Shown here piece by piece: positions 1 through 64,000 of a stretch of DNA of 64,000 nt (positions are counted from its first letter, which is position 1; each line of letters begins with the position of its first letter). The DNA is from Candidatus Sulfurimonas baltica. GTDB lineage: Bacteria; Campylobacterota; Campylobacteria; Campylobacterales; Sulfurimonadaceae. A program made the translations under genes and the position numbers. The notes beneath the pieces were generated by a model. It had not been told where the DNA came from. It searched no databases and worked only from the letters and a program-made list of their open reading frames with translations. The stretch covers positions 2,356,001 through 2,420,000 of the forward strand of contig NZ_CP054492.1 of NCBI RefSeq assembly GCF_015265455.1. The letters run 5' to 3'.

Positions 1-181
1 CTAAAAATTCCACTCTTACCAAAATATTTCCTTAATTTTATTTCACACCCTCAAGGGGCACCTAGTAAAATGAAATAAACTGCCCACTTTATTTATCCGC
101 AAAATGATAATTTATTAGTGCGATTATATCAAAATAAGCTAAGGCATGTATAATTTCAACAATATAATTTTGGAGCAAAAT

Positions 182-832
182 GTGGTTTTTGGCAAAATAG
201 AGTATTTAAATCTTTTACCGTTTCACGTATTTATGAAACAATTCACAAAAAGTAGCCAACAAAGTATCAGTATGCACTATAAACGCGGTGTTCCCTCAAA
301 AATAAATAAAGATTTTACTTCACGCAGAGTAGACGCCGCTTTTATCTCAAGTATAGGTGCAAAAAAATACTCACATGTAGAGTTGGGAATCATTGCCAAA
401 AAAGAGGTTTTGAGTGTTTTGGTTATTCCACATGTAGAGAGTGTTAGTGATGCGGCGTCTGCAACTTCGAATGTTTTAGCTAAAGTTTTAAATGTTCGCG
501 GAGAGGTTATTATAGGTGATAAAGCTCTTAAATATTATCTGCAAAACAAGCCACATGTGGACTTAGCGCAAGAGTGGAACAAAAAATACAATTTACCCTT
601 TGTCTTCGCACTTTTATGTTTTCATAAAGATAAAAAACTTTACAAAAGCATACAAAAAAATTTCCTAAAACAAAAAATAAAAATTCCGCAATATATCTTA
701 AAACAGGCATCTCTGCGAACAGATATCTCACAAAAAGAGATATTAAACTACCTAAAATATATATCTTACGAACTTGATGCAAAAGCAAAAAAAGGGCTTA
801 TGAAATTTTACAAAGAGGCTAAAAACTTTTAG
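182..832 (+). CDS. mqnA: MqnA-type chorismate dehydratase (menaquinone, futalosine pathway)
   Basis: The N-terminal GKIEYLNLLPFH motif and the periplasmic-binding-protein-like fold are those of MqnA. This enzyme dehydrates chorismate to 3-[(1-carboxyvinyl)oxy]benzoate, the first step of the futalosine route to menaquinone used by Campylobacterota. I place the start at the GTG at 182, giving about 216 residues, because GGAG lies at 172-175 with ideal spacing and the conserved motif follows at once. An upstream in-frame ATG at 146 would add 12 uncharacteristic residues and has no ribosome site. The gene converges on the GGDEF-EAL gene with one base between the stops. The protein is somewhat short for MqnA, which usually has 230-280 residues. 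The family call is firm; the start is inferred. Confidence 0.85.
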   Translation: MVFGKIEYLNLLPFHVFMKQFTKSSQQSISMHYKRGVPSKINKDFTSRRVDAAFISSIGAKKYSHVELGIIAKKEVLSVLVIPHVESVSDAASATSNVLAKVLNVRGEVIIGDKALKYYLQNKPHVDLAQEWNKKYNLPFVFALLCFHKDKKLYKSIQKNFLKQKIKIPQYILKQASLRTDISQKEILNYLKYISYELDAKAKKGLMKFYKEAKNF

Positions 833-833
833 A

Positions 834-3272
834 CTACTGATATGAAATTATAAATTTCTTCGTCTCTTCACTAGGTATTGGTTTTGAGTAGAGGTACCCC
901 TGAATTTCAACACAACCATTTTCATACATAAACTCCTTTTGCTCTTTTGTCTCAACACCTTCGGCAATCACCTTCATATTAAGGTTTTTTGCCAGAGCAA
1001 TAATTGTTTTAACTAAAACAACATCATCTTTATCACCGGGAATTCCCCTTGTGAATGATTGATCTATTTTCAATTTACTGACAGGCAAGCGTTTTAAATA
1101 AGAGAGCGAAGAGTAACCTGTTCCAAAATCATCAATTGATATTTCTATGCCCAACTCTTTTAGTATATTTAACTTTTTAATTGACACCTCAGGATTTGTC
1201 ATTAAATCACTTTCAGTTATTTCAAATGATAAATATTTTTTGTCTATGCATCCGCAATCATCTATTATTGTCTGAATGGCTTGTATAAAATCGTCCTGAT
1301 GTAGTTGTTTCATTGCAAGATTTAAAGATAGCTTCCCCGGATTTAAACCCTCTTTATACCATTGTGCTACCTGAGCTATTGCCATTTTCATGACCAACCT
1401 GTCAAGCTCGACAATCATACCTGTCTCTTCAGCCAAGGGGATAAACTTGAATGGTGGAATAAGCCCTTGTGTCGGGTGTTCCCATCTAACCAAAGCCTCT
1501 AGTCCAATCAAGACATCTTTATCGTTTGAGGTATCAATTTGTGGCTGATAGTAGACCACAAACTCTTCATTCGCTATTGCTTTTCTTAAATCACTTTGCA
1601 TAAGAACTTTACTCATAGCAATTAGTGTCATCTCAGGAGAATAGAATTGAAAATTATTTCTCCCCTCCTCTTTTGCTTTATACATAGCACTGTCAGAATA
1701 CTTTTGTAAATCATGTATATCACCAGAGTCTTTAGGATACATGCTAATCCCTATGCTAGCTGATATATATAGAGTATGCTTCCCAATAAATATTGGCTGT
1801 TTTGCACCTTGAATAATATTCTCTGCCAATTCATAAACTGCCTCTAAGGATTGTACATTTTCTAACACTACTGAAAATTCATCTCCTCCAAATCTAGCCA
1901 ATGTATCATCTTCATGAATTATATTTTGAAGTCTGCTGCTAAATATTTTTAAAACTTGGTCTCCAATTTTATGTCCCAATGTATCATTGATCTGCTTAAA
2001 CTGGTCAAGATCTATAAGCAGTAGAGCAAACTCTTCATCATGATGCTTGGCTTTTTGGATTGCATGTTCTAGTCTGTCTTCTAACAAAAACCTATTTGGC
2101 AGATTGGTTAATGCGTCATAATTAGTTTGGTACTCTAAAACCTCTTTTTGTTTTTCCACTTTAGTTTCTAGTGTTTTGGCATGTGTTATATCAACAATAA
2201 TCTGAAGCATACCGGATACACTATTTTCATTACTTTTTATTGGACTCAGTGAATACTGCGCCGTAGTATTTAAATCTTTGTCAGTCAAAATATAATCTTC
2301 TAAAACTTCACCATTTAAAATTGATTTGCAGATTGGGCACTCATTTTCATTAATACTTTTTGGGTGAAACAGCTTATGATTTCTTGAACCTATAACAGAA
2401 GATTCTTCTTTGCCGAACATCTCTAATGCAACTCTGTTTGCTTGTCTTACTGTCCCTTTTTTATCTACAACAATTACCGGGTAAGGAATAACATTGTAAG
2501 TAGTAGCACTCTTTTGCATTAGAGCGAATGGCTCTTCTAAAGATGTTTTAAGAATAGCTTGCAGCAGTATCCAAAATGATAAAAATTTAAATATATGCCC
2601 AGCAAGATTCATTACTCCATATACATCAGTATAAAGAGCGAAAGAGGCCTCTGCAAGAATGGTCAAAATTACGCTGTATTGCATAGCTTTTCTAATTACT
2701 GCACTAAATTCGTTGGCATATTTTTTATTAAAATAAAGTGTCACAAGTAAAATAAAAATTATAAAGTATTCAAGTCCTATTTTTAAATCCGTTAATCCTT
2801 CTCCTTCAATAAACATCTCAGGAGGAAAGTTCATAGCTACAACAATAATAATACTTGTAATTATAAAAAATAGCAGTGTGAGATTAAAATTTTTGTACTC
2901 TCTATATCGCATAAAAGGAGCTGTTAGTAATATGGAAGCTTCAAAAAGGCGAGTAAATACCCAAAAAGTTATTGATGTATTTGAATCATATATCTCATAA
3001 ATATTCATTCCCATATACGTCTGCGTATGCAATACATCTAAAATAGCAATCCAAAAATAGCCTAGCCCTATAAATAGCAAATATCTGTTTTTTGTAAAAG
3101 AGTATGTATAGTACGTTATTAATGATATGCCCAAACTTACAAAAACTGCAAAGTACTCGGCAAAAGAGTGAAAGGCAAGGTAGTGCGCACCTATTCTCAT
3201 AGATACAAGCAACACTATTATCAGTAGAGGTATTATCCATGCAATATATACGTGACTTAGATATCTAAACAA
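834..3272 (-). CDS. Membrane GGDEF-EAL protein with MASE3-like sensor and PAS domain
   Basis: A c-di-GMP turnover protein of 812 residues. Residues 1-245 hold about seven hydrophobic helices with an LDVLHTQTYMGM stretch typical of the MASE3 membrane sensor. A PAS domain (about 255-370) contains a CPIC pair. The GGDEF domain has an intact RFGGDEF (462-466), and the EAL domain (about 560-805) keeps EALVRWEHP, FEITES, DDFGTGYSS and AEGVET. Both active sites therefore look competent. The product-inhibition I-site (RxxD) reads HEDD at 453-456, so feedback control is probably lost. The start is TTG at 3272, preceded by GGGGGA; the next in-frame ATG would remove the first membrane helix. The signal sensed is unknown. 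Confidence 0.88.
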   Translation of the reverse strand: MFRYLSHVYIAWIIPLLIIVLLVSMRIGAHYLAFHSFAEYFAVFVSLGISLITYYTYSFTKNRYLLFIGLGYFWIAILDVLHTQTYMGMNIYEIYDSNTSITFWVFTRLFEASILLTAPFMRYREYKNFNLTLLFFIITSIIIVVAMNFPPEMFIEGEGLTDLKIGLEYFIIFILLVTLYFNKKYANEFSAVIRKAMQYSVILTILAEASFALYTDVYGVMNLAGHIFKFLSFWILLQAILKTSLEEPFALMQKSATTYNVIPYPVIVVDKKGTVRQANRVALEMFGKEESSVIGSRNHKLFHPKSINENECPICKSILNGEVLEDYILTDKDLNTTAQYSLSPIKSNENSVSGMLQIIVDITHAKTLETKVEKQKEVLEYQTNYDALTNLPNRFLLEDRLEHAIQKAKHHDEEFALLLIDLDQFKQINDTLGHKIGDQVLKIFSSRLQNIIHEDDTLARFGGDEFSVVLENVQSLEAVYELAENIIQGAKQPIFIGKHTLYISASIGISMYPKDSGDIHDLQKYSDSAMYKAKEEGRNNFQFYSPEMTLIAMSKVLMQSDLRKAIANEEFVVYYQPQIDTSNDKDVLIGLEALVRWEHPTQGLIPPFKFIPLAEETGMIVELDRLVMKMAIAQVAQWYKEGLNPGKLSLNLAMKQLHQDDFIQAIQTIIDDCGCIDKKYLSFEITESDLMTNPEVSIKKLNILKELGIEISIDDFGTGYSSLSYLKRLPVSKLKIDQSFTRGIPGDKDDVVLVKTIIALAKNLNMKVIAEGVETKEQKEFMYENGCVEIQGYLYSKPIPSEETKKFIISYQ

Positions 3273-3312
3273 AACCTATTCCCCCACTTTTTTTAATAAA
3301 ATCATATAATGA

Positions 3313-5244
3313 TTATAACTTATTATTCACCATTTTAAGATATATCACACCCAGAGGTGGAAGCGTTACATGTAGCATGTGTTTACGTCCGTGATGCTCT
3401 TTTGCTTCTGTTTTTATAGGGTTTTCATTAGTAATACCCCAACCATCAAACTCTGCTGACTGCGAGTTAAAAATCTCTTTATACACCCCTTTTTTAGGAA
3501 CTCCAATAGGGTAATCTACATGCGTCTTATCTGAAAAATTACAAATCACTATAACCGCTTTATCTTTTTTAGAGCCTTTTCTAATAAAACTAATAACATT
3601 AGCCTGATAGTCATTCTCATCAATCCACTCAAAACCCTCTACCTGCACATCGTTTTTGTGTAGAGATGGCTCCTCTATATAAAGTTTGTTAAGACTCTTT
3701 ATTATAGTTTGGATACCTCTGTTTTGCGGGTTCTCAAGCAGGTGCCAATCAAGACTTTGCTTGTAGTTCCACTCACCAAACTGGGCAAATTCACCACCCA
3801 TAAAAAGCAGTTTCTTTCCGGGGTGTGCAATCATCAAAGCAAACAGAGCTCTAAGGTTTGCAAACTTTTGGTTATTGTCCCCAGGCATCTTGTTTATCAA
3901 AGAGCCTTTTAGATGGACAACCTCATCGTGACTTAGCGGTAAAGTGTAGTTTTCATTATACATGTAAACAAAACTAAAAGTGAGCTGGCTGTGGTAGTGC
4001 TGGCGGTAAATAGGGTCATTTTTCATATATTTCAATGAATCATGCATCCATCCCATATTCCACTTGTAGCCAAACCCTAAACCTCCCTCATCGACCGGAC
4101 GGCTGACCATAGGGTATGCAGTTGCCTCTTCAGCAAAGGTCATAATGTCACTAAACTCACCGTAAAGACTTGTGTTGAGTTGCTTAAGAAATTTTATTGC
4201 ACCAAGGTTTGCATTACCTCCATGCTCATTTGCTATCCACTCCCCATTTTCACGTCCAAAATCAAGATAGAGCATTGAAGATACTGCGTCAACACGGATA
4301 CCGTCAATATGGTATTTATCCAGCCAAAACATTGCAGAACTGATTAGAAATGCACGAACTTCATTACGCTCATAGTTGAAAATTGCACTTTTCCAATCTG
4401 GATGGTACCCTAAGCGTGGATCTTCGTGCTCATAAAGGCAAGTTCCGTCAAAGTTCATAAGACCATGCCCGTCGGTCACAAAATGTGAAGGGACCCAGTC
4501 AAGGATTACACCGATTCCATACTCATGCATAACATCAACAAAACTCATAAAATCCTGAGGTGTTCCATAGCGTGCCGTTGGGGCGAAATACCCTGTTACC
4601 TGATAACCCCACGAACCCTCAAAAGGGAATTCAGTAATTGGCATCAACTCTACATGTGTGAAATTCATCTCACACAGATACTCTGCCAACTCTATGGCTG
4701 CTTCACTATAAGTTAAAGGGCGGTTTGACTCCTCAACCTTACGTCTCCATGAACCTAAATGAACTTCATAAATAGAGATAGGAGCTTTGTGGGAGTTGTT
4801 TTTATGGCGTGATTTCATCCACTCTTTATCTCTCCACTTGTAATCCTCTATGCTCCATACACGTGATGACGAGTTTGGGGCAACCTCTGCATAAAAGGCA
4901 TATGGGTCAGCTTTATCCGGGTTTGCATTATCGCCATCGGTAGAGATATGATATTTATAAGTTGTACCCGGCTCTACATTTTGGATAAAGCACTCCCAAA
5001 TTCCAGACTCGTCATCTCTCATTTTTAGAGGGTGCGAATGAATGTCGTATTGGTTAAAATCACCGCGAAGCGTCACCCTTTTTGCATTTGGTGCCCAGAG
5101 TGCAAAGTAAGCACCTCTCTGCCCTTCTCTCTCCATAAGATGTGAACCTAATCGCTCATAGAGCTTTACATGTGTCCCCTCTTTAAATAAATAAATATCA
5201 AGTGTGCTAAAGCGGCTTATATCATAATAAATAGGATATGTCAT
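3313..5244 (-). CDS. glgB: 1,4-alpha-glucan branching enzyme
   Basis: GH13 enzyme that makes the alpha-1,6 branches of glycogen. At 643 residues it is the shorter form without the extra N1 module. An N-terminal CBM48 beta-sandwich (about 25-115) precedes the TIM barrel, with GVILDWVPSHF, the nucleophile Asp in DGIRVDAVSSMLY, the acid Glu in FAEEATAYP and the transition-state pair in LSHDEVVH. The C-terminal domain is complete. It is the last gene of the leftward glycogen/glycolysis run, 19 bp after glgA1. The gene downstream of its stop starts independently. Confidence 0.95.
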   Translation of the reverse strand: MTYPIYYDISRFSTLDIYLFKEGTHVKLYERLGSHLMEREGQRGAYFALWAPNAKRVTLRGDFNQYDIHSHPLKMRDDESGIWECFIQNVEPGTTYKYHISTDGDNANPDKADPYAFYAEVAPNSSSRVWSIEDYKWRDKEWMKSRHKNNSHKAPISIYEVHLGSWRRKVEESNRPLTYSEAAIELAEYLCEMNFTHVELMPITEFPFEGSWGYQVTGYFAPTARYGTPQDFMSFVDVMHEYGIGVILDWVPSHFVTDGHGLMNFDGTCLYEHEDPRLGYHPDWKSAIFNYERNEVRAFLISSAMFWLDKYHIDGIRVDAVSSMLYLDFGRENGEWIANEHGGNANLGAIKFLKQLNTSLYGEFSDIMTFAEEATAYPMVSRPVDEGGLGFGYKWNMGWMHDSLKYMKNDPIYRQHYHSQLTFSFVYMYNENYTLPLSHDEVVHLKGSLINKMPGDNNQKFANLRALFALMIAHPGKKLLFMGGEFAQFGEWNYKQSLDWHLLENPQNRGIQTIIKSLNKLYIEEPSLHKNDVQVEGFEWIDENDYQANVISFIRKGSKKDKAVIVICNFSDKTHVDYPIGVPKKGVYKEIFNSQSAEFDGWGITNENPIKTEAKEHHGRKHMLHVTLPPLGVIYLKMVNNKL

Positions 5245-5263
5245 TGTCTACTCCTATTGTAGT

Positions 5264-6736
5264 TTAGTGTTTGCGACGATTAGCAATAGTATGTCTATAT
5301 ACGTCTTCATACGATTTAGCGGCATCATCCCAGCCGAAGTGCATCTGCATTGCATGTTTTTGCATTGCTTTAAAGGATTTTTTATCATTATTGTAAATAC
5401 TTACAGCCCAAAGTATTGTGTAGTAAAGCGCCTCATGCGTTGGCAAATCAAATTTAAACCCATTGCCGTTTTCATGATTTTCATCAAAGTTTTCAATAGT
5501 ATCATCTAGCCCGCCGGTAGCACGGACAATAGGGAGTGTTCCATAGCGAAGACTGTAGATTTGGTTCAGACCACAAGGCTCAAACAGCGACGGCATCAAA
5601 AAGAAATCACATCCTGCTTCGATTTGGTGTGCTAAAGCATCTGAATAGCCTACATGTATACCAAATTTACCTCTGTGCCTTGATGCTGCCTCGCTAAAGT
5701 AGTGTTCAGCCCATTTCTCACCAGCACCAAGCATAATAATCTGAATATTTTGTTCCATTAGTCCATCTAGTATTCCAGAAATAAGCCCTATCCCTTTTTG
5801 CTCTGCAAAGCGTCCGACAAACCCTATCAGTGGTATGTTGTCATTTACCTCAAGACCAAAATGTTCTTGCATTGCACGCTTACATGTAGCCTTACCATTC
5901 ATATTTCCAACATCAAATTTTTGGGCAATCTTAGTATCAACAGAGGGGTTCCATTCATCGTAATCTACACCATTTAAAATACCAAAAAGTTTTCCTGAGT
6001 GTGCTTGGATATGATGCTCTAAGCCAAAACCGAACTCTTGTGTCTGAATCTCTTGAGCATAGCGCTTGGAGACTGTGGTGACCGCATCAGCGTAGGCAAT
6101 TCCCCCTTTTAACATATTTATACTATCGAAACTCTCAAAGCTTGTTGGGTCAAAGTGGTCCCATCCAGACTCCATAACATCCATAGCGCCCTTGTAAAAG
6201 TTGCCCTGATGTTGAAGATTATGAACTGTCAGCACCGTTGGCACATCTCTAAAGTCGTGCCAAAAACGTGTTTGAGTCAGCAGTGGAAGTGAAGCTGTAT
6301 GCCAATCATTCGCATGAATTACATCTGGCACAAAATTCAACTTTTTACATAATTGTAGAGCTGCTTTTGAGAGAAATATAAATCTGTTGTCATTATCTAT
6401 AAAAGGCTCATTATCATCATTGTAAAGTTCTTTACGTCCAAAAAACTCTTCATAATCTATAAAATAAACAGGGACATCACTGTTAGGAAGAGGTGACGTA
6501 TAGACACCTGCCCATAACTCCCCCATAGGTCCCATTGGAACACCTAAAGCACCCTCAAGGTGAGTCAGCTTACTTTTATCAACCTGATAGTAACGAGGCA
6601 TCACAACAATAATATTATGACCAAGTTCACCCAATGCTTTAGGCAAAGCTCCAGAGACATCGGCCAACCCACCTGTTTTAGCGAATGGAACAACTTCTGA
6701 TGCCACAAATAAAATATTCAATTTTTTCTTAATCAT
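5264..6736 (-). CDS. glgA: Glycogen synthase 1
   Basis: GT5 glycogen synthase of 490 residues that elongates alpha-1,4-glucan from a nucleotide-glucose donor. The N-terminal KTGGLADV loop (residues about 21-28) binds the donor phosphate. HANDWHTA, GFVGRFAEQKG and the C-terminal PSLFEPCGLNQIYSLRYGTLPIVRATGGLDDT are the acceptor and donor-site signatures. It overlaps the ROK glucokinase gene upstream by 8 bp, which suggests translational coupling, and lies before glgB. A second synthase gene (7559-8956) sits in the same operon. The two proteins share the family motifs but differ through most of their length, so they may prefer different donors or primers. Confidence 0.95.
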   Translation of the reverse strand: MIKKKLNILFVASEVVPFAKTGGLADVSGALPKALGELGHNIIVVMPRYYQVDKSKLTHLEGALGVPMGPMGELWAGVYTSPLPNSDVPVYFIDYEEFFGRKELYNDDNEPFIDNDNRFIFLSKAALQLCKKLNFVPDVIHANDWHTASLPLLTQTRFWHDFRDVPTVLTVHNLQHQGNFYKGAMDVMESGWDHFDPTSFESFDSINMLKGGIAYADAVTTVSKRYAQEIQTQEFGFGLEHHIQAHSGKLFGILNGVDYDEWNPSVDTKIAQKFDVGNMNGKATCKRAMQEHFGLEVNDNIPLIGFVGRFAEQKGIGLISGILDGLMEQNIQIIMLGAGEKWAEHYFSEAASRHRGKFGIHVGYSDALAHQIEAGCDFFLMPSLFEPCGLNQIYSLRYGTLPIVRATGGLDDTIENFDENHENGNGFKFDLPTHEALYYTILWAVSIYNNDKKSFKAMQKHAMQMHFGWDDAAKSYEDVYRHTIANRRKH

Positions 6737-7562
6737 TATAATCCTTCAATAAAAGTGCCCCTTGAAGCGGTGCACCATCTATGTTACTTGTGCAAATCTC
6801 TATATCTTTGAGTGCCTGAGGCAGAGCATGTTTATCTATATTTTCAGTTATCATCTCTAGGAGATATGGGTTTGCCGATACTATCCCACCACCCAATACT
6901 AAAACATCAGGGTTAAAGAGAGTTATCGCTGTTCCTACGGCATAAAGTAACGCCTCTTCAAAAATATCTGCAATTTTGTTATCAGATATTTTTTTAAGCT
7001 CACTTAATTTTGGTTCGCAATTAATTGCATAATGTTGTATCCACTTTCTCAAAGCAATTCCAGAAGCAAAAAGTTCTATACAGTTAGAACGTCCACAGCC
7101 ACATTTAAATGGTGATTCTTTATATGGAATATGTCCTAATTCTGCTGCAATGTTGTGAGAGCCTCTAAGAATTTTTCCAGATTCAACAACACCAAGACCA
7201 AGTCCTGTTCCAAGATACAGCGCACAAATATTTTTACTATTATGATACTTTGCTTCAGCCATTACAGCACATGTTAAATCATTCTCTATCTTAAGAGTAA
7301 CGTCATAGTTTGACTCAAAAAACTTTTTTATATCTTTTTTGTCTATGTTTAAATTTGGTGCTGATATTATAGATCCATCTTCGACCTGCCCTGCATAAGC
7401 AATACCTATAGTAGTTATCCTCTTGTGCTTGCTTAGTATAGACTCTATCCAAGCAGCAACTCCGATGTTTTTACTCTTTGTTGACATAGAGTCTATATGT
7501 ATATTTCCGTCCCATATTTGGGCACGAAGATTACTGCCACCAACATCTATCGCTAAATTCAT
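6729..7562 (-). CDS. ROK-family glucokinase-like sugar kinase
   Basis: A 277-residue ROK kinase. The phosphate-1 loop is DVGGSNLRA near the N terminus. The ROK zinc signature is present as GHIPY followed by CGCGRSNCIE, and a LGTGLGLG phosphate-2 motif precedes it. Such enzymes phosphorylate glucose with ATP. Here it would return glucose released from glycogen or maltodextrin to glucose-6-phosphate, the substrate of pgi in the same operon. It overlaps glgA2 upstream and glgA1 downstream by a few bases. Substrate choice (glucose rather than another hexose) is inferred from context, so no gene symbol is given. Confidence 0.85.
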   Translation of the reverse strand: MNLAIDVGGSNLRAQIWDGNIHIDSMSTKSKNIGVAAWIESILSKHKRITTIGIAYAGQVEDGSIISAPNLNIDKKDIKKFFESNYDVTLKIENDLTCAVMAEAKYHNSKNICALYLGTGLGLGVVESGKILRGSHNIAAELGHIPYKESPFKCGCGRSNCIELFASGIALRKWIQHYAINCEPKLSELKKISDNKIADIFEEALLYAVGTAITLFNPDVLVLGGGIVSANPYLLEMITENIDKHALPQALKDIEICTSNIDGAPLQGALLLKDYND

Positions 7563-8956
7563 GCTACTAGCTCCCTGTAGTGTTCAAGATATGAGAGGGC
7601 ACTTTTATCAAATGAGAAGTCACACTCCATATTAAAACTTATAACTCTTTGCATCTCTTTGGTATTTTTACCAAGTTCTAAAGCCCTCTCAACTGCATCA
7701 AGGAGTGCTTCTTCTGTTGGGTATAAAAATACAATCCCTTCTCCGCATTTTTGCTGATTCTCATGTACAGTGTCAAGAAGACCGCCAACTCCATGAACTA
7801 CTGGTACAGCTCCGTAACGCATAGCTATCATCTGACTCAATCCGCAAGGCTCATAAAGTGATGGCATTAGCAAAAAATCACCCGCCGCATAAAGACGATG
7901 CGAATTATCTTCACTATATCCGATTTGAAGAGATAAATTCCCATGTCTCTTAGACTCAGACTCAAGCTTTTTTCTGTAACTGCTTTGTCCATCAACCATA
8001 ATTACCAAATTTAATTCTCTCTTTAATATCTCGCTAAGAGAATCAAGTAACAAGTCAAAGCCCTTTTGATGTACTAATCTGCTAATCATAATAAATAGAG
8101 GCCTATCAGAAGCCTCAATACCAAGCTCTTTTAAAAGTCCCTTTTTATTGAGATATTTAAAGTTTATGTTTGTTGAACTAAAAGTAGCTGTAAGTGCCCT
8201 ATCTGTTTGCGGATTAAACAGCTCCAAGTCTATACCGTTGAGAATGCCAAATATTTTCTCTTTATGAGTCTGTAAAAAAGTGTGAAGACCACACCCAAAT
8301 CTCTCGCTCATTATCTCTTTTGCATACTGAGGGCTCACAGTTGTAATAATATCGCTGTAAGCTATACCCGCTTTTATAAAACTAAGCTTATCATAAAATT
8401 CAAGACCATCAATAGTAAAGTACTTAGTGTCTATTCCAAAATATTTAAGCATTGATGCATCAAAGAGTCCCTGATACGCAAGATTATGAATTGTAAAAAC
8501 AGTTTTAATCTCAGGTGCGGACTCTTTTATCCATAAAGCGGCAAGTGCGGTATGCCAATCATTAAGATGTACTATATCTACATGTAGCTCTTTTGCCAAC
8601 TTCACAATAGCGGCACAAAAGATTCCAAAATTCGGATTATTATTAGCATATGAACCGCTACTACTGCTGTATAAATCCTCGGTATCGCTTAACAAAGGAG
8701 TTTGAATAAAGTACGTTTTTACACCTTTGTAACTGCTTGTATAAAGAGTAAGAAAGTGAGTATTATCACCTATTGTTACTCGAAAGCTAAGTTCACTTTT
8801 TTGCAATAAAGATTTCTCCATAAATCCATACAGAGGCATAACACAAACTATATCAATATGTTTACTTAGTGAGTGTGGTAGTGCTTGAGCCACATCTGCG
8901 AGACCCCCAGTTTTAGCAAAAGGGAAAATCTCACTTGCGGCAAAAAGAATTTTCAT
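7559..8956 (-). CDS. glgA: Glycogen synthase 2 (second glgA paralogue)
   Basis: A second GT5 glycogen synthase, 465 residues, with KTGGLADVAQALP at the N terminus, HLNDWHTA, ISRLVHQKG and PSLYEPCGLSQMIAMRYGAVPVV at the C terminus. Stop and start codons overlap with galT upstream and with the ROK kinase downstream (ATGA-type junctions), which is typical of coupled translation. Having two synthases in one operon is known in cyanobacteria and plants, where the isoforms differ in primer or chain-length preference. Which role this copy plays cannot be read from the sequence. Confidence 0.93.
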   Translation of the reverse strand: MKILFAASEIFPFAKTGGLADVAQALPHSLSKHIDIVCVMPLYGFMEKSLLQKSELSFRVTIGDNTHFLTLYTSSYKGVKTYFIQTPLLSDTEDLYSSSSGSYANNNPNFGIFCAAIVKLAKELHVDIVHLNDWHTALAALWIKESAPEIKTVFTIHNLAYQGLFDASMLKYFGIDTKYFTIDGLEFYDKLSFIKAGIAYSDIITTVSPQYAKEIMSERFGCGLHTFLQTHKEKIFGILNGIDLELFNPQTDRALTATFSSTNINFKYLNKKGLLKELGIEASDRPLFIMISRLVHQKGFDLLLDSLSEILKRELNLVIMVDGQSSYRKKLESESKRHGNLSLQIGYSEDNSHRLYAAGDFLLMPSLYEPCGLSQMIAMRYGAVPVVHGVGGLLDTVHENQQKCGEGIVFLYPTEEALLDAVERALELGKNTKEMQRVISFNMECDFSFDKSALSYLEHYRELVA

Positions 8957-9975
8957 AAATATTCTTGATTATTAAATAGCTTTACACACTCTTCTGGAGA
9001 GACAGGGTTTATCGCCATACCGGTGGCAATTTCGAAACCGCCAAGACGGTAGATACGTGGGGTTATACGTATTGTAAAGCGATAGTTTTTATTCAAGTAA
9101 GACATATATGACTCATTTTCAAAATTTGAGTTCAGCGGTGCTAAACGAAAATAGAGGTTATAATTAAAGCTACCAAGTTGGCTTGAAAGTTTTTGAAAAA
9201 CCTCTTTAATTATCACAGACAAGTCACTAATCTCGTCGCGTGTACATTGTTCAAGACAAGCAATATTGCGTTTTGGAGCAATCATAATCTCAAAAGGAAA
9301 ACTGCTGGCATAAGGACAAAAAGCTACGAAACTACCTATTTCTGATACAATACGATCTTTAGCAGATATCTCATTTTGCAAGATATCCTCCACCATTCCC
9401 CGCCCATGTCTGCTGTAGTATTTCATATTTCGTTCCAAAAACACTATCTCGTTTTGCGGCATAATCGGCAATGCTAATATTTGAGTATGTGGATGTTCTT
9501 GTGTTGCACCAGCCATTGAACCAAAGTTTTTAAAGATACTCAGATGCACTAATCTCTTATCTTTTCTTAAATCTTCTACACGAATTATCATGCTTCTTAG
9601 CCAATTCTCAATACTTTGAGGATCAGCTCCTTCAATAGAACAATCATGACATGGTGAGTCAATCAATACTTCATGAGCACCAACGCCGGGAATGGACTCA
9701 AACATACTCTCTCTTTTAGATTTATCCTCTAGCTCTATTTGCACCGCTTTATACAAATTTGGAATTACACGAGTTTTCCAACCTGCTGAATTGGGTGAAT
9801 TATCACGCATAGCAAAGAGCTCTGATGGAGTCAATGCTTCATTCCCCTCACAAAAAGGGCAACGCTGATGTAATTTTTTTAATTTTATGGGCGCAAGTAA
9901 GTCTGGCCTTCGGAGTCGTTCTGGCGCAATCAGCACATACTGATTATGCATTCGATCAAGACGGATTTCAGACAT
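8953..9975 (-). CDS. galT: Galactose-1-phosphate uridylyltransferase family protein
   Basis: HIT-superfamily nucleotidyltransferase of about 340 residues. It has the zinc pair RCPFCEG, a second metal region and the catalytic His motif EHPHTQI of the bacterial/archaeal GalT branch. The start is ATG 9975, with GGAG six bases upstream; this start overlaps the stop of the upstream GH57 gene. An upstream TTG at 9987 is less likely. GalT exchanges UMP between UDP-glucose and galactose-1-phosphate. No galK or galE is nearby, so in this glycogen operon it may instead handle nucleotide-glucose and glucose-1-phosphate, as related ADP-glucose phosphorylases do. That second possibility is inference. Confidence 0.8.
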   Translation of the reverse strand: MSEIRLDRMHNQYVLIAPERLRRPDLLAPIKLKKLHQRCPFCEGNEALTPSELFAMRDNSPNSAGWKTRVIPNLYKAVQIELEDKSKRESMFESIPGVGAHEVLIDSPCHDCSIEGADPQSIENWLRSMIIRVEDLRKDKRLVHLSIFKNFGSMAGATQEHPHTQILALPIMPQNEIVFLERNMKYYSRHGRGMVEDILQNEISAKDRIVSEIGSFVAFCPYASSFPFEIMIAPKRNIACLEQCTRDEISDLSVIIKEVFQKLSSQLGSFNYNLYFRLAPLNSNFENESYMSYLNKNYRFTIRITPRIYRLGGFEIATGMAINPVSPEECVKLFNNQEYL

Positions 9976-12004
9976 TAGATACTCCAAGATTGATTTGCAT
10001 GTTTAAATTTGATTCAAACCCTACTGAAAAGATTAAAGATATCTGCTGTGCGACTGTGTCAAATCCACTTTCACTTTGCGAGACAGTATTTAAAATATAA
10101 GCATGTACATTGCACTTTTTGCTACATGTAAGGGTAATCTTCTTTTCTGTAAAAGTATCTACAATTGTAAGTGTATCAATATCATCTATACTCAATCCAC
10201 TCTGAACTTTTTGACCATTTAATGTTGCGTGGTGAGGATGAGCTAAATGAAAGTTACACTCCATACCGTAGAACAATTTTTGAGTATATTCACTGCTACA
10301 TGTAAAGTCCAATGTGACACTTTCATCATCAAATGTATAACTTTTTTCAACTTCACTCACATAACGCTTATCTAGATAGATGCCACCTTTTCGTCTAAAT
10401 GTATTAGTCTTGACATCCATCTCAAAAGAGTGGTTTGCAAAATCACCAACTTCACAAAATGAGAGTTTTCTAAAGCTCTCCAACTCAAAAGGGTTAGTTG
10501 AAAAATGGTCTATAAATGAATGTTTAGGGTGCCAATCATAAATAAGTTCAGCTTTTAAACTCTCGTCAATCTTCTCAGAACTATTATGTATTGTCTCAAT
10601 ACCATCTCTGATTTGGTCACTACTTACTATTTTATGCTGTATCGGATTAAGTATTTTTGCATGATATGCCTCTTTGCGGCGCATAAGTGTATTTTGCCAG
10701 TTAAAGAGCTTATCAAGTGAACCAAACTCAATCATCTGTCCGCCCCAGCGACTTGAAAAAACTGTTGATAATGATTTGCTCAACACTTTTAACTCATCAT
10801 ATCCATCCATATCTATATCTTTGCGCTCGAAAGATATCTTGTTTTTAGCCTGCTCACGTTCAATCTCCAAAAGGTGACGATAGGCATTATCTCTTAGATT
10901 TGGAAGGTAAATGCCCCCAAATACGCCATGCCAAAAGACATCATTTGTCTGCATTTTATAGAGGCTCTCCAATGAAGAGGCCTTAAGACTCTCCTGATGA
11001 ACACTGTGAGAAAGCATTCGCTTATGAAGATAATTGCTCTCATGGTATTTAATAAAAAAGTTTTTCCAGATACCACCTTTAATAAAAGCGACACCCATCT
11101 TCTCTATATATTCACTCCCTACATGCTCTTTTAGCTCTTCTAGTGCGAGGGTGTTATCACTACTTAAACTCCACTCTCCCATTTCAAAATAGGAGGTATC
11201 ATTAAGATATGCAAGACCTCGTGAATTGTTCTGTGCGAGATATTTACTATAGTGCATTGTCTCTATATTTTCATGTGCTATAACGGCTTCTACAAAATGC
11301 TTTAGCCATTTTTCCTCATAAACCCACTTATGAGTCTTTGGCCATAGTCCAAATTTCTCAGCATCATCAAATATAATAGCAGCAGAATCTTCTTCTTTAG
11401 AGCACTCAAGTATTGCATCAATAGCACGCTCTACGCTAAAAAACGGAAGTGCATACCGCAGTGACTGTGAAATTGGAAAAAGTGCAAGAGGGTAACCACC
11501 CTCTTCAGTCATATAATATCCATCCATCTTTGATGCACTAAACCCACTGCTTAAAAAGTGATAATCATCAACAATTGCGTATTTTATCCCTACTTTATTC
11601 AAGTCTGGGACGATTGATGACTCCCACACTCTCTCAGTAAGCCACAACCCCTCAGCCGTAGCATTAAAATGCTCTTTAATATAACTATTGAGCTTATTAA
11701 CCTGAGCTTGACGATCACGTGATGGGATAGAACTAAGAACAGGTTCATAATAACCAGCACTTACCCACTCTATTGAACCTTTTTTAGTCAATTTACTCAT
11801 ATTGCTAAAAATTTTGGGATGCTTGTTTCTAATCTGGTCAAGCAACCAGCCGCTACAATGTACTGCAAATTTAAAATCAGGGTATTTAACCATAGTTTTA
11901 AAAAATGGCCCATAGCAGAGTTCTATAGCTTCATCAACCGCCTCGCCAAAATTATCTACCGGCTGATGCATATGTATACCAAATAACAAAGAAACTTTTT
12001 TCAT
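9968..12004 (-). CDS. GH57 4-alpha-glucanotransferase/alpha-amylase with DUF1925-DUF1926 tail
   Basis: A 678-residue GH57 enzyme that fits the 4-alpha-glucanotransferase type. The five GH57 regions are present: HMHQP at residues 11-15, the nucleophile Glu124 in LWLTERVWE and the acid/base Asp214 in IIFDDAEKFGLWP. These positions match, within one residue, those of the well-studied Thermococcus glucanotransferase. After the barrel come the DUF1925 and DUF1926 domains typical of this subgroup. It probably reshapes linear maltodextrins next to the phosphorylase, in the role MalQ plays elsewhere; no malQ is seen here. It is cytoplasmic, with no signal peptide. Confidence 0.85.
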   Translation of the reverse strand: MKKVSLLFGIHMHQPVDNFGEAVDEAIELCYGPFFKTMVKYPDFKFAVHCSGWLLDQIRNKHPKIFSNMSKLTKKGSIEWVSAGYYEPVLSSIPSRDRQAQVNKLNSYIKEHFNATAEGLWLTERVWESSIVPDLNKVGIKYAIVDDYHFLSSGFSASKMDGYYMTEEGGYPLALFPISQSLRYALPFFSVERAIDAILECSKEEDSAAIIFDDAEKFGLWPKTHKWVYEEKWLKHFVEAVIAHENIETMHYSKYLAQNNSRGLAYLNDTSYFEMGEWSLSSDNTLALEELKEHVGSEYIEKMGVAFIKGGIWKNFFIKYHESNYLHKRMLSHSVHQESLKASSLESLYKMQTNDVFWHGVFGGIYLPNLRDNAYRHLLEIEREQAKNKISFERKDIDMDGYDELKVLSKSLSTVFSSRWGGQMIEFGSLDKLFNWQNTLMRRKEAYHAKILNPIQHKIVSSDQIRDGIETIHNSSEKIDESLKAELIYDWHPKHSFIDHFSTNPFELESFRKLSFCEVGDFANHSFEMDVKTNTFRRKGGIYLDKRYVSEVEKSYTFDDESVTLDFTCSSEYTQKLFYGMECNFHLAHPHHATLNGQKVQSGLSIDDIDTLTIVDTFTEKKITLTCSKKCNVHAYILNTVSQSESGFDTVAQQISLIFSVGFESNLNMQINLGVSNV

Positions 12005-12012
12005 ACTAACTC

Positions 12013-14049
12013 CTAAACAAACCAGTTTTCACTATAATCAGTTGCTAAATCAATCTCTAATTCACCAAAACCTGGAAGTGTCTGTATAATGACACCCCCT
12101 TTGGTTAGTTCAAAACGAATTTGTATCTGATCAGTCTTTATTGAGCTTTTATCTATGCGAATCTCCAACATATTCTTAGCCGCAATCTCAACCTTTATAT
12201 TTCCAAAATGCTCTTCATAATTTGCACTTTTAAAAGCATGAAGCTCAACACTCTCATTAAACTCTATTGGTTCAATAATAATTCCTATCGTATCACACTC
12301 ATGTATTTGACTAATGTCAGCATTAAAGGCAAAATAGACAGATGTCTCATCTTGTCCGTAAAGTATTTTGCTCACAGGACCGCGAACTCTATCCATCGTT
12401 GAGAAGAGCTTACTCTCATCTACAACACCACACCCTATCCACTCAAAAAATGAGTCGTGCAGACCATTGGTTGTAGGTGAGATATGTGATTGAGGTCGTA
12501 ACCAAAATTTCTGAGAACTTCTATCACCAATAATAGTTTCAAAGAGGTCTGATGGTGGAGCAATATGCATAAGATCATAGATAGAGATTAGATGTGAACG
12601 AAACAACATATCAAACTCAGTTCCAAACTCTGTAAAGTGGTCATCGCCATACCACCAAAACCAGTCAGAACACTCAGCCGCTAAGAAGTGATTGGTTATC
12701 TTATCTTTTGTCTCACTGTCGAGTGTTGTTTTATGGTGATTGAAATCTCGTTTTGTAAGATAAATGAGTTCCCATCCACGTGTTTTTTCACTGTGCCCAA
12801 CCCAGGTATTAAACTCACCGTGAATCCAGCTCCCTGGAGCTAATTTATTTAAAGGTTTTGTTGGAAGTTTTGCAACATCATCCATGTGAAGTGTTTTACA
12901 CCATGGAGTATTATTAATTTTTGTATAAAGTGCATCAAAAAAGTCAAATGCGTTATTATGAAAAAACTCCCAAGCATTTTCACCATCTAAAATAATAAAA
13001 ACGGTGCCATCGGGACTGTTTTTATTAATAGAAGAAAGAGAAGAGATAAAATGATCAGCTGCTTTATTAGCTTCCCAGTATCGGTACGTGAATCCTATAT
13101 GATCGCTTAAGCCGTGATCACGAAAACCTATACACAGCTCATTATAGTTATATGGGCTATATAATGTACTTCTATCTGCATGTCCTAGTGATTTAAATAG
13201 TATAGCTTCATCTGTGGCAATCCACTTAATGCCACACTCTTTTAAGAGAGCAACACTTTTTTCATCTACTGCGCCCTCAGCCGGCCAAAAGCCTTCAGCC
13301 TCAAAACCAAATGTCTCTAGAAATAGTGCTTGAGCACGCGTTACTTGAAGAACGGCATCATCTTCAAGAGAAGTGTGTTGCTTTGGAATTTTAGTTGAGT
13401 GGTTGGCTTTAACAGCATTCTCCATATCCATAAGAAGTGGTAAGATAGGATGATTTAGTGGTGTTGTAGATATAGAGATTCGTCCATCTTGATAGAGTTT
13501 TGTATAGTAATCAAAGATGGTTGATACAAATTTAGATAACTCATGCAGAAGCGCTCTTTTATCTTCATTGTTATAATGACGCTCTTTTTTAATCAATCTA
13601 CTAATTAGATCATTGCTTGAACGCAGATATATTCCACACCATGATAGTATAAAGAGTACCTGCATGTCAAAAAGCTCATTATCATTATAGTGCTCTTTTT
13701 TGTGCAGTGCTGCATAAGATGGCAATGCTAAAACCATTGTTTCAAACGGAGTACTTTTACATAACTTTATCATCCAATTACGATCAGTTTCATTCAGTAA
13801 AACAAGATCTTGCATCCATAGATTTAAAAAACGATCATTCTTCTGTGGCTCTTCGTAATAAAGCTTAAGCTGTTCTATCAATGGAGGGGTAATATTGAAT
13901 GTGGCTTTCAACCCCTCATGTCTTGCAAGCATCCACGGCATATCATAGTAGTCTTTAATAGCGTGTAAAAACACCCATGGCATCTGCATAACACCTGATC
14001 CATCTCTGTAGTCCGGCTGATGCATGTGCCACATAAAACTAATGTTCAT
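12013..14049 (-). CDS. GH57 glycoside hydrolase (COG1449-like amylase)
   Basis: A second GH57 protein, also 678 residues but of a different subgroup. It carries WHMHQPDYRD at the N terminus, STTPLNHPILPLL, the nucleophile region GFWPAEGAVDE and the acid region IILDGENAWEFF. This is the COG1449 alpha-amylase/alpha-mannosidase set, widespread next to glycogen genes in deep-branching bacteria and in sulfur oxidisers. It lacks a secretion signal, so it acts on internal glucan. The start ATG is 10 bp from the stop of the NTP-transferase fusion. The exact linkage cut is not decidable from sequence. Confidence 0.82.
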   Translation of the reverse strand: MNISFMWHMHQPDYRDGSGVMQMPWVFLHAIKDYYDMPWMLARHEGLKATFNITPPLIEQLKLYYEEPQKNDRFLNLWMQDLVLLNETDRNWMIKLCKSTPFETMVLALPSYAALHKKEHYNDNELFDMQVLFILSWCGIYLRSSNDLISRLIKKERHYNNEDKRALLHELSKFVSTIFDYYTKLYQDGRISISTTPLNHPILPLLMDMENAVKANHSTKIPKQHTSLEDDAVLQVTRAQALFLETFGFEAEGFWPAEGAVDEKSVALLKECGIKWIATDEAILFKSLGHADRSTLYSPYNYNELCIGFRDHGLSDHIGFTYRYWEANKAADHFISSLSSINKNSPDGTVFIILDGENAWEFFHNNAFDFFDALYTKINNTPWCKTLHMDDVAKLPTKPLNKLAPGSWIHGEFNTWVGHSEKTRGWELIYLTKRDFNHHKTTLDSETKDKITNHFLAAECSDWFWWYGDDHFTEFGTEFDMLFRSHLISIYDLMHIAPPSDLFETIIGDRSSQKFWLRPQSHISPTTNGLHDSFFEWIGCGVVDESKLFSTMDRVRGPVSKILYGQDETSVYFAFNADISQIHECDTIGIIIEPIEFNESVELHAFKSANYEEHFGNIKVEIAAKNMLEIRIDKSSIKTDQIQIRFELTKGGVIIQTLPGFGELEIDLATDYSENWFV

Positions 14050-14059
14050 AGATCTTCCT

Positions 14060-16558
14060 TTATAATGCTGACCATTCTTCTATTTTAGCACTATAGTTAT
14101 CATATATTGCGTCTCCGGATACTTTGTTTTGAGCTTGAATATAAATATTCAAATGATCACTGTAGTTGTCTGGAATCATTAATATCCAGTCTGTATTATT
14201 TTCCCAAATCTTAACGCCGTCAATAGAGGATGATTGTTTATCTTTTGCATGCTCTAAGAACTTTCTCATCATCTTACCTTTAAGTGCCTGAGTACACTCT
14301 ATTTTTAGCGTTCGGTAATCAAAAGAATCAATTCTGCTTGATAAATCAGAAAGTGTTGCACCATGAAGGTTTAACAGTTGCATTATTTTAATGCTTGCAT
14401 ACATAGCATCTCTTGTAACACTAAACTCTGTAAAAGCAAAGTTACCGTCAATTGTTGCAACAAGAGCATACTCTTTTAGTTTATCAGCTTTAAAGTTATT
14501 GTAACTTCCTCTCTCAATCTCTAAATTATCAAATTTAACTATATCTGGAGCCCAGGTTGGTAAAAATACTTTTTTTATCTCTTTAGATTTATCCATATTC
14601 ATAAGATGCAATACCACAAGAAGAGCATTGACTTTATCGAGCACTTGGCCCTTGTCTGTCACAATACTGATTTGCTGCTCATTTGGATGTATTATAATTC
14701 CCATATCGTAATTTAAACTTTTTACTATCCCTGAAATATCATCTTCAGAGCGTTTTTCAAGCGCTGCAATATTAAATAGTCTTTTCTCATCATAATAGGC
14801 ATTTAGAACAATGTTTTTTATACCAAGGTTATTAATAATGCCTGGGAAAACATCAGCAGTTGTCCCATACATTAGATCTATAGCAACACTGAAGTTGGCA
14901 TTATTGATTGTGCCTGCAAATTTATCCTCAAGAGCCTTTTTATAAAGAGTTGCCTCTCTGGCATTTACTGTCTCATGTATAGAACCTATTTTTGAATGTT
15001 CAACACGACGAAATTTTTCAATAAAAAAAGCTTTTTCAATCACTTTTGCAGAGTTAGAATCAATACGAAGCGCCTCTTCATTAAATAGTGTAATCTGTGA
15101 ACCGGTTGCATCTACTAGACACTGTTCAACATAAGCACCGCCTATAAATTTATCATCATTTACTAAGGTGTAGCGCAATACTGATGGCGGAGTTCTTCTA
15201 AGGTCAACAACATTTATACCCGCAGATAAAAGACCACTAAGAAATGCTCTTTTAAGCATTCGTGAGCTTTTATCGTAATCACATGCGATAATCACCTTTG
15301 AGCCAATTGGAAGTTGAGCAGCAAAAGCTTCTGCTAATTTAGTAGCCATCTCACACGAGAGTTCAACATTACTTTTACCGGACACGCTTCCATTTTCAAA
15401 AATTGAATTTTTATAGCGACTTCCCCACACTACATTATGACTGACAATAGAGGCTGGCTCAATTTTTTTATCAGGCCAGATTGTAACATCTTGCTCAAAA
15501 GTAGTAAGCTCACCAACCTCACAACCCTCAGCTAGTATCAAGCCTGCTTTAACATTAACATATTTATTGATTACATTGTCGTTACATATGATAGAGTTAT
15601 TTAGTCGTACATTTTTTTCTATGACTATATCTTCCCAAAGAACACTATTAAAAATACTACTATCGCTTCCAATCTTTACATTATCGCCTATAACAGCATT
15701 ATTAAGCTTAACGCCTTTTTCAATCTTGACATTTTTACCAAGTATAACATTGCCCATAATCTCTATGCTTTTATCAAGTTTATACGGTTTGTCACTGTAC
15801 AATACACCACTAGTGTAGAGCTGTTTTTTTCCTGGAATTGCAAATTTAACACGATTTCCTAAAATGTCCGAATATACATCTCTATAACTCTCAGGGTTGC
15901 CAACATCGCGCCAGTATCCTTCAAAGTTATAACCCATTAACTGGATCTTCTCTTTCATAATTAGAGGGAATAAGTCTTTGCCAAAATCAAAGTTCTTCCC
16001 CTTTGGTATATAGTTGAGAATCTCCGGTTCAATTATATATATACCGGTGTTTATAGTATCACTGAAAACCTCACCCCAACTCGGCTTTTCAAGAAATTTT
16101 TCTATTTCATTATCTTCATTTGCAATTACAACACCAAACTGCAACGGATTCTCTACAGATGTTAGACCGATAGAGAGTTTCGATTTTTTATTTTTATGAA
16201 AATCGAAAAAACCTTGCATGTCAAAGTCAGTTACCAAATCACCGCTAATTATAATAAAGTTATCATCGCCTATATGTTTCTGAGCTAATTTCACCGCTCC
16301 TGCAGTCCCATAATCATCATCTGGTATTACATATGTGATTTTTATTCCAAATTCACTGCCATCTTTAAAATAGTCTTGAATTATTTCAGGTTTAAAATAT
16401 AAAAGTACTATAAACTCTTCAATGCCAAGTTCTTTTAGCATCATCATCGTGTGTTCCATCATTGGACGATTTACGATTGGCAACATCGGCTTTGGTCTAG
16501 AGTTTGCAAGTGGTTGAATCCGTGTACCGAACCCACCTGCCATTACTACTGCTTTCAC
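14060..16558 (-). CDS. Nucleotidyltransferase / left-handed beta-helix / degenerate phosphoglucomutase fusion
   Basis: Three parts in 832 residues. Residues 1-230 form a sugar-phosphate nucleotidyltransferase with GGFGTRIQPL, RPKPMLPI, SGDLVTDFD and RDVGNPESY. Residues 250-370 are hexapeptide repeats. Residues 380-832 are a phosphohexomutase-like domain. That last domain lacks the phosphoserine motif: the place of TASHNP reads GAYVEQCLVDATGSQ. The metal loop DGDGDR is also absent (HPNEQQISIV). The mutase half is therefore probably structural or regulatory. The protein is usually labelled mannose-1-phosphate guanylyltransferase. In this operon, which has no glgC, the N-terminal half is a candidate for making the nucleotide-glucose donor, which is inference. 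Confidence 0.82.
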   Translation of the reverse strand: MKAVVMAGGFGTRIQPLANSRPKPMLPIVNRPMMEHTMMMLKELGIEEFIVLLYFKPEIIQDYFKDGSEFGIKITYVIPDDDYGTAGAVKLAQKHIGDDNFIIISGDLVTDFDMQGFFDFHKNKKSKLSIGLTSVENPLQFGVVIANEDNEIEKFLEKPSWGEVFSDTINTGIYIIEPEILNYIPKGKNFDFGKDLFPLIMKEKIQLMGYNFEGYWRDVGNPESYRDVYSDILGNRVKFAIPGKKQLYTSGVLYSDKPYKLDKSIEIMGNVILGKNVKIEKGVKLNNAVIGDNVKIGSDSSIFNSVLWEDIVIEKNVRLNNSIICNDNVINKYVNVKAGLILAEGCEVGELTTFEQDVTIWPDKKIEPASIVSHNVVWGSRYKNSIFENGSVSGKSNVELSCEMATKLAEAFAAQLPIGSKVIIACDYDKSSRMLKRAFLSGLLSAGINVVDLRRTPPSVLRYTLVNDDKFIGGAYVEQCLVDATGSQITLFNEEALRIDSNSAKVIEKAFFIEKFRRVEHSKIGSIHETVNAREATLYKKALEDKFAGTINNANFSVAIDLMYGTTADVFPGIINNLGIKNIVLNAYYDEKRLFNIAALEKRSEDDISGIVKSLNYDMGIIIHPNEQQISIVTDKGQVLDKVNALLVVLHLMNMDKSKEIKKVFLPTWAPDIVKFDNLEIERGSYNNFKADKLKEYALVATIDGNFAFTEFSVTRDAMYASIKIMQLLNLHGATLSDLSSRIDSFDYRTLKIECTQALKGKMMRKFLEHAKDKQSSSIDGVKIWENNTDWILMIPDNYSDHLNIYIQAQNKVSGDAIYDNYSAKIEEWSAL

Positions 16559-16612
16559 TTATATTATCCTCTTAGCTAAAAATTGGTTTTATATATTATA
16601 CTTTATTAATTA

Positions 16613-16639
16613 TTAATTGTTAATTGTTAATTGTTAATT
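16613..16639. repeat. 7-bp tandem repeat (TTAATTG)
   Basis: Three perfect TTAATTG units followed by a partial unit, in the 79-bp gap between the glycogen-binding module and the NTP-transferase fusion. On the minus strand the repeat begins at the stop codon of the small gene. The run may vary by slippage, but it lies in a spacer inside the operon and no function is evident. Confidence 0.8.
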
Positions 16640-16916
16640 AAAGTTTTAATAAAGCATTATGTGAACCAAACGGTGATAAAACGCGCTCTAGCTCATTGTC
16701 ACACTCCCATCTGTCCCCATTTATGCGATAACCAAATTGATATTCACTCTCCAAAGGGAGAACTTTTGTGACATAAAACTCACCGCTTTTTTTAACTTTC
16801 ATAGGCTCATCTTCCCAATCACTCCATTCACCGCAAACAGCTACACTCTCTCCATCATTTGGTATAACACTGAAAGTAACCCAGGCTTTTTGACCTTTTT
16901 TTGTAATTTTTACCAT
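16638..16916 (-). CDS. Stand-alone glycogen-binding module (CBM48/AMPK-type)
   Basis: A 92-residue beta-sandwich protein. VAVCGEWSDWEDEPMKVKKS and YQFGYRINGDRWECDNE are the conserved strands and aromatic sugar contacts of CBM48/AMPK-beta glycogen-binding domains. No catalytic domain is attached and there is no signal peptide. Lying between pfkA and the glycosyltransferase genes, it could tether enzymes of the pathway to glycogen granules (inference). Free-standing modules of this kind are often annotated as isoamylase early-set domain proteins. Confidence 0.8.
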   Translation of the reverse strand: MVKITKKGQKAWVTFSVIPNDGESVAVCGEWSDWEDEPMKVKKSGEFYVTKVLPLESEYQFGYRINGDRWECDNELERVLSPFGSHNALLKL

Positions 16917-16927
16917 GTTTTATCCTT

Positions 16928-17887
16928 TTAATCTAAATAATTTATAGCATCAAGGTAGTGCTGTGGCATTTTGTATTTGTTGGAAACTACTACATCAATA
17001 TCAATGAGTTTAAACTCACCTTTTTGATAAACAACAACTTTACTCGAATTACTATGTGAAAGAAGATAATCAACAGCTATGATTGTAAAATCAAATGCCA
17101 TCATGCGGTCATATACCGTTGGATTGCCTCCACGCTGAATGTGTCCCAAGATACTTACTCGTGTCTCTAAACCAAAACTTTCCTCTAACCAGCTATGAAC
17201 TTCGCTTGTCTTTTTGGTTCCTTCAGCGACAATAGCAAGGATATAGTTTCGTCCCTCTTTGACCTCTTTTTTAAGTCTTTTCTCTAGCGATTTTGGCTCA
17301 AACGGTATTTCAGGAATTACACACACTTCTGCACCGCTAATCATTGATGATACTATTGCCAAATAACCGCAATCACGACCCATAACTTCGACTAAAAAAG
17401 CACGGTTGAAAGAGGTTGCTGTATCACGTATTTTATCAAGAGCATCACGTATAACATTAAGTGCAGTATCAACACCTAAGCAGTACTCTGTTCCATATAT
17501 GTCATTATCAATTGTTGAAGGGATACCTACAAAATTGAGATCAAACTCTGAACTAAACTTCTCCATTGCCCTAAATGAGCCATCGCCACCCAAAACAACT
17601 AAACCTGTAATATTATGGGCTTTTAGATTATCGTAAGCTTTTTGTCTGTACTCATGCTCAAAAAATCGCTTGGAGCGTGACGAACGAATTATTGTCCCCC
17701 CATTATGAATAATGCCGGCAACAATTTTATGAGTTGCTTTTTTAATCTTATTGTCAATTAATCCTTCTAGACCATCATAAATAAGATAAGATATTTCACC
17801 TTTTTTATAGGAATAGTCAACAAATTTTTTAATTGCTGGGTTCATTCCAGGTGCATCTCCACCTGAACTCATAATTGCTAAAGCCAT
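16928..17887 (-). CDS. pfkA: 6-phosphofructokinase
   Basis: 319 residues, the usual length of bacterial PfkA. The N terminus has GGDAPGMNPAI, followed by the ATP loop GGDGSFRA, the catalytic STIDNDIYGTE (PGTIDND in the canonical enzyme, so Gly to Ser), EVMGRDCG and LGHIQRGG. The residues favour ATP over pyrophosphate as donor: there is a Gly in GGDGS and no Lys before TIDND. It commits fructose-6-phosphate to glycolysis. Its place between the phosphorylase and the synthase genes ties glycogen breakdown to energy metabolism. Many Campylobacterota lack this enzyme, so a full upper Embden-Meyerhof route here is notable. Confidence 0.92.
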   Translation of the reverse strand: MALAIMSSGGDAPGMNPAIKKFVDYSYKKGEISYLIYDGLEGLIDNKIKKATHKIVAGIIHNGGTIIRSSRSKRFFEHEYRQKAYDNLKAHNITGLVVLGGDGSFRAMEKFSSEFDLNFVGIPSTIDNDIYGTEYCLGVDTALNVIRDALDKIRDTATSFNRAFLVEVMGRDCGYLAIVSSMISGAEVCVIPEIPFEPKSLEKRLKKEVKEGRNYILAIVAEGTKKTSEVHSWLEESFGLETRVSILGHIQRGGNPTVYDRMMAFDFTIIAVDYLLSHSNSSKVVVYQKGEFKLIDIDVVVSNKYKMPQHYLDAINYLD

Positions 17888-17933
17888 TATCTACTCTCCT
17901 CCTTGTATTAAGTTTAAATCTGAGCTAGTTTTA

Positions 17934-19583
17934 TCAACTTTTATAGTCATACATGTTTAGATAGTATTCTGCAACCATACGACCTGAGTTAAACTGGAAC
18001 TCAACGTCTGTCATAGCACTTTTCATAATTTCTACCCATTTAGCCGGCTCATCATAATAAGTAGGGATAATTTTATTTTCTAAAATATCCATCAAATTTT
18101 TATTGTCTATGCGGTCCTGCTCTTCAATAGGAAGTCTGTGGTCTAGCGCAGGTATTGTAAATGAATTTTTACCATCTAAAGCAAATTCTGGATGCCAGCC
18201 ATCATCAATAGATAAATGAACTGAGCCATTCATACTAGCTGTCATTCCGCTTGTACCACTAGCTTCACGTGTAATACGAGGTGTATTTAACCACACATCA
18301 CTTCCCTCTTTCATAAGACGTGACAAATGCAGTTCATACCCTACAAGAACTGCCATATTGTGGTAGTGATGGCTCATATGCACAAGCTCATTAAATATTT
18401 CCATAGCACCATGGTCTGTTGGGTATGGCTTTCCTGCCCATATAACTTGTATTGGTCTCTCTGTATTTTTAATCAATTTTACAAATCTGTCAATATCATA
18501 TTTTAACAGTCCTGGTCGTTTATACTCTGCAAAACGGCGTGCCCATACAATTGTTAAAACTTCTGGATTGAATAATTTTCCTGTTTGGTTAGCAACTACT
18601 TCAAAAAGAACTTTTTTTAGATGTTTTTTTCGTGCTATAACCTCATAGTCTTCATGCTCATCAAGTGCACGAATAAGTGTTTTATCAGTCCAGTATTTTT
18701 TATTTTGAGCATTTGTAATTGAAATGATTTCACATTTATTTTCAACATTAGCCCACATTTCATTAGCAACTATACCGTGTATTTTAGAGACACCGTTTGC
18801 AATTTTTGCAGCTCTTAATGCTCCTACTGTAATACTAAAATTATCATCATTTTTATAGCCTGTTATTTCTCTAACCGTTTCAAGTGAATGATTTGCGAAG
18901 AAGCCCATCTCATGTAAGAAGTGAATATTATGCTCTTCATTCCCAGCTTTTTCTGGAGTATGTGTTGTAAAAACAACATGTTTACGTACTTCATCCATAT
19001 CTTTATATCGTGAGTATAACTCATAAGCCAGAGGTAAAGAGTGCCCTTCATTCATATGATAAATATCTATTGATTGATTTAAAGCCTCAAGAACTTTAGT
19101 TCCTCCAATTCCAAGAACAATCTCTTGTGCCACGCGGGTGCGCTCATTTCCATCATAAAGTTTATGTGTAATGGTTTGTGCAAGATAGTCATTTTCAGGA
19201 GTATCAGTTGATAGCAGAATAATAGGGGCTGTACCAAAAATATCTGGGCGCACTAAGAACGCTTTAACAACAACATTTTCACCATGAATTTTTACTGTTA
19301 CCTTAACGTCAAGCTCTTCTAAAAAATAGTAATGCTTTCGTGTATATTGCGGTCTAAGTGTGCGGTTTTCATTTCGTGACTGATCATAATAGCCAAAACT
19401 CCAAAGCATACCGATACCGATAGTATTTTGTTTAAGGTCAAAAACACTGCGCATGTGTGAGCCTGCTAGAAAGCCTAGGCCACCTGAATATATTTTTAAA
19501 GCTTGGTCAATTGCGAATTCCATAGAAAAGTATGCAACTGCTGTGGTGTATTTTTCGTTAATATCATATGAGAATAGATTCAT
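17934..19583 (-). CDS. Short alpha-glucan phosphorylase homologue with Thr at the PLP-lysine position
   Basis: A 549-residue GT35 protein of the short (TIGR02094-like) type. FSMEFAIDQALKIYSGGLG, HMNEGHS, WARRFAEYKRPGLL and REASGTSGMTASMNG are recognisable. Phosphorylases split alpha-1,4 bonds with phosphate to give glucose-1-phosphate and need a PLP Schiff-base lysine, which in the canonical enzyme follows the Met of SGxxM. Here the codon is ACA (Thr), read directly at about 18228-18236 on the minus strand. Either this subgroup holds PLP differently or the activity differs. Position between pgi and pfkA fits glycogen mobilisation. The fold call is firm, the activity less so. Confidence 0.78.
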   Translation of the reverse strand: MNLFSYDINEKYTTAVAYFSMEFAIDQALKIYSGGLGFLAGSHMRSVFDLKQNTIGIGMLWSFGYYDQSRNENRTLRPQYTRKHYYFLEELDVKVTVKIHGENVVVKAFLVRPDIFGTAPIILLSTDTPENDYLAQTITHKLYDGNERTRVAQEIVLGIGGTKVLEALNQSIDIYHMNEGHSLPLAYELYSRYKDMDEVRKHVVFTTHTPEKAGNEEHNIHFLHEMGFFANHSLETVREITGYKNDDNFSITVGALRAAKIANGVSKIHGIVANEMWANVENKCEIISITNAQNKKYWTDKTLIRALDEHEDYEVIARKKHLKKVLFEVVANQTGKLFNPEVLTIVWARRFAEYKRPGLLKYDIDRFVKLIKNTERPIQVIWAGKPYPTDHGAMEIFNELVHMSHHYHNMAVLVGYELHLSRLMKEGSDVWLNTPRITREASGTSGMTASMNGSVHLSIDDGWHPEFALDGKNSFTIPALDHRLPIEEQDRIDNKNLMDILENKIIPTYYDEPAKWVEIMKSAMTDVEFQFNSGRMVAEYYLNMYDYKS

Positions 19584-19593
19584 AAAATTTCCT

Positions 19594-20838
19594 TTAATGT
19601 TTTTCTAGATTTTTATAGAGAATTTGTTTGCCAAGTTCAACGCCCGGCTGGTCGTAAGTGTTTATCATAAGCATTGCACCCATTAGAGAGGTCAACAGCT
19701 CATAATAGATAATAATGGCACCAATATTTTCAGGTGTTACTTTGTCAAAAGAAATAGCATCAACTGCAACATCAGACTCAATAACACTCTGCATAGTAGC
19801 ATCACACTGAGCATTAATAAGAGTGTTAAAACTTTGATTATTTATAAAGTTTGTCTTCTCAATCCCATAAAGTGAAATGTCTGGAATTTTAAGATCGTTT
19901 CCGGCATCTTTTATACTTATAAAGGTGACACTTTTATCATGAGGCCCTTCAATAATTAGTTCTAAAAAAGAGTGCTGATCAACTGAGCCAATTAACCCGA
20001 TGGGTGTCAGTCCAACTCTATTGCCATTAAAATCTATTTTTCCAAGTGATTCACCCCAAAGTTGAACATACCATTTTGTTAGACCTTCAAGATGATCTGC
20101 ATAAGAGAAAAGAACATTAATTCCCTGTTTCTTGGAGTTAATGTACATGTAACACGCTTTTTCAAGCAAATGAGTTTCACCTTCTTCAAAAAATCTTGTT
20201 ATAAACTCTTGTGCACCTTTTAAAATATTTTTCACATCGTAACCTGCCATCTGAAGTGGCACGACGCCGACAGCACTTAAAACAGAGAATCGTCCTCCTA
20301 CATTATCGGGTATATTAAACTCCCCAAGATTGTGGTGTTGGGCAAATTTTGAAAGAGCAGAGTCCTTATCGGTAATTGCAAAAACACGTTTGCGATCAGC
20401 TCCATCAAGATCTAGCTTACATGTAGCGATAACTGTTTTTAAGATTGATGTTGTTTCAATGGTAGAGCCGGATTTTGAGATTATAAAAAATGCGGCTTTT
20501 TCTTTTTTTATTTTAATTAATGTTTCAGATATTGTCACAGGGTCAGAATTTTCAAAATATAAAATCTCTTTAGCATTTGGCGTGTAGGGGCGCAAGATTG
20601 AATCAATCGCCTTGATTCCAAGTGAAGAGCCACCAATACCGATGATTATAATCTGCGTAAACAAATCACTATCTATCTCTTTTAATCTTTCAATTAGCGA
20701 TAGTGAATTTGACGGCAATTTATAATAACCAATTTGATTGCTCTGCATTTCTTCTTTTACAACTGCCATAGCACTTTGCATAATACTCTTATTCTCTGGA
20801 GTATCTTCAAGAGGGAAATATTTTTGAAATGTTAGCAT
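19594..20838 (-). CDS. pgi: Glucose-6-phosphate isomerase
   Basis: 414 residues, the compact bacterial form. IIIGIGGSSLGIKAID, SKSGSTIETT, GGRFSVLSAVG (with the catalytic Glu/His regions following) and DQHSFLELIIEGP are diagnostic. It interconverts glucose-6- and fructose-6-phosphate, linking the ROK kinase and the phosphorylase products to PfkA. It lies 3 bp downstream of gap and 10 bp upstream of the phosphorylase gene. Confidence 0.95.
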   Translation of the reverse strand: MLTFQKYFPLEDTPENKSIMQSAMAVVKEEMQSNQIGYYKLPSNSLSLIERLKEIDSDLFTQIIIIGIGGSSLGIKAIDSILRPYTPNAKEILYFENSDPVTISETLIKIKKEKAAFFIISKSGSTIETTSILKTVIATCKLDLDGADRKRVFAITDKDSALSKFAQHHNLGEFNIPDNVGGRFSVLSAVGVVPLQMAGYDVKNILKGAQEFITRFFEEGETHLLEKACYMYINSKKQGINVLFSYADHLEGLTKWYVQLWGESLGKIDFNGNRVGLTPIGLIGSVDQHSFLELIIEGPHDKSVTFISIKDAGNDLKIPDISLYGIEKTNFINNQSFNTLINAQCDATMQSVIESDVAVDAISFDKVTPENIGAIIIYYELLTSLMGAMLMINTYDQPGVELGKQILYKNLEKH

Positions 20839-20841
20839 TGC

Positions 20842-21834
20842 TTACTTTCCGACAAATACACACATGTCAACAAGACGGCTGCTATATCCCCACTCATTAT
20901 CATACCAAGCAAGCACTTTGAGTGTTTTGCCATCAACTACGCTTGTCATATCCGGTATATAAGTAGAGCTGTAAGTTGAACCGATGAAGTCACTAGAAAC
21001 ACGCTCATCATGGTCAATCTCGATTAAACCTAAAAACTCTCCTGCTGCCGCTTTTTCAAAAGCTGCATTTACCTCTTCTACCGTTACATCTTTTTTAAGA
21101 TTTACAGTTAAATCAACTACTGATACATCCGCAGTTGGAACTCTCATAGCATAACCGTTTAGTTTCCCTTTTAGGTGAGGCATAACTTTAGCTATTGCTT
21201 TAGCAGCTCCCGTTGTTGTTGGAATCATGTTGATAGCAGCGGCACGAGCACGACGCTTGTCTGAACTATGTTTAACATCAAGTATGTTTTGGTCATTTGT
21301 GTAAGAGTGAATAGTAGTCATAAGACCGTTTTGTATCCCAAAAGTATCATCAAGAACTTTACATATTGGAGCTAAACAGTTTGTAGTACAGCTAGCATTT
21401 GAAATAATAGCTTCACCTTTATACTCATCAGTGTTGATATTTAGTACAAATGTAGGTGTATCATCTTTAGCAGGTGCAGACATTACTACTTTTTTAACGC
21501 CGTTTTTCAAGTAACCTTGTGCTTTTTCCATTGTCAAAAATGCACCTGTACACTCAATAACCAATTCAGCACCAACAGAACCAAAATCAAGTTCGTCAAT
21601 ATTTCTTGTTGAAAAAAGTGCTACTCTCTTACCAGCTATTTCTATTGTTTTATCATCGATTATTTTGGCATTTACGCCTCCATGAACACTGTCAAACTTA
21701 AAAAGATATTCAAGCATATCTGGCTTTGCAGTTGTATTAATCGCTACAAGCTCAATATCATCACGAGATAATACTATTTTCGCTACTATTATCCCTATTC
21801 TTCCAGTTCCGTTAATTGCTACTTTTAGTGCCAT
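20842..21834 (-). CDS. gapA: Glyceraldehyde-3-phosphate dehydrogenase (type I)
   Basis: 330 residues with the Rossmann start INGTGRIGI, the catalytic Cys in SNASCTTNCLAP, and WYDNEWGYSSRLVD at the C terminus. In the cofactor loop INTTAKPDM the usual Asp of NAD-specific enzymes (NxxxD) is not obvious, so dual or NADP use is possible. It is the first gene of the leftward glycogen/glycolysis run. AAGGA sits eight bases before the ATG. The promoter should lie in the 176-bp gap upstream. Confidence 0.93.
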   Translation of the reverse strand: MALKVAINGTGRIGIIVAKIVLSRDDIELVAINTTAKPDMLEYLFKFDSVHGGVNAKIIDDKTIEIAGKRVALFSTRNIDELDFGSVGAELVIECTGAFLTMEKAQGYLKNGVKKVVMSAPAKDDTPTFVLNINTDEYKGEAIISNASCTTNCLAPICKVLDDTFGIQNGLMTTIHSYTNDQNILDVKHSSDKRRARAAAINMIPTTTGAAKAIAKVMPHLKGKLNGYAMRVPTADVSVVDLTVNLKKDVTVEEVNAAFEKAAAGEFLGLIEIDHDERVSSDFIGSTYSSTYIPDMTSVVDGKTLKVLAWYDNEWGYSSRLVDMCVFVGK

Positions 21835-22010
21835 TTTTTATTCCTTAGTGTTTTATATTATGTTTACTTTGATATCTGCATGTATTGTATAGCAATAATA
21901 ATAATAATAATATAAAAAATATATAAAACATCTATATAGCCTTATATTCAGCTATTTATTCTAGTAGTTTTTGCTAATTTTTATAGGCTCTAGAAGTTTT
22001 TTTAAGTCTG
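21835..22010 (-). promoter_or_regulatory. Presumed promoter region of the glycogen/glycolysis operon, with (AAT)6 microsatellite
   Basis: A very AT-rich gap between gapA and tamB, the only space where the 13-gene run can start from an upstream promoter. On the minus strand GCTATACAAT (about 21884-21893) is a possible -10 element. Six AAT units at 21894-21911 sit directly upstream of it, so repeat-number change could alter promoter geometry. No clear -35 or operator dyad is visible. The promoter is inferred from position and composition. Confidence 0.4.
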
Positions 22011-24770
22011 TTAAAAGTCTTTTACATACAGTATATTTATTCCCTGTCCGGTTTCGTGGATATTGATATCCAATCTAATAGATTTGCTAAAACTGTATTG
22101 TAGTATTACGCTAGATATAGTATCGTTCTTATATATGACTCTTATCTTATCACTTATACGTGCCCCGATTTCATACCCCAGAGTCCCCTCTTCATTTGTT
22201 AAAACATTTAATGTATCTATGTTTACACCAGCCGTGTCATTAAATATTTGCTTAACTCCTGTTGCTAAAAGAAGGGAGCTGACGGAGGTCTTCCCTCCAG
22301 ATGAGCTTTCAAAAACAGCTGTAGCTGGCTCTCCAAAGAGTATATATGACATTATGTCGTTTTGGCTTAAATGTGGTGTTGACTTAAATATTACTATAGG
22401 AGAAGCAAGAGTATTTGTAATAAATATCTCTATATCTATATAGTTTAATGTCTGATAGTGCATGTTCAGGTTTAGGTATGGGTTTATCGGATTTGATCCA
22501 TTAAAATAAACCTCACTTCTGTCAAATATAAAGAGCTTGCCACTTGCTGTCACTCCACCTTCTTCAATTGTAGCCATTCCCAAAAAAGCCAAAGGACGTG
22601 ACGGTTCCTGCCAAATAACCACATCCGGAACTAAGTGCAAATCAATATTTTTAGTTTTATAGGAAATAGGCTTTAAAGAGCTTATATGTAGGTTTATAAA
22701 ACGCTTATTCTCCGTTTGAGGCTTGATATCTTGTATGATTATAATGTCGTCTGAGATTGTGTACTCAACTGGTGGCTCATATGTTATGACACCATCAAGC
22801 AGTGTTACATTTCCCTCTATTTTTTGTGTCCCATTGCCATCTAGTGAGATATCTACATCGGCTCTAATTGTAACGTTTGCTTCTTTACCTTCATATTTGA
22901 ATGCATCACTTTTTATCTGCAAGTCTCCTTTCATCAGAAGAGGGTTAAATAGACCTGTCACAAGAAGATTATCATATATCCAAAACTCTTTTAGTTCTAA
23001 AGTTGCATTGTCGTCAAAACTTATTTTTGATTTTTTTTGAGAGTTAAAATTATGATTCCTAAAGTCCAAGCTATATTTTTCTATAGTTATATCTTTGTCT
23101 GTCATGGTTGACTCTAAATAAAGATTTTCCACCGTGTAGGCTGTTTTAGTGTCAACTTTTGTAATAAACCAAGGGATGTGAAGACGGCTTTTTATCTCCA
23201 TGTTTTTTGAAAAATTTACAGAAGCTTTTATATTTGCCTCTGCATCAAAGAAAACACCCTCTTGTGATTTGACTACACCAAACTCTGACAATAAGGCGTT
23301 GAGTGATGGAATGTTTGCGCTGAGTGATATATTTGCATCATTTTTCTCAGAGATTTTTCCATTGACGTCAAAACTCTGTGAACCGAAATGCCCCAACCCA
23401 TTAAGAGACGTGCCATTTTTAAAAAGAGTCAGGTCAAACATGTTTGCATAAATGTTCAAAACAGCTTTTTCATCTTCGTTGTAATATATAAACTCCAAAG
23501 GTGAGAACATTTCAATAGGGTATGTTTTGAAAATCTCTGACTCTAGTTTTGGATAGACTTGCGCAGAAAAAAGCTGACTGATATTATCTAGTGCTATGTT
23601 CCCCTCTGCACTGCAATAGAGACCTTTTGTGCTGAATGTTCCAATCAGTGAAAATGGAGATGTCACTACAACAGCATCTGCATTAAAGGCAATTATATTT
23701 TTTTTAAGCATATCAGGAAGCTGCGAGATAGACGATAGCGCTAGAGCTTTACTATCTACATGTAGCAAGAACTCTTTATAATCTTTTGACTTTATATCAA
23801 GCTTTAACTGCTTAGTCTTTATACTTCCTGCAAGACTCTCTGCATCTCCGGCAAACTCCGCTTCAAAGCTCTTAAAAGGGAGCTGCGGTGGGTATTTTGT
23901 CAAGTCTGCACTTAACTCAGAAAAATATGCACCATAATTGTTAAAAAGGCCGTTTTGTTTTGCCTCTGCTTCAAACTCTTGATAAGAGAGAGTGTAAGAG
24001 CTATCAAACGAGAAGTACTCCTCTTTTGTAAAATATGTCAGATTTACATCCGCATTGCCCACACTTATGTTCTGGTCTGCGCTGAGGCTTAAGCGATTGA
24101 AATGTGTACGCATAAATATTTTTTGCAAAGACGCATCAACATCTATAGCAATTGTTTTAGCAACTCCCTGCAAAAATCCTAAATACTTTTTGGCAACTGA
24201 TACCTTGGGTGTCACTAAAGTTTTTGCATAAAGCCTGTTTGAATCTATGGTCGCATCAATGGTCGCATCTGCGTATGGGGTAAATAACTCTACGAAAAGT
24301 TTTCGCACATCCAGAGTTTTATCGTAATCAATCCTTGACGCATTTAAATTAAAAACAAACCGCTCGTCTTCAATAATAACACTCGCATCTGTCAACTCAA
24401 GTTTCGCTATGGCAAAAGCAAAAAACTCACTACTCTCCTCTTGGCTCTTTGGCAGCTTGTCAAGATTTAACGATACTCCATCTGCTTTGATTTTTCTAAT
24501 AACGGGAGTAGGATTAAAAAGCATGAAAAAGTTGTATCCCACTTCAACTCTTTTTGCAGCAAAGATATCCAAATAGCTGATATCATGCAGAGTCACCCCC
24601 GTAAGAAGAGAACCTTCGACTTTACTATACGCAATTGCATTTTCTTTTAAAAATTTATTTGCAAGATACTTTACAGACTCAGGGTGTACAAATATGGTTG
24701 CGACCACCAAAACAACGGCAGTTATAAAGATTGTTAAATAGTAACTAAACACATAAGTTTTTACAATCAA
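22011..24770 (-). CDS. tamB: TamB-like translocation and assembly module subunit
   Basis: A 919-residue AsmA/TamB-family protein. There is one N-terminal membrane anchor (about 10-30), then a long beta-rich body, and a C-terminal DUF490 region ending in an amphipathic beta-strand (GINILYVKDF). PHLSQNDIMSYILFG matches the conserved TamB C-terminal signature. TamB-type proteins span the periplasm and move lipids or assist outer-membrane protein assembly with TamA. The start overlaps the tamA stop by 4 bp, which supports a functional pair. It is shorter than E. coli TamB (about 1260 residues), as is common in this phylum. Confidence 0.85.
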   Translation of the reverse strand: MIVKTYVFSYYLTIFITAVVLVVATIFVHPESVKYLANKFLKENAIAYSKVEGSLLTGVTLHDISYLDIFAAKRVEVGYNFFMLFNPTPVIRKIKADGVSLNLDKLPKSQEESSEFFAFAIAKLELTDASVIIEDERFVFNLNASRIDYDKTLDVRKLFVELFTPYADATIDATIDSNRLYAKTLVTPKVSVAKKYLGFLQGVAKTIAIDVDASLQKIFMRTHFNRLSLSADQNISVGNADVNLTYFTKEEYFSFDSSYTLSYQEFEAEAKQNGLFNNYGAYFSELSADLTKYPPQLPFKSFEAEFAGDAESLAGSIKTKQLKLDIKSKDYKEFLLHVDSKALALSSISQLPDMLKKNIIAFNADAVVVTSPFSLIGTFSTKGLYCSAEGNIALDNISQLFSAQVYPKLESEIFKTYPIEMFSPLEFIYYNEDEKAVLNIYANMFDLTLFKNGTSLNGLGHFGSQSFDVNGKISEKNDANISLSANIPSLNALLSEFGVVKSQEGVFFDAEANIKASVNFSKNMEIKSRLHIPWFITKVDTKTAYTVENLYLESTMTDKDITIEKYSLDFRNHNFNSQKKSKISFDDNATLELKEFWIYDNLLVTGLFNPLLMKGDLQIKSDAFKYEGKEANVTIRADVDISLDGNGTQKIEGNVTLLDGVITYEPPVEYTISDDIIIIQDIKPQTENKRFINLHISSLKPISYKTKNIDLHLVPDVVIWQEPSRPLAFLGMATIEEGGVTASGKLFIFDRSEVYFNGSNPINPYLNLNMHYQTLNYIDIEIFITNTLASPIVIFKSTPHLSQNDIMSYILFGEPATAVFESSSGGKTSVSSLLLATGVKQIFNDTAGVNIDTLNVLTNEEGTLGYEIGARISDKIRVIYKNDTISSVILQYSFSKSIRLDINIHETGQGINILYVKDF

Positions 24771-26467
24771 AACAGCTCACCTATATGAAAATGAAAAGCA
24801 TACTGCTTTGTCGGATTCTCTATATCGACCCCAATATCAAGCGCAATCGGACCAATTGGGGTAACATAGCGAACACCTGCCCCAAGAGAATAGTAACCCT
24901 TCTTGTACTCTGGAGTTTCATTCTCCCCTATAAATGTAGTGTCGTTAAAAACCACTCCTCTGAAGTTGCCACTTATTGCAAATCTGTATTCGGCCGTCAT
25001 CTCCAATATGGAATGGAGTCCTATTGGATTGCCGTGTTCATTAACCGGACCTAGTTTTCTATAATTATACGCGCGGTTGCTGTTCATCCCCCCTGCATAA
25101 AAACGGTAAGATGCCGGAATATTACCCTCATAAAGTCGTAGTGAACCAAAGTTTGCTTTTAATGCTAAAACAGAAGGTAGCAGCGGTATTATATACCCTC
25201 CGGATATATTATATTTGTAATAACTCGCATCCGATATTTGCGACTTTATCGAGCCGGTTAGCTGAGGACGGAGGAAATAGCCTTTTTTAGGATTAAGAAT
25301 ATCATCTCTAGTGTCATAGCTCCATTGAAGCTTTGCAGATGTGACAAAGAGCTGGCCTTGCGGGAACAGACTCTCATCCTCACTCTCATAGGTAGTCACA
25401 TGGTCAAAAAGAAGCATCTCTTGAAATATATGCGGTGTCTCATTCTGTTTAAGAAAGATACTTCCAAAATATCTATCCTCCTTAAAACCTATAAACTTTT
25501 CTTTCTCAAAACCAATCTCTGCACCTGTTGAGTTTCTATTTTTTAGAGGCATAAAAAAATTTGTTTTGATTGTCTGTTTTATCTCTGTTAGTCGTGTCTC
25601 TACGGCAGCTGTTTTTAGATTACCAAATATATTTCTATGCTTAACTCCAAGAGACAACATAGCTCCCTCATCGCTGCTCGCCCCGACGCCTGCTTGAAAC
25701 CTGATTGGCTTTTCAATTTCAGTTATTAAGACCTTTACCGGTGCAATATTACTGTTTTTAACATCAATCTCTATAAGAGCTTTGCTGATCCCTTCATTTG
25801 CGTAGAGACTCTGATAACTTCTGCGTACATTTTCGGGAGAAAATGGTCTGTCTTGTTTAATATGAAGCATTGAACTTATAATCTGGGGGTCAATACTTTT
25901 TGGAGAGCTTATCTCTACCTCTCCAAAGTAGCATAACTGATTTGGAGTAACATCATACATAAGGTATGCCCTGTCAGTCTCCATATCTATCCACGCTTTG
26001 GAGTCTATTTCTACATTGCAGTAGCCCTTGTTTGCGTAAAGAAGTTTTATATTTTTTTTACCAATATCAAATTGATCAGCATCAAACAACATCCCTTTTT
26101 TAAATGGTATTGCGGAATGAATCTTCAGTTTTGATATTATTGAAATATCTTCCACAAGAATGGGTGATTGTTCAGAAATTGTAATATTTATATCTTTATT
26201 ACCCTTGGTGTGTGTAATTTCCGCATGAAAATACCCTTTTGAGCGGTAAAAATTTTTAATAGTTTCACTCAGAAGAGCAGCTGTTTCAGGGCTTACTGTT
26301 GGTTCTTTTTTCCAAAACTCATACATGTAAGGTTTGTAGAGATTTAATGCTTCATACAGCTCCCGCTCTTTTATCTGTTTGTTGCCTTGAAAGTAGATAG
26401 GTACAAAATCTCCATATAAAAGCGATGAAAACAATAACAAAAAAAGAATTAATTGTTTCATTTTCAC
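24767..26467 (-). CDS. tamA: TamA-like Omp85-family outer-membrane protein
   Basis: 566 residues: a signal peptide (MKMKQLILFLLLFSSLLYG), POTRA-type domains (about 20-260), and a C-terminal 16-strand Omp85 barrel. Barrel signatures include YRFYAGGMNSNRAYNYR (the VRGF-like loop) and LGAGVRYVTPIGPIALDIG. The last strand ends in Phe, as BamA-recognised barrels do. Length and three-POTRA layout match TamA rather than BamA. It is the outer-membrane partner of the downstream tamB. Confidence 0.87.
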   Translation of the reverse strand: MKMKQLILFLLLFSSLLYGDFVPIYFQGNKQIKERELYEALNLYKPYMYEFWKKEPTVSPETAALLSETIKNFYRSKGYFHAEITHTKGNKDINITISEQSPILVEDISIISKLKIHSAIPFKKGMLFDADQFDIGKKNIKLLYANKGYCNVEIDSKAWIDMETDRAYLMYDVTPNQLCYFGEVEISSPKSIDPQIISSMLHIKQDRPFSPENVRRSYQSLYANEGISKALIEIDVKNSNIAPVKVLITEIEKPIRFQAGVGASSDEGAMLSLGVKHRNIFGNLKTAAVETRLTEIKQTIKTNFFMPLKNRNSTGAEIGFEKEKFIGFKEDRYFGSIFLKQNETPHIFQEMLLFDHVTTYESEDESLFPQGQLFVTSAKLQWSYDTRDDILNPKKGYFLRPQLTGSIKSQISDASYYKYNISGGYIIPLLPSVLALKANFGSLRLYEGNIPASYRFYAGGMNSNRAYNYRKLGPVNEHGNPIGLHSILEMTAEYRFAISGNFRGVVFNDTTFIGENETPEYKKGYYSLGAGVRYVTPIGPIALDIGVDIENPTKQYAFHFHIGELF

Positions 26468-26505
26468 CCCCCCCTATGAGTTTGGCACCGTGTAAATATT
26501 GTTGA

Positions 26506-26991
26506 TTATTTGTTTATTCTGATGACTGGTTTTTGCAGTAAAAGGTTATTTGGATACAAAACAAGATTTTTTTCACTGTCTATAAGCTCTATCTGAAAAA
26601 GAGATATCTCTCTGATTGTCCCTTCAACGCTATTGTCGCCGTCAACGATTTTAATTTTATCGCCAACTCTTGCCGGAAAAGTAAAAAATATAATAATGCT
26701 TGCAGTCACGTTGCTTAGTATTGACCACTGCGCAAACATCGCAACGCCGATAATAGCAAAAATTGATGATGCAAAAACAGAGACACCTTTAAAGTCAACG
26801 CTCCAAACAAACGACATTGCAACCATAGCTATGATTACAAACAATATCTCAAAAACTTTTTGAATATAAAAAAGTCTTTTCATATCAACTGACTTAGTTT
26901 TTGCAATCTTGTTTAAAATCCGTTTAAAAAGTCTAAAACTGATATACGATACAAGGATTACAACAAAAGTCCAAAAAATACTTAAACCCAT
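26506..26991 (-). CDS. Minimal MscS-family mechanosensitive channel protein
   Basis: 161 residues, far shorter than E. coli MscS (286). Two or three hydrophobic helices (about 1-110) lead to the MscS beta-domain (PARVGDKIKIVDGDNSVEGTIREISLFQIEL, positions about 105-135) and a terminal PNNLLLQKPVI. The C-terminal alpha/beta vestibule is missing. Such short forms are widespread and may be modified or auxiliary channels. The next base-pair context shows no disruption, so this is probably the natural length. Confidence 0.75.
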   Translation of the reverse strand: MGLSIFWTFVVILVSYISFRLFKRILNKIAKTKSVDMKRLFYIQKVFEILFVIIAMVAMSFVWSVDFKGVSVFASSIFAIIGVAMFAQWSILSNVTASIIIFFTFPARVGDKIKIVDGDNSVEGTIREISLFQIELIDSEKNLVLYPNNLLLQKPVIRINK

Positions 26992-27080
26992 TAATTAACC
27001 TTCTTTTCTTCAATAATAAAGAGACTTGCCTTTAGCTTGATATTATATCAGATACCTAGAGATAAATTAACTAAAACACT

Positions 27081-27434
27081 TTAGGCTGTTAGAAAAAAAA
27101 TGTACTGTTTATCTTCATGATTTTCACCAAATCCTATAACAGGCATAAGCGGATGCTCATTGGAAATTTTCACAACCAATTCATACATCATGGCTTGCAT
27201 TTGCAAAGAGTCAACAAGCTCTAGTAACTCCTTTGTAGTAGCATTTTCATCTGTAAATCCTAACTGTAACTGTTTGGTGTCATGGTCAATAAACAAAGAT
27301 GAAATAACTTTTTCACCGGCATTTTGAAAATTCTCTGAAGTGTTTTCTTTTAATAGCATAGCTACGAGCGTGTACTCTTTAGAGTTTTGTATATTCTCTC
27401 GTATATCATCTATCATGTCTATAATATATTTCAT
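27081..27434 (-). CDS. Hypothetical cytoplasmic protein coupled to a diguanylate cyclase
   Basis: 117 residues, no signal or membrane segment, mixed alpha/beta with acidic stretches. I recognise no family. The start overlaps the stop of the GGDEF gene upstream (4 bp, ATGA), with AAGGGCG as ribosome site, so the two are probably co-translated. It may be a partner or regulator of that cyclase (inference from coupling only). Confidence 0.6.
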   Translation of the reverse strand: MKYIIDMIDDIRENIQNSKEYTLVAMLLKENTSENFQNAGEKVISSLFIDHDTKQLQLGFTDENATTKELLELVDSLQMQAMMYELVVKISNEHPLMPVIGFGENHEDKQYIFFLTA

Positions 27435-28276
27435 TTTCGCCCTTTAAATACAACAACTCGGTTTTTTCCAGACTGTTTTGCTTCATATAGTGCTTCGTCT
27501 GCCCGACTAATCATGTCATTTGTTGTCTTTATATCTAAGGACGAATGGCATACACCAATACTAACTGTCACTGAATAACTGGAGAATTTAATCTTTGATA
27601 TTTTTTCCCGAATTCTTTGTGCCAGCAATACAGCCTCACTAGGTGTTGATTCCGGAACGATGATGGCAAGCTCTTCCCCGCCATATCGTGCCGCAGTATC
27701 CATTTTTCTAATATTTTCATTTATCAATTTTCCGATTGTTCTTAACGCTTCATCCCCTTCTAAATGCCCATAATTATCATTTACTTGTTTGAAATCATCA
27801 ATATCAATCATCAGCAAAGAAAGATTTTTTTTACTTCGAAAGCTTTTTTCTAACTCTTTTTCCAGTGCAAAATTAAATACATTTTTTAGATACAGCTGAG
27901 TTAACCCGTCTCTAGTTGTTGTTTCGGATATAAAATCACTTTTATCTTCTTGAACAAGGACAGGAGATAATAATGAATTTTGAAAATTTGAAAGATAATC
28001 AAGTGTGGCGACAACAATACCAGGATTTCTATCAAGTATTTTAGTTAAATTATCAAGGTGTAAAGTTATTTTATTCCATATTAATTTAGCTTTCTCAGGT
28101 TCGTACCTTTCATGGGTCAACACAAGCAATATTTCAGAATAGAGTTTTTCACCATATTCTTTTTCAAAATGCTTACGGATATTTTTGTGACGAATGCTAG
28201 ATTCAATATTTTCTAATGACAAAGTAGAATTTTCAGTTTTAATTAAATCTGCATATTGTTTTTGGTCACCTTTCAA
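27431..28276 (-). CDS. Soluble diguanylate cyclase (GGDEF)
   Basis: 281 residues without membrane helices. The N-terminal 110 residues are helical and of unknown type. The GGDEF domain has ARYGGEEL at 197-203 and an intact inhibitory I-site RKMD at 190-193, so active, feedback-controlled c-di-GMP synthesis is expected. The start is TTG 28276, with AAAAGGAG six bases upstream. It is co-translated with the 117-residue protein downstream. Confidence 0.87.
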   Translation of the reverse strand: MKGDQKQYADLIKTENSTLSLENIESSIRHKNIRKHFEKEYGEKLYSEILLVLTHERYEPEKAKLIWNKITLHLDNLTKILDRNPGIVVATLDYLSNFQNSLLSPVLVQEDKSDFISETTTRDGLTQLYLKNVFNFALEKELEKSFRSKKNLSLLMIDIDDFKQVNDNYGHLEGDEALRTIGKLINENIRKMDTAARYGGEELAIIVPESTPSEAVLLAQRIREKISKIKFSSYSVTVSIGVCHSSLDIKTTNDMISRADEALYEAKQSGKNRVVVFKGRK

Positions 28277-28408
28277 AAATATCTCCTTTTAAGCTATTGT
28301 CAAAACAGTGTCTAAACCACTTGTATCAGTGATTATTTAGACATACTTCATAATAATTTCCCATTTTGATGAACGAGACCTCATGTCTTATTTTTAGCTA
28401 CTATTGAG

Positions 28409-28660
28409 CTAAGCCTTTTTAAGTATTCTAATCATATATAGCAAAATAACAGCTCCTATGGTGGCCATAACTATAGAGCCTAAAAAACCGCCTGTGGTTA
28501 TGCCGAGCAAACCGAATACAAAGCCACCCAATAAAGCGCCGACAATTCCCACAATTATATTGCTAATGACGCCAAATCCTCTTCCTTTCATTATGATGCC
28601 AGCAAGCCACCCAGCCAGCGCACCAACTGCTAAAAAAATTATTAAGTTAATGATATCCAT
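28409..28660 (-). CDS. GlsB/YeaQ/YmgE-type stress-response membrane protein
   Basis: 83 residues with three Gly-rich hydrophobic helices and the family pattern GALAGWLAGIIMKGRGFGVISNI followed by GIVGALLGGFVFGLLGI. These small proteins (transglycosylase-associated by old annotation) are common stress-response inner-membrane proteins whose biochemical role is unsettled. It lies 13 bp downstream of another small membrane protein and is probably transcribed with it. Confidence 0.82.
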   Translation of the reverse strand: MDIINLIIFLAVGALAGWLAGIIMKGRGFGVISNIIVGIVGALLGGFVFGLLGITTGGFLGSIVMATIGAVILLYMIRILKKA

Positions 28661-28673
28661 AATGTCTCCAATT

Positions 28674-28889
28674 TTATTTTTTTCTCAAAAGATATATGCC
28701 TACAAAAAAACTGACCGCTCCGGAGATGTAGAAAGTCATGACCCTGTCTGTATCTGAACCTGTAACAGCTTGTGTTATTTGTGAGCCGACAGAACCGGAT
28801 AGTTGATACCCCCATACTGCAAGACCAACTCCTAAAACTACTAAACCAATTCCTATAATTTTCATTGTAATTCCTGAACTAATTGCCAT
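28674..28889 (-). CDS. Small DUF3185-like membrane protein
   Basis: 71 residues with two hydrophobic helices flanking SGSVGSQITQAVTGSDTDR, which fits DUF3185 proteins. Two starts are possible: ATG 28889 (AGGAG, spacing 7) and an internal ATG at 28865 (AGGA). Family members usually begin at the second. Function is unknown; together with the neighbouring GlsB-like protein it suggests an envelope-stress pair. Confidence 0.7.
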   Translation of the reverse strand: MAISSGITMKIIGIGLVVLGVGLAVWGYQLSGSVGSQITQAVTGSDTDRVMTFYISGAVSFFVGIYLLRKK

Positions 28890-29054
28890 GTTAAACTCCT
28901 ATAGTTGAAAGAGATGAAATGTTTTTATTTAAGGAATAGTATAGCATATAAATAATTGGCGTTATCGGTTATTAATTTAAGTTTGTAGCTTTATTGAGTT
29001 GGTTACAAAGTGATTATTTAAGGGATTTTATTAGGTTTATTAAAAGGTATTTTG

Positions 29055-29135
29055 TCAAGTTTCATCAACTTAAGTCAACTAATTTCAATAATGGTGGCGA
29101 ATTCGTCACCCCCCCCCCCCTTTTTTTTTGTCACC
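29055..29135 (+). promoter_or_regulatory. Module-1 palindromic control segment with C12T9 homopolymer tract
   Basis: Positions 29055-29110 match 30793-30848 upstream of the second ATPase at 54 of 56 bases. The segment ends in a dyad GGTGGCGAATTCGTCACC (29093-29110, one mismatch). In module 2 a further GTCACC half-site follows two turns later. Here the spacer before that half-site is replaced by 12 C and 9 T (29109-29129). Long C tracts of this kind are slippage-prone in Campylobacterota. The element may bind the integrase or a repressor (inference). Confidence 0.65.
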
Positions 29136-29213
29136 TAAATTATTCTATAATAATTCGTAGAATATTTCACAACAACACAAATCTAGTAGTATAAAACTTT
29201 ATTTATTGCTTTA

Positions 29214-29246
29214 GTAGGTATTTGATTACCTACTTTGTGCTATAAT
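29214..29246 (+). promoter_or_regulatory. Promoter and operator of ATPase gene 1
   Basis: A perfect 7-bp inverted repeat GTAGGTA-N6-TACCTAC (29214-29233) lies directly upstream of an extended -10 element TGCTATAAT (TATAAT at 29241-29246). Bound repressor would block the -35 region. The same half-sites recur at the promoter of the second ATPase. AGGA (29266-29269) serves the ATG at 29278. Confidence 0.6.
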
Positions 29247-29277
29247 AGCTTACATAACACTTAATAGGAAACAATAA

Positions 29278-30489
29278 ATGATATCAAAACTTAGCACAGA
29301 ATCAAAAAAGTTTCTTCAGAGGAACAACCTTCCTTATAAAAGGTATTTTATTAAAAATAAAAGTATTAAACACAGACTAACCATTATTACTGGTCAAAGA
29401 GGTATAGGTAAAACTACCACAATCGCTCAATATATGAAAGAAAATAGTGATAAAAAATCATTGTATGTAAGTATGGACAACTTCTTGATTGGAGAATTGT
29501 CAATGTATGAAATAGCAGAGCTTTTTGAGCAAGTTGGTGGTGAGTTACTGTGCTTTGATGAAATTCATAAATATTCAAATTGGTCACAAGAATTAAAAAG
29601 CATTTATGACAACTTCCCTAAACTACAAATAATAGCTTCTGGTAGTTCTACTCTTGAAATTAATAAAGGCAGTCATGATTTAAGCAGAAGAGCGCATGTT
29701 CTAAAAATGCACGGAATGAGCCTAAGAGAATATCTAGAACTAACACTTGATACAGAATTCTCGATACTAACAATTAAAGACATTTTGGAAAATCATGAAA
29801 AAATTGCATTTAATATATCTGAGCAATTTGAAAAACTCAACCAAAGAATACTACCGATTTTTAAAAGATATCTAAAAGTTGGATATTATCCTTACTCTCT
29901 TGATATAAATGACGATGATATCTTTATAGATATATTAAAACAAAATATTGATATATCTATATCTTATGACCTATTATCAGTCTATCCAAGCTTGGATGGG
30001 AACAGCATGAAAAAATTAAATTTACTTTTGAAAATTATTATGCAAAGCGTTCCTTTTGTACCAGTTATTGAGAGGCTGAAAAGTTCTTTAGAGATTGGAG
30101 ATGGTCGTACCATCAAAGAATATTTTATCAAATTAGAAGATGCAGGAATTATTAAACTTTTAATGAGCTCATCTTCAAAAGGTTTACAACAGCTGGAAAA
30201 GCCAGAAAAGATATACCTTGATAATACCAACCTACTTAATATTGCTAACAGTAATATAGGAACAGAACGGGAAACATTTTTTCTAAATGCAACAGCACAA
30301 ATACACAATGTAACTTATCCAAAAAAAGGTGACTTTCTTATAGATAATAATTTTTTGTTTGAAGTCGGAGGCAGGAATAAAGGTTTTAATCAAATTAAAG
30401 ACATTCATAATAGTTTTATTGCATGTGATGATCTTGAAATAGGATATGGAAATAAAATTCCGCTTTGGCTATTTGGATTCTTATACTAA
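29278..30489 (+). CDS. AAA_14/DUF4143-type ATPase, module 1
   Basis: 403 residues. An AAA core has Walker A GQRGIGKTTT (about 38-47), Walker B LLCFDEIH and a sensor-1 like IIASGSST. A helical/winged-helix middle follows, then a C-terminal DUF4143-like end with DFLIDNNFLFEVGGRNK, which resembles a PD-(D/E)xK metal site (Asp...Glu...Lys). Such ATPases are frequent in mobile and defence contexts but poorly understood. It is followed at once by a remnant of an integrase start, and its last about 20 codons are almost identical in DNA to those of the second ATPase, although the bodies differ widely. A role with the integrase is inferred. Confidence 0.78.
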   Translation: MISKLSTESKKFLQRNNLPYKRYFIKNKSIKHRLTIITGQRGIGKTTTIAQYMKENSDKKSLYVSMDNFLIGELSMYEIAELFEQVGGELLCFDEIHKYSNWSQELKSIYDNFPKLQIIASGSSTLEINKGSHDLSRRAHVLKMHGMSLREYLELTLDTEFSILTIKDILENHEKIAFNISEQFEKLNQRILPIFKRYLKVGYYPYSLDINDDDIFIDILKQNIDISISYDLLSVYPSLDGNSMKKLNLLLKIIMQSVPFVPVIERLKSSLEIGDGRTIKEYFIKLEDAGIIKLLMSSSSKGLQQLEKPEKIYLDNTNLLNIANSNIGTERETFFLNATAQIHNVTYPKKGDFLIDNNFLFEVGGRNKGFNQIKDIHNSFIACDDLEIGYGNKIPLWLFGFLY

Positions 30490-30499
30490 GGGGCGTTAA

Positions 30500-30541
30500 T
30501 TGGCAACATACATAAGCTCAAAAAAATATCCAGGAGTTTAA
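30500..30541 (+). pseudogene. Integrase remnant (13 codons) of module 1
   Basis: The TTG start and first 13 codons (MATYISSKKYPGV) of the integrase gene at 32211 are repeated here, followed by a TAA stop. Positions 30463-30531 are identical to 32174-32242 over 69 bases. The rest of the integrase is missing, so this is the stump left by an internal deletion. Confidence 0.8.
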
Positions 30542-30792
30542 CTAGGTGTTGCACTTACTATTTGAATTGGCGTACTATATTTGATAATCTAGTTTAATAA
30601 ACTAGAACAATATTGGTACAGTTTTGGAACAATTAGTTTTAAAGTCTTTGAAGGTGTCATATTTTAGGGGATTCTAAAAGAGTGGTGCGGATGAGAGGAC
30701 TTGAAAAAAGATGTTTTATCAAGTTTCTTAAAGTATTATCAATTATCTTCAAATATCCCCAGTATAACGGTTTTATATAGGTATTGATTTTA
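30542..30792. other. Attachment-like region between the two modules
   Basis: No gene is seen. The stretch holds a 17-bp palindrome CTAGTTTAATAAACTAG (30589-30605). Two direct heptamers TTGGTAC (30613-30619) and TTGGAAC (30624-30630) resemble integrase arm-type sites. A tRNA 3'-end fragment (30683-30705) is also present. Together these look like an integrated element's attP/att boundary (inference). Confidence 0.5.
30683..30705 (-). other. tRNA 3'-end fragment (candidate att site)
   Basis: On the minus strand TTCAAGTCCTCTCATCCGCA plus CCA reads as a T-loop TTCAAGT, T-stem half CCTCT, acceptor half CATCCGC, discriminator A and encoded CCA. The T-stem 5' half and the rest of the tRNA are absent, so this is not a functional tRNA. 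Acceptor CATCCGC with this T-arm fits a tRNA-Leu, but identity is uncertain. Such fragments mark the far end of elements integrated in tRNA genes. Confidence 0.65.
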
Positions 30793-30860
30793 TCAAGTTT
30801 CATCAACTAAAGTCAACTAATTTCAATAATGGTGACGAATTCGTCACCACATTCGTCACC
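30793..30860 (+). promoter_or_regulatory. Module-2 palindromic control segment
   Basis: The counterpart of 29055-29110. It contains a perfect 18-bp palindrome GGTGACGAATTCGTCACC (30831-30848). Two bases later comes a third half-site ATTCGTCACC (30851-30860), so the sites are spaced like a multimeric binding array. It lies about 120 bp upstream of the ATPase start and well upstream of its promoter, which suggests recombination directionality or a distal repressor site. Confidence 0.65.
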
Positions 30861-30907
30861 TAAATATGATATAATCACTTTATTAAAAATAACATATTTA
30901 CTGTTAA

Positions 30908-30949
30908 TAGGTATATTCGATTGACAATTTACCTACTTTATGTTAATCT
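30908..30949 (+). promoter_or_regulatory. Promoter and operator of ATPase gene 2
   Basis: TTGACA (30921-30926), 17 bp, then TAATCT (30944-30949) form a standard promoter. The -35 box lies inside a split dyad TAGGTA (30908-30913) and TACCTA (30930-30935). These are the same half-sites as at the first ATPase, but 16 bp apart instead of 6-8. Confidence 0.55.
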
Positions 30950-30979
30950 TACTTTACATATATCCAAAAGGATGACACT

Positions 30980-32200
30980 TTGAGTTTACAACGAATGTTT
31001 GAAGACCAAGAAAAGCTACTAACAAAAGTTTCTCTTGATAAAAAAAGATACTTATACAATGAGATCAACTGGGATTTAAAATCTATAGGTATTTTAGGTC
31101 AAAGAGGTCTTGGTAAGACGACAATGATGCTTCAATATATCAAAGAGAATTTTAAAAACTCTAAAAATGCATTATATATCTCCTTAGACACACCATATAT
31201 GCAATCGGTTTTACTTATTGAGTTTGCCAGAGAGTTTGAACAAAACGGCGGTGAAGTTCTTTTTATAGATGAAGTACATAAATATAATGACTGGGCTAAC
31301 CATATTAAAAATATATATGACTCTTTGGATATAAAAGTTGTTTTTTCAGGATCATCCATTTTACAAATTTCAAAACAAAATGCTGATCTTTCTCGTAGAA
31401 CTATTATTTATCATCTTGAAAACTTATCTTTTAGAGAATATCTAGAACTTACCGATATTGAGAAGTTTGAATCATATAAACTAGATGATATCTTAATAAA
31501 GCATGAAACAATTGCCAGTGATATAAGTAAAAAAATAAAACCGCTAATGCACTTTAAAGAGTATCTTATATACGGAGCATACCCTTTTATACTTGATGAT
31601 AAAGACACATACCATCAAAGAATAATACAGATGATAAATACTATTTTAGAGACTGATTTGCCATATATAAACAAAATAGAAATGACACAGATTACTAAAC
31701 TAAAAAAACTTCTTTATATGCTTGCCGTAAATGTACCTTTCATACCAAATATAACCGACCTATCAAATGCAACTAACATATCACGTCCAAAAGTGTATGA
31801 GTATTTAGAACATTTAGAGTCTGCCAAAATTATCAATAGCATAGTTAGTCAAGCAAAAGGGTATAAAATAATGACGAAACCAGAAAAGCTTTTTATGCAA
31901 AACACCAATATATCTTATGCTCTGACATCAAATATAAATATGGGAAGCGCAAGAGAATCATTCTTTGTAAATCAGATAAAAAACGGTTCTAACTCTCAAT
32001 TAAAACTATATGATGACACAATATTTAGTTCAAAAAACGGCGACTTCCTTGTAGAAAGCAAATACACATTTGAAGTAGGCGGAAAGAATAAAGACTTCAA
32101 TCAGATAAAAGATATTCCAAACTCATATATAGCTTCTGATGACATAGAGATAGGTTATGGAAATAAAATTCCTCTTTGGCTATTTGGATTCTTATACTAA
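30980..32200 (+). CDS. AAA_14/DUF4143-type ATPase, module 2
   Basis: 406 residues, paralogous to the module-1 ATPase. Walker A is GQRGLGKTTM, Walker B LFIDEVHKY, the sensor FSGSSIL, and the C-terminal metal-site-like run DFLVESKYTFEVGGKNK. The start is TTG 30980, with AAGGA seven bases before it; no nearer ATG fits. The stop is followed after ten bases by the integrase TTG, and the AAGGGG ribosome site of the integrase begins inside the ATPase stop codon, so expression is coupled. The protein may license or power the integrase, or act in element defence; the sequence does not decide. Confidence 0.78.
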   Translation: MSLQRMFEDQEKLLTKVSLDKKRYLYNEINWDLKSIGILGQRGLGKTTMMLQYIKENFKNSKNALYISLDTPYMQSVLLIEFAREFEQNGGEVLFIDEVHKYNDWANHIKNIYDSLDIKVVFSGSSILQISKQNADLSRRTIIYHLENLSFREYLELTDIEKFESYKLDDILIKHETIASDISKKIKPLMHFKEYLIYGAYPFILDDKDTYHQRIIQMINTILETDLPYINKIEMTQITKLKKLLYMLAVNVPFIPNITDLSNATNISRPKVYEYLEHLESAKIINSIVSQAKGYKIMTKPEKLFMQNTNISYALTSNINMGSARESFFVNQIKNGSNSQLKLYDDTIFSSKNGDFLVESKYTFEVGGKNKDFNQIKDIPNSYIASDDIEIGYGNKIPLWLFGFLY

Positions 32201-32210
32201 GGGGCGTTAA

Positions 32211-33344
32211 TTGGCAACATACATAAGCTCAAAAAAATATCCTGGTGTTCAGTACTATATCAAAGATAATGGAGTCAAGTCATATTCCATTAGATATAAA
32301 GATGAAAGTGGAAAATTAAAAAGAGTACAAGTTGGTGATGAGTCTGATGGAACCACTGAGGTTTACTGTAAAAACAAACGCATAGAGATATTAAATGCTC
32401 AAAATAAAGGTGAACAACCGCCTAAAATTGTAAAGAATCATCGCAAAAAAATTATTACGCTTGATGATGTTGCAGATAAATACTTTTCATCAATGGATAA
32501 TACTACAAGCACACATGAAAGACTAAGTAAATACAATAAACATTTATCTGAGCAATTTGGAAGACACTCAATAACAAATATTAAAAAAACTGACTTAGAG
32601 GACTTACAAAAAAGTATAATAGATGATAAAAAGCTAAGTAAAAAAACTGCTAATATGATTCTTGAGCTTTTTAGCACAATATTTAGATTTGGATTTAATG
32701 AAGAGCTTTATGAAGCAGTAAATCCAGCAATGAAAGTTAAAAGATTTAAGGTGAAGAACACTAGAGAAAGGTTTTTAAGAGTATCTGAAATTGAAGAACT
32801 GTATAAGCAGGCTATATTAAAAGATGAAGAAAAAGATCACGGAGATCTACTAGAGGTTTTCGTCAAACTAGCTTTAACAACTGGTGCTAGATTAGAGGGT
32901 ATATTAAATATTAAAAAGCGGGATATTGATTTAGAAAGTGATATTATACGCATAACTGACTTTAAAAATGGAGGTGAAATTTATAGTGGATATGTAACAA
33001 AAACAACTAGAGATTTGTTAACTAATAAATTAAACCTTTTAAACTATAATGACAACTTAGTCTCATTTAACAATGATGGAAAACAAATTAGTGCTAGACA
33101 AATACAAACTAGATTAAAACCAATACTGGATGATTTGTTTAATGTTGGCCTTGACACAAAAGATAGAGCAAATAGAATAGTAATTCATTCCCTTAGACAT
33201 ACTTTCGCTTCACAACTAGCAATTTCCAATGTGCCTATTAGACAGATCCAAGAGCTTATGAATCACGCAGATATAAGAGAAACAATGAAGTATGCTAAAC
33301 TACAAGATGATGCTAATAAGAAAGCAGCTCAGAGTGTTTTTTAA
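32211..33344 (+). CDS. Tyrosine recombinase/integrase
   Basis: 377 residues. An N-terminal arm-binding-like beta domain (1-60) precedes a SAM-like core-binding domain (about 80-175) and a catalytic domain with the full set Arg227 (TTGARLEG), His326-x-x-Arg329 (HSLRH), His352 (LMNHAD) and nucleophile Tyr361. It starts with TTG, with AAGGGG at optimal spacing. It is the only intact integrase in the region and the likely agent of the tRNA-associated integration. It has no excisionase neighbour. Confidence 0.9.
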   Translation: MATYISSKKYPGVQYYIKDNGVKSYSIRYKDESGKLKRVQVGDESDGTTEVYCKNKRIEILNAQNKGEQPPKIVKNHRKKIITLDDVADKYFSSMDNTTSTHERLSKYNKHLSEQFGRHSITNIKKTDLEDLQKSIIDDKKLSKKTANMILELFSTIFRFGFNEELYEAVNPAMKVKRFKVKNTRERFLRVSEIEELYKQAILKDEEKDHGDLLEVFVKLALTTGARLEGILNIKKRDIDLESDIIRITDFKNGGEIYSGYVTKTTRDLLTNKLNLLNYNDNLVSFNNDGKQISARQIQTRLKPILDDLFNVGLDTKDRANRIVIHSLRHTFASQLAISNVPIRQIQELMNHADIRETMKYAKLQDDANKKAAQSVF

Positions 33345-33417
33345 GCACTCAACCTTTTCATTATGCAACAGCAACTGTCAACGGCGGAGTTAGTTTCAGC
33401 ATATATGTTAAAACAAA

Positions 33418-33435
33418 ATGCCTATTTAAAGGCAT
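33418..33435 (-). terminator. Terminator-like hairpin downstream of the DUF302 gene
   Basis: ATGCCT/AGGCAT stem with a 6-nt loop. On the minus strand it is followed by TTTTGTTTT, so it would end leftward transcription from the DUF302 gene. A second hairpin TGCCTC-TTT-GAGGCA (33547-33561) lies closer to the stop codon but lacks a good T run. Confidence 0.5.
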
Positions 33436-33578
33436 ACATGTAAAAAAATTATGCTGTTTTTAGTTCTTCCGTTGGCACTATAACTTTGCAACTACTGAAT
33501 GCTGACACAAAATTATAAACAGTCCCGTCCCATGTCCTCCGTGGCTTGCCTCTTTGAGGCAGAAAGTTTATTTTCTAT

Positions 33579-34484
33579 TTACTCTGTCGCTTCAACAAGA
33601 ATAGACTCAAATTGCTTTTGAGCTTTTAATAAAACATCAGTAGCTTCTTTATTCTCTACATGTGCGCTGCTCATCCAGTTATGAACTGCTGGAAAGCCAA
33701 GAACAATCTTGTCTTCATCTTTTTTCTTATATACCATTAGACTACAAGGAGCAAATGCTGCTGCTTCTGGTCTAGTTAGTGAAACAGTGTATATAACAGG
33801 AAGTTTACATATAGATATTGTTTCATAAAAGTCGTACGGGCTATCAGTTAAAGATTTATTAACGTCAAGTCTGCTTGGCACTACAAATCCGTTTAGCTGG
33901 AAGCCGTTATTTAAGCTCATTGACAAATTTTCTCTAGCTTCTGCCAAATCTCCACCATCCAAATTCAACTCATACTTAGTTACAAGAGAGTGGCTCTCTT
34001 TTAAAGAGTCTTCACTAAGTTTGTTAGTAGAGTTTGGTAATGATTTACTTAAAACAGCTAAAACCTCTTTTTCTAGGCTTTTAATAAGTTCATCGTCAAA
34101 CCCAAGTATTTTTGCCTGAGCATCTGCTGTTAATACCGATACATGTAGAGTCTCTTCATCATTCCCTTGGTAAATACCTACACCCATTGGCATAAAAACA
34201 CCAAAATCAGGATATTTTGCAACTAAATCCATAGATATTTTTTTATGATAAACAGTAAGAAGAGTAAAGACTTTAAAGCTTGTCTTTTTGAACTGAATCA
34301 TAAAAGGTTTATTCATATTAGAGTTTACCCCGATGCCAAACCCTGCATCTACAAACGCTTTTTCAATTTGTTCAGTTGTAATTGAACCATCTTTATTATT
34401 TACATCAAACAGATGCAAATCACCTTTTGCCGACAACACAGATACACTTAAAAGTGCAATAATTAAACTAACGATTTTTTTCAT
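33579..34484 (-). CDS. Exported DUF302-family protein
   Basis: About 301 residues, starting at ATG 34484 (AGGA eight bases upstream). A clear signal peptide follows (MKKIVSLIIALLSVSVLSAK). Upstream codons to 34544 have no ribosome site and would bury the signal. Two DUF302-like repeats are visible (about 30-150 and 175-300), with PMGVGIYQ and SLMVYKKKDEDKIVLGFPAVHNW as matching segments. DUF302 proteins are widespread in sulfur bacteria, periplasmic, and of unknown function. Its composition resembles the core genome more than the mobile region around it. Confidence 0.75.
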   Translation of the reverse strand: MKKIVSLIIALLSVSVLSAKGDLHLFDVNNKDGSITTEQIEKAFVDAGFGIGVNSNMNKPFMIQFKKTSFKVFTLLTVYHKKISMDLVAKYPDFGVFMPMGVGIYQGNDEETLHVSVLTADAQAKILGFDDELIKSLEKEVLAVLSKSLPNSTNKLSEDSLKESHSLVTKYELNLDGGDLAEARENLSMSLNNGFQLNGFVVPSRLDVNKSLTDSPYDFYETISICKLPVIYTVSLTRPEAAAFAPCSLMVYKKKDEDKIVLGFPAVHNWMSSAHVENKEATDVLLKAQKQFESILVEATE

Positions 34485-34652
34485 TTTATTTCCTTTGATT
34501 TTTAATTTAAGTAAATTTTTGTTTATGGAACAATATTTACCCAACCCTCTTTAACACGCTCTATGGAATGTCCCCTATAAACTAGACAAACTTTAATTCA
34601 GTAATTTAGATAAAATAATGCTAAAGCATTATGAAATTTAATAGGGTTAAAA

Positions 34653-34937
34653 ATGGCAAGAATAATTTATAGCGAAGAGTTTAGAATAGAGGCAGTAAAA
34701 CAAGTTACCGACAATGGTTACAGTATTACAGATACGGCGCAGAGACTTGGAATTCATCCAACTTCTTTAAGTGGATGGATTAAGAGATTAGAATCCCCAG
34801 AAGCTATAGAAAAGAATAAAATATCAGATGCTTCAAACGCGGAGATAAAGAAACTCCAGAAGGAACTTAAGAGAGTTACAGAAGAGAGGGACATCCTAAA
34901 AAAGGCCGCGGTGTACTTTGCAAGCCACACAAGTTAA
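34653..34937 (+). CDS. IS3-family transposase OrfA
   Basis: 94 residues with a helix-turn-helix (FRIEAVKQV...TDTAQRLGIHPTSLSGWI) and a leucine-zipper-like tail. The heptamer A-AAA-AAG lies in frame at 34898-34904. A -1 slip there joins OrfA directly to an open OrfB frame reading KYSFIKEHSQFYTVHRLCKV before the OrfB ATG. The full transposase is therefore probably the OrfAB fusion made by programmed frameshifting, as is usual for IS3 elements. Confidence 0.9.
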   Translation: MARIIYSEEFRIEAVKQVTDNGYSITDTAQRLGIHPTSLSGWIKRLESPEAIEKNKISDASNAEIKKLQKELKRVTEERDILKKAAVYFASHTS

Positions 34938-34996
34938 AATACTCTTTTATCAAAGAGCATAGTCAATTTTACACAGTTCATAGACTGTGTAAAGTT

Positions 34997-35809
34997 ATGC
35001 AAGTACACCGTAGCGGATACTATCAGTGGCTTAATCAACCTATATCCAATAGAGAACTTGAAAATCAAGAATTGCTCATTCAAATAAAAGAGGCTTATCG
35101 AGATTCAAAGGGTGTATATGGTCATAGAAATATTCATAAGGATTTAAAGGAACTCGGCATCCATGTCAATAAAAAAAGAGTAGCTAGACTTATGAGCGAA
35201 GCCAAACTCTATGGTGTTGGCACTTATAAACGCAAGCCTTACTCTAAAGCTGGTCCAGTTCATAAAGCACATCCAAATCATCTGCATCAATGTTTTATAG
35301 CAGGAAAGCCAAATGACACATGGGTTAGTGATATAACTTATACTAGAACTAAAGAGGGATGGATATTCTTAGCGACTGTTATAGATTTATATAGTAGAAA
35401 AATTATTGGCTGGGCAACAGGACATAGACAGACAACACCTTTAATTATAAATGCTCTCAAAATGGCAGTTGCAAGACTTAACAAGGACGACAATGTAATT
35501 CTTCACTCAGATCAAGGAAGTCAATACAGCGCCTATGAGTATAAAACATTTGCAAAAAAGAATAATATCACTCTTAGCATGAGCAGACGAGGCAACTGTT
35601 ATGATAATGCTGTTGCAGAGAGCTTCTTCAAAACTATAAAAAAAGAGCTTGTCAGAAAACAGATATTTTTAACGAGAAAAATTGCAGCCTCTAAAATATT
35701 TGAATATATAGAAATGTTCTACAACTCAAAAAGAAGACATAGTTATTTAGATTATATTTCACCAAATGAGTTTGAAAAAAGATACAATATGGAGTCTTCA
35801 AATATATAG
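34997..35809 (+). CDS. IS3-family transposase OrfB (catalytic part)
   Basis: 270 residues from the internal ATG. The DDE triad is intact: Asp in DTWVSDITY, Asp in ILHSDQGSQY and Glu in NAVAESFFKTIKKE. The N-terminal HTH_21 region and C-terminal RRHSYLDYISPNEFE are typical. The biologically active product should include the upstream frame reached by frameshifting at 34898-34904. Nothing suggests inactivation. Confidence 0.92.
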   Translation: MQVHRSGYYQWLNQPISNRELENQELLIQIKEAYRDSKGVYGHRNIHKDLKELGIHVNKKRVARLMSEAKLYGVGTYKRKPYSKAGPVHKAHPNHLHQCFIAGKPNDTWVSDITYTRTKEGWIFLATVIDLYSRKIIGWATGHRQTTPLIINALKMAVARLNKDDNVILHSDQGSQYSAYEYKTFAKKNNITLSMSRRGNCYDNAVAESFFKTIKKELVRKQIFLTRKIAASKIFEYIEMFYNSKRRHSYLDYISPNEFEKRYNMESSNI

Positions 35810-35855
35810 GTTTTTACTGGGTTAGTAATTGTCTAGTTTATAGGGGACATTCCAT

Positions 35856-36314
35856 GGCTCACTTACTGGAGATGGTGTAAAAGCAAGGATTAGAGAAAAA
35901 CTTCTAACTGATTGTAATCTTCATACAATAATTAGATTACCAAGTACAGCATTTTTTCCTGCAACAGTTTCTACAAACTTACTCTTTTTTACAAAAGGAA
36001 CACCAACAAAAGAGATATGGTACTATGAGCATAAACTTCCAGAGGGACAAAAGGCTTACTCTAAAACAAAACCAATTAAGTTAAGTGAATTTGATACTAT
36101 AAAAGAGTGGTGGAGCAATAGAGAAGAAAATGAACAAGCATGGAAAGTTGGTATTCAAACCATAGAAGATAATGGCTTTAATCTTGATATAAGAAATCCT
36201 CACAAAGAGGAAGAAGAAGATATACACACTTCTTCTGAACTTCTTGATATGCTTCATGCTTCATTTATAAAAAGTGACGAACTACTGAATACCTTGAAAA
36301 ATGAGTTGAATTAA
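35856..36314 (+). pseudogene. hsdM: 3' fragment of a type I modification gene (hsdM)
   Basis: An open frame of about 152 codons without a start, beginning at the IS3 right end. GSLTGDGVKARIREKLL, IIRLPSTAFFPATVSTN and LLFFTKGTPTKEIWYYEH are the C-terminal part of N6-adenine methylases of type I systems. The catalytic NPPF and FxGxG regions are missing, removed with the IS3 insertion. The stop TAA shares a base with the hsdS ATG, so the original operon order is kept. Confidence 0.85.
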
Positions 36315-37345
36315 TGGCTTGGAATAAAACCAAAATTGGAGATTTTCTTTTTGAAAGAAAAGGTAAATATAAACCCTCCGATGAAGATATACAAGGTCTA
36401 AAACGAATTGATAAAATAGATTTTAGTGGTAACTTCCATATAAGCACTAAACCTTCCAATACAAATATGATTTTAATAAAACAAGGGGACTTAGTAATTT
36501 CTGGTATCAATGTTTCAAAAGGTGCAATGGGAATATATTATTTAGAAGAGGACATAGTTGCTACTATTCATTATTCATCATATACTTTTGATAAAGAAAA
36601 AATCAATGTTGGCTATTTTAAGAGATTTCTAAAAAGTGTTGAATTTATAAGATTACTAAATGAACAAATTAAAGGTGGTATAAAAACAGAAATAAAACCA
36701 AAGCATATACTACCGTTAGAGATTAATCTTCCAGATATTCAAACTCAAAATGAGATAGTTGAAAAATTTGAAAATGTTGAAATAGATATAGATAACCTAA
36801 ATAATGAAGTTGATAATCAACAAATACTATTAAAAAAACTCCGACAATTAATATTACAAGAAGCAATAGAGGGAAAATTAACTACCTCATGGAGAGAACA
36901 AAATAGTAATGTTGAAAGTGCTTCTATTTTAATTGAAAAAATCAAGGTAGAAAAAGAGCAACTTCTAAAAGATAAAAAAATTAAAAAACAAAAACCTATT
37001 TCAGCAATAAATGAAGATGAAGTGCCTTTTAATATTCCTGATAGTTGGCAATGGTGTAAGTTAGGTGATGTAATATATGAAAATCCAAAGAATGGATATT
37101 CTCCAAAGGCAGTTGATTTTGAAACAGAAACAAAGACACTAAAACTTGGGGCAATAACATATGGATATTTTGATAATACTCAATTCAAATACATTAATGA
37201 AAAAATAGATACTAACTCTTCATTATGGTTAAAAAAAGGAGATATATTAATTCAAAGAAGTAATTCTCTTGATTATGTTGGAATGTGTGGAATTTATAAT
37301 GGTATTGATAATGAATTTATATACCCTGATTTAATAATGAAAGTA
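36314..37345 (+). pseudogene. hsdS: Type I specificity subunit, truncated in the second recognition domain (hsdS)
   Basis: About 344 residues of HsdS before an IS4-like end is entered. The first target-recognition domain spans about 1-140. The central coiled region (QNEIVEKFENVEIDIDNLNNE...LRQLILQEAIEGKLT) follows, and the second recognition domain starts near PDSWQWCKLGDVI. The reading frame runs 12 codons into the insertion and stops. Full HsdS proteins usually have 400-450 residues, so most of TRD2 and the C-terminal helix are gone. With hsdM headless and no hsdR here, the restriction system is dead. Confidence 0.85.
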
Positions 37346-37576
37346 ACTCAACTTTCGCACATAAAACCTAACTCTTTTTGAGTATAAGCACTGAGCACAG
37401 CGATAATATTGAGTAAATTTTTATTATCCTTGACAACATTTTGGATTTCAGAGATTTTTGTCAGTATTTTAATAAAGAGTTGCATTGATATTGCCAGTGT
37501 TTCAAGCTCACATTCTAAATCTCTAAAGAGTTCTCCAAGAGTTTGTGGTTCATGCTTTATACGGTTAATATAACTT
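37346..37576 (-). mobile_element. IS4-like element copy 1, right-end fragment
   Basis: The reverse complement of the last about 200 bp of the transposase at 39053-40426, plus its terminal repeat ACTCAACTTTCGCACATA (37346-37363), which here is uninterrupted. The fragment breaks off at GTAAGTTATATT, immediately before the left repeat of copy 2. Copy 2 therefore seems to have landed in copy 1, after which the rest of copy 1 and of hsdS was lost. Confidence 0.85.
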
Positions 37577-37639
37577 ACTCAACTCGTATGTTCTTTTTTT
37601 TGTAAATTTTTAGTTTATACTTCTTTTGAGTTGTTCGTT

Positions 37640-37805
37640 AGAAGTAATGTATCGGTACTTAACTAAAGCGGCATAGTCTAGCTTGTGCGAAAGTCGGATA
37701 ATTACACTTTAAATTTGAGTGGCGAGTGGATCGGTTTCTAATATCTTTTTTTTGCAAGAAAAAGTTGAAGCTAGATCGGATTGAATCACGAGGCAAAGTT
37801 ATGTG
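37640..37805 (+). ncRNA. Candidate IS110 bridge RNA (copy A)
   Basis: Loop 1: stem GTAAT(G)TATC/GATAATTAC (37644-37653 with 37697-37705) encloses TACTTAACT (37656-37664) and TGTGCGAAAG (37684-37693). These match the IS4-like target left side TACTCAACT (one G-U wobble) and the complement of the right side CTTTCGCACA (10 of 10). Loop 2: stem ACTTT/AAAGT (37706-37710 with 37795-37799) encloses GTGGCGA (37719-37725), identical to the element's right end, and ACGAG (37788-37792), complementary to CT plus the left end CGT. This order is that of target and donor loops in known bridge RNAs. Ends of the transcript are guesses. Confidence 0.75.
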
Positions 37806-37827
37806 TAGTATTATTGCTTAAAAGTCA

Positions 37828-37847
37828 CATAGGAGTTTACTCCTATG
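37828..37847 (+). promoter_or_regulatory. Perfect hairpin between bridge RNA and recombinase start
   Basis: CATAGGAGT-TT-ACTCCTATG, a 9-bp perfect stem, lies 36 bp before the recombinase GTG. It has no T run, so it is more likely an RNA-processing or translation-limiting structure than a terminator. The true ribosome site AGGAGG is at 37871-37876. A mirror copy is at 41504-41523. Confidence 0.5.
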
Positions 37848-37882
37848 CTAACGAACTCTCTTAAAATAGTAGGAGGTTCACG

Positions 37883-38881
37883 GTGTCAAATTGTATCGGA
37901 ATTGATGTATCAAAAGCAAGTATAAATATTCATATAGCAAAGAATAAGCAGGATTTAGTTTTAGAGAATAGCATTAAAGGTTTCAGGTCTCTTATCTCTA
38001 AATTAAAAAAAATATATAAAAAAGAGATGGAGAATATTGTCTTTATTTTTGAGCCAACAGGTAGTTATTCTGAAGCACTTAGAAAATATTCTTCAGAACA
38101 AAATATCAAGTGTTTTATCATAAATCCTAAGCAGTTTAGTAATTATGCTAAAGCATTGGGAGTGGAAGTAAAAAATGATATTGAAGATGCTAGAGTTCTT
38201 TCAAAAGCTCTTCATTTAGCTAAAGATAATCAGATCAAGGTTCCTGTATATAACGAAGATATAGAACATATTAAGGAGTTGATGAGTTTTTATAAATTCA
38301 CGAAAAAACAAACAACACAACAGAAGAATCATCTTGAAGCATTGACAAGTAAAGATGGTGATAACTTCTCAATTAAAGAACTTAAAAAGTCTATCAAAGA
38401 ATCGAAAGAAAAAGAGCTTAGAATTATTGAACAAGTACAAACTTTAATTGATTCTACGGATGAATATAAAATTGCATATGACAATATTATATCAATAAAA
38501 GGAGTTGGTCAAATTGGTGCCATTGTACTTTTACATCTCTTTTTAAAATACCCAGAAGCTAATCAAAGGCAGATTACCTCGTTAACAGGTCTAAATCCAA
38601 TTTATAGACAATCCGGTACATCAATTCAATCAGGTTATAAAATAGCAAAGTCAGGCGCAAGTCTATATAGAAGTGTGATTTTTATGTCAGTTCTTACTGC
38701 TGTACAACATGATAAAAATTTTAAAAGTTTTTATGAGAGATTGAAATCTAAAGGAAAACATACAACATCTGCTCAAATTGCTGTCATGCGAAAAATAATA
38801 CTTACTGCACATTCTCTTTATAAAAATAATAGAAAATATAATGAAAATTATAATACTCATGAAGCTTCTGATATGGAATAA
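37883..38881 (+). CDS. IS110-family recombinase (copy A)
   Basis: 332 residues. The RuvC-like DEDD residues are Asp8 (GIDVSK), Glu57 (FEPTG), Asp99 and Asp102 (NDIEDARVL). Their spacing is the same as in well-characterised IS110 enzymes. A coiled-coil middle (about 125-195) follows, then the Tnp domain with GVGQIGA and the catalytic serine region YRQSGTS (about 241-247). It starts with GTG and AGGAGG six bases upstream. The enzyme is expected to cut and join DNA under the guidance of the adjacent RNA. Confidence 0.95.
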   Translation: MSNCIGIDVSKASINIHIAKNKQDLVLENSIKGFRSLISKLKKIYKKEMENIVFIFEPTGSYSEALRKYSSEQNIKCFIINPKQFSNYAKALGVEVKNDIEDARVLSKALHLAKDNQIKVPVYNEDIEHIKELMSFYKFTKKQTTQQKNHLEALTSKDGDNFSIKELKKSIKESKEKELRIIEQVQTLIDSTDEYKIAYDNIISIKGVGQIGAIVLLHLFLKYPEANQRQITSLTGLNPIYRQSGTSIQSGYKIAKSGASLYRSVIFMSVLTAVQHDKNFKSFYERLKSKGKHTTSAQIAVMRKIILTAHSLYKNNRKYNENYNTHEASDME

Positions 38882-39052
38882 AATTGAAGAGAATTGTTAC
38901 TATCGGTATCATTTTTAAAGGAAGTTAAACGTGGCGACTTTCGCACATAGATTTCACTAAATCCACGAACTTAATTTGAGTATTAAAGCCCATAAATAGC
39001 CACTTTTTAGTATAATTTTGTCACCACAACATCAAAAATACAAGGCTATTTT

Positions 39053-40426
39053 ATGGAACTTGACAATTATATACAAACTGCAGTGAGAAGCATATTAAAG
39101 AATCCAATACTTGAAGTGCTAACAGAGATAAAAATCACAAAAATACTTAAGCAGAGCAACTTCATTAAACGAAATGTTGGCTATCCACCATTTCAAATAA
39201 TATTACACTTCGTTTATATGTTAGTGATGCAAAAACGCCAGTCAACATTTATAAAAAAGAGCGATAGTGCATTTGGGAAAGATGCCTATTACAGATTTAT
39301 CAAAGATAGTCGTTACAACTGGCGAAAGTTTTTAATGCTAAGTACTACTGCACTTTTGCAAAGAATAAAACCACTACATAAAAATGGTGAACATCGCTTA
39401 CTCATTATTGACGATACAGTAGAGTCTAAGAGAGGTAAATACATTGAGGGAAGCTGTAAATATATTTGGAGCAATAAAGAACATAGGAGTATCAATGCGC
39501 TCAATATCGTATCTCTAAATTATGCAGATTCACATTCAACTTTTCAATTAGATTTTTCTATAAAAATGAATGGTAGCAATAGAAAAGATATTTCAGAGTT
39601 CACAAATAAGCTACATCACAGAAGTAATGCATATCAGAGAAAGAGTGAAATTACTAAAGGCAAAAATATACTAGCTATTGAGATGCTGCAAAGAGCTTTG
39701 GATAACGGTGTTGATGCAGATTACTTGCTCGTAGATAGCTGGTATGCTAAACCGAATTTCATACATCAAGCTAATGAACTTGGTATGCCAGTAATAGCAA
39801 GACTTCCAAACAATAAACTTATTTGGAACTTTAAAGGCAAACATAAAACTATGAATGCAATCTATGACAGTATGAAAAACTATCGTCACAAAAGTAGTGG
39901 TAAACATGGCAAAATATCGTACAAATATTTCGATGCCATTGTAGAACATGCAGTTTTAGGTAAAGTCAAGCTCGTATTTTTACACACAGGTAAAGAGTTG
40001 TTAGTTTTTATCTCAAGTGATATTACTATTGCAGGCAAAGAGATTCTAGCAACTTATAAAAAGAGATGGAATATTGAACAAGGCTATAAAGATCTCAGAA
40101 ACCTCTTCGGTTTTGGAAAAGAAGAAAATCGTATCTATGAATCACTAATTGCAAAAATAACACTATCTATGTTTGCATATAACATTGTAAGTTATATTAA
40201 CCGTATAAAGCATGAACCACAAACTCTTGGAGAACTCTTTAGAGATTTAGAATGTGAGCTTGAAACACTGGCAATATCAATGCAACTCTTTATTAAAATA
40301 CTGACAAAAATCTCTGAAATCCAAAATGTTGTCAAGGATAATAAAAATTTACTCAATATTATCGCTGTGCTCAGTGCTTATACTCAAAAAGAGTTAGGTT
40401 TTATGTGCGAAAGTCGCCACGTTTAA
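39053..40426 (+). CDS. IS4-like DDE transposase
   Basis: 457 residues as read. The DDE residues fit Asp in LLIIDDTVESKRG, Asp in YLLVDSWYAKP and Glu in YKKRWNIEQGYKDLR, the last being the YREK-type signature of IS4-related enzymes. The gene is intact. Because IS110 cuts the terminal repeat that overlaps its 3' end, the last residues change: the native reading would end ...FMCES, and here two extra residues (HV after SR) come from IS110 sequence. Its element's ends are both split, so it can probably no longer move itself. Confidence 0.85.
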   Translation: MELDNYIQTAVRSILKNPILEVLTEIKITKILKQSNFIKRNVGYPPFQIILHFVYMLVMQKRQSTFIKKSDSAFGKDAYYRFIKDSRYNWRKFLMLSTTALLQRIKPLHKNGEHRLLIIDDTVESKRGKYIEGSCKYIWSNKEHRSINALNIVSLNYADSHSTFQLDFSIKMNGSNRKDISEFTNKLHHRSNAYQRKSEITKGKNILAIEMLQRALDNGVDADYLLVDSWYAKPNFIHQANELGMPVIARLPNNKLIWNFKGKHKTMNAIYDSMKNYRHKSSGKHGKISYKYFDAIVEHAVLGKVKLVFLHTGKELLVFISSDITIAGKEILATYKKRWNIEQGYKDLRNLFGFGKEENRIYESLIAKITLSMFAYNIVSYINRIKHEPQTLGELFRDLECELETLAISMQLFIKILTKISEIQNVVKDNKNLLNIIAVLSAYTQKELGFMCESRHV

Positions 40427-40469
40427 CTTCCTTTAAAAATGATACCGATAGTAACAATTCTCTTCAATT

Positions 40470-41468
40470 TTATTCCATATCAGAAGCTTCATGAGTATTA
40501 TAATTTTCATTATATTTTCTATTATTTTTATAAAGAGAATGTGCAGTAAGTATTATTTTTCGCATGACAGCAATTTGAGCAGATGTTGTATGTTTTCCTT
40601 TAGATTTCAATCTCTCATAAAAACTTTTAAAATTTTTATCATGTTGTACAGCAGTAAGAACTGACATAAAAATCACACTTCTATATAGACTTGCGCCTGA
40701 CTTTGCTATTTTATAACCTGATTGAATTGATGTACCGGATTGTCTATAAATTGGATTTAGACCTGTTAACGAGGTAATCTGCCTTTGATTAGCTTCTGGG
40801 TATTTTAAAAAGAGATGTAAAAGTACAATGGCACCAATTTGACCAACTCCTTTTATTGATATAATATTGTCATATGCAATTTTATATTCATCCGTAGAAT
40901 CAATTAAAGTTTGTACTTGTTCAATAATTCTAAGCTCTTTTTCTTTCGATTCTTTGATAGACTTTTTAAGTTCTTTAATTGAGAAGTTATCACCATCTTT
41001 ACTTGTCAATGCTTCAAGATGATTCTTCTGTTGTGTTGTTTGTTTTTTCGTGAATTTATAAAAACTCATCAACTCCTTAATATGTTCTATATCTTCGTTA
41101 TATACAGGAACCTTGATCTGATTATCTTTAGCTAAATGAAGAGCTTTTGAAAGAACTCTAGCATCTTCAATATCATTTTTTACTTCCACTCCCAATGCTT
41201 TAGCATAATTACTAAACTGCTTAGGATTTATGATAAAACACTTGATATTTTGTTCTGAAGAATATTTTCTAAGTGCTTCAGAATAACTACCTGTTGGCTC
41301 AAAAATAAAGACAATATTCTCCATCTCTTTTTTATATATTTTTTTTAATTTAGAGATAAGAGACCTGAAACCTTTAATGCTATTCTCTAAAACTAAATCC
41401 TGCTTATTCTTTGCTATATGAATATTTATACTTGCTTTTGATACATCAATTCCGATACAATTTGACAC
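40470..41468 (-). CDS. IS110-family recombinase (copy B)
   Basis: The same 332 residues as the copy at 37883-38881, including the DEDD and serine motifs and the GTG start. Identity implies either very recent transposition or repair of one copy from the other. Sequence between the copies differs, so this is not a simple assembly inversion artefact. Confidence 0.95.
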   Translation of the reverse strand: MSNCIGIDVSKASINIHIAKNKQDLVLENSIKGFRSLISKLKKIYKKEMENIVFIFEPTGSYSEALRKYSSEQNIKCFIINPKQFSNYAKALGVEVKNDIEDARVLSKALHLAKDNQIKVPVYNEDIEHIKELMSFYKFTKKQTTQQKNHLEALTSKDGDNFSIKELKKSIKESKEKELRIIEQVQTLIDSTDEYKIAYDNIISIKGVGQIGAIVLLHLFLKYPEANQRQITSLTGLNPIYRQSGTSIQSGYKIAKSGASLYRSVIFMSVLTAVQHDKNFKSFYERLKSKGKHTTSAQIAVMRKIILTAHSLYKNNRKYNENYNTHEASDME

Positions 41469-41545
41469 CGTGAACCTCCTAATATTTTAAGAGAGTTCGT
41501 TAGCATAGGAGTAAACTCCTATGTGACTTTTAAGCAATAATACTA

Positions 41546-41711
41546 CACATAACTTTGCCTCGTGATTCAATCCGATCTAGCTTCAACTTTTTCTTGCAAA
41601 AAAAAGATATTAGAAACCGATCCACTCGCCACTCAAATTTAAAGTGTAATTATCCGACTTTCGCACAAGCTAGACTATGCCGCTTTAGTTAAGTACCGAT
41701 ACATTACTTCT
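41546..41711 (-). ncRNA. Candidate IS110 bridge RNA (copy B)
   Basis: Mirror of 37640-37805. The target guides lie at 41687-41695 and 41658-41667 on the minus strand, and the donor guides follow downstream. No difference from copy A was seen in the guide segments, so both copies should aim at the same IS4-like terminal repeat. Confidence 0.72.
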
Positions 41712-41826
41712 AACGAACAACTCAAAAGAAGTATAAACTAAAAATTTACAAAAAAAAGAACATACGAGTTGAGTAAAATAATTTATTTTACGCTAAAATC
41801 TTCATTATTAAAAAAAAGGTTGATTG

Positions 41827-43668
41827 ATGGAATCAAAACAAAAAGTCATTGTATCGCTAGTGATTATTTTTACTCTATTTTTTATAGCTATGATAGTTAG
41901 TACGGTAATAAATTTTAGAAACTATGGTATAAAGACGGCTGAAGACAAGGCTAGTATCACTGCAGAAATTGTAAAAATTGGTCTTACTGCACATATGGTT
42001 AATGGAATTACAGATCAGAGAGACTATTTTCTAAAACAGATAGGCGATGTGGAGAAGATTAGTCAACTTTGGATAGCAAGATCTCCTAGCGTTGTAAAAC
42101 AGTACGGAGAAGGTCATAACAATGAAATACCAAGAGATAATATAGACAAAGAGGTGCTTGAAACCGGAAATACAAAATCAATCACAACCGAAACACTAGG
42201 CAAAAGCACAATTCGTGTAACCATCCCTTTCGCTGCAACAGAATTTCAGACTCCAAGCTGTATGGGGTGCCATGAGGCAAAAGAGGGCGAAGTTTTAGGT
42301 GTTGTAAGCATGGTAATGGATATAACTGAACTTCGCATGGGTAGCATAAGAACCGTTCTTTATAATATGGGTCTAACACTCATAGCAGTCTTATTTGTTT
42401 TTATAGTTATAAATAGGTTTATAAAACCTTTCGTCAGTATATTTTACTCCATTAGAGATGTTATGAACGGTGCAAAACATGGTGATTATTCCATAAGAGT
42501 TAAAGGCTCTAAGAATGAAGAGAACTCTTCATTGGCAAGCCTTTTAAATTCCCTTTTGGAAAAACTCCAACATACATTTGAAGAGCTAGATAAAAAAGTA
42601 TATGTATTTATTAAAAATAAAAATTATGTTAAAGAGGCTGATCCTCTTAAAAATATCAACTGTACAATAGACAGATTATCAGATATCTATAAGTTTAAAC
42701 AAACTATAGAAAATGATAAAGAACTCGAAGATATATACAATAGAATAGCATATGTTCTGAAAAATCATTTTAACCTAGATGAATTTACTATAATTGAAAT
42801 TGATACTATGAACAAACTCAAAAAAATTGTTCATTCACAAAAAGAGTGTCACTGTGATATCATAGATAATGAGTGCAGAGCAGACCGTATAAATGCAAGC
42901 GTAGACTCAACTGTTTTTGCAAACTCCTGTGAAGTCTCTAATCTTGAGGCTGGTAAAGAGTATATCTGTACTCCATATACAATATCAAATGAACTGCAAC
43001 TAGTTCTAACAATTGTTACTAGTGATGAGAAGCAGACGGAATATGTGAGATCAATCATGAGTGATATTGAAGATTACATAACTACAGCACGACCTGCAAT
43101 AGTTGGGAAAAAATTGATGCAAACTCTTAACAAGATAGCTAGAGTTGATCAACTTACAAATATGTACAATCGAAAGTTTTTAGATGAATTTGCTGATATA
43201 TCGGTTCCTCAGGCACTTCGCGCTAATACCTCATATGGTGTTTTAATGATTGATATTGATTATTTCAAAATGATAAATGATGATTATGGACACGATGTGG
43301 GTGATGAAGCTATTCGCATAGTCTCAGGTGTGATTAGAAAGCAGATACGCAAATCCGACCTTGCGATTCGTTATGGTGGAGAGGAGTTTATAGCACTTCT
43401 ATACAACTGCAATGAAGATAATATTATAAAAATTGCAGAATCTATAAGAGTTGAGTTCTCCAAACAAAAAATTCCCGCAGCTGGCAAAACATTTAGCAAA
43501 ACACTAAGTGTAGGGTGTTCTCGCTTCCCGCAGGACAGTGACAGCATTTGGAAATGTATCAAGTTTGCAGATATTGCATTGTATCAAGCGAAAGAGGGCG
43601 GGAGAAATCAGGTTGTAGCCTTCAAGCAAGAGATGATTGATAACAAAGAGATGGGTGAGAGTTACTAA
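41827..43668 (+). CDS. Membrane diguanylate cyclase with c-type heme motif
   Basis: 613 residues from ATG 41827; a TTG one codon earlier is less likely. A first helix (about 7-29) and a second (about 178-197) bracket a periplasmic domain holding CMGCH at 145-149, a c-type heme-binding motif of the Tll0287/DUF3365-like kind. HAMP (about 198-250), a Cys-rich GAF-like region (Cys341, 343, 350, 368, 381) and GGDEF (RYGGEEF, 515-521) with intact I-site RKSD (508-511) follow. It probably converts redox or ligand state at the heme into c-di-GMP output. It lies just outside the IS cluster and looks intact. Confidence 0.87.
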   Translation: MESKQKVIVSLVIIFTLFFIAMIVSTVINFRNYGIKTAEDKASITAEIVKIGLTAHMVNGITDQRDYFLKQIGDVEKISQLWIARSPSVVKQYGEGHNNEIPRDNIDKEVLETGNTKSITTETLGKSTIRVTIPFAATEFQTPSCMGCHEAKEGEVLGVVSMVMDITELRMGSIRTVLYNMGLTLIAVLFVFIVINRFIKPFVSIFYSIRDVMNGAKHGDYSIRVKGSKNEENSSLASLLNSLLEKLQHTFEELDKKVYVFIKNKNYVKEADPLKNINCTIDRLSDIYKFKQTIENDKELEDIYNRIAYVLKNHFNLDEFTIIEIDTMNKLKKIVHSQKECHCDIIDNECRADRINASVDSTVFANSCEVSNLEAGKEYICTPYTISNELQLVLTIVTSDEKQTEYVRSIMSDIEDYITTARPAIVGKKLMQTLNKIARVDQLTNMYNRKFLDEFADISVPQALRANTSYGVLMIDIDYFKMINDDYGHDVGDEAIRIVSGVIRKQIRKSDLAIRYGGEEFIALLYNCNEDNIIKIAESIRVEFSKQKIPAAGKTFSKTLSVGCSRFPQDSDSIWKCIKFADIALYQAKEGGRNQVVAFKQEMIDNKEMGESY

Positions 43669-43677
43669 CTCTCGCTA

Positions 43678-43706
43678 AAGCAGTACGGCAATATGCCACA
43701 CTGCTT
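43678..43706. terminator. Hairpin between convergent genes
   Basis: AAGCAGT/ACTGCTT stem with an inner GGCA/TGCC extension, followed by AAAATATT on the plus strand. It lies between the convergent GGDEF gene and the epimerase gene, where a bidirectional terminator is expected. A 14-bp palindrome TTCTACATGTAGAA follows at 43713-43726. Confidence 0.5.
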
Positions 43707-43738
43707 AAAATATTCTACATGTAGAAAAAAAGATATAC

Positions 43739-44611
43739 CTACTTTAGGATATTTTGCAAAGCATCTTCAAATTTTTCATAATCAAAAACAAACCCATTTT
43801 CAAGCAGCTTTGTCGGATATACCTCTTTTGAATCAAGCATAACAGTAGAACCCTCCCCAAAAATTAGTTTTAACATAAAAGATGGCACACTAAAAAAAGT
43901 AGGTCTATGTAGCATTTTTCCTAAGATTTCTGTTTGTTCATTGTTTGACAAAGGAGATGGTGAAGTGAAGTTTACAGAGCCTCTGATTTCTGGAGTTTTA
44001 ACAATAAATTTGATAGCTCTAAGCAAATCATCTATGTGAATCCACGAGACCATTTGTGAACCATTGCCAAGTTTTCCACCAACGCCCATCTTAAAAGGTG
44101 GCAATATTTTTTGCATCGCCCCACCCTCTTTTGCGTATATAACTCCAAACCTCATCTGAACGGACCTAACTCCAAGAACTTCAGCCTTTCTAGCCTCTGC
44201 TTCCCAATCTTGACATAGCTTAGATAAAAAATCATCTGCAAAATTTTGAGAATCATCATTATGAGAATCAATGGAGTTGTAAATTCCCACGGCTGATGCG
44301 GTTAAAAAAAGTTTTGGTTTATCTTTACACAACTTCATTGCATCAACTAGCTTTTTGGTTGTATCTATGCGACTGCTGTAAAGATTTTTTTTGTACTTAT
44401 CACTCCACCGAGCAATTATAGTTGTCCCGCTTAAGTTTATCAGAATGTCACACTTCTCTAACTCCTTGGCGATACTCTCGATTGGCGTATCATTACGTAC
44501 TTTTAAACCAATCACATCGTTATGTTTTGAGTTAAACAGAGTTTCTAATTTTGAGCCGACTAAGCCGCTTTTACCACAAATAACTATTTTTAGTTTATTT
44601 CCTATTGACAT
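43739..44611 (-). CDS. TIGR01777-family NAD(P)-binding epimerase-like protein
   Basis: 290 residues from ATG 44611, which has GGAG six bases upstream; a TTG 18 bases earlier is less likely. An SDR Rossmann fold begins with VICGKSGLVGSKL (about 9-21). NLSGTTI, RWSDKYKKNLYSSRI and the QMRFGVIYAKEGGAMQKILPPF segment are those of the TIGR01777 (SulA/YfcH-like, SDR39U) family. A C-terminal DUF1731-like stretch follows (VPSFMLKLIFGEGSTVMLDSKEVYP). Function in bacteria is unknown. Confidence 0.85.
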   Translation of the reverse strand: MSIGNKLKIVICGKSGLVGSKLETLFNSKHNDVIGLKVRNDTPIESIAKELEKCDILINLSGTTIIARWSDKYKKNLYSSRIDTTKKLVDAMKLCKDKPKLFLTASAVGIYNSIDSHNDDSQNFADDFLSKLCQDWEAEARKAEVLGVRSVQMRFGVIYAKEGGAMQKILPPFKMGVGGKLGNGSQMVSWIHIDDLLRAIKFIVKTPEIRGSVNFTSPSPLSNNEQTEILGKMLHRPTFFSVPSFMLKLIFGEGSTVMLDSKEVYPTKLLENGFVFDYEKFEDALQNILK

Positions 44612-44680
44612 GCAAGACTCCAAAAACAAATATTGTTTTGATTATAGAGCGATGTTAATAAAAAAGCCCTTACTCTTGCA

Positions 44681-46918
44681 TTATAACTCTAAAAGAACGG
44701 TATCTCTTCGGGTGGCTTCAAACTTTTTGCAGGCAGACTCAAAAGCTCCGCTCTCACCAATCAAAATACACTTATGCTTAGCTCTAGTAACCGCTGTATA
44801 AATCAACTTTGTGTTGTGCATAATAAAGTGAGAGAAACTCATAGGGATAACAACAATGTCGTACTCCATCCCTTGAACTTTGTGAATGGTAAGAGCATAA
44901 GAGAGCATCAAGTGGGACTTTAACTCTTCGTACTCATATACAACTACAACATCCTCATTTGGGTAAAAAACAAATACCTGCTCATCTTCTTCTTCTATCT
45001 TAAAAAGCAGTCCGCTCATGCCGTTAAATATTCTTCTTTGACTCGACTCTTCCCCGCTCTTAAAACCGTCTGTGCTCCATGAAGTCATGTTCTCATTTTT
45101 TGTGTGGACAACTTTGTCCATAAGTCTAAACTCACTCCCCCCTTTTTTAACACACTTTTTAGGGTTTGGATTAAAGTACTCCTGCAAAACTATGTTAAGA
45201 TTGTTTGAGCCCAGAGTTCCGCCCTTCATTGGGGTTATAACTTGAAAATAATTCAGATACTCTTTTATCTGCTTGTTGCTCAGTCTATATCTTGCCTTCT
45301 CGATTGAGTCTACAACTTTATGCACGATTTGAGTAACAATCTGAGAGGCGTTATCCTCACGCATATCTTGTAACTCATTTTGTGAGAGTTGATTTTTCAA
45401 AGCATAGTAGTTAGCCATACTTACATCTATAAACTCAAAATCTTCATACTTCGCTCTATACTCCGGCACAATCCCTTTTCGTATATCATTAGCTATGAAA
45501 GTTATGGCTTGATCTTCGCTCTGTCGGTAAATTTTTGTAAGCTTTACTATCGGTGCCAATTTTAATTCTAAAACGTCACTTAAAATATTTCCTGCACCTA
45601 TTGGCGGCAGTTGTGCATCATCTCCAACAACAATAAGCACGGCTTTATTGCTTATCTTTCTCACAAGCCTTGCAAAAAGAGACGAGTTAATCATGGAAGC
45701 TTCATCTATCAGTACAACGGAGAATGGAAAATGGTCTCTATCTTCAAACTTTACCAAAAGAGATTGAATTGTTGCACTTTCATAACCTGTTGTATCGGCA
45801 ATTCTCTGCGATGCTATGCCGCTTAAAGCACATGTCATTATCTCTTTTGCATCATATCTTGTATTTAACAAATCCAGTATCGTTTTTGAAGTTGTGCTCT
45901 TTCCGGTTCCTGCATATCCGACTAAAAAAAGGAGTGATGCACCTTCATTAATCTTTTGAACTGCCTCTTTTTGCTGTTCTCCAAGCTGTAATTCACTCTC
46001 TTTTAAAAATTCATCCAAATTACCGACTAAACCGCCACTGTCTTTTTTAGCCCGCTCTATAAACGTGTCATACAGATACTTTTCAGAGTCATAAAGCCTA
46101 GCCGGAGAGACTCTGTTATTTTTCATAATAACTATACTCTGCTCACTGACTCTCTCTATGAGTGCAGCTTCATAAAGGTAGTTTTTGTCACTAAACCCAA
46201 GAAGCTCATTGAGCCCATCAAACAGAATCTCTTTTGCCACACAGCTGTTTCCCTGCTGTTCACAATAGTTTAAAAGCACATAATCCATAGCGGAACTTAT
46301 GCGGTTGTCATTTTCTGGAGTAACTCCCATTTTAAGTGCCAACTCATCTGCCCTTTTAAACCCTATAGAGTTTATTGAGGTCAAAATATATGGATTGTTT
46401 TTTATCTTAGTGCAAGGTTCATCTACGTCTTTCATAGCAGTTGAGATTGTTATAAGCAAAGCCTGAGATACATCATAAGGGCTTAAAAACTCGCCAAGTT
46501 TTCTCATGGAGCGAAATTTTTTCCAAGACTCTTGAATCTTCTTTAATCTCTTCTCTTTTATCCCGTTAAACTCCAATAGTTTTTCTATGTCATTGTCCAA
46601 GATTTCAATGAGCTTCTCATTTCCAAAATGCTCAATTAGTTCAGCGGAGAGCTGTTTGGTAAAACCTTTAACAATTTTATTTAAAAAGAAAAATAGTTGA
46701 TTTTGATTTACTTTGATAGATTCAAATTTGAAGGTTTTTCCGTATTTTTTATGCTCTTCCCAGTAACCTTTTAAGGTTATAGCCGACCCTTTTATATGAC
46801 TGACTTCGCTCTCATAGTAAGAGCCACTGACTTTTTCACCGCTTTTTAAAACCGCTATAAAAAAGCCCTCATCTTCAAAAAGTATTTTGTCTATTTGACC
46901 GATGAGCGTATCACTCAA
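44681..46918 (-). CDS. recD2: RecD2-like superfamily 1B DNA helicase
   Basis: 745 residues. The N-terminal OB-like and helix-hairpin-helix regions (about 1-230) are followed by Walker A GYAGTGKST, VLIDEASM (motif II), VGDDAQLPPIGAG (motif III), YRQ (motif IV) and LSYALTIHKVQGMEYD (motif V), with the UvrD-like C end YTAVTRAKHKC. This is the RecB-independent RecD2 layout: 5'-3' unwinding, DNA repair. It is 3 bp from the glyQ stop, so the two are probably co-transcribed. Confidence 0.9.
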   Translation of the reverse strand: MSDTLIGQIDKILFEDEGFFIAVLKSGEKVSGSYYESEVSHIKGSAITLKGYWEEHKKYGKTFKFESIKVNQNQLFFFLNKIVKGFTKQLSAELIEHFGNEKLIEILDNDIEKLLEFNGIKEKRLKKIQESWKKFRSMRKLGEFLSPYDVSQALLITISTAMKDVDEPCTKIKNNPYILTSINSIGFKRADELALKMGVTPENDNRISSAMDYVLLNYCEQQGNSCVAKEILFDGLNELLGFSDKNYLYEAALIERVSEQSIVIMKNNRVSPARLYDSEKYLYDTFIERAKKDSGGLVGNLDEFLKESELQLGEQQKEAVQKINEGASLLFLVGYAGTGKSTTSKTILDLLNTRYDAKEIMTCALSGIASQRIADTTGYESATIQSLLVKFEDRDHFPFSVVLIDEASMINSSLFARLVRKISNKAVLIVVGDDAQLPPIGAGNILSDVLELKLAPIVKLTKIYRQSEDQAITFIANDIRKGIVPEYRAKYEDFEFIDVSMANYYALKNQLSQNELQDMREDNASQIVTQIVHKVVDSIEKARYRLSNKQIKEYLNYFQVITPMKGGTLGSNNLNIVLQEYFNPNPKKCVKKGGSEFRLMDKVVHTKNENMTSWSTDGFKSGEESSQRRIFNGMSGLLFKIEEEDEQVFVFYPNEDVVVVYEYEELKSHLMLSYALTIHKVQGMEYDIVVIPMSFSHFIMHNTKLIYTAVTRAKHKCILIGESGAFESACKKFEATRRDTVLLEL

Positions 46919-46921
46919 GAA

Positions 46922-47803
46922 CTAAGCCCTAACTCTCTCAATTCTCTCAGCTTCTTGTGATTTGTACAACTCTGCACACCCTTTTGATAGTTCACGGATT
47001 TTTAGGATGTAGTTTTGTCTCTCTGTTTGTGAGATAGCTTTTCTTGCATCGAGTACATTAAATGTGTTTGCTGCCATCATACACAAGTCGTAAGCCGGAA
47101 GAGGAAGCCCAGCCTCAATGGTGCGCAAACACTCTTTGCTTTTTGCATTAAACTCAGCAAACAGCATCTCAACATCTGCGACTTCAAAGTTGTACTTCGA
47201 AAACTCTATTTCACTCTCTTTGTGCACATCTTTATAGTAAGTTTTTCCGTGTACATTTTCATTCCAAACGATATCAAAAATATTATCAACACCCTGCAAG
47301 TACATGGCAAGTCTCTCTGTTCCGTAAGTTATTTCAACGGCTACGGGATTGCATTCTATCCCTCCTACCTGTTGAAAATAGGTAAACTGAGTCACTTCCA
47401 TTCCGTTGAGCCAAACTTCCCAGCCAAGACCCCATGCACCGAGAGTAGGAGACTCCCAGTTGTCTTCTACAAAACGGATGTCATGTTGTGAGACATCAAG
47501 TCCCAAGTGCTCCAAAGATTTCAGGTAAAGCTCTTGAATATTGTCAGGTGATGGTTTTATAAGTGCCTGAAACTGATAGTAAGAACCGAGTCTGTTAGGA
47601 TTCTCCCCATATCTTCCGTCAGTTGGTCGACGAGACGGTGCAACATAGGCAACGGACCATGGAGTTGAGTCTAGTGAACGAAGAAACGTAGCTGGATGAA
47701 AAGTTCCAGCACCTGCCGGAATATCATATGGCTGAACAATATTACACCCCTGCTTCATCCAAAATTCTTGTAATTTTAGTAGCATTTCGCTAAAAGTTAT
47801 CAT
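46922..47803 (-). CDS. glyQ: Glycyl-tRNA synthetase alpha subunit
   Basis: 293 residues. [51 protein letters not shown] and [14 protein letters not shown] are the class II motifs of the alpha subunit of the tetrameric bacterial enzyme. The beta subunit (glyS) is not adjacent in this window. The ATG lies 73 bp from the DUF89 gene on its upstream side. Confidence 0.97.
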
Positions 47804-47876
47804 TTATTTACCCTAATCTATTTTATAATTTCGTAATTATACCAAGCTGAGTTAAAAGTTAGATTTATTAAAGTTT

Positions 47877-48734
47877 TTATGCCATTTTACAAACGATATC
47901 ACCAATCTCTTTACCCAAAGAGTTGGCAACAACACTGCATTTTACTTTAAGTAAAAAGCAGATGTCTTTTCTGTGTGATGGACTCATGCACTCATAGTTA
48001 CCCATCCCTTTTGAGATGACCAAGTCTACGCTGTCAAATAGCTCTTTTGAGTAGATATTTGCTCGGCTGTATGTAAATCCGGGTGTATTCACTCCGCTGT
48101 CTACAAGTTCGCAAAGCTCATCAAACCCGGCTTTTTTTGCCTCTTTTATCGTTACATCATTAATTATCGGATTGCCTCTAACCATATATGAAAATTTTAC
48201 ATGTGGAGACATCTCTTTAAGAGTTTCAATAAACAAATAATCAAATATATGCTCACCCACGTTATCGCCAATGACTAAAACTGTTTTTGATGTAGATAAT
48301 TTTTCTTTTAATATATCAAAGTCATCATATGCGAAATCTGTTTCAAATATCTTATTTAGTTCATCCTCCAAATCAAACTCCACTGCAGCTGCCAAATCTA
48401 TAACATTTCCGGCAACAGCAATTTTTGTTGCCGTTAAAAGCTTATTGTTTGAGGATAGTAGTCTGTTTTTTAGTAGTGGTATAAATGAGAGTGCTTTTTT
48501 TGTTGAGAGCTCTTTAACCTCATCGTAAAGGTCGGTTTTATTTGCAATTTCTGCAAGTTTTTCATAAACATAAGAGGCAATTTCCGGAGGGTTGTCTTTA
48601 AATGAGAACTCTTTACTCATAAGCTCAACCGTCGAAACCATTTCACTTGTCAGAGACTCAGACGCCTCTATAGCCTTTGCGACTCTGGCACTTTGATTTA
48701 TTATGCAGCCAATACACTCTTTATCTATTGTCAT
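47877..48734 (-). CDS. DUF89-family metal-dependent phosphatase
   Basis: 285 residues. The family features are an N-terminal CIGCI cysteine pair, IGDNVGEHIFD (metal-binding Asp-Asn), VRGNPIINDVT and ISKGMGNYE. DUF89 enzymes are damage-control phosphatases acting on sugar phosphates or related metabolites. The bacterial branch with the N-terminal Cys pair has no assigned substrate. The gene stands with short spacing to its neighbours. Confidence 0.82.
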   Translation of the reverse strand: MTIDKECIGCIINQSARVAKAIEASESLTSEMVSTVELMSKEFSFKDNPPEIASYVYEKLAEIANKTDLYDEVKELSTKKALSFIPLLKNRLLSSNNKLLTATKIAVAGNVIDLAAAVEFDLEDELNKIFETDFAYDDFDILKEKLSTSKTVLVIGDNVGEHIFDYLFIETLKEMSPHVKFSYMVRGNPIINDVTIKEAKKAGFDELCELVDSGVNTPGFTYSRANIYSKELFDSVDLVISKGMGNYECMSPSHRKDICFLLKVKCSVVANSLGKEIGDIVCKMA

Positions 48735-48743
48735 ATAATAAAG

Positions 48744-49214
48744 TTAATTTGTATGTTCATCTATTGCTTTGTTCCACATAAGTTTATATTTTCTTCTCAT
48801 AAACTCAACTTCTTGCTGTGAAAGCTTAAGTTGTTCAGTTAAAGTTGCTATTGTTTTTCTATCTTCATCATAAAGTTCCTGCAAAGACCCAAGAGCCTCT
48901 CTTAAAAATTCATTTTCAGCTCTTACAGCGGTAAGAGTTTCGTCTTTGGCATCAAGAACTTTCTCATGAAGGTTAATGATAGTACCGATTGTTTTTTCCA
49001 CAAACTGAGGCTGTACTAACATCTCATGAGTGTTACGAGCAGAGAGTTCTCTTAGCTGTGCAGGAACGACTTCACTTGACCCCTTAGATGGATCAATGTA
49101 TCTAATCCCATCTTCTACTTTTAGAGTAAGTTTCCCTCTATCTGCCAACTCATCAATAGCTGAAATATCAAGCCCGGTAAGCTCCATATACTCTTCATCA
49201 CTCATCCATTTCAT
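48744..49214 (-). CDS. DUF3972-like coiled-coil protein
   Basis: 156 residues. The N-terminal part resembles a MerR/excisionase-like helix-turn-helix (DEEYMELTGLDISAIDELADRGKL). From about residue 70 a long coiled coil follows (AENEFLREALGSLQELYDEDRKTIATL). The pattern fits DUF3972, a family limited to Campylobacterota, of unknown role. It lies 9 bp upstream of DUF89 and 21 bp downstream of purE. Confidence 0.65.
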   Translation of the reverse strand: MKWMSDEEYMELTGLDISAIDELADRGKLTLKVEDGIRYIDPSKGSSEVVPAQLRELSARNTHEMLVQPQFVEKTIGTIINLHEKVLDAKDETLTAVRAENEFLREALGSLQELYDEDRKTIATLTEQLKLSQQEVEFMRRKYKLMWNKAIDEHTN

Positions 49215-49235
49215 TAATGCCCCTTTTTATAGAAA

Positions 49236-49736
49236 CTACAAAGATATAATAGTTTCAATCTCCATAGAGTCCATCTCAACTTTTTTAGCTTTTGCAATTC
49301 TGTCTTCTTTTAATTTAATTGCTAACTCTTCATTATCTAGTGCTAATATCTGCATCGCTAAGTAAGCTGAATTAATAGCTCCAGCTTTTCCTATCGCTAC
49401 AGTAGCAACTGGCATTCCAGCTGGCATTTGAACAGTTGAAAGAAGTGCATCAATACCAGATAGGGCAGATGCACTCATCGGCACACCAATAATAGGTTTG
49501 ACTGTTTTAGATGACAAAACACCTGCCAAATGTGCGGCCATACCCGCCGCAGCAATGAATACCTGCGCCCCTTTTTTCTCTGCTGTAATTATATACTCTT
49601 TAGTTCTCTCTGGTGAACGGTGAGCAGAAGATATAATCATCTCATAACTAACTCCAAAAGCCTCAAGTGTATCTGAACATGATTTCATTACCTCGTAATC
49701 ACTTTTACTGCCTATAACAATTGAAACAAATTTCAT
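49236..49736 (-). CDS. purE: N5-carboxyaminoimidazole ribonucleotide mutase
   Basis: 166 residues. IGSKSDYEVMK, SAHRSPERT, AAAGMAAHLAGV and MPAGMPVATVAIGKAGAINSAYLA are the PurE class I signatures. It moves the carboxyl group of N5-CAIR to C4 in purine synthesis. PurK is not in the window; purF lies elsewhere in this window on the other strand. Confidence 0.96.
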   Translation of the reverse strand: MKFVSIVIGSKSDYEVMKSCSDTLEAFGVSYEMIISSAHRSPERTKEYIITAEKKGAQVFIAAAGMAAHLAGVLSSKTVKPIIGVPMSASALSGIDALLSTVQMPAGMPVATVAIGKAGAINSAYLAMQILALDNEELAIKLKEDRIAKAKKVEMDSMEIETIISL

Positions 49737-49799
49737 TTAGCTTTCCTTATATTTATTATTTCGAGATTATAGCACACCAAAGACATGCTACATTTATAT

Positions 49800-51092
49800 T
49801 CACTTCTTTGGTTGAGTCCCCATGTCTTCACTTGATGGAATTCTTAAAAAGGTATAGGCTGGAAGCTTTGTAGGCAGAGTTATAGGGTTTACATTTCCGC
49901 TATGAACTTCTTCCCACACTTTTTTATTTTCTGCAAGTAGCTGCTTTAGCTTTAAGTAAGTTCGTCCATCTCTCTCATATGTAGTGCCTATTTCATTATC
50001 TACAATTTCTACATATGAATTTAGCGGAGCTACAATTTCAAGTTCATCATTTGGTAAAGTCTTATACTTACATAAAAAGTGAGTTCCTTCTTCATTAACA
50101 ATTCCACTTACTTGGTGTGTACCAAGTTGCATACTAAAATCCAAACTTTGTGTATCGTGTTTTTCAAATGGACGCGATACCAAATAAGCATCTGTATATC
50201 CACGATTTTGAAGAGATTGCAGTTCATATTGATATTTATCATTATTAACTCTATCTTCGTAATAATCATCTATTGCCATTCTGTAAGCTTTTGCTGTAAC
50301 AGCTGCATAATATGCTGTTTTTGTACGACCTTCAACTTTAACTGAATCAACAACACAACTATCTAATATCTCTTTCATATGAGATGCAAGATTTAAATCT
50401 TTTGCATTCATAATATATGTACCGACTCCATCATCCTCTTCTAGTTTAAAAAGAGTTCCTGTTTCTGGATTTGCTGCATACATCTCATAAGGAAATCTAC
50501 AATCATTAGCACAGCTTCCACGATTAGGAACTCTACCGCTTTGAAGAGTAGATATAAGGCATCTGCCGCTGTATGCAAAGCACATAGAGCCATGAACAAA
50601 TACTTCCAACTCTAAATCTGGAAGCTCTTTTTTTATCTCTTTTAAATCTTTTAATGAAATTTCACGAGCTGTTATTATGCGAGTAGCTCCCATATCATAG
50701 TAGACTTTTGCATCTAGAACATTCATTACATTAGCTTGAGTTGAAAGGTGTATAGGCATATCTGGTGCTAACTCGTGAGCAAGTTTTAAAACTCCAGGAG
50801 TTGCAACTATAAAAGCGTCAGGCTTAAGTTTTGCCATTGCTAAAATATGTTTCTTTAATAAATTAAGCTGAGAGTTAAAAGGGAATCCGTTTATAGTAAC
50901 ATATACTTTTTTGCCCCTTGCATGAGCGTAAGCTATCCCCTCTGCAAACTCTTCCATACTAAACTCTTTACCTGAGCGAATACGAAGAGAGAAGTGGCTA
51001 ACTCCACCATAGACAGCATCTGCACCAAAGTCAAAAGCAATTTTTAATTTTTCAAGTGTCCCTGCAGGAGATAGAAGTTCTACTTTTTTCAT
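49800..51092 (-). CDS. U32-family protein (TrhP/PrtC-like tRNA hydroxylation)
   Basis: 430 residues. ELLSPAGTLEKLKIAFDFGADAVYGG, FVHGSMCFAYSGRCLIS and NRGSCANDCRFPYEM give the four-Cys U32 signature, and VKVEGRTKTAYYAA follows. Proteins of this group, such as TrhP, make 5-hydroxyuridine at position 34 of tRNA with an Fe-S cofactor; older annotation calls them peptidases. The start overlaps the CheZ-like gene by 4 bp (ATGA). TrhP assignment is by family; UbiU/V-type roles are less likely given the length. Confidence 0.82.
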   Translation of the reverse strand: MKKVELLSPAGTLEKLKIAFDFGADAVYGGVSHFSLRIRSGKEFSMEEFAEGIAYAHARGKKVYVTINGFPFNSQLNLLKKHILAMAKLKPDAFIVATPGVLKLAHELAPDMPIHLSTQANVMNVLDAKVYYDMGATRIITAREISLKDLKEIKKELPDLELEVFVHGSMCFAYSGRCLISTLQSGRVPNRGSCANDCRFPYEMYAANPETGTLFKLEEDDGVGTYIMNAKDLNLASHMKEILDSCVVDSVKVEGRTKTAYYAAVTAKAYRMAIDDYYEDRVNNDKYQYELQSLQNRGYTDAYLVSRPFEKHDTQSLDFSMQLGTHQVSGIVNEEGTHFLCKYKTLPNDELEIVAPLNSYVEIVDNEIGTTYERDGRTYLKLKQLLAENKKVWEEVHSGNVNPITLPTKLPAYTFLRIPSSEDMGTQPKK

Positions 51093-51796
51093 TTACTTCC
51101 GAACTGCTCCAAAAGTGCCTCGATTTCATCCATTGAAGCTATATCATTATGCGTATCACCAACAATATGCTGAGCAGAAGATACTCTTTTCTCATCCTCG
51201 ATTTTACATTCAAAAAGAGAGTTCATATATCGTGATAGCGCTCTCATAACATTTATAACACGCTCAATTTTTTGGCGATGGATATCTTGATACTGCATGA
51301 TATCCATAACGCTCATTATAGCATCACCACTATTTTGAAGTGTTTCTACAGCCTCAATTGTGTCATTTAGTGCGGATTCATTTTTCTCTAATTGTATTTT
51401 AAAAGCTTCGACATCCGGAAATTTTTCACTAAGTTTGGTAAAAAGTTCAATATTGCTGTTTAACACTTCCATAACATTATTGACATTTTCTTCTTTTGCC
51501 ATCAGCTCATTACTGACACCTTCAATAATATCAAAAATTTCACTAGCCTTTTCTTCACTCTCTTTTGTTACATTATCCAGCTGATGAACCATTTTATTCT
51601 CATCAGTCGCCGGTAAAGGCCAATGGTGAGCGGTCTCTTCACTGTACCCTAGTGGCTTATCATCAGTTTTAACAGATTTTTTTTCTATTACCTGCTCTTC
51701 TTCGACTTCAATCTCTTCGGCTTCATCAGTAAGTTCTGAGGCATCTAAATCATCAATATCTTCGTTCATCAAAGCATCTAATTCTTCTTGTGTCAT
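51089..51796 (-). CDS. CheZ-like chemotaxis phosphatase (Campylobacterota type)
   Basis: 235 residues. An acidic N-terminal third precedes a long helical hairpin. MQYQDIHRQKIERV carries Asp171 and Gln175 in the spacing of the CheZ catalytic pair, as in the remote CheZ of Helicobacter (HP0170). Both ends carry similar short motifs: TQEELDALM at 2-10 and SMDEIEALLEQFG at the C terminus. They resemble the FliM/FliN peptide that binds CheY-P. It should remove phosphate from CheY-P. The pairing with the U32 gene is a lineage feature without obvious mechanistic sense. Confidence 0.8.
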   Translation of the reverse strand: MTQEELDALMNEDIDDLDASELTDEAEEIEVEEEQVIEKKSVKTDDKPLGYSEETAHHWPLPATDENKMVHQLDNVTKESEEKASEIFDIIEGVSNELMAKEENVNNVMEVLNSNIELFTKLSEKFPDVEAFKIQLEKNESALNDTIEAVETLQNSGDAIMSVMDIMQYQDIHRQKIERVINVMRALSRYMNSLFECKIEDEKRVSSAQHIVGDTHNDIASMDEIEALLEQFGSK

Positions 51797-51879
51797 ACAA
51801 TCTTCTCCGTCTACATAAAATTAGTTAAATTTAATATTTGTCACTATAATATCATAAATAATCTATAAATAGAGAAAAA

Positions 51880-52659
51880 ATGACAGTTGATTTACACAAC
51901 CACACAAAACTTTGTAATCATGCGGATGGTGAAATTTTTGAATATATTGAAAAAGCAATAAAGTGCAATATAAAATATTTTGGATTTTCAGACCATGCCC
52001 CAATGAGTTTTGATCCAAAATATCGGATGAGTTTTGAGCAAATGAAAACCTATGAGTCTGATGTATTAAAAGCCAAAGAGAAATATAAAAACAAGATAGA
52101 TATACTCATCGGTTACGAGGTTGATTATCTTGTAGGTCATATGGACAAAAGAATATTAAGTGCAAATGTTGACTATCTTATCGGTTCTGTCCATTTTATC
52201 GATGAGTGGGGATTTGACAACCCTGAATTTATAGGTAACTATAAAAATCAAGATATAGATGAGATCTGGCAAAAATATTTTAATGCAATAAGAGACATGG
52301 CAAAAAGTGGACTATTTGATATTGTGGGACATTTAGACCTCATAAAAGTATTTAAATTTATGCCAAAAAAAAATATTGTCTCTATTGCCAAAGAAGCACT
52401 CCAAGCTATAAAAGAAGCAGATATGAGCATAGAAATAAACGTAGCCGGACTGAGAAAACCTATTGCAGAAGCTTATCCGTCATTGTCTCTTTTAAAAGAA
52501 GCTTACAAACTTGATATTCCAATTACTTTTGGTTCTGATGCTCACAATCCTGAGCAAGTTGGACTATTTAGTAATGAAGTCATAGAAATGACAAAAAGTG
52601 TTGGCTACACAAAATGTGCAATTTATAGAGCCAGACAAAGAGAGTTTATTATTTTTTAA
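51880..52659 (+). CDS. hisK: PHP-domain histidinol-phosphatase
   Basis: 259 residues. The metal-binding PHP motifs are DLHNHT (N terminus), FSDHAP, GYEVDYL, GSVHFID, VGHLDLIK and FGSDAHNPEQVG. This is the HisK/HisJ type that dephosphorylates histidinol phosphate. It is divergent from the CheZ-like gene with an 83-bp shared promoter space. hisIE is in the same window, but the genes are not clustered. Confidence 0.88.
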   Translation: MTVDLHNHTKLCNHADGEIFEYIEKAIKCNIKYFGFSDHAPMSFDPKYRMSFEQMKTYESDVLKAKEKYKNKIDILIGYEVDYLVGHMDKRILSANVDYLIGSVHFIDEWGFDNPEFIGNYKNQDIDEIWQKYFNAIRDMAKSGLFDIVGHLDLIKVFKFMPKKNIVSIAKEALQAIKEADMSIEINVAGLRKPIAEAYPSLSLLKEAYKLDIPITFGSDAHNPEQVGLFSNEVIEMTKSVGYTKCAIYRARQREFIIF

Positions 52660-52724
52660 ACTTTTTAAAAGTTATGATTTATTTTATACTTATAATATAA
52701 AGCAGTTATAAAGATTTAGACTTG

Positions 52725-52755
52725 TATAATGTTCGTAAATAAAAATTATTAAGGA
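52725..52755 (+). promoter_or_regulatory. trxA promoter and ribosome site
   Basis: An extended -10 element TTGTATAAT (TATAAT at 52725-52730) lies about 33 bp before the ATG. There is no clear -35 but T-rich sequence upstream, as is usual in Campylobacterota. AAGGA is at 52751-52755. Confidence 0.6.
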
Positions 52756-52762
52756 AATAACA

Positions 52763-53083
52763 ATGGGTAAATACATAGAATTAACAGGTTCAGACTTTGA
52801 AGCAACTTTAAGTGAAGGTGTGTCTTTAGTAGACTTCTGGGCACCTTGGTGTGGACCTTGTCGTATGATAGCTCCTGTAATCGAAGAGTTAGCTGAAGAT
52901 TTTGACGGAAAAGCTAAAATCTGTAAAGTAAACACTGACGAAGAGCAAGATATTGCAGTTAAGTTTGGTATCCGTTCTATTCCTACTATTATGTTTTTCA
53001 AAAATGGTGAAATGGTAGACCAAGTTGTTGGTGCACAATCCAAAGCTGCATTAGCTGAAAAAATAAACGCTCTTTTAGCGTAA
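52763..53083 (+). CDS. trxA: Thioredoxin
   Basis: 106 residues with the active site FWAPWCGPCRM, the cis-Pro in IRSIPTIMFF and the buried acid in LVDFWA. It is the cytoplasmic disulfide reductant. It starts a run with a membrane thioredoxin-like gene and trxB, so the reductant and its reductase are co-transcribed. Confidence 0.97.
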   Translation: MGKYIELTGSDFEATLSEGVSLVDFWAPWCGPCRMIAPVIEELAEDFDGKAKICKVNTDEEQDIAVKFGIRSIPTIMFFKNGEMVDQVVGAQSKAALAEKINALLA

Positions 53084-53102
53084 TTGTAAAAAGATTAGAT
53101 TA

Positions 53103-53588
53103 GTGGCAAAGGGAGGCAGAAGCCTCTTTTCACTCTCTACTCTTCTCGCATCTTTTTTTGGCGCGGCTATGATAGCCGCTGCCTTTGCATACTTCAACTA
53201 CAAATTTTCTGAATATAAATTTATTGATTTCAAAGAGTGGGTTTTTTATGAAAAAAAAGATATATTTACTCCAAAACAGGATAAATATGTTGTAATTTTT
53301 TATAGTTCCAAAGAAAGAGATGTCGTAGAGCAGTTATCCGAGATAGAGTTGAATCTTCCTGTTATTGCAATAGATTATTATAATGAAGCATTTTCAAATT
53401 CAAAAAATACAACATTTTTGAGAGCTGGAACAAAAACAAGCCTTAGTTTTATTCAAAGATTTAATATATATGAATCCCCAACTATTTTTTTTATCAAAAA
53501 ACATAAAGAATCTATTTATAAACAAGATAGTATGATACGAAAATTAGATAATTTAAAAGAGTTATCAAAACAAGTAGATTTACTTTAA
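53103..53588 (+). CDS. Membrane-anchored thioredoxin-like protein without CxxC
   Basis: 161 residues starting at GTG 53103; the ribosome site is weak and the start is inferred from the frame. One helix (about 14-30) anchors a domain whose strands (KYVVIFYSSKER, YESPTIFFIKKH with a Pro at the cis-Pro position) look thioredoxin-like. The CxxC pair is absent; YSSKE sits in its place. Located between trxA and trxB in the same transcript. It may be a docking or adaptor partner rather than an oxidoreductase (inference). Confidence 0.65.
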   Translation: MAKGGRSLFSLSTLLASFFGAAMIAAAFAYFNYKFSEYKFIDFKEWVFYEKKDIFTPKQDKYVVIFYSSKERDVVEQLSEIELNLPVIAIDYYNEAFSNSKNTTFLRAGTKTSLSFIQRFNIYESPTIFFIKKHKESIYKQDSMIRKLDNLKELSKQVDLL

Positions 53589-53603
53589 AAAATAGGAATA
53601 TTT

Positions 53604-54548
53604 ATGATACTGGATTGTGCAATTATCGGCGGTGGACCTGCAGGACTTACTGCAGGATTATACACCACACGTGGTGGTTTAGAGAATGTAACAATGTTTG
53701 AAAAAGGGATGCCAGGTGGTCAAATCACTTCAAGTAGTGAAATAGAAAATTACCCTGGAGTAACCGGTGAAATCACAGGTATGGATTTGATGATGCCGTG
53801 GCCTGAGCAATGCCAAAAATTTGGACTTAAACATGAAATGGTAGAAGTAAAACGTGTCACAAAAGATGGAGATATTTTTAAAATTCATAAAGAAGACGGA
53901 AGCATAACTGAAGCACATAGTGTTATTATTGGCACTGGTTCCTCTCCTCGTCGTGCAGGTTTTGCCGGAGAAGATGAATTTTTTGGAAAAGGGGTAAGCA
54001 CATGTGCAACATGTGATGGTTTTTTCTATAAAGGAAAAGAGGTTGCTGTTGTTGGTGGTGGTGACACAGCCTTAGAAGAGGCACTTTATCTTGCTAAAAT
54101 ATGTTCTAAAGTTTATTTAATTCACAGGCGAGATACTTTCCGCTCGGCTCCAAATACAGTTGCTAGAATTAAAAAAACAGAGAATATTGAGCTGGTTTTA
54201 AACTCAGTTCCGCACGAGGTATATGGTGATGCCATGGGTGTTACTGGGCTTCGTGTTAAAAATAAAAATGGTGAAATTAGGGACATTAAAGTTCCCGGAG
54301 TTTTCACCTTTGTGGGAAATGATGTAAATAATCAAACTCTTATTCAAGAAGATGGCAGCTTTCTTTGCGATGTGAATAAATCTGGTGAAGTTATAGTTGA
54401 TATTAGCATGAAAACTTCTATTGACGGACTTTTTGCAACCGGTGATATGCGCATAGCAGCCCCAAAACAGGTTGTCAGTGCAGCAGGAGACGGTGCTGTT
54501 GCAGCTCTTCAAGCTATCTCATATGTAGATGAGAAATTACACTCTTAG
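53604..54548 (+). CDS. trxB: Thioredoxin reductase
   Basis: 314 residues. FAD motif [13 protein letters not shown], redox-active CATCDG, NADPH motif [15 protein letters not shown] and the C-terminal [21 protein letters not shown] are intact. It reduces the thioredoxin encoded two genes upstream with NADPH. AGGA-type ribosome site; 15 bp after the membrane gene. Confidence 0.96.
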
Positions 54549-54572
54549 AAAACAAAATTAAGGAATATATTT

Positions 54573-55340
54573 ATGGTAAAAGTTGGTGTTTTTGGTGCAA
54601 ATGGTAGAGTTGGAAAACTAATAATAGATGATTTAAAACTTACTAGTGACATAAGTCTTAGTTCCGTATATGTACGTAATAACTTAAATTTCACTATTGA
54701 CCCTTCTGTTTTAGTAACCACAGATATCAAATCATTTTTGAATGGGTGTGATATTATTATAGATTTTTCTCTCCCTGAGGCCTGTGAAACACTCCTTGAA
54801 GAGTGCCTAAAAACACCAAAGCCATTAGTAATAGGCACTACTGGGTTAAGTGCTCATCAATTAAATCTTCTAAAACAAGCAAGTGAAAAAATGCCTGTTT
54901 TATACGCTACCAATATGTCTTTAGGAGTAGCACTTTTAAATAAACTTGTCTATCAGGCATCCGCTGCACTTGATGGTTTTGATATTGAAATAGTTGAGAT
55001 GCATCATAAGCATAAAAAAGATGCTCCAAGTGGTACTGCGCTAACTTTGGGTGAGTCTGCGGCTCGTGGTCGTGGTCTTGATTTAGACAAAGTTCGAGTC
55101 AGTGGAAGAGATGGTAACATTGGTGAGCGAAGTGAAGATGAAATAGCCGTTATGGCACTTAGGGGTGGAGATATTGTTGGTCGTCATACGGTTGGATTTT
55201 ACAATGATGGTGAATTTATAGAACTAAACCACACAGCAACCTCAAGGAATACATTTTCAAAAGGTGCAATCAGAGCTGCTACCTGGCTAGCAGACAAGAA
55301 AGCAGGGCTTTACTCAATTTCTGATTGTTTAGAGTTGTAA
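54573..55340 (+). CDS. dapB: 4-hydroxy-tetrahydrodipicolinate reductase
   Basis: 255 residues. [14 protein letters not shown] (nucleotide loop), [20 protein letters not shown] and [16 protein letters not shown] (catalytic His and Lys) are the DapB signatures. It acts in lysine and peptidoglycan diaminopimelate synthesis. It follows trxB by 24 bp. Confidence 0.96.
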
Positions 55341-55368
55341 AATCAACAAAGTTTTACCTTTGGTTCAG

Positions 55369-55396
55369 TATAATTCCATAATTATTTTTCTAGGAG
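55369..55396 (+). promoter_or_regulatory. purF promoter and ribosome site
   Basis: TATAAT at 55369-55374 lies about 29 bp before the GTG at 55403, and AGGAG is at 55392-55396. Spacing decides for GTG rather than the overlapping ATG at 55401, which is in another frame. Confidence 0.55.
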
Positions 55397-55402
55397 AAAA
55401 AT

Positions 55403-56758
55403 GTGCGAGAAGATATTAATGAGAAATGTGCTGTTGTTGGGATTTTTGGTCATGAAGAGGCTTCTAAGTTAGCTTATTTTTCACTACATGCTCTTCAACA
55501 TCGTGGTCAAGAAGCAGCTGGCATAAGCTCTTCTGATGGAGAGAAACTTCATACTATCAAGAAACGTGGTTTAGTTATGCGTGTTTTTGATGAGGCTAAA
55601 TTAAAAACTCTTAGTGGCTCTAGCGCAATAGGTCATACCCGCTATTCAACAGCGGGGGATGACTCTATACTTGATGCACAGCCCGTCTTTGCAAGATATG
55701 ATCTAGGTGAGATGGCAATTGTTCATAATGGAAATTTAACCAATGCAGAAGAAGTTCGTAATAAACTTATTGAAAAAGGTGCAATTTTTCAAACATTTAT
55801 GGACACAGAAAATCTTATTCATCTTATAGCCAAAAGTGAAAAAAAGAAACTCCTAGATAGAATTATAGATGCTGTTGGGAGAATAGAGGGTGCTTTTTCA
55901 CTTGTATTTTTAAGCAGGACAAAAATGTTCGCAATGCGAGACCGCTTTGGATTTCGTCCATTAAGTCTAGGAAAATTACCAAATGGTGGCTACATAGTAG
56001 CAAGTGAGAGCTGTGCTTTTGATCTTGTCAGCGCTGAATTTGTAAGAGATGTTGAGCCAGGTGAACTTTTAATTTTCGAAGACGGCAAAGAGCCAAAAAG
56101 TATAAAAGTTTTTGAGCCAACTCCTAAACACTGTATTTTTGAGTATGTATATTTTGCTAGACCCGATTCTAAAGTTTTTGGTCAATCGGTTTATCAAACT
56201 AGAAAAAACATGGGAAAAGAACTTGCACATATCAAACCGGTTGAGGCTGATATAGTTATACCTGTACCAGATGGTGGTGTTCCTGCCGCTATTGGTTATG
56301 CGCAGGAGAGTGGGATACCATATGAAATGGGCATAATGAGAAATCATTATATTGGCCGTACATTTATTGAACCTACACAAGAGATGCGTGACTTAAAAGT
56401 AAAAATGAAACTTTCACCCATGACAGATATAATTAAAGGCAAAAGAGTAATTGTTGTTGATGACTCGATTGTGCGTGGAACAACATCAAAAAGAATTGTC
56501 AGGATGCTAAAAGAAGCAGGTGCGATAGAGGTTCATATGAGAGTTTCTTCTCCTCCAACAACTGACCCTTGCTATTATGGAGTAGATACACCAAATAAAG
56601 ATAAGCTCATTGCAGCAAATATGACTATAGATGAAATATGTAAGTTTATAGAAGCTGACTCACTAGCTTATTTAGATGGTCCAGCTCTTTTAAGAAGTGT
56701 AAACACCAAAGAAGACAACTACTGTACAGCTTGTTTTACTGGCGATTACATAGTTTAG
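55403..56758 (+). CDS. purF: Amidophosphoribosyltransferase
   Basis: 451 residues. Cys9 in EKCAVVGIFGH is the glutaminase nucleophile, so an eight-residue propeptide is removed. LQHRGQEAAGI, GHTRYSTAG, HNGNLTN and the PRPP loop VIVVDDSIVRGTTSKRIV are present. Cysteines near the C terminus (CYYGVDTP, YCTACFTGDY) fit the Fe-S-containing Bacillus-type enzyme. It makes phosphoribosylamine, the first purine step. The start is GTG, six bases after AGGAG. Confidence 0.96.
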   Translation: MREDINEKCAVVGIFGHEEASKLAYFSLHALQHRGQEAAGISSSDGEKLHTIKKRGLVMRVFDEAKLKTLSGSSAIGHTRYSTAGDDSILDAQPVFARYDLGEMAIVHNGNLTNAEEVRNKLIEKGAIFQTFMDTENLIHLIAKSEKKKLLDRIIDAVGRIEGAFSLVFLSRTKMFAMRDRFGFRPLSLGKLPNGGYIVASESCAFDLVSAEFVRDVEPGELLIFEDGKEPKSIKVFEPTPKHCIFEYVYFARPDSKVFGQSVYQTRKNMGKELAHIKPVEADIVIPVPDGGVPAAIGYAQESGIPYEMGIMRNHYIGRTFIEPTQEMRDLKVKMKLSPMTDIIKGKRVIVVDDSIVRGTTSKRIVRMLKEAGAIEVHMRVSSPPTTDPCYYGVDTPNKDKLIAANMTIDEICKFIEADSLAYLDGPALLRSVNTKEDNYCTACFTGDYIV

Positions 56759-56763
56759 AGTTT

Positions 56764-57723
56764 ATGAATCAGATTTATACCTTTGGCAACTACTTAAAAT
56801 CTAAGTTTAATAGCAGAATCTACAAAGTTGGTATTAACATCTCTGGCTTCACATGTCCGAATATAGATGGAACAGTTGCCAAGGGTGGCTGTACTTTTTG
56901 TGAAAACGATTCCTTTAGTGCAAGCAGTGGTGAAACACAGGAGCTAAAAGGTTTTTATCTAAATCTAGCTTCAAAAGATAACCCAAACCTTCAAAAACAG
57001 CTTGAACAACTTGAATATCAGTATAACGCAATCAGCAAAAAACAAGCAAACGAATATGGTGCCGAAAAATTTCTCGTATATTTTCAATCTTTTACAAATA
57101 CATATGCCCCTTTTGAAACACTAAAAACACTTTACGACAAAGCCCTCTCGTTTGAAAATGTAGTAGGACTAAGTATTGGTACTCGCTCTGACAGTATTAC
57201 AGAAGAAACACTTGATTATCTCGTAGAGCTAAACAAAGATAAAGAGATATGGATTGAGTTTGGAATTCAATCTGTATATGACGAAACATTAGAGAAGATA
57301 AATCGTGGTCATAGTAGCAATAATGTTAAAGAGTGGATTTTAAAATCAAAACAAAAGGGTCTAAATGTTTGTGGACATCTTATCTTTGGATTGCCTGATG
57401 AAACTAAAGAGATGATGCTTGAGACCTCAAAAGCTGCTTATGAATGGGGTATAGATTCTGTTAAATACCACCCGCTGTACGTGGTTAAAAAAACTGCTTT
57501 AGCAAATGATTTTATTAAGGGGAAATTTACTCCAATTAGTGAAGATGATTATCTTGATGTTTTAGTTAAATCAATTAAAATGAAACCTGAACATGTGTCA
57601 GTACAAAGAGTAACAGCTGGCATTAATGACAACTCTCTACTTTCACCAGATTGGTGCAGAGACAAAAATACTCAAATTAAAAATATAAATAGAGCGCTTA
57701 AGCCTTTAAATCTTAAATATTAG
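56764..57723 (+). CDS. Radical SAM protein of the TIGR01212 (YhcC-like) type
   Basis: 319 residues from ATG 56764, five bases after the purF stop; a longer frame into purF is not needed. The cluster motif reads CPNIDGTVAKGGCTFC (C-x12-C-x2-C spacing). FGIQSVYDETLEKINRGH and HLIFGLPDETKEMMLE follow. The family is widespread and related to elongator-protein 3-like enzymes; its substrate is not established. Confidence 0.85.
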   Translation: MNQIYTFGNYLKSKFNSRIYKVGINISGFTCPNIDGTVAKGGCTFCENDSFSASSGETQELKGFYLNLASKDNPNLQKQLEQLEYQYNAISKKQANEYGAEKFLVYFQSFTNTYAPFETLKTLYDKALSFENVVGLSIGTRSDSITEETLDYLVELNKDKEIWIEFGIQSVYDETLEKINRGHSSNNVKEWILKSKQKGLNVCGHLIFGLPDETKEMMLETSKAAYEWGIDSVKYHPLYVVKKTALANDFIKGKFTPISEDDYLDVLVKSIKMKPEHVSVQRVTAGINDNSLLSPDWCRDKNTQIKNINRALKPLNLKY

Positions 57724-58268
57724 TGCGCATAAATTTTTGTAAACTGTGACGTACTTCTAAAGTATGGTGGATAATCTAAATATACTCTAAACTCTCTAGC
57801 TTCACCAGCCTTTAAATTTTTAGCAACTATAAATTCTTCTTTCACTTGCTGAGGCTTGTATAATACACCTGCCCCTCCTGAGAAAAAATCAAAAAAACCA
57901 CTAGGGCTGAAAAATGAACCTGCCTTTACATTTCCTGTTACATGACCTTTATTGACAAGCTTTATTTCAAAAATCACTTCACCAACTTCATGCTTACCCT
58001 CATTTTTAACTATGCCACTATACATAATTTTTTCGCTACTCAGCATTCTTTTGTTGTCCAACCTGTATAGTTTTACAATTTTTGTATACTTGTCAACTGC
58101 CACAACTGAAAATCCGGCTAAAAGTACTGAAATAAGAGATGCGGATATAATCATAGGGAATCTTAACTTTGATTGATCCTGTTTAAATGCAGCATACACA
58201 CCACTCAAAAATATCAAAAATATCAAAGATAAAACAATAAAATGCCAATAGTTAAACAGAGTAATCAT
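57720..58268 (-). CDS. DUF2393 membrane protein 1
   Basis: 182 residues. Two N-terminal helices (about 7-26 and 37-55) precede an Ig-like beta domain with GEVIFEIKLVNKGHV and KAGEAREFRVYLDYP. This is the DUF2393 pattern, seen in Campylobacterota. The stop overlaps the radical SAM stop (convergent), and the start overlaps the next DUF2393 gene by 4 bp, so the two form a co-translated pair of envelope proteins. Function unknown. Confidence 0.75.
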   Translation of the reverse strand: MITLFNYWHFIVLSLIFLIFLSGVYAAFKQDQSKLRFPMIISASLISVLLAGFSVVAVDKYTKIVKLYRLDNKRMLSSEKIMYSGIVKNEGKHEVGEVIFEIKLVNKGHVTGNVKAGSFFSPSGFFDFFSGGAGVLYKPQQVKEEFIVAKNLKAGEAREFRVYLDYPPYFRSTSQFTKIYAH

Positions 58269-58777
58269 CTGCAGGTTGCCTCCACCGAAATATTGTAATC
58301 ATTTGAATAAGTAAAAGGCTCCAATATAATTTTCAATTCTCTCTCTTCACCTTTTAAAATATCATACTCTAAAATCGACATTTTCATCAATGGCTTAAAT
58401 GTAAATATATAATCCTTTATGGAATTGCCACTTACTTTATATGCGCTAGCGCTTATTTTACAATTTACAAAATCAAAATTTGAGTTATTTTTAACTGTTG
58501 CATAAACAACTACTGCTTGAGAAAAGGTTAATTTTTTTTGGCTAATAAATGAAGTGACATTGCTGAACAAATATTCGTGCATTTTAGAATAACCCAAAGT
58601 TGACCCAACTAGAAGTATAAAAAAAGCTAAAGAAATTAAAACAATTGCTTTAGTAGCTTTCTTTCTTAAAATCAAACCTAATATGAAAAGAAGTATAAAA
58701 AGTGCAAAAATCACACTAAATAGAATGTAATCATATATGATTAATTCATCTATAAAAGTGTTTATCATGCTATTCAT
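58265..58777 (-). CDS. DUF2393 membrane protein 2
   Basis: 170 residues. The same plan as its neighbour: two helices (about 15-36 and 43-62), then a beta domain with VVVYATVKNNSNFDFVNCKI and GEERELKIILEPF. It is homologous to the 57720-58268 product at low identity, so an old tandem duplication is likely. It lies 3 bp downstream of hisIE. Confidence 0.75.
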   Translation of the reverse strand: MNSMINTFIDELIIYDYILFSVIFALFILLFILGLILRKKATKAIVLISLAFFILLVGSTLGYSKMHEYLFSNVTSFISQKKLTFSQAVVVYATVKNNSNFDFVNCKISASAYKVSGNSIKDYIFTFKPLMKMSILEYDILKGEERELKIILEPFTYSNDYNISVEATCR

Positions 58778-58780
58778 AGT

Positions 58781-59461
58781 CTATTTATTTCTCGAGTTTT
58801 TTTCAAATATACCACTCATGTTAAATCTTCTAGCGAGTTCTTGTTTTATTCTATCTGGAGATATATTTTTAGCAGCTAGTGCGACTAACATATGGTAAGT
58901 TAAATCTGCTGCTTCATATATCATCTCTTTCTCATCATTATCTTTATATGCAAAACTAAACTCACCAGCTTCTTCTACAACCTTTTTCAAAATCGTATTT
59001 TCACCTTTGCTCAAAAGTTTTGCAGTCCATGACGATTCAGGGTCTGCGTTTTTACGCTCCTGGATTGTATGATAAAGTGTGTCTATTACTCCGTAAAGAG
59101 CTTCACTGCTCACTACAACTTCAGAGTTTGCTTCACCTGATTCAAGTTCAGTAAAAAAACAAGAACGACGACCAGTATGACAAGCCACTCCCTCTTGAGT
59201 CACTTTTATAAGAAGAGTGTCACTGTCGCAGTCAATATTAAAAGAGTGTATCTTTTGAATATGTCCACTGCTCTCGCCTTTTTTCCAAATACGCTGTTTT
59301 GAACGGGAGAAGTAGTGTGCTATTTTTGTTGTGAGGGAGAGTTCTAAGGCTTCTTTGTTCATATAAGCCATCATTAGAACTTCGTTATTTTGTATGTCCT
59401 GAACTATTACTGGCAGAAGATCACTCTTTTGCCAGTCAACTCTATTTACTATCTCCTGCAT
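58781..59461 (-). CDS. hisIE: Bifunctional phosphoribosyl-AMP cyclohydrolase / phosphoribosyl-ATP pyrophosphatase
   Basis: 226 residues. The cyclohydrolase half (1-125) has MMAYMNKEAL, WKKGESSGH, DCDSDTLLI and CHTGRRSCFF (zinc ligands). The pyrophosphatase half (about 130-220) has EEAGEFSFAYKDNDEKEMIYEAADLTYHMLVAL. It performs steps 2 and 3 of histidine synthesis. It lies 2 bp after the SPFH gene stop. Confidence 0.95.
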   Translation of the reverse strand: MQEIVNRVDWQKSDLLPVIVQDIQNNEVLMMAYMNKEALELSLTTKIAHYFSRSKQRIWKKGESSGHIQKIHSFNIDCDSDTLLIKVTQEGVACHTGRRSCFFTELESGEANSEVVVSSEALYGVIDTLYHTIQERKNADPESSWTAKLLSKGENTILKKVVEEAGEFSFAYKDNDEKEMIYEAADLTYHMLVALAAKNISPDRIKQELARRFNMSGIFEKNSRNK

Positions 59462-59463
59462 AT

Positions 59464-60573
59464 CTACTGAGCCGTAGTTCTCTGCTTGGCATCTTTCATA
59501 TCAACCCAAATATTCGGTGTTGAACCGCCAGGTGTCAAGAATATTTTAGCATCTCTGTTCTCTCTAAGAGCATCGTTAAACTGACCTTGAACCTTCATCT
59601 GCTCTAGTTGTAACAACTGAGTAGTTAATGATTTTGAAATAAGAATATTTGCTTTAGCTTTTGCATCTGCTTCAATTGTAACAGCATCCGCAATACCTTG
59701 TGCTTCAATTCTAGCTTTTTGAGCCATACCTTCTGCTTCTGCTGCACGCTTAAAAGCTTCTTGCTTTGCACGTTGAACATCCTGCTCTGCTTTTTGAACC
59801 TCTTGCTTTGCAACTTGAACACGCTCAATCTGCTCTTTTACCTTGCTAGGTAGTCCTATCTCACGAAGTTGCACAGACTGAAGGTCAGCAGGTGAATTTT
59901 TAAGACCTGTTACACTATCTCTAACAGCCTTATCAATCTCTTGAGCTATTTGATTTCTAAGTTGTGGAAGTGATTCTGCATCATATTTACCGACAACATT
60001 ACGAACAACATCTCTTACAACAGGATTAATAATTTTGTCTTCCCAAGAAAATCCCCAGTTAGAGATTGTTTGAGCTGCAAACTGTGAGTTAAGTCTGTAC
60101 TGTACTGTAAGTTCAATAGAGACCGGAAGACCACGTTTATCAAGAACTGTAATCGCAGGCTTAACGTTAATACCAGCTGCATTTCCACCGCTTGCTTCTA
60201 TCTGCGAAGCATAGTTGATAATACGAACTTTTGTATCTACAATGTAAACTTTTTGAATTACTGGGACAATAAAGTGTAATCCAGGAAGAAGTGCTTGATC
60301 TTGGTATTTACCGTTTGTACTTAAAATTCCGCGCTCACCCTCTTGAATAATTGTAAAAGGTTTTGCCAAAACAAGTAAAATAACTACCGCTATTATAAAA
60401 TAGATTATTCCAGATTTAGCACCCATATTAAAATCAAGCTTTGGCATTTGAGGACCACCGCCCCCTCCTCCGCTATTTCCGCTACTAGGCTTTTTAAAAC
60501 CGCCTTCTTCGCTCTTTTTTTTGTTGAAATAGTCATTCATATCTGATGCCATATATATATTCTCTTCTTTCAT
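59464..60573 (-). CDS. SPFH/prohibitin-type membrane protein
   Basis: 369 residues. A hydrophilic Gly-rich N-terminal stretch (about 20-45) precedes one helix (about 53-70), the SPFH domain (about 75-250) and a long Ala/Gln-rich coiled coil (VQVAKQEVQKAEQDVQRAKQEA). It resembles HflK but stands alone, without an hflC partner or protease. SPFH proteins build membrane rings that organise proteases or lipid domains. The start at ATG 60573 has AAGGA upstream; a second ATG at codon 8 is possible. Confidence 0.82.
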   Translation of the reverse strand: MKEENIYMASDMNDYFNKKKSEEGGFKKPSSGNSGGGGGGPQMPKLDFNMGAKSGIIYFIIAVVILLVLAKPFTIIQEGERGILSTNGKYQDQALLPGLHFIVPVIQKVYIVDTKVRIINYASQIEASGGNAAGINVKPAITVLDKRGLPVSIELTVQYRLNSQFAAQTISNWGFSWEDKIINPVVRDVVRNVVGKYDAESLPQLRNQIAQEIDKAVRDSVTGLKNSPADLQSVQLREIGLPSKVKEQIERVQVAKQEVQKAEQDVQRAKQEAFKRAAEAEGMAQKARIEAQGIADAVTIEADAKAKANILISKSLTTQLLQLEQMKVQGQFNDALRENRDAKIFLTPGGSTPNIWVDMKDAKQRTTAQ

Positions 60574-60620
60574 GTAAATTTTCCTTATAAAATTCTGCTT
60601 CTAAAGAAGCAAGCTTTAGT

Positions 60621-60665
60621 CGCCACAGCGGCGCAAGCGAAGTAAAGGAAAATAATTCCCTTTAC
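60621..60665 (-). terminator. Hairpins after ilvE
   Basis: On the minus strand GTAAAGG-N10-CCTTTAC (60642-60665) lies just after the ilvE stop, and a second small CGCC/GGCG hairpin (60621-60633) follows. There is no long T run, so termination is only suggested. Confidence 0.4.
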
Positions 60666-60669
60666 CGAC

Positions 60670-61590
60670 TTAATCAATATATGTTAAATAATGCTCGTAT
60701 TTTTCATTACGACCAAAAACAATATCAAAGTACGAACTTTGTATTTCTTCTGTGTATACACCACGAGAACCGCAACCAATCTCTCTTGCGTCTATCATTC
60801 GAACCGGGGTAATCTCAGCAGCAGTTCCTGTTAAAAATGCCTCATCTGCAATATATACTTCTTCTCTTGTAATACGTCGGCGTTCTACTTTTAAACCCAT
60901 ATTTTCTGCCATCTCTATAACGGTTTTTTGAGTTATTGATTCAAGTGAATTATCATTTGGTGGAGTTATAAGTACACCATTTTTGACCATGAAAAAGCTA
61001 GCTCCGCTTGCTTCTGCAACATAACCTTGATCATCAAGCAGAAGTGCCTCATCATACCCGCAGTCAACAGCTTCGTATTTTGCCATTTGTGAGTTTAAGT
61101 AGTTTGCTGTTGCTTTTGCTTTACCCATGTTTGAGGTATTTGCAGGTCTTGTCATAGAAGCAATCTTAAGCTTAATACCTTTTCTCATACCCTCTTCACC
61201 GAGATAAGCGCCCCACTCCCAAGCAGACATAACAGTCTCAACTGGTGCATTTTTATGATAAACACCCATAACACCGTAACCCAAAAATGCGAAAGGACGA
61301 ATATATACATTGTCTCCTGTAAACTCGTTTTTTCTTACTAACTCTATTTGAGCTTGGTTCATCTCCTCAACAGAGTAAGGGATATCAATAAGAGTCATTT
61401 TAGCAGACTCTTTAAGTCTTTTAGTGTGGTCATTCAAACGAAAAATAGCGTACCCTTTTTCAGTCTTGTAAGCTTTAGTCCCTTCTATTACGCCATTTCC
61501 ATAATGCAAGGTGTGCGACAGTACATGTACTTTAGCATCTTCCCAAGCTACAAACTCACCGTTCATCCAAATATATTTGGCTGCATCCAT
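60670..61590 (-). CDS. ilvE: Branched-chain amino acid aminotransferase
   Basis: 306 residues, fold type IV PLP enzyme. HTLHYGNGVIEGTKAY, SNMGKAKATANYLNSQMAK (PLP Lys), EASGASFFMVKNG and FLTGTAAEITPVR are diagnostic. It interconverts Leu, Ile and Val with their keto acids. The ATG follows a 205-bp AT-rich gap with a direct repeat. Confidence 0.95.
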   Translation of the reverse strand: MDAAKYIWMNGEFVAWEDAKVHVLSHTLHYGNGVIEGTKAYKTEKGYAIFRLNDHTKRLKESAKMTLIDIPYSVEEMNQAQIELVRKNEFTGDNVYIRPFAFLGYGVMGVYHKNAPVETVMSAWEWGAYLGEEGMRKGIKLKIASMTRPANTSNMGKAKATANYLNSQMAKYEAVDCGYDEALLLDDQGYVAEASGASFFMVKNGVLITPPNDNSLESITQKTVIEMAENMGLKVERRRITREEVYIADEAFLTGTAAEITPVRMIDAREIGCGSRGVYTEEIQSSYFDIVFGRNEKYEHYLTYID

Positions 61591-61641
61591 TATTTCTCTC
61601 CAATAATTATTACATTTAAATTATTGACATTCTATCTAAAA

Positions 61642-61691
61642 TGCTGTTTATATTGAGTTAATTGCTATTTTTGTATTGCTGTTTATATTGA
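61642..61691. repeat. 15-bp direct repeat upstream of ilvE
   Basis: TGCTGTTTATATTGA occurs at 61642-61656 and again at 61677-61691, a 35-bp period. It lies about 50-100 bp upstream of ilvE on its promoter side and could be a tandem operator. No regulator is known from the sequence. Confidence 0.5.
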
Positions 61692-61750
61692 ATAATAAAT
61701 TTAATAAACTAAAGTTTTTGGAGTTTAAATTCTGCATGTAGAAAATTTAT

Positions 61751-61768
61751 AGAGCCAAAAGAGGCTCT
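61751..61768 (-). terminator. Terminator after the porin gene
   Basis: AGAGCC-N6-GGCTCT. On the minus strand it is followed by ATAAATTTTCT, just downstream of the porin stop. Confidence 0.6.
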
Positions 61769-61795
61769 AAGAGGAGAGTAAAATTACTGTGTGGT

Positions 61796-63172
61796 TTAGA
61801 AAAAGAATTGAGTAGTTATTTTCATTTTCTCAACATCTTTGTCTCCTGTACTTGCACCGTACTCATCTTTTTGGTACATAAAACCAGCTTTTATTGAGTT
61901 ACCTTTTAAGTACCAGTTAACACCGGCCATTTTTGATGTAAATTTATAATCTTCACCGGCAGCAGAATCTTCAAATTTATCCCAGCTCTCATATCTCACA
62001 AATGGAGCTATATATCCCAACTCTGGCATAACATACTCACTAAGTACATACCAACCAGATGATTTTCCAGTTTCAATATCATCATTATTTTCATCAGAAC
62101 CCCAAGTTTTAACAACATCATCAAATTTGAAGTACTCGCCTTGAATCATAAAGTTTTTATAGTGAGCAGACATCTCAAGGTTGATAAGTTTATTATTTAA
62201 GTCAACCGTTCTAGTGTTCTCATCAGAACCATCAGAAAGTCTTTTTATACCTGTTGCCTTAATGCTAGGAACAGCCCAGTATGCAGCACCAAAAGAGAAG
62301 TGTTTACCTACACCAAAGTATGTTTCTGTTTTTGAAGTCTCTTCCCAGCCGTCAAATGGAGATAATAGAATTTTACCACCGTAGAAAAAGCTTTGTTCAG
62401 TTATCTCTGATGTTTTTTTACCTTTTGCATCTAACAAAGAGGTTTCTTCTGTTGCATCACCAAAAGCCAATTGGTAGTGAACTTTTTTATTTAAATCTCC
62501 ATAAACCTGTGCATTTGTACCACGGCGATTGTGTGAGATAAATTGTGCCGCAGCATCTGCAACTGCAGGGCGGTCATAAGCGATTGTGCGAGCCGATTTT
62601 ATAGTTTCAGTACGTGAAACATCGATTTTTGCGCGGAAAAGTTTAAAGTTTACCAAAGACGAACCGAAAGGTTTTTTGATTTGAACATATGCATCACCAA
62701 CGTTAAATTCATTCTCACCACTTTGTTGGTAATTTGCTTTATCGTTTCTAACGTCCATTACAAAAGAAGTCCATTTGTTAAAACCAGCTGCAACCTCAAA
62801 ACGAACACGACGAAGGTATGCATCATTTATACTTGTGTCAGTTTTTGAAACATCATTATAATCAGTCTCTACATTTTCAAAAGTACCCTGAATACGAACA
62901 CCAGCTTTTAGCCACATGTCAGAATTATCATCTGCTACAAACTTCATATTGATATGTGTTTGTTTACCATAAAGAAAATCAGGAGATTTTTCATCTACAA
63001 TAGTTATTTTGCTAACATTTGATTTACTCTCATTAGTCATTTCAAAAGCTTTACGACCCTCAGCAGGTGTAGTAAACAGTTGACCTTTGTCATCTACATA
63101 AAATTGTGCAGCACTTAAGCTAACTGAACCAATTGCTAAAACCGCCATTGTTGAAAGAACTATTTTTTTCAT
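61796..63172 (-). CDS. Phosphate-selective porin O/P family protein
   Basis: 458 residues. A signal peptide (MKKIVLSTMAVLAIGSVSLSAA) is followed by a short linker and a barrel of alternating amphipathic strands. LRRVRFEVAAGFNKWTSFVMDVRND and VQIKKPFGSSLVNFKLFRAKID are in the style of OprP/OprO. The last residues TTQFFF end in the aromatic needed for barrel insertion. The gene follows pstS on the same strand, separated by a repeat-rich 341-bp gap, so phosphate uptake is a natural role, but similar porins in this phylum are abundant general porins. Confidence 0.78.
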   Translation of the reverse strand: MKKIVLSTMAVLAIGSVSLSAAQFYVDDKGQLFTTPAEGRKAFEMTNESKSNVSKITIVDEKSPDFLYGKQTHINMKFVADDNSDMWLKAGVRIQGTFENVETDYNDVSKTDTSINDAYLRRVRFEVAAGFNKWTSFVMDVRNDKANYQQSGENEFNVGDAYVQIKKPFGSSLVNFKLFRAKIDVSRTETIKSARTIAYDRPAVADAAAQFISHNRRGTNAQVYGDLNKKVHYQLAFGDATEETSLLDAKGKKTSEITEQSFFYGGKILLSPFDGWEETSKTETYFGVGKHFSFGAAYWAVPSIKATGIKRLSDGSDENTRTVDLNNKLINLEMSAHYKNFMIQGEYFKFDDVVKTWGSDENNDDIETGKSSGWYVLSEYVMPELGYIAPFVRYESWDKFEDSAAGEDYKFTSKMAGVNWYLKGNSIKAGFMYQKDEYGASTGDKDVEKMKITTQFFF

Positions 63173-63290
63173 TATTTGTATTTCCCTTGTTTTTTGTTGA
63201 TAGAATTATAAAATAGTTTGGTTACATAATGATTACAGCTATGATACTATAATAAGGTAGTTTTAGAGTAGTGTTTATGAATACATATAA

Positions 63291-63376
63291 AGGAGGATTC
63301 TTGCAATCAGTAGTTACAAGAATCATAGGAGAATACATGTGGTTCTTATAATCAGTAGTTATAAGAACCTTAGGAG
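63291..63376 (+). repeat. Two tandem 45-bp units, each a hairpin with loop TCAGTAG
   Basis: Hairpin 1 (63296-63324) has stem arms GATTCTTGCAA/TTACAAGAATC with one mismatch. Hairpin 2 (63341-63369) has arms GGTTCTTATAA/TTATAAGAACC, a perfect match. Both have the same 7-nt loop TCAGTAG, and each is followed by TAGGAGAA. The period is 45 bp. Stem bases differ between the units but stay paired, which points to an RNA (or cruciform) structure under selection. Confidence 0.7.
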
Positions 63377-63402
63377 AAGAAAATGAAATTTAACTATTGA
63401 AC

Positions 63403-63504
63403 CCTCTGAATAATTAGCTATTAGACTCTGGATCAAGTCCAGAGTGACGGAACTATCGTCATTCCAAGCTTGACTTGGAATCTAGTTTATGAATTAATCA
63501 GAGG
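63403..63504. repeat. 102-bp palindromic REP/MITE-like element
   Basis: Outer arms CCTCTGA (63403-63409) and TCAGAGG (63498-63504) enclose two inner hairpins: CTCTGGA-TCAAG-TCCAGAG (63426-63444) and ATTCCAAG-CTTGA-CTTGGAAT (about 63461-63481). Each inner hairpin is a variant of the same module in opposite orientation, both next to GTGACGG/CGTCATT. It lies right after the pstS stop and could also terminate or process the transcript. Confidence 0.7.
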
Positions 63505-63513
63505 TCTCTATTA

Positions 63514-64000
63514 TTATTTGATATTAGAAGCCCAATACTCCCTAATCATATTTTTTGTATCTTCAGGAAGAGGAATATAACCTAACTTTTTAGCAGATTC
63601 GTCACCATTTTTAAAAGCATAGTCATAAAACTCTATTGTTTTTTTATTCATCTCAGATTTCTCAGTCGCTAGTAAAATAAATGTTGCTGCAACAATAGGG
63701 TAAGAAGTATCGCCTGGTTGTAGAGCTAACATCGCATAGAAGTTATCCTCTTTTGTCCAACTTGCATATTTTGCAGCAGCTTTAAAGTTATCTTCATTTG
63801 CTACAACCCACTTACCACTCGCAGTTTTAAGCACGGCAGCTGATAGCTTATTGCTCTCTTTATACGCATTTTCAATATAACCGATAGAGTAAGGAGTTTG
63901 CTTAATTAAGTTTGCAACGCCCTCGTTACCTTTTCCGCCGATACCAACAGCCCAGTCAATTGCTTTACCAGTTCCATAAGTATCTTTCCAGTTTTTAGAA
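63514..64000 (-). CDS. pstS: Phosphate ABC transporter substrate-binding protein, 3' part
   Basis: An open frame runs from the window edge to the stop at 63514, about 161 codons, so the 5' part is outside. GKAIDWAVGIGGKGNEGVANLIKQ and TPYSIGYIENAY are the hallmark of PstS, followed by SYPIVAATFILL and ALQPG. PstS binds phosphate in the periplasm for the PstCAB transporter. The porin gene downstream on the same strand fits a phosphate uptake locus. Confidence 0.9.
   Translation of the reverse strand, partial: SKNWKDTYGTGKAIDWAVGIGGKGNEGVANLIKQTPYSIGYIENAYKESNKLSAAVLKTASGKWVVANEDNFKAAAKYASWTKEDNFYAMLALQPGDTSYPIVAATFILLATEKSEMNKKTIEFYDYAFKNGDESAKKLGYIPLPEDTKNMIREYWASNIK

Follow-up and report, generated by a model that had tools for sequence, protein, structure and literature searches.

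Why should a bacterial chromosome carry, in tandem, two ATPase genes that each stand directly ahead of the same integrase start, and to what kind of mobile unit would such an arrangement belong? The question is raised by a locus of Candidatus Sulfurimonas baltica, whose genome is a single contig of 2.74 Mb (NZ_CP054492.1), and which we analyzed within a window of 64,000 nucleotides, the whole stretch from position 2,356,001 to 2,420,000 of that contig. We propose, at a probability of about 0.78, that the locus derives from an integrative element of the tRNA-Leu(UAG) gene that possesses a constant left end, an exchangeable passenger slot and an integrase, and that the window captures a decaying tandem of this element.

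Two modules with common flanks and divergent ATPases

The two ATPases, of 403 and 406 residues, are 41-43% identical to one another, and both match Pfam AAA_14 (E=2.5e-27 for ATPase 1 and E=4.5e-28 for ATPase 2). A match to DUF4143 is reported for ATPase 2, at 26.8 bits and thus below the cut-off of 28.1, and none for ATPase 1; an earlier sequence-only reading of this DNA had described both proteins as AAA_14/DUF4143-type ATPases. Ahead of each ATPase lies a common segment (59 of 62 nucleotides, or 95%, identical between 29049-29110 and 30787-30848), with the palindrome GGTGRCGAATTCGTCACC and a GTCACC half-site. Behind each, TAAGGGGCGTTAA-TTG leads into the same integrase start, and 50 of the 52 nucleotides from the ATPase stop to integrase codon 13 are identical between the modules. 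The module 1 integrase stops after those 13 codons, whereas module 2 encodes a full-length tyrosine integrase (Phage_integrase, E=1.4e-23). A Shine-Dalgarno-like AAGG overlaps the ATPase stop codon in both window modules and in five other elements with an ATPase in this position (seven in total), and since the ribosome site of the integrase overlaps the end of the preceding gene, the two are probably co-expressed. The repeated palindrome and half-site, the repeated TTG start with its 13-codon copy, and the placement of the integrase ribosome site in the ATPase stop codon had all been pointed out from the sequence, and all are borne out. Insertion sequences occupy much of 34.5-41.5 kb of the window.

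Table 1. Features of the two modules (positions within the window)
Feature	Positions	Strand	Remarks
Module 1 left-end remnant, arm-like repeat segment	29049..29088	+	95% identity to 30787-30848 over 62 nt
Module 1 palindrome GGTGGCGAATTCGTCACC, operator-like	29093..29110	.	one mismatch
Module 1 half-site GTCACC	29130..29135	+	C12T9 run between palindrome and half-site
ATPase 1, AAA_14/DUF4143 type	29278..30489	+	open; invariant motifs all kept
Integrase remnant, TTG start	30500..30541	+	13 codons, then stop
tRNA-Leu(UAG) 3'-flank-like sequence	30638..30682	+	AAAGTCTTTGAA...TATTTTAGG common to flank at G000 173.2 kb
Attachment core, tRNA-Leu(UAG) 3' end	30683..30705	-	exact match, chance expectation 0
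Left-end region, TCAAG/ATCAA direct repeats, arm-type-like sites	30706..30830	+	ten left ends aligned
Module 2 palindrome GGTGACGAATTCGTCACC	30831..30848	.	
Module 2 half-site GTCACC, then TATAAT box	30855..30860	+	
ATPase 2 (slot gene), TTG start	30980..32200	+	AAA_14; PADLOC PDC-S01; AlphaFold model
Tyrosine integrase, TTG start, Shine-Dalgarno inside ATPase stop codon	32211..33344	+	Phage_integrase match

Module 2 starts at a tRNA-Leu attachment core

Between the two modules lies a core, TGGTGCGGATGAGAGGACTTGAA, that is the reverse complement of the 3' end of tRNA-Leu, and to its left the sequence is similar to what follows the intact gene on its 3' side; an attachment site thus marks the exact start of module 2. 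We take the module to be the end lying away from the tRNA in an integrative element whose target is the tRNA-Leu(UAG) 3' end. The core occurs three times in the genome: within the intact tRNA-Leu(UAG) at 173133-173217 of the contig, at 195 kb, and in the window, which contains no intact tRNA. The window copy is inverted relative to the intact gene, which lies at 173 kb of the contig, and this end of the element has therefore probably been displaced by a rearrangement. Neither a right end next to the module 2 integrase nor a second direct-orientation core for the window copy was found, and with no tRNA-Leu in the window this copy is therefore not bracketed. Module 1 has no tRNA core upstream at up to three mismatches. 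In a comparison made for an empty site, relatives of the flanking tamA were only 43-56% identical, and the neighbors seen in the window were not kept.

Bracketed copies are found in other genomes. The left core and the intact tRNA-Leu(UAG) enclose, as direct repeats, an island of 3.25 kb in G396 and one of 25.1 kb in G303, whose genome is complete, while the three cores of G221, all directly oriented, extend over 56 kb up to the tRNA. Given islands of these sizes, the two-gene mobile unit that had been suggested for this locus holds as a mobile integrase module that carries an ATPase, but not as a unit of strictly two genes. Other integrases occupy the same tRNA-Leu(UAG) site, which is thus a shared hotspot.

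One element type with a single variable slot recurs in the genus

Integrases 63-83% identical to that of module 2 are encoded in nine further genomes of the genus. The element has a fixed order of parts: a 22-bp core from the tRNA-Leu 3' end, repeat-rich arm-like sequence, the palindrome and half-site, a TATAAT box, one slot, and the tyrosine integrase. Ten left ends, that of module 1 included, can be aligned from the core through the direct repeats to the palindrome, half-site and -10-like box, and similarity is lost beyond this box, within the slot. The putative operator pattern was found in 10 of 135 congeneric genomes and the reversed control gave zero, so the arrangement is not a product of chance; these genomes are species representatives, several of them drafts with short contigs, hence the small counts. 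Ten of the eleven operator sites belong to this element type (module 1 as a remnant), and at the eleventh, in G403, a decayed left end precedes a module 1-type ATPase, and the integrase is a different one. A survey of genomes for conserved spacing and tRNA location, proposed earlier as a check, finds the arrangement in other genomes, with its spacing conserved, in an element directed at a tRNA gene. Either the integrase or a host factor could be what binds the palindrome. The palindrome arms display a G-to-T/C-to-A covariation between species that amounts to essentially one evolutionary event, and we do not count it as evidence. Viral contigs scanned with the integrase and the ATPase yielded no relatives, phage records gave two weak matches to the ATPase, and plasmid integrases were only 26% identical among the matches listed.

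The slot is occupied by an ATPase in both window modules and in G221, G333, G339, G409 and G330, the last having lost the left end itself. A HipA-like kinase (HipA_C, 526 aa) unrelated to the ATPases takes its place in G303 and G396, and the slot is empty in G360 and G395. HipA-like kinases, a Fic protein and a Phd/YefM-like antitoxin are encoded in or beside slots. Several elements are decayed, with an integrase that is truncated in G339 and G396 or carries a stop in G409, so some differences in slot content could reflect decay rather than live exchange. In L033 the integrase is cut at about codon 15, close to the cut at codon 13 in module 1; we do not read this cut as marking a recombination boundary, two cases being too few and the downstream sequences being different.

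The slot ATPases resemble a candidate defense family

Outside this element, ATPases of the same family are widespread. Matches at E<=1e-30 occur in 83 of the 299 genomes of the order, with an integrase adjoining only a handful of copies; free relatives without this integrase are up to 85% identical, and related ATPases are present on Arcobacter plasmids. The sequence-only reading had named two findings that would count against a dedicated pair, an ATPase occurring mostly without the integrase and a junction confined to this genome: the first is what we observe, and the second is not, as the junction occurs in other genomes. The Walker-type motifs GxxGxGKT and DExH are invariant, as are, in 26 sequences, D355, E365, GG, K371 and Q375, residues that bear on the putative PD-(D/E)XK-like domain, and both window ATPases keep every invariant motif. 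Comparison of ATPase 1 with its G330 relative gives pN 0.10 and pS 0.72, indicating strong purifying selection, as is seen among the close relatives of both window ATPases.

The ATPases match the PADLOC models of PDC-S01, at 1e-30 for ATPase 2 and 3.4e-23 for ATPase 1 (no curated cut-off is given). PDC-S01 is a very common candidate defense family in which an ATPase is fused to a PD-(D/E)XK domain, with validation pending (PMC12988326). A sequence search of solved structures gave no match to the ATPase; the AlphaFold model of ATPase 2 (pLDDT 89.3) has an AAA+ fold that best matches SSO1545 (2fna, Z 15.0), with 2qen at Z 14.7, and its related folds include CED-4 and plant NLRs, a likeness of fold and not of function. 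In our reading the ATPases are interchangeable passengers and, from the PDC-S01 match and the predicted STAND-type fold, probably anti-phage genes.

We consider it possible, if rather unlikely, that the slot gene is instead an addiction (toxin-antitoxin-like) or guard module that stabilizes the element. Such a role would suit both the kinase, Fic and antitoxin genes among the other slot occupants and neighbors and the retention of ATPase 1 after the loss of its integrase, yet the ATPase has no partner antitoxin gene alongside and its family is listed as a defense candidate. The two roles are compatible with each other, and a guard or a defense role would suit the HipA-like and Fic genes at or next to the slot.

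Mosaic relations of slot and backbone

Slot and backbone are, by their sequence relations, a mosaic with separate histories. The elements of G303 and G339 are 93.9% identical at the left end and 92.7% at the integrase start, yet their slot genes are unrelated (HipA and ATPase, respectively). Conversely, G303 and G396 share a HipA gene at 95.6-96% while their left ends are 85% identical and their integrase starts 74% identical at the DNA level. The window and G333 have integrases that are 83% identical and ATPases that are 41% identical, and on a tree of 75 ATPase sequences the slot ATPases require at least five state changes, occupying at least five tree positions. Compared in steps of 20 codons, the ATPase genes of the two window modules are 40-72% identical in nucleotides; over the last 12 codons and on into the integrase start, identity is 97%. 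This jump, together with the 95% identical operator segment, is the trace that would be expected of recombination in constant flanks.

The same relations argue against a functional partnership in which the ATPase would serve the integrase in target choice, re-insertion immunity or directionality, the pair forming a dedicated two-gene recombination machine of the TnsC/TniB kind. Adjacency with an overlapping stop codon and ribosome site in all seven ATPase-slot modules speaks for such a partnership, as does the presence of related ATPases beside an integrase, in the opposite gene order, in G202, G273 and G400. However, relatives of the integrase at 63-70% identity make use of the same core and operator while their slot is empty (G360 and G395) or holds HipA (G303 and G396), so that the ATPase would not be needed for target choice; a pair of integrases at 83% identity comes with ATPases of only 41%; and ATPase 1 is intact although its integrase has been lost. 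We judge the partnership very improbable, and the earlier proposal that the ATPase controls target choice, immunity or maintenance of the element finds no support, given the relatives that do without it.

Least probable of all is that one module was duplicated locally and its ATPase then diverged, with neither two integrations nor recombination, for although operator and integrase start are 95-97% identical between the modules, the ATPases, at 43% identity, belong to distant clades (ATPase 1 with G330, G409 and G403, ATPase 2 with L033 and L032) and the tRNA core sits between the modules. Repeated integration at one site, as first suggested from the sequence, is plausible with a tRNA-Leu core lying exactly between the modules, though the present location is not the tRNA.

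A model for an exchangeable slot in an integrative element

We propose that the slot carries a passenger, probably a phage-defense or guard gene, which would share the integrase promoter, under control of the palindromic operator, and be translated immediately ahead of the integrase. The passengers in the window would be PDC-S01-like STAND/AAA ATPases with a putative nuclease-like C-terminal domain. Slot genes would be exchanged through homologous recombination in the constant flanks of two elements lying in tandem at the same tRNA. In the window, element 1 would have kept its operator and intact ATPase while losing the core, part of the left arm and all but 13 codons of the integrase; element 2, with a complete left end, would abut this decayed element, and a later rearrangement would have parted it from its right end.

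More tentatively, the position of the slot in the integrase operon may itself act as a cassette site, at which one operator switches both defense and mobility and tandem integration supplies the partners for swapping. Any guard or defense gene recombined between the operator and the integrase start would then be expressed and silenced together with the integrase.

What is new here is an exchangeable cargo slot inside the presumed integrase operon; the open-access literature, with most subscription journals outside its scope, contained no description of this element that we could find. A short natural slot with constant flanks, in which passengers are replaced, makes cargo exchange in mobile elements measurable. 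It also offers a guilt-by-location screen, in which slot occupants, including the very common PDC-S01 ATPases, are good candidates for defense or guard functions. More generally, two genes may be adjacent and translationally linked without functioning jointly.

Comparison with known systems

Systems of the TnsC/TniB kind couple a recombinase to a target-selecting ATPase, whereas the recombinase described here does not always have an ATPase beside it (G360, G395, G303 and G396). By sequence, the slot ATPases match PDC-S01 (PMC12988326; HMM 1e-30), with which they share an ATPase domain and perhaps a PD-(D/E)XK-like C-terminal part. Their predicted fold also resembles that of the STAND-type ATPase SSO1545 (PDB 2fna) over residues 16-316 (Z 15.0 over 257 residues, rmsd 3.9), but with 19% identity and with the DUF4143-like C-terminal part outside the match.

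As a mobile element, the family shares with other tRNA-targeting integrative elements and genomic islands a core made of the tRNA 3' end, an integrase near one end and, as seen in G396 and G303, bracketing by direct repeats with an intact tRNA at one end. It differs from them in that the integrase module is located at the end away from the tRNA and in that the integrase is separated from its promoter region by a single exchangeable gene. P2-like phages and P4-like satellites possess variable defense hotspots (PMC9122126), where, as here, defense or candidate defense genes vary at a fixed position between constant flanks. No phage or satellite structural genes were recognized beside the window module, the PHROGs scan covering the ATPases and the integrase, and unlike the P2 and P4 hotspots, the variable position described here lies inside the presumed transcription unit of the integrase.

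Mobile elements and repeats around the modules

Between two identical, inverted IS110-family transposase genes lies an IS4-like transposase gene, and we consider the inverted pair a candidate substrate for an inversion that would have parted the window's element end from its attachment target, tRNA-Leu(UAG).

Insertion sequences and short features in the window
Feature	Position	Detail
C12T9 homopolymer run	29109-29129	upstream of ATPase 1
GTGTTGCACTT...TTGAATTGGCG	30537-30572	3' of module 1 integrase stub
IS3-type element	34563-35855	terminal inverted repeats 42 bp, 86%
IS110-family transposase	37883-38881	identical pair, inverted
IS4-like transposase	39053-40426	within 37883-41468
IS110-family transposase	40470-41468	identical pair, inverted

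The sequence that follows the integrase stub is repeated, with 35/36 nt identical, at 1.945 Mb close to a cold-shock gene; it is also found upstream of an ATPase in another genome, G276 (L117:7398-7427). A similar inverted-repeat sequence, with GGTACCAAGTG in it, occurs close to tRNA-Leu(UAG) in two species (L152:7520-7640 and L155:10410-10500). In Sulfurimonas NORP87, an ATPase with 85% identity to ATPase 2 is accompanied by about 15 integrase codons; this unit (L033:2736-4255) lies about 220 bp from tRNA-Leu and has direct repeats of a tRNA-Met segment on both sides.

Half-site-like CCGTCACC tandem repeats lie in the island that adjoins tRNA-Leu in the same genome as the window (L152:16946-16972). 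In genome G403 the same tRNA-Leu site holds a separate element of 4.3 kb (L223:837-5120), which carries other genes and an integrase of a different kind.

Before ATPase 1, the homopolymer run separates the palindrome from the half-site. Such tracts can undergo phase variation in Campylobacterota, and the run could be a phase-variable tract or else a product of decay.
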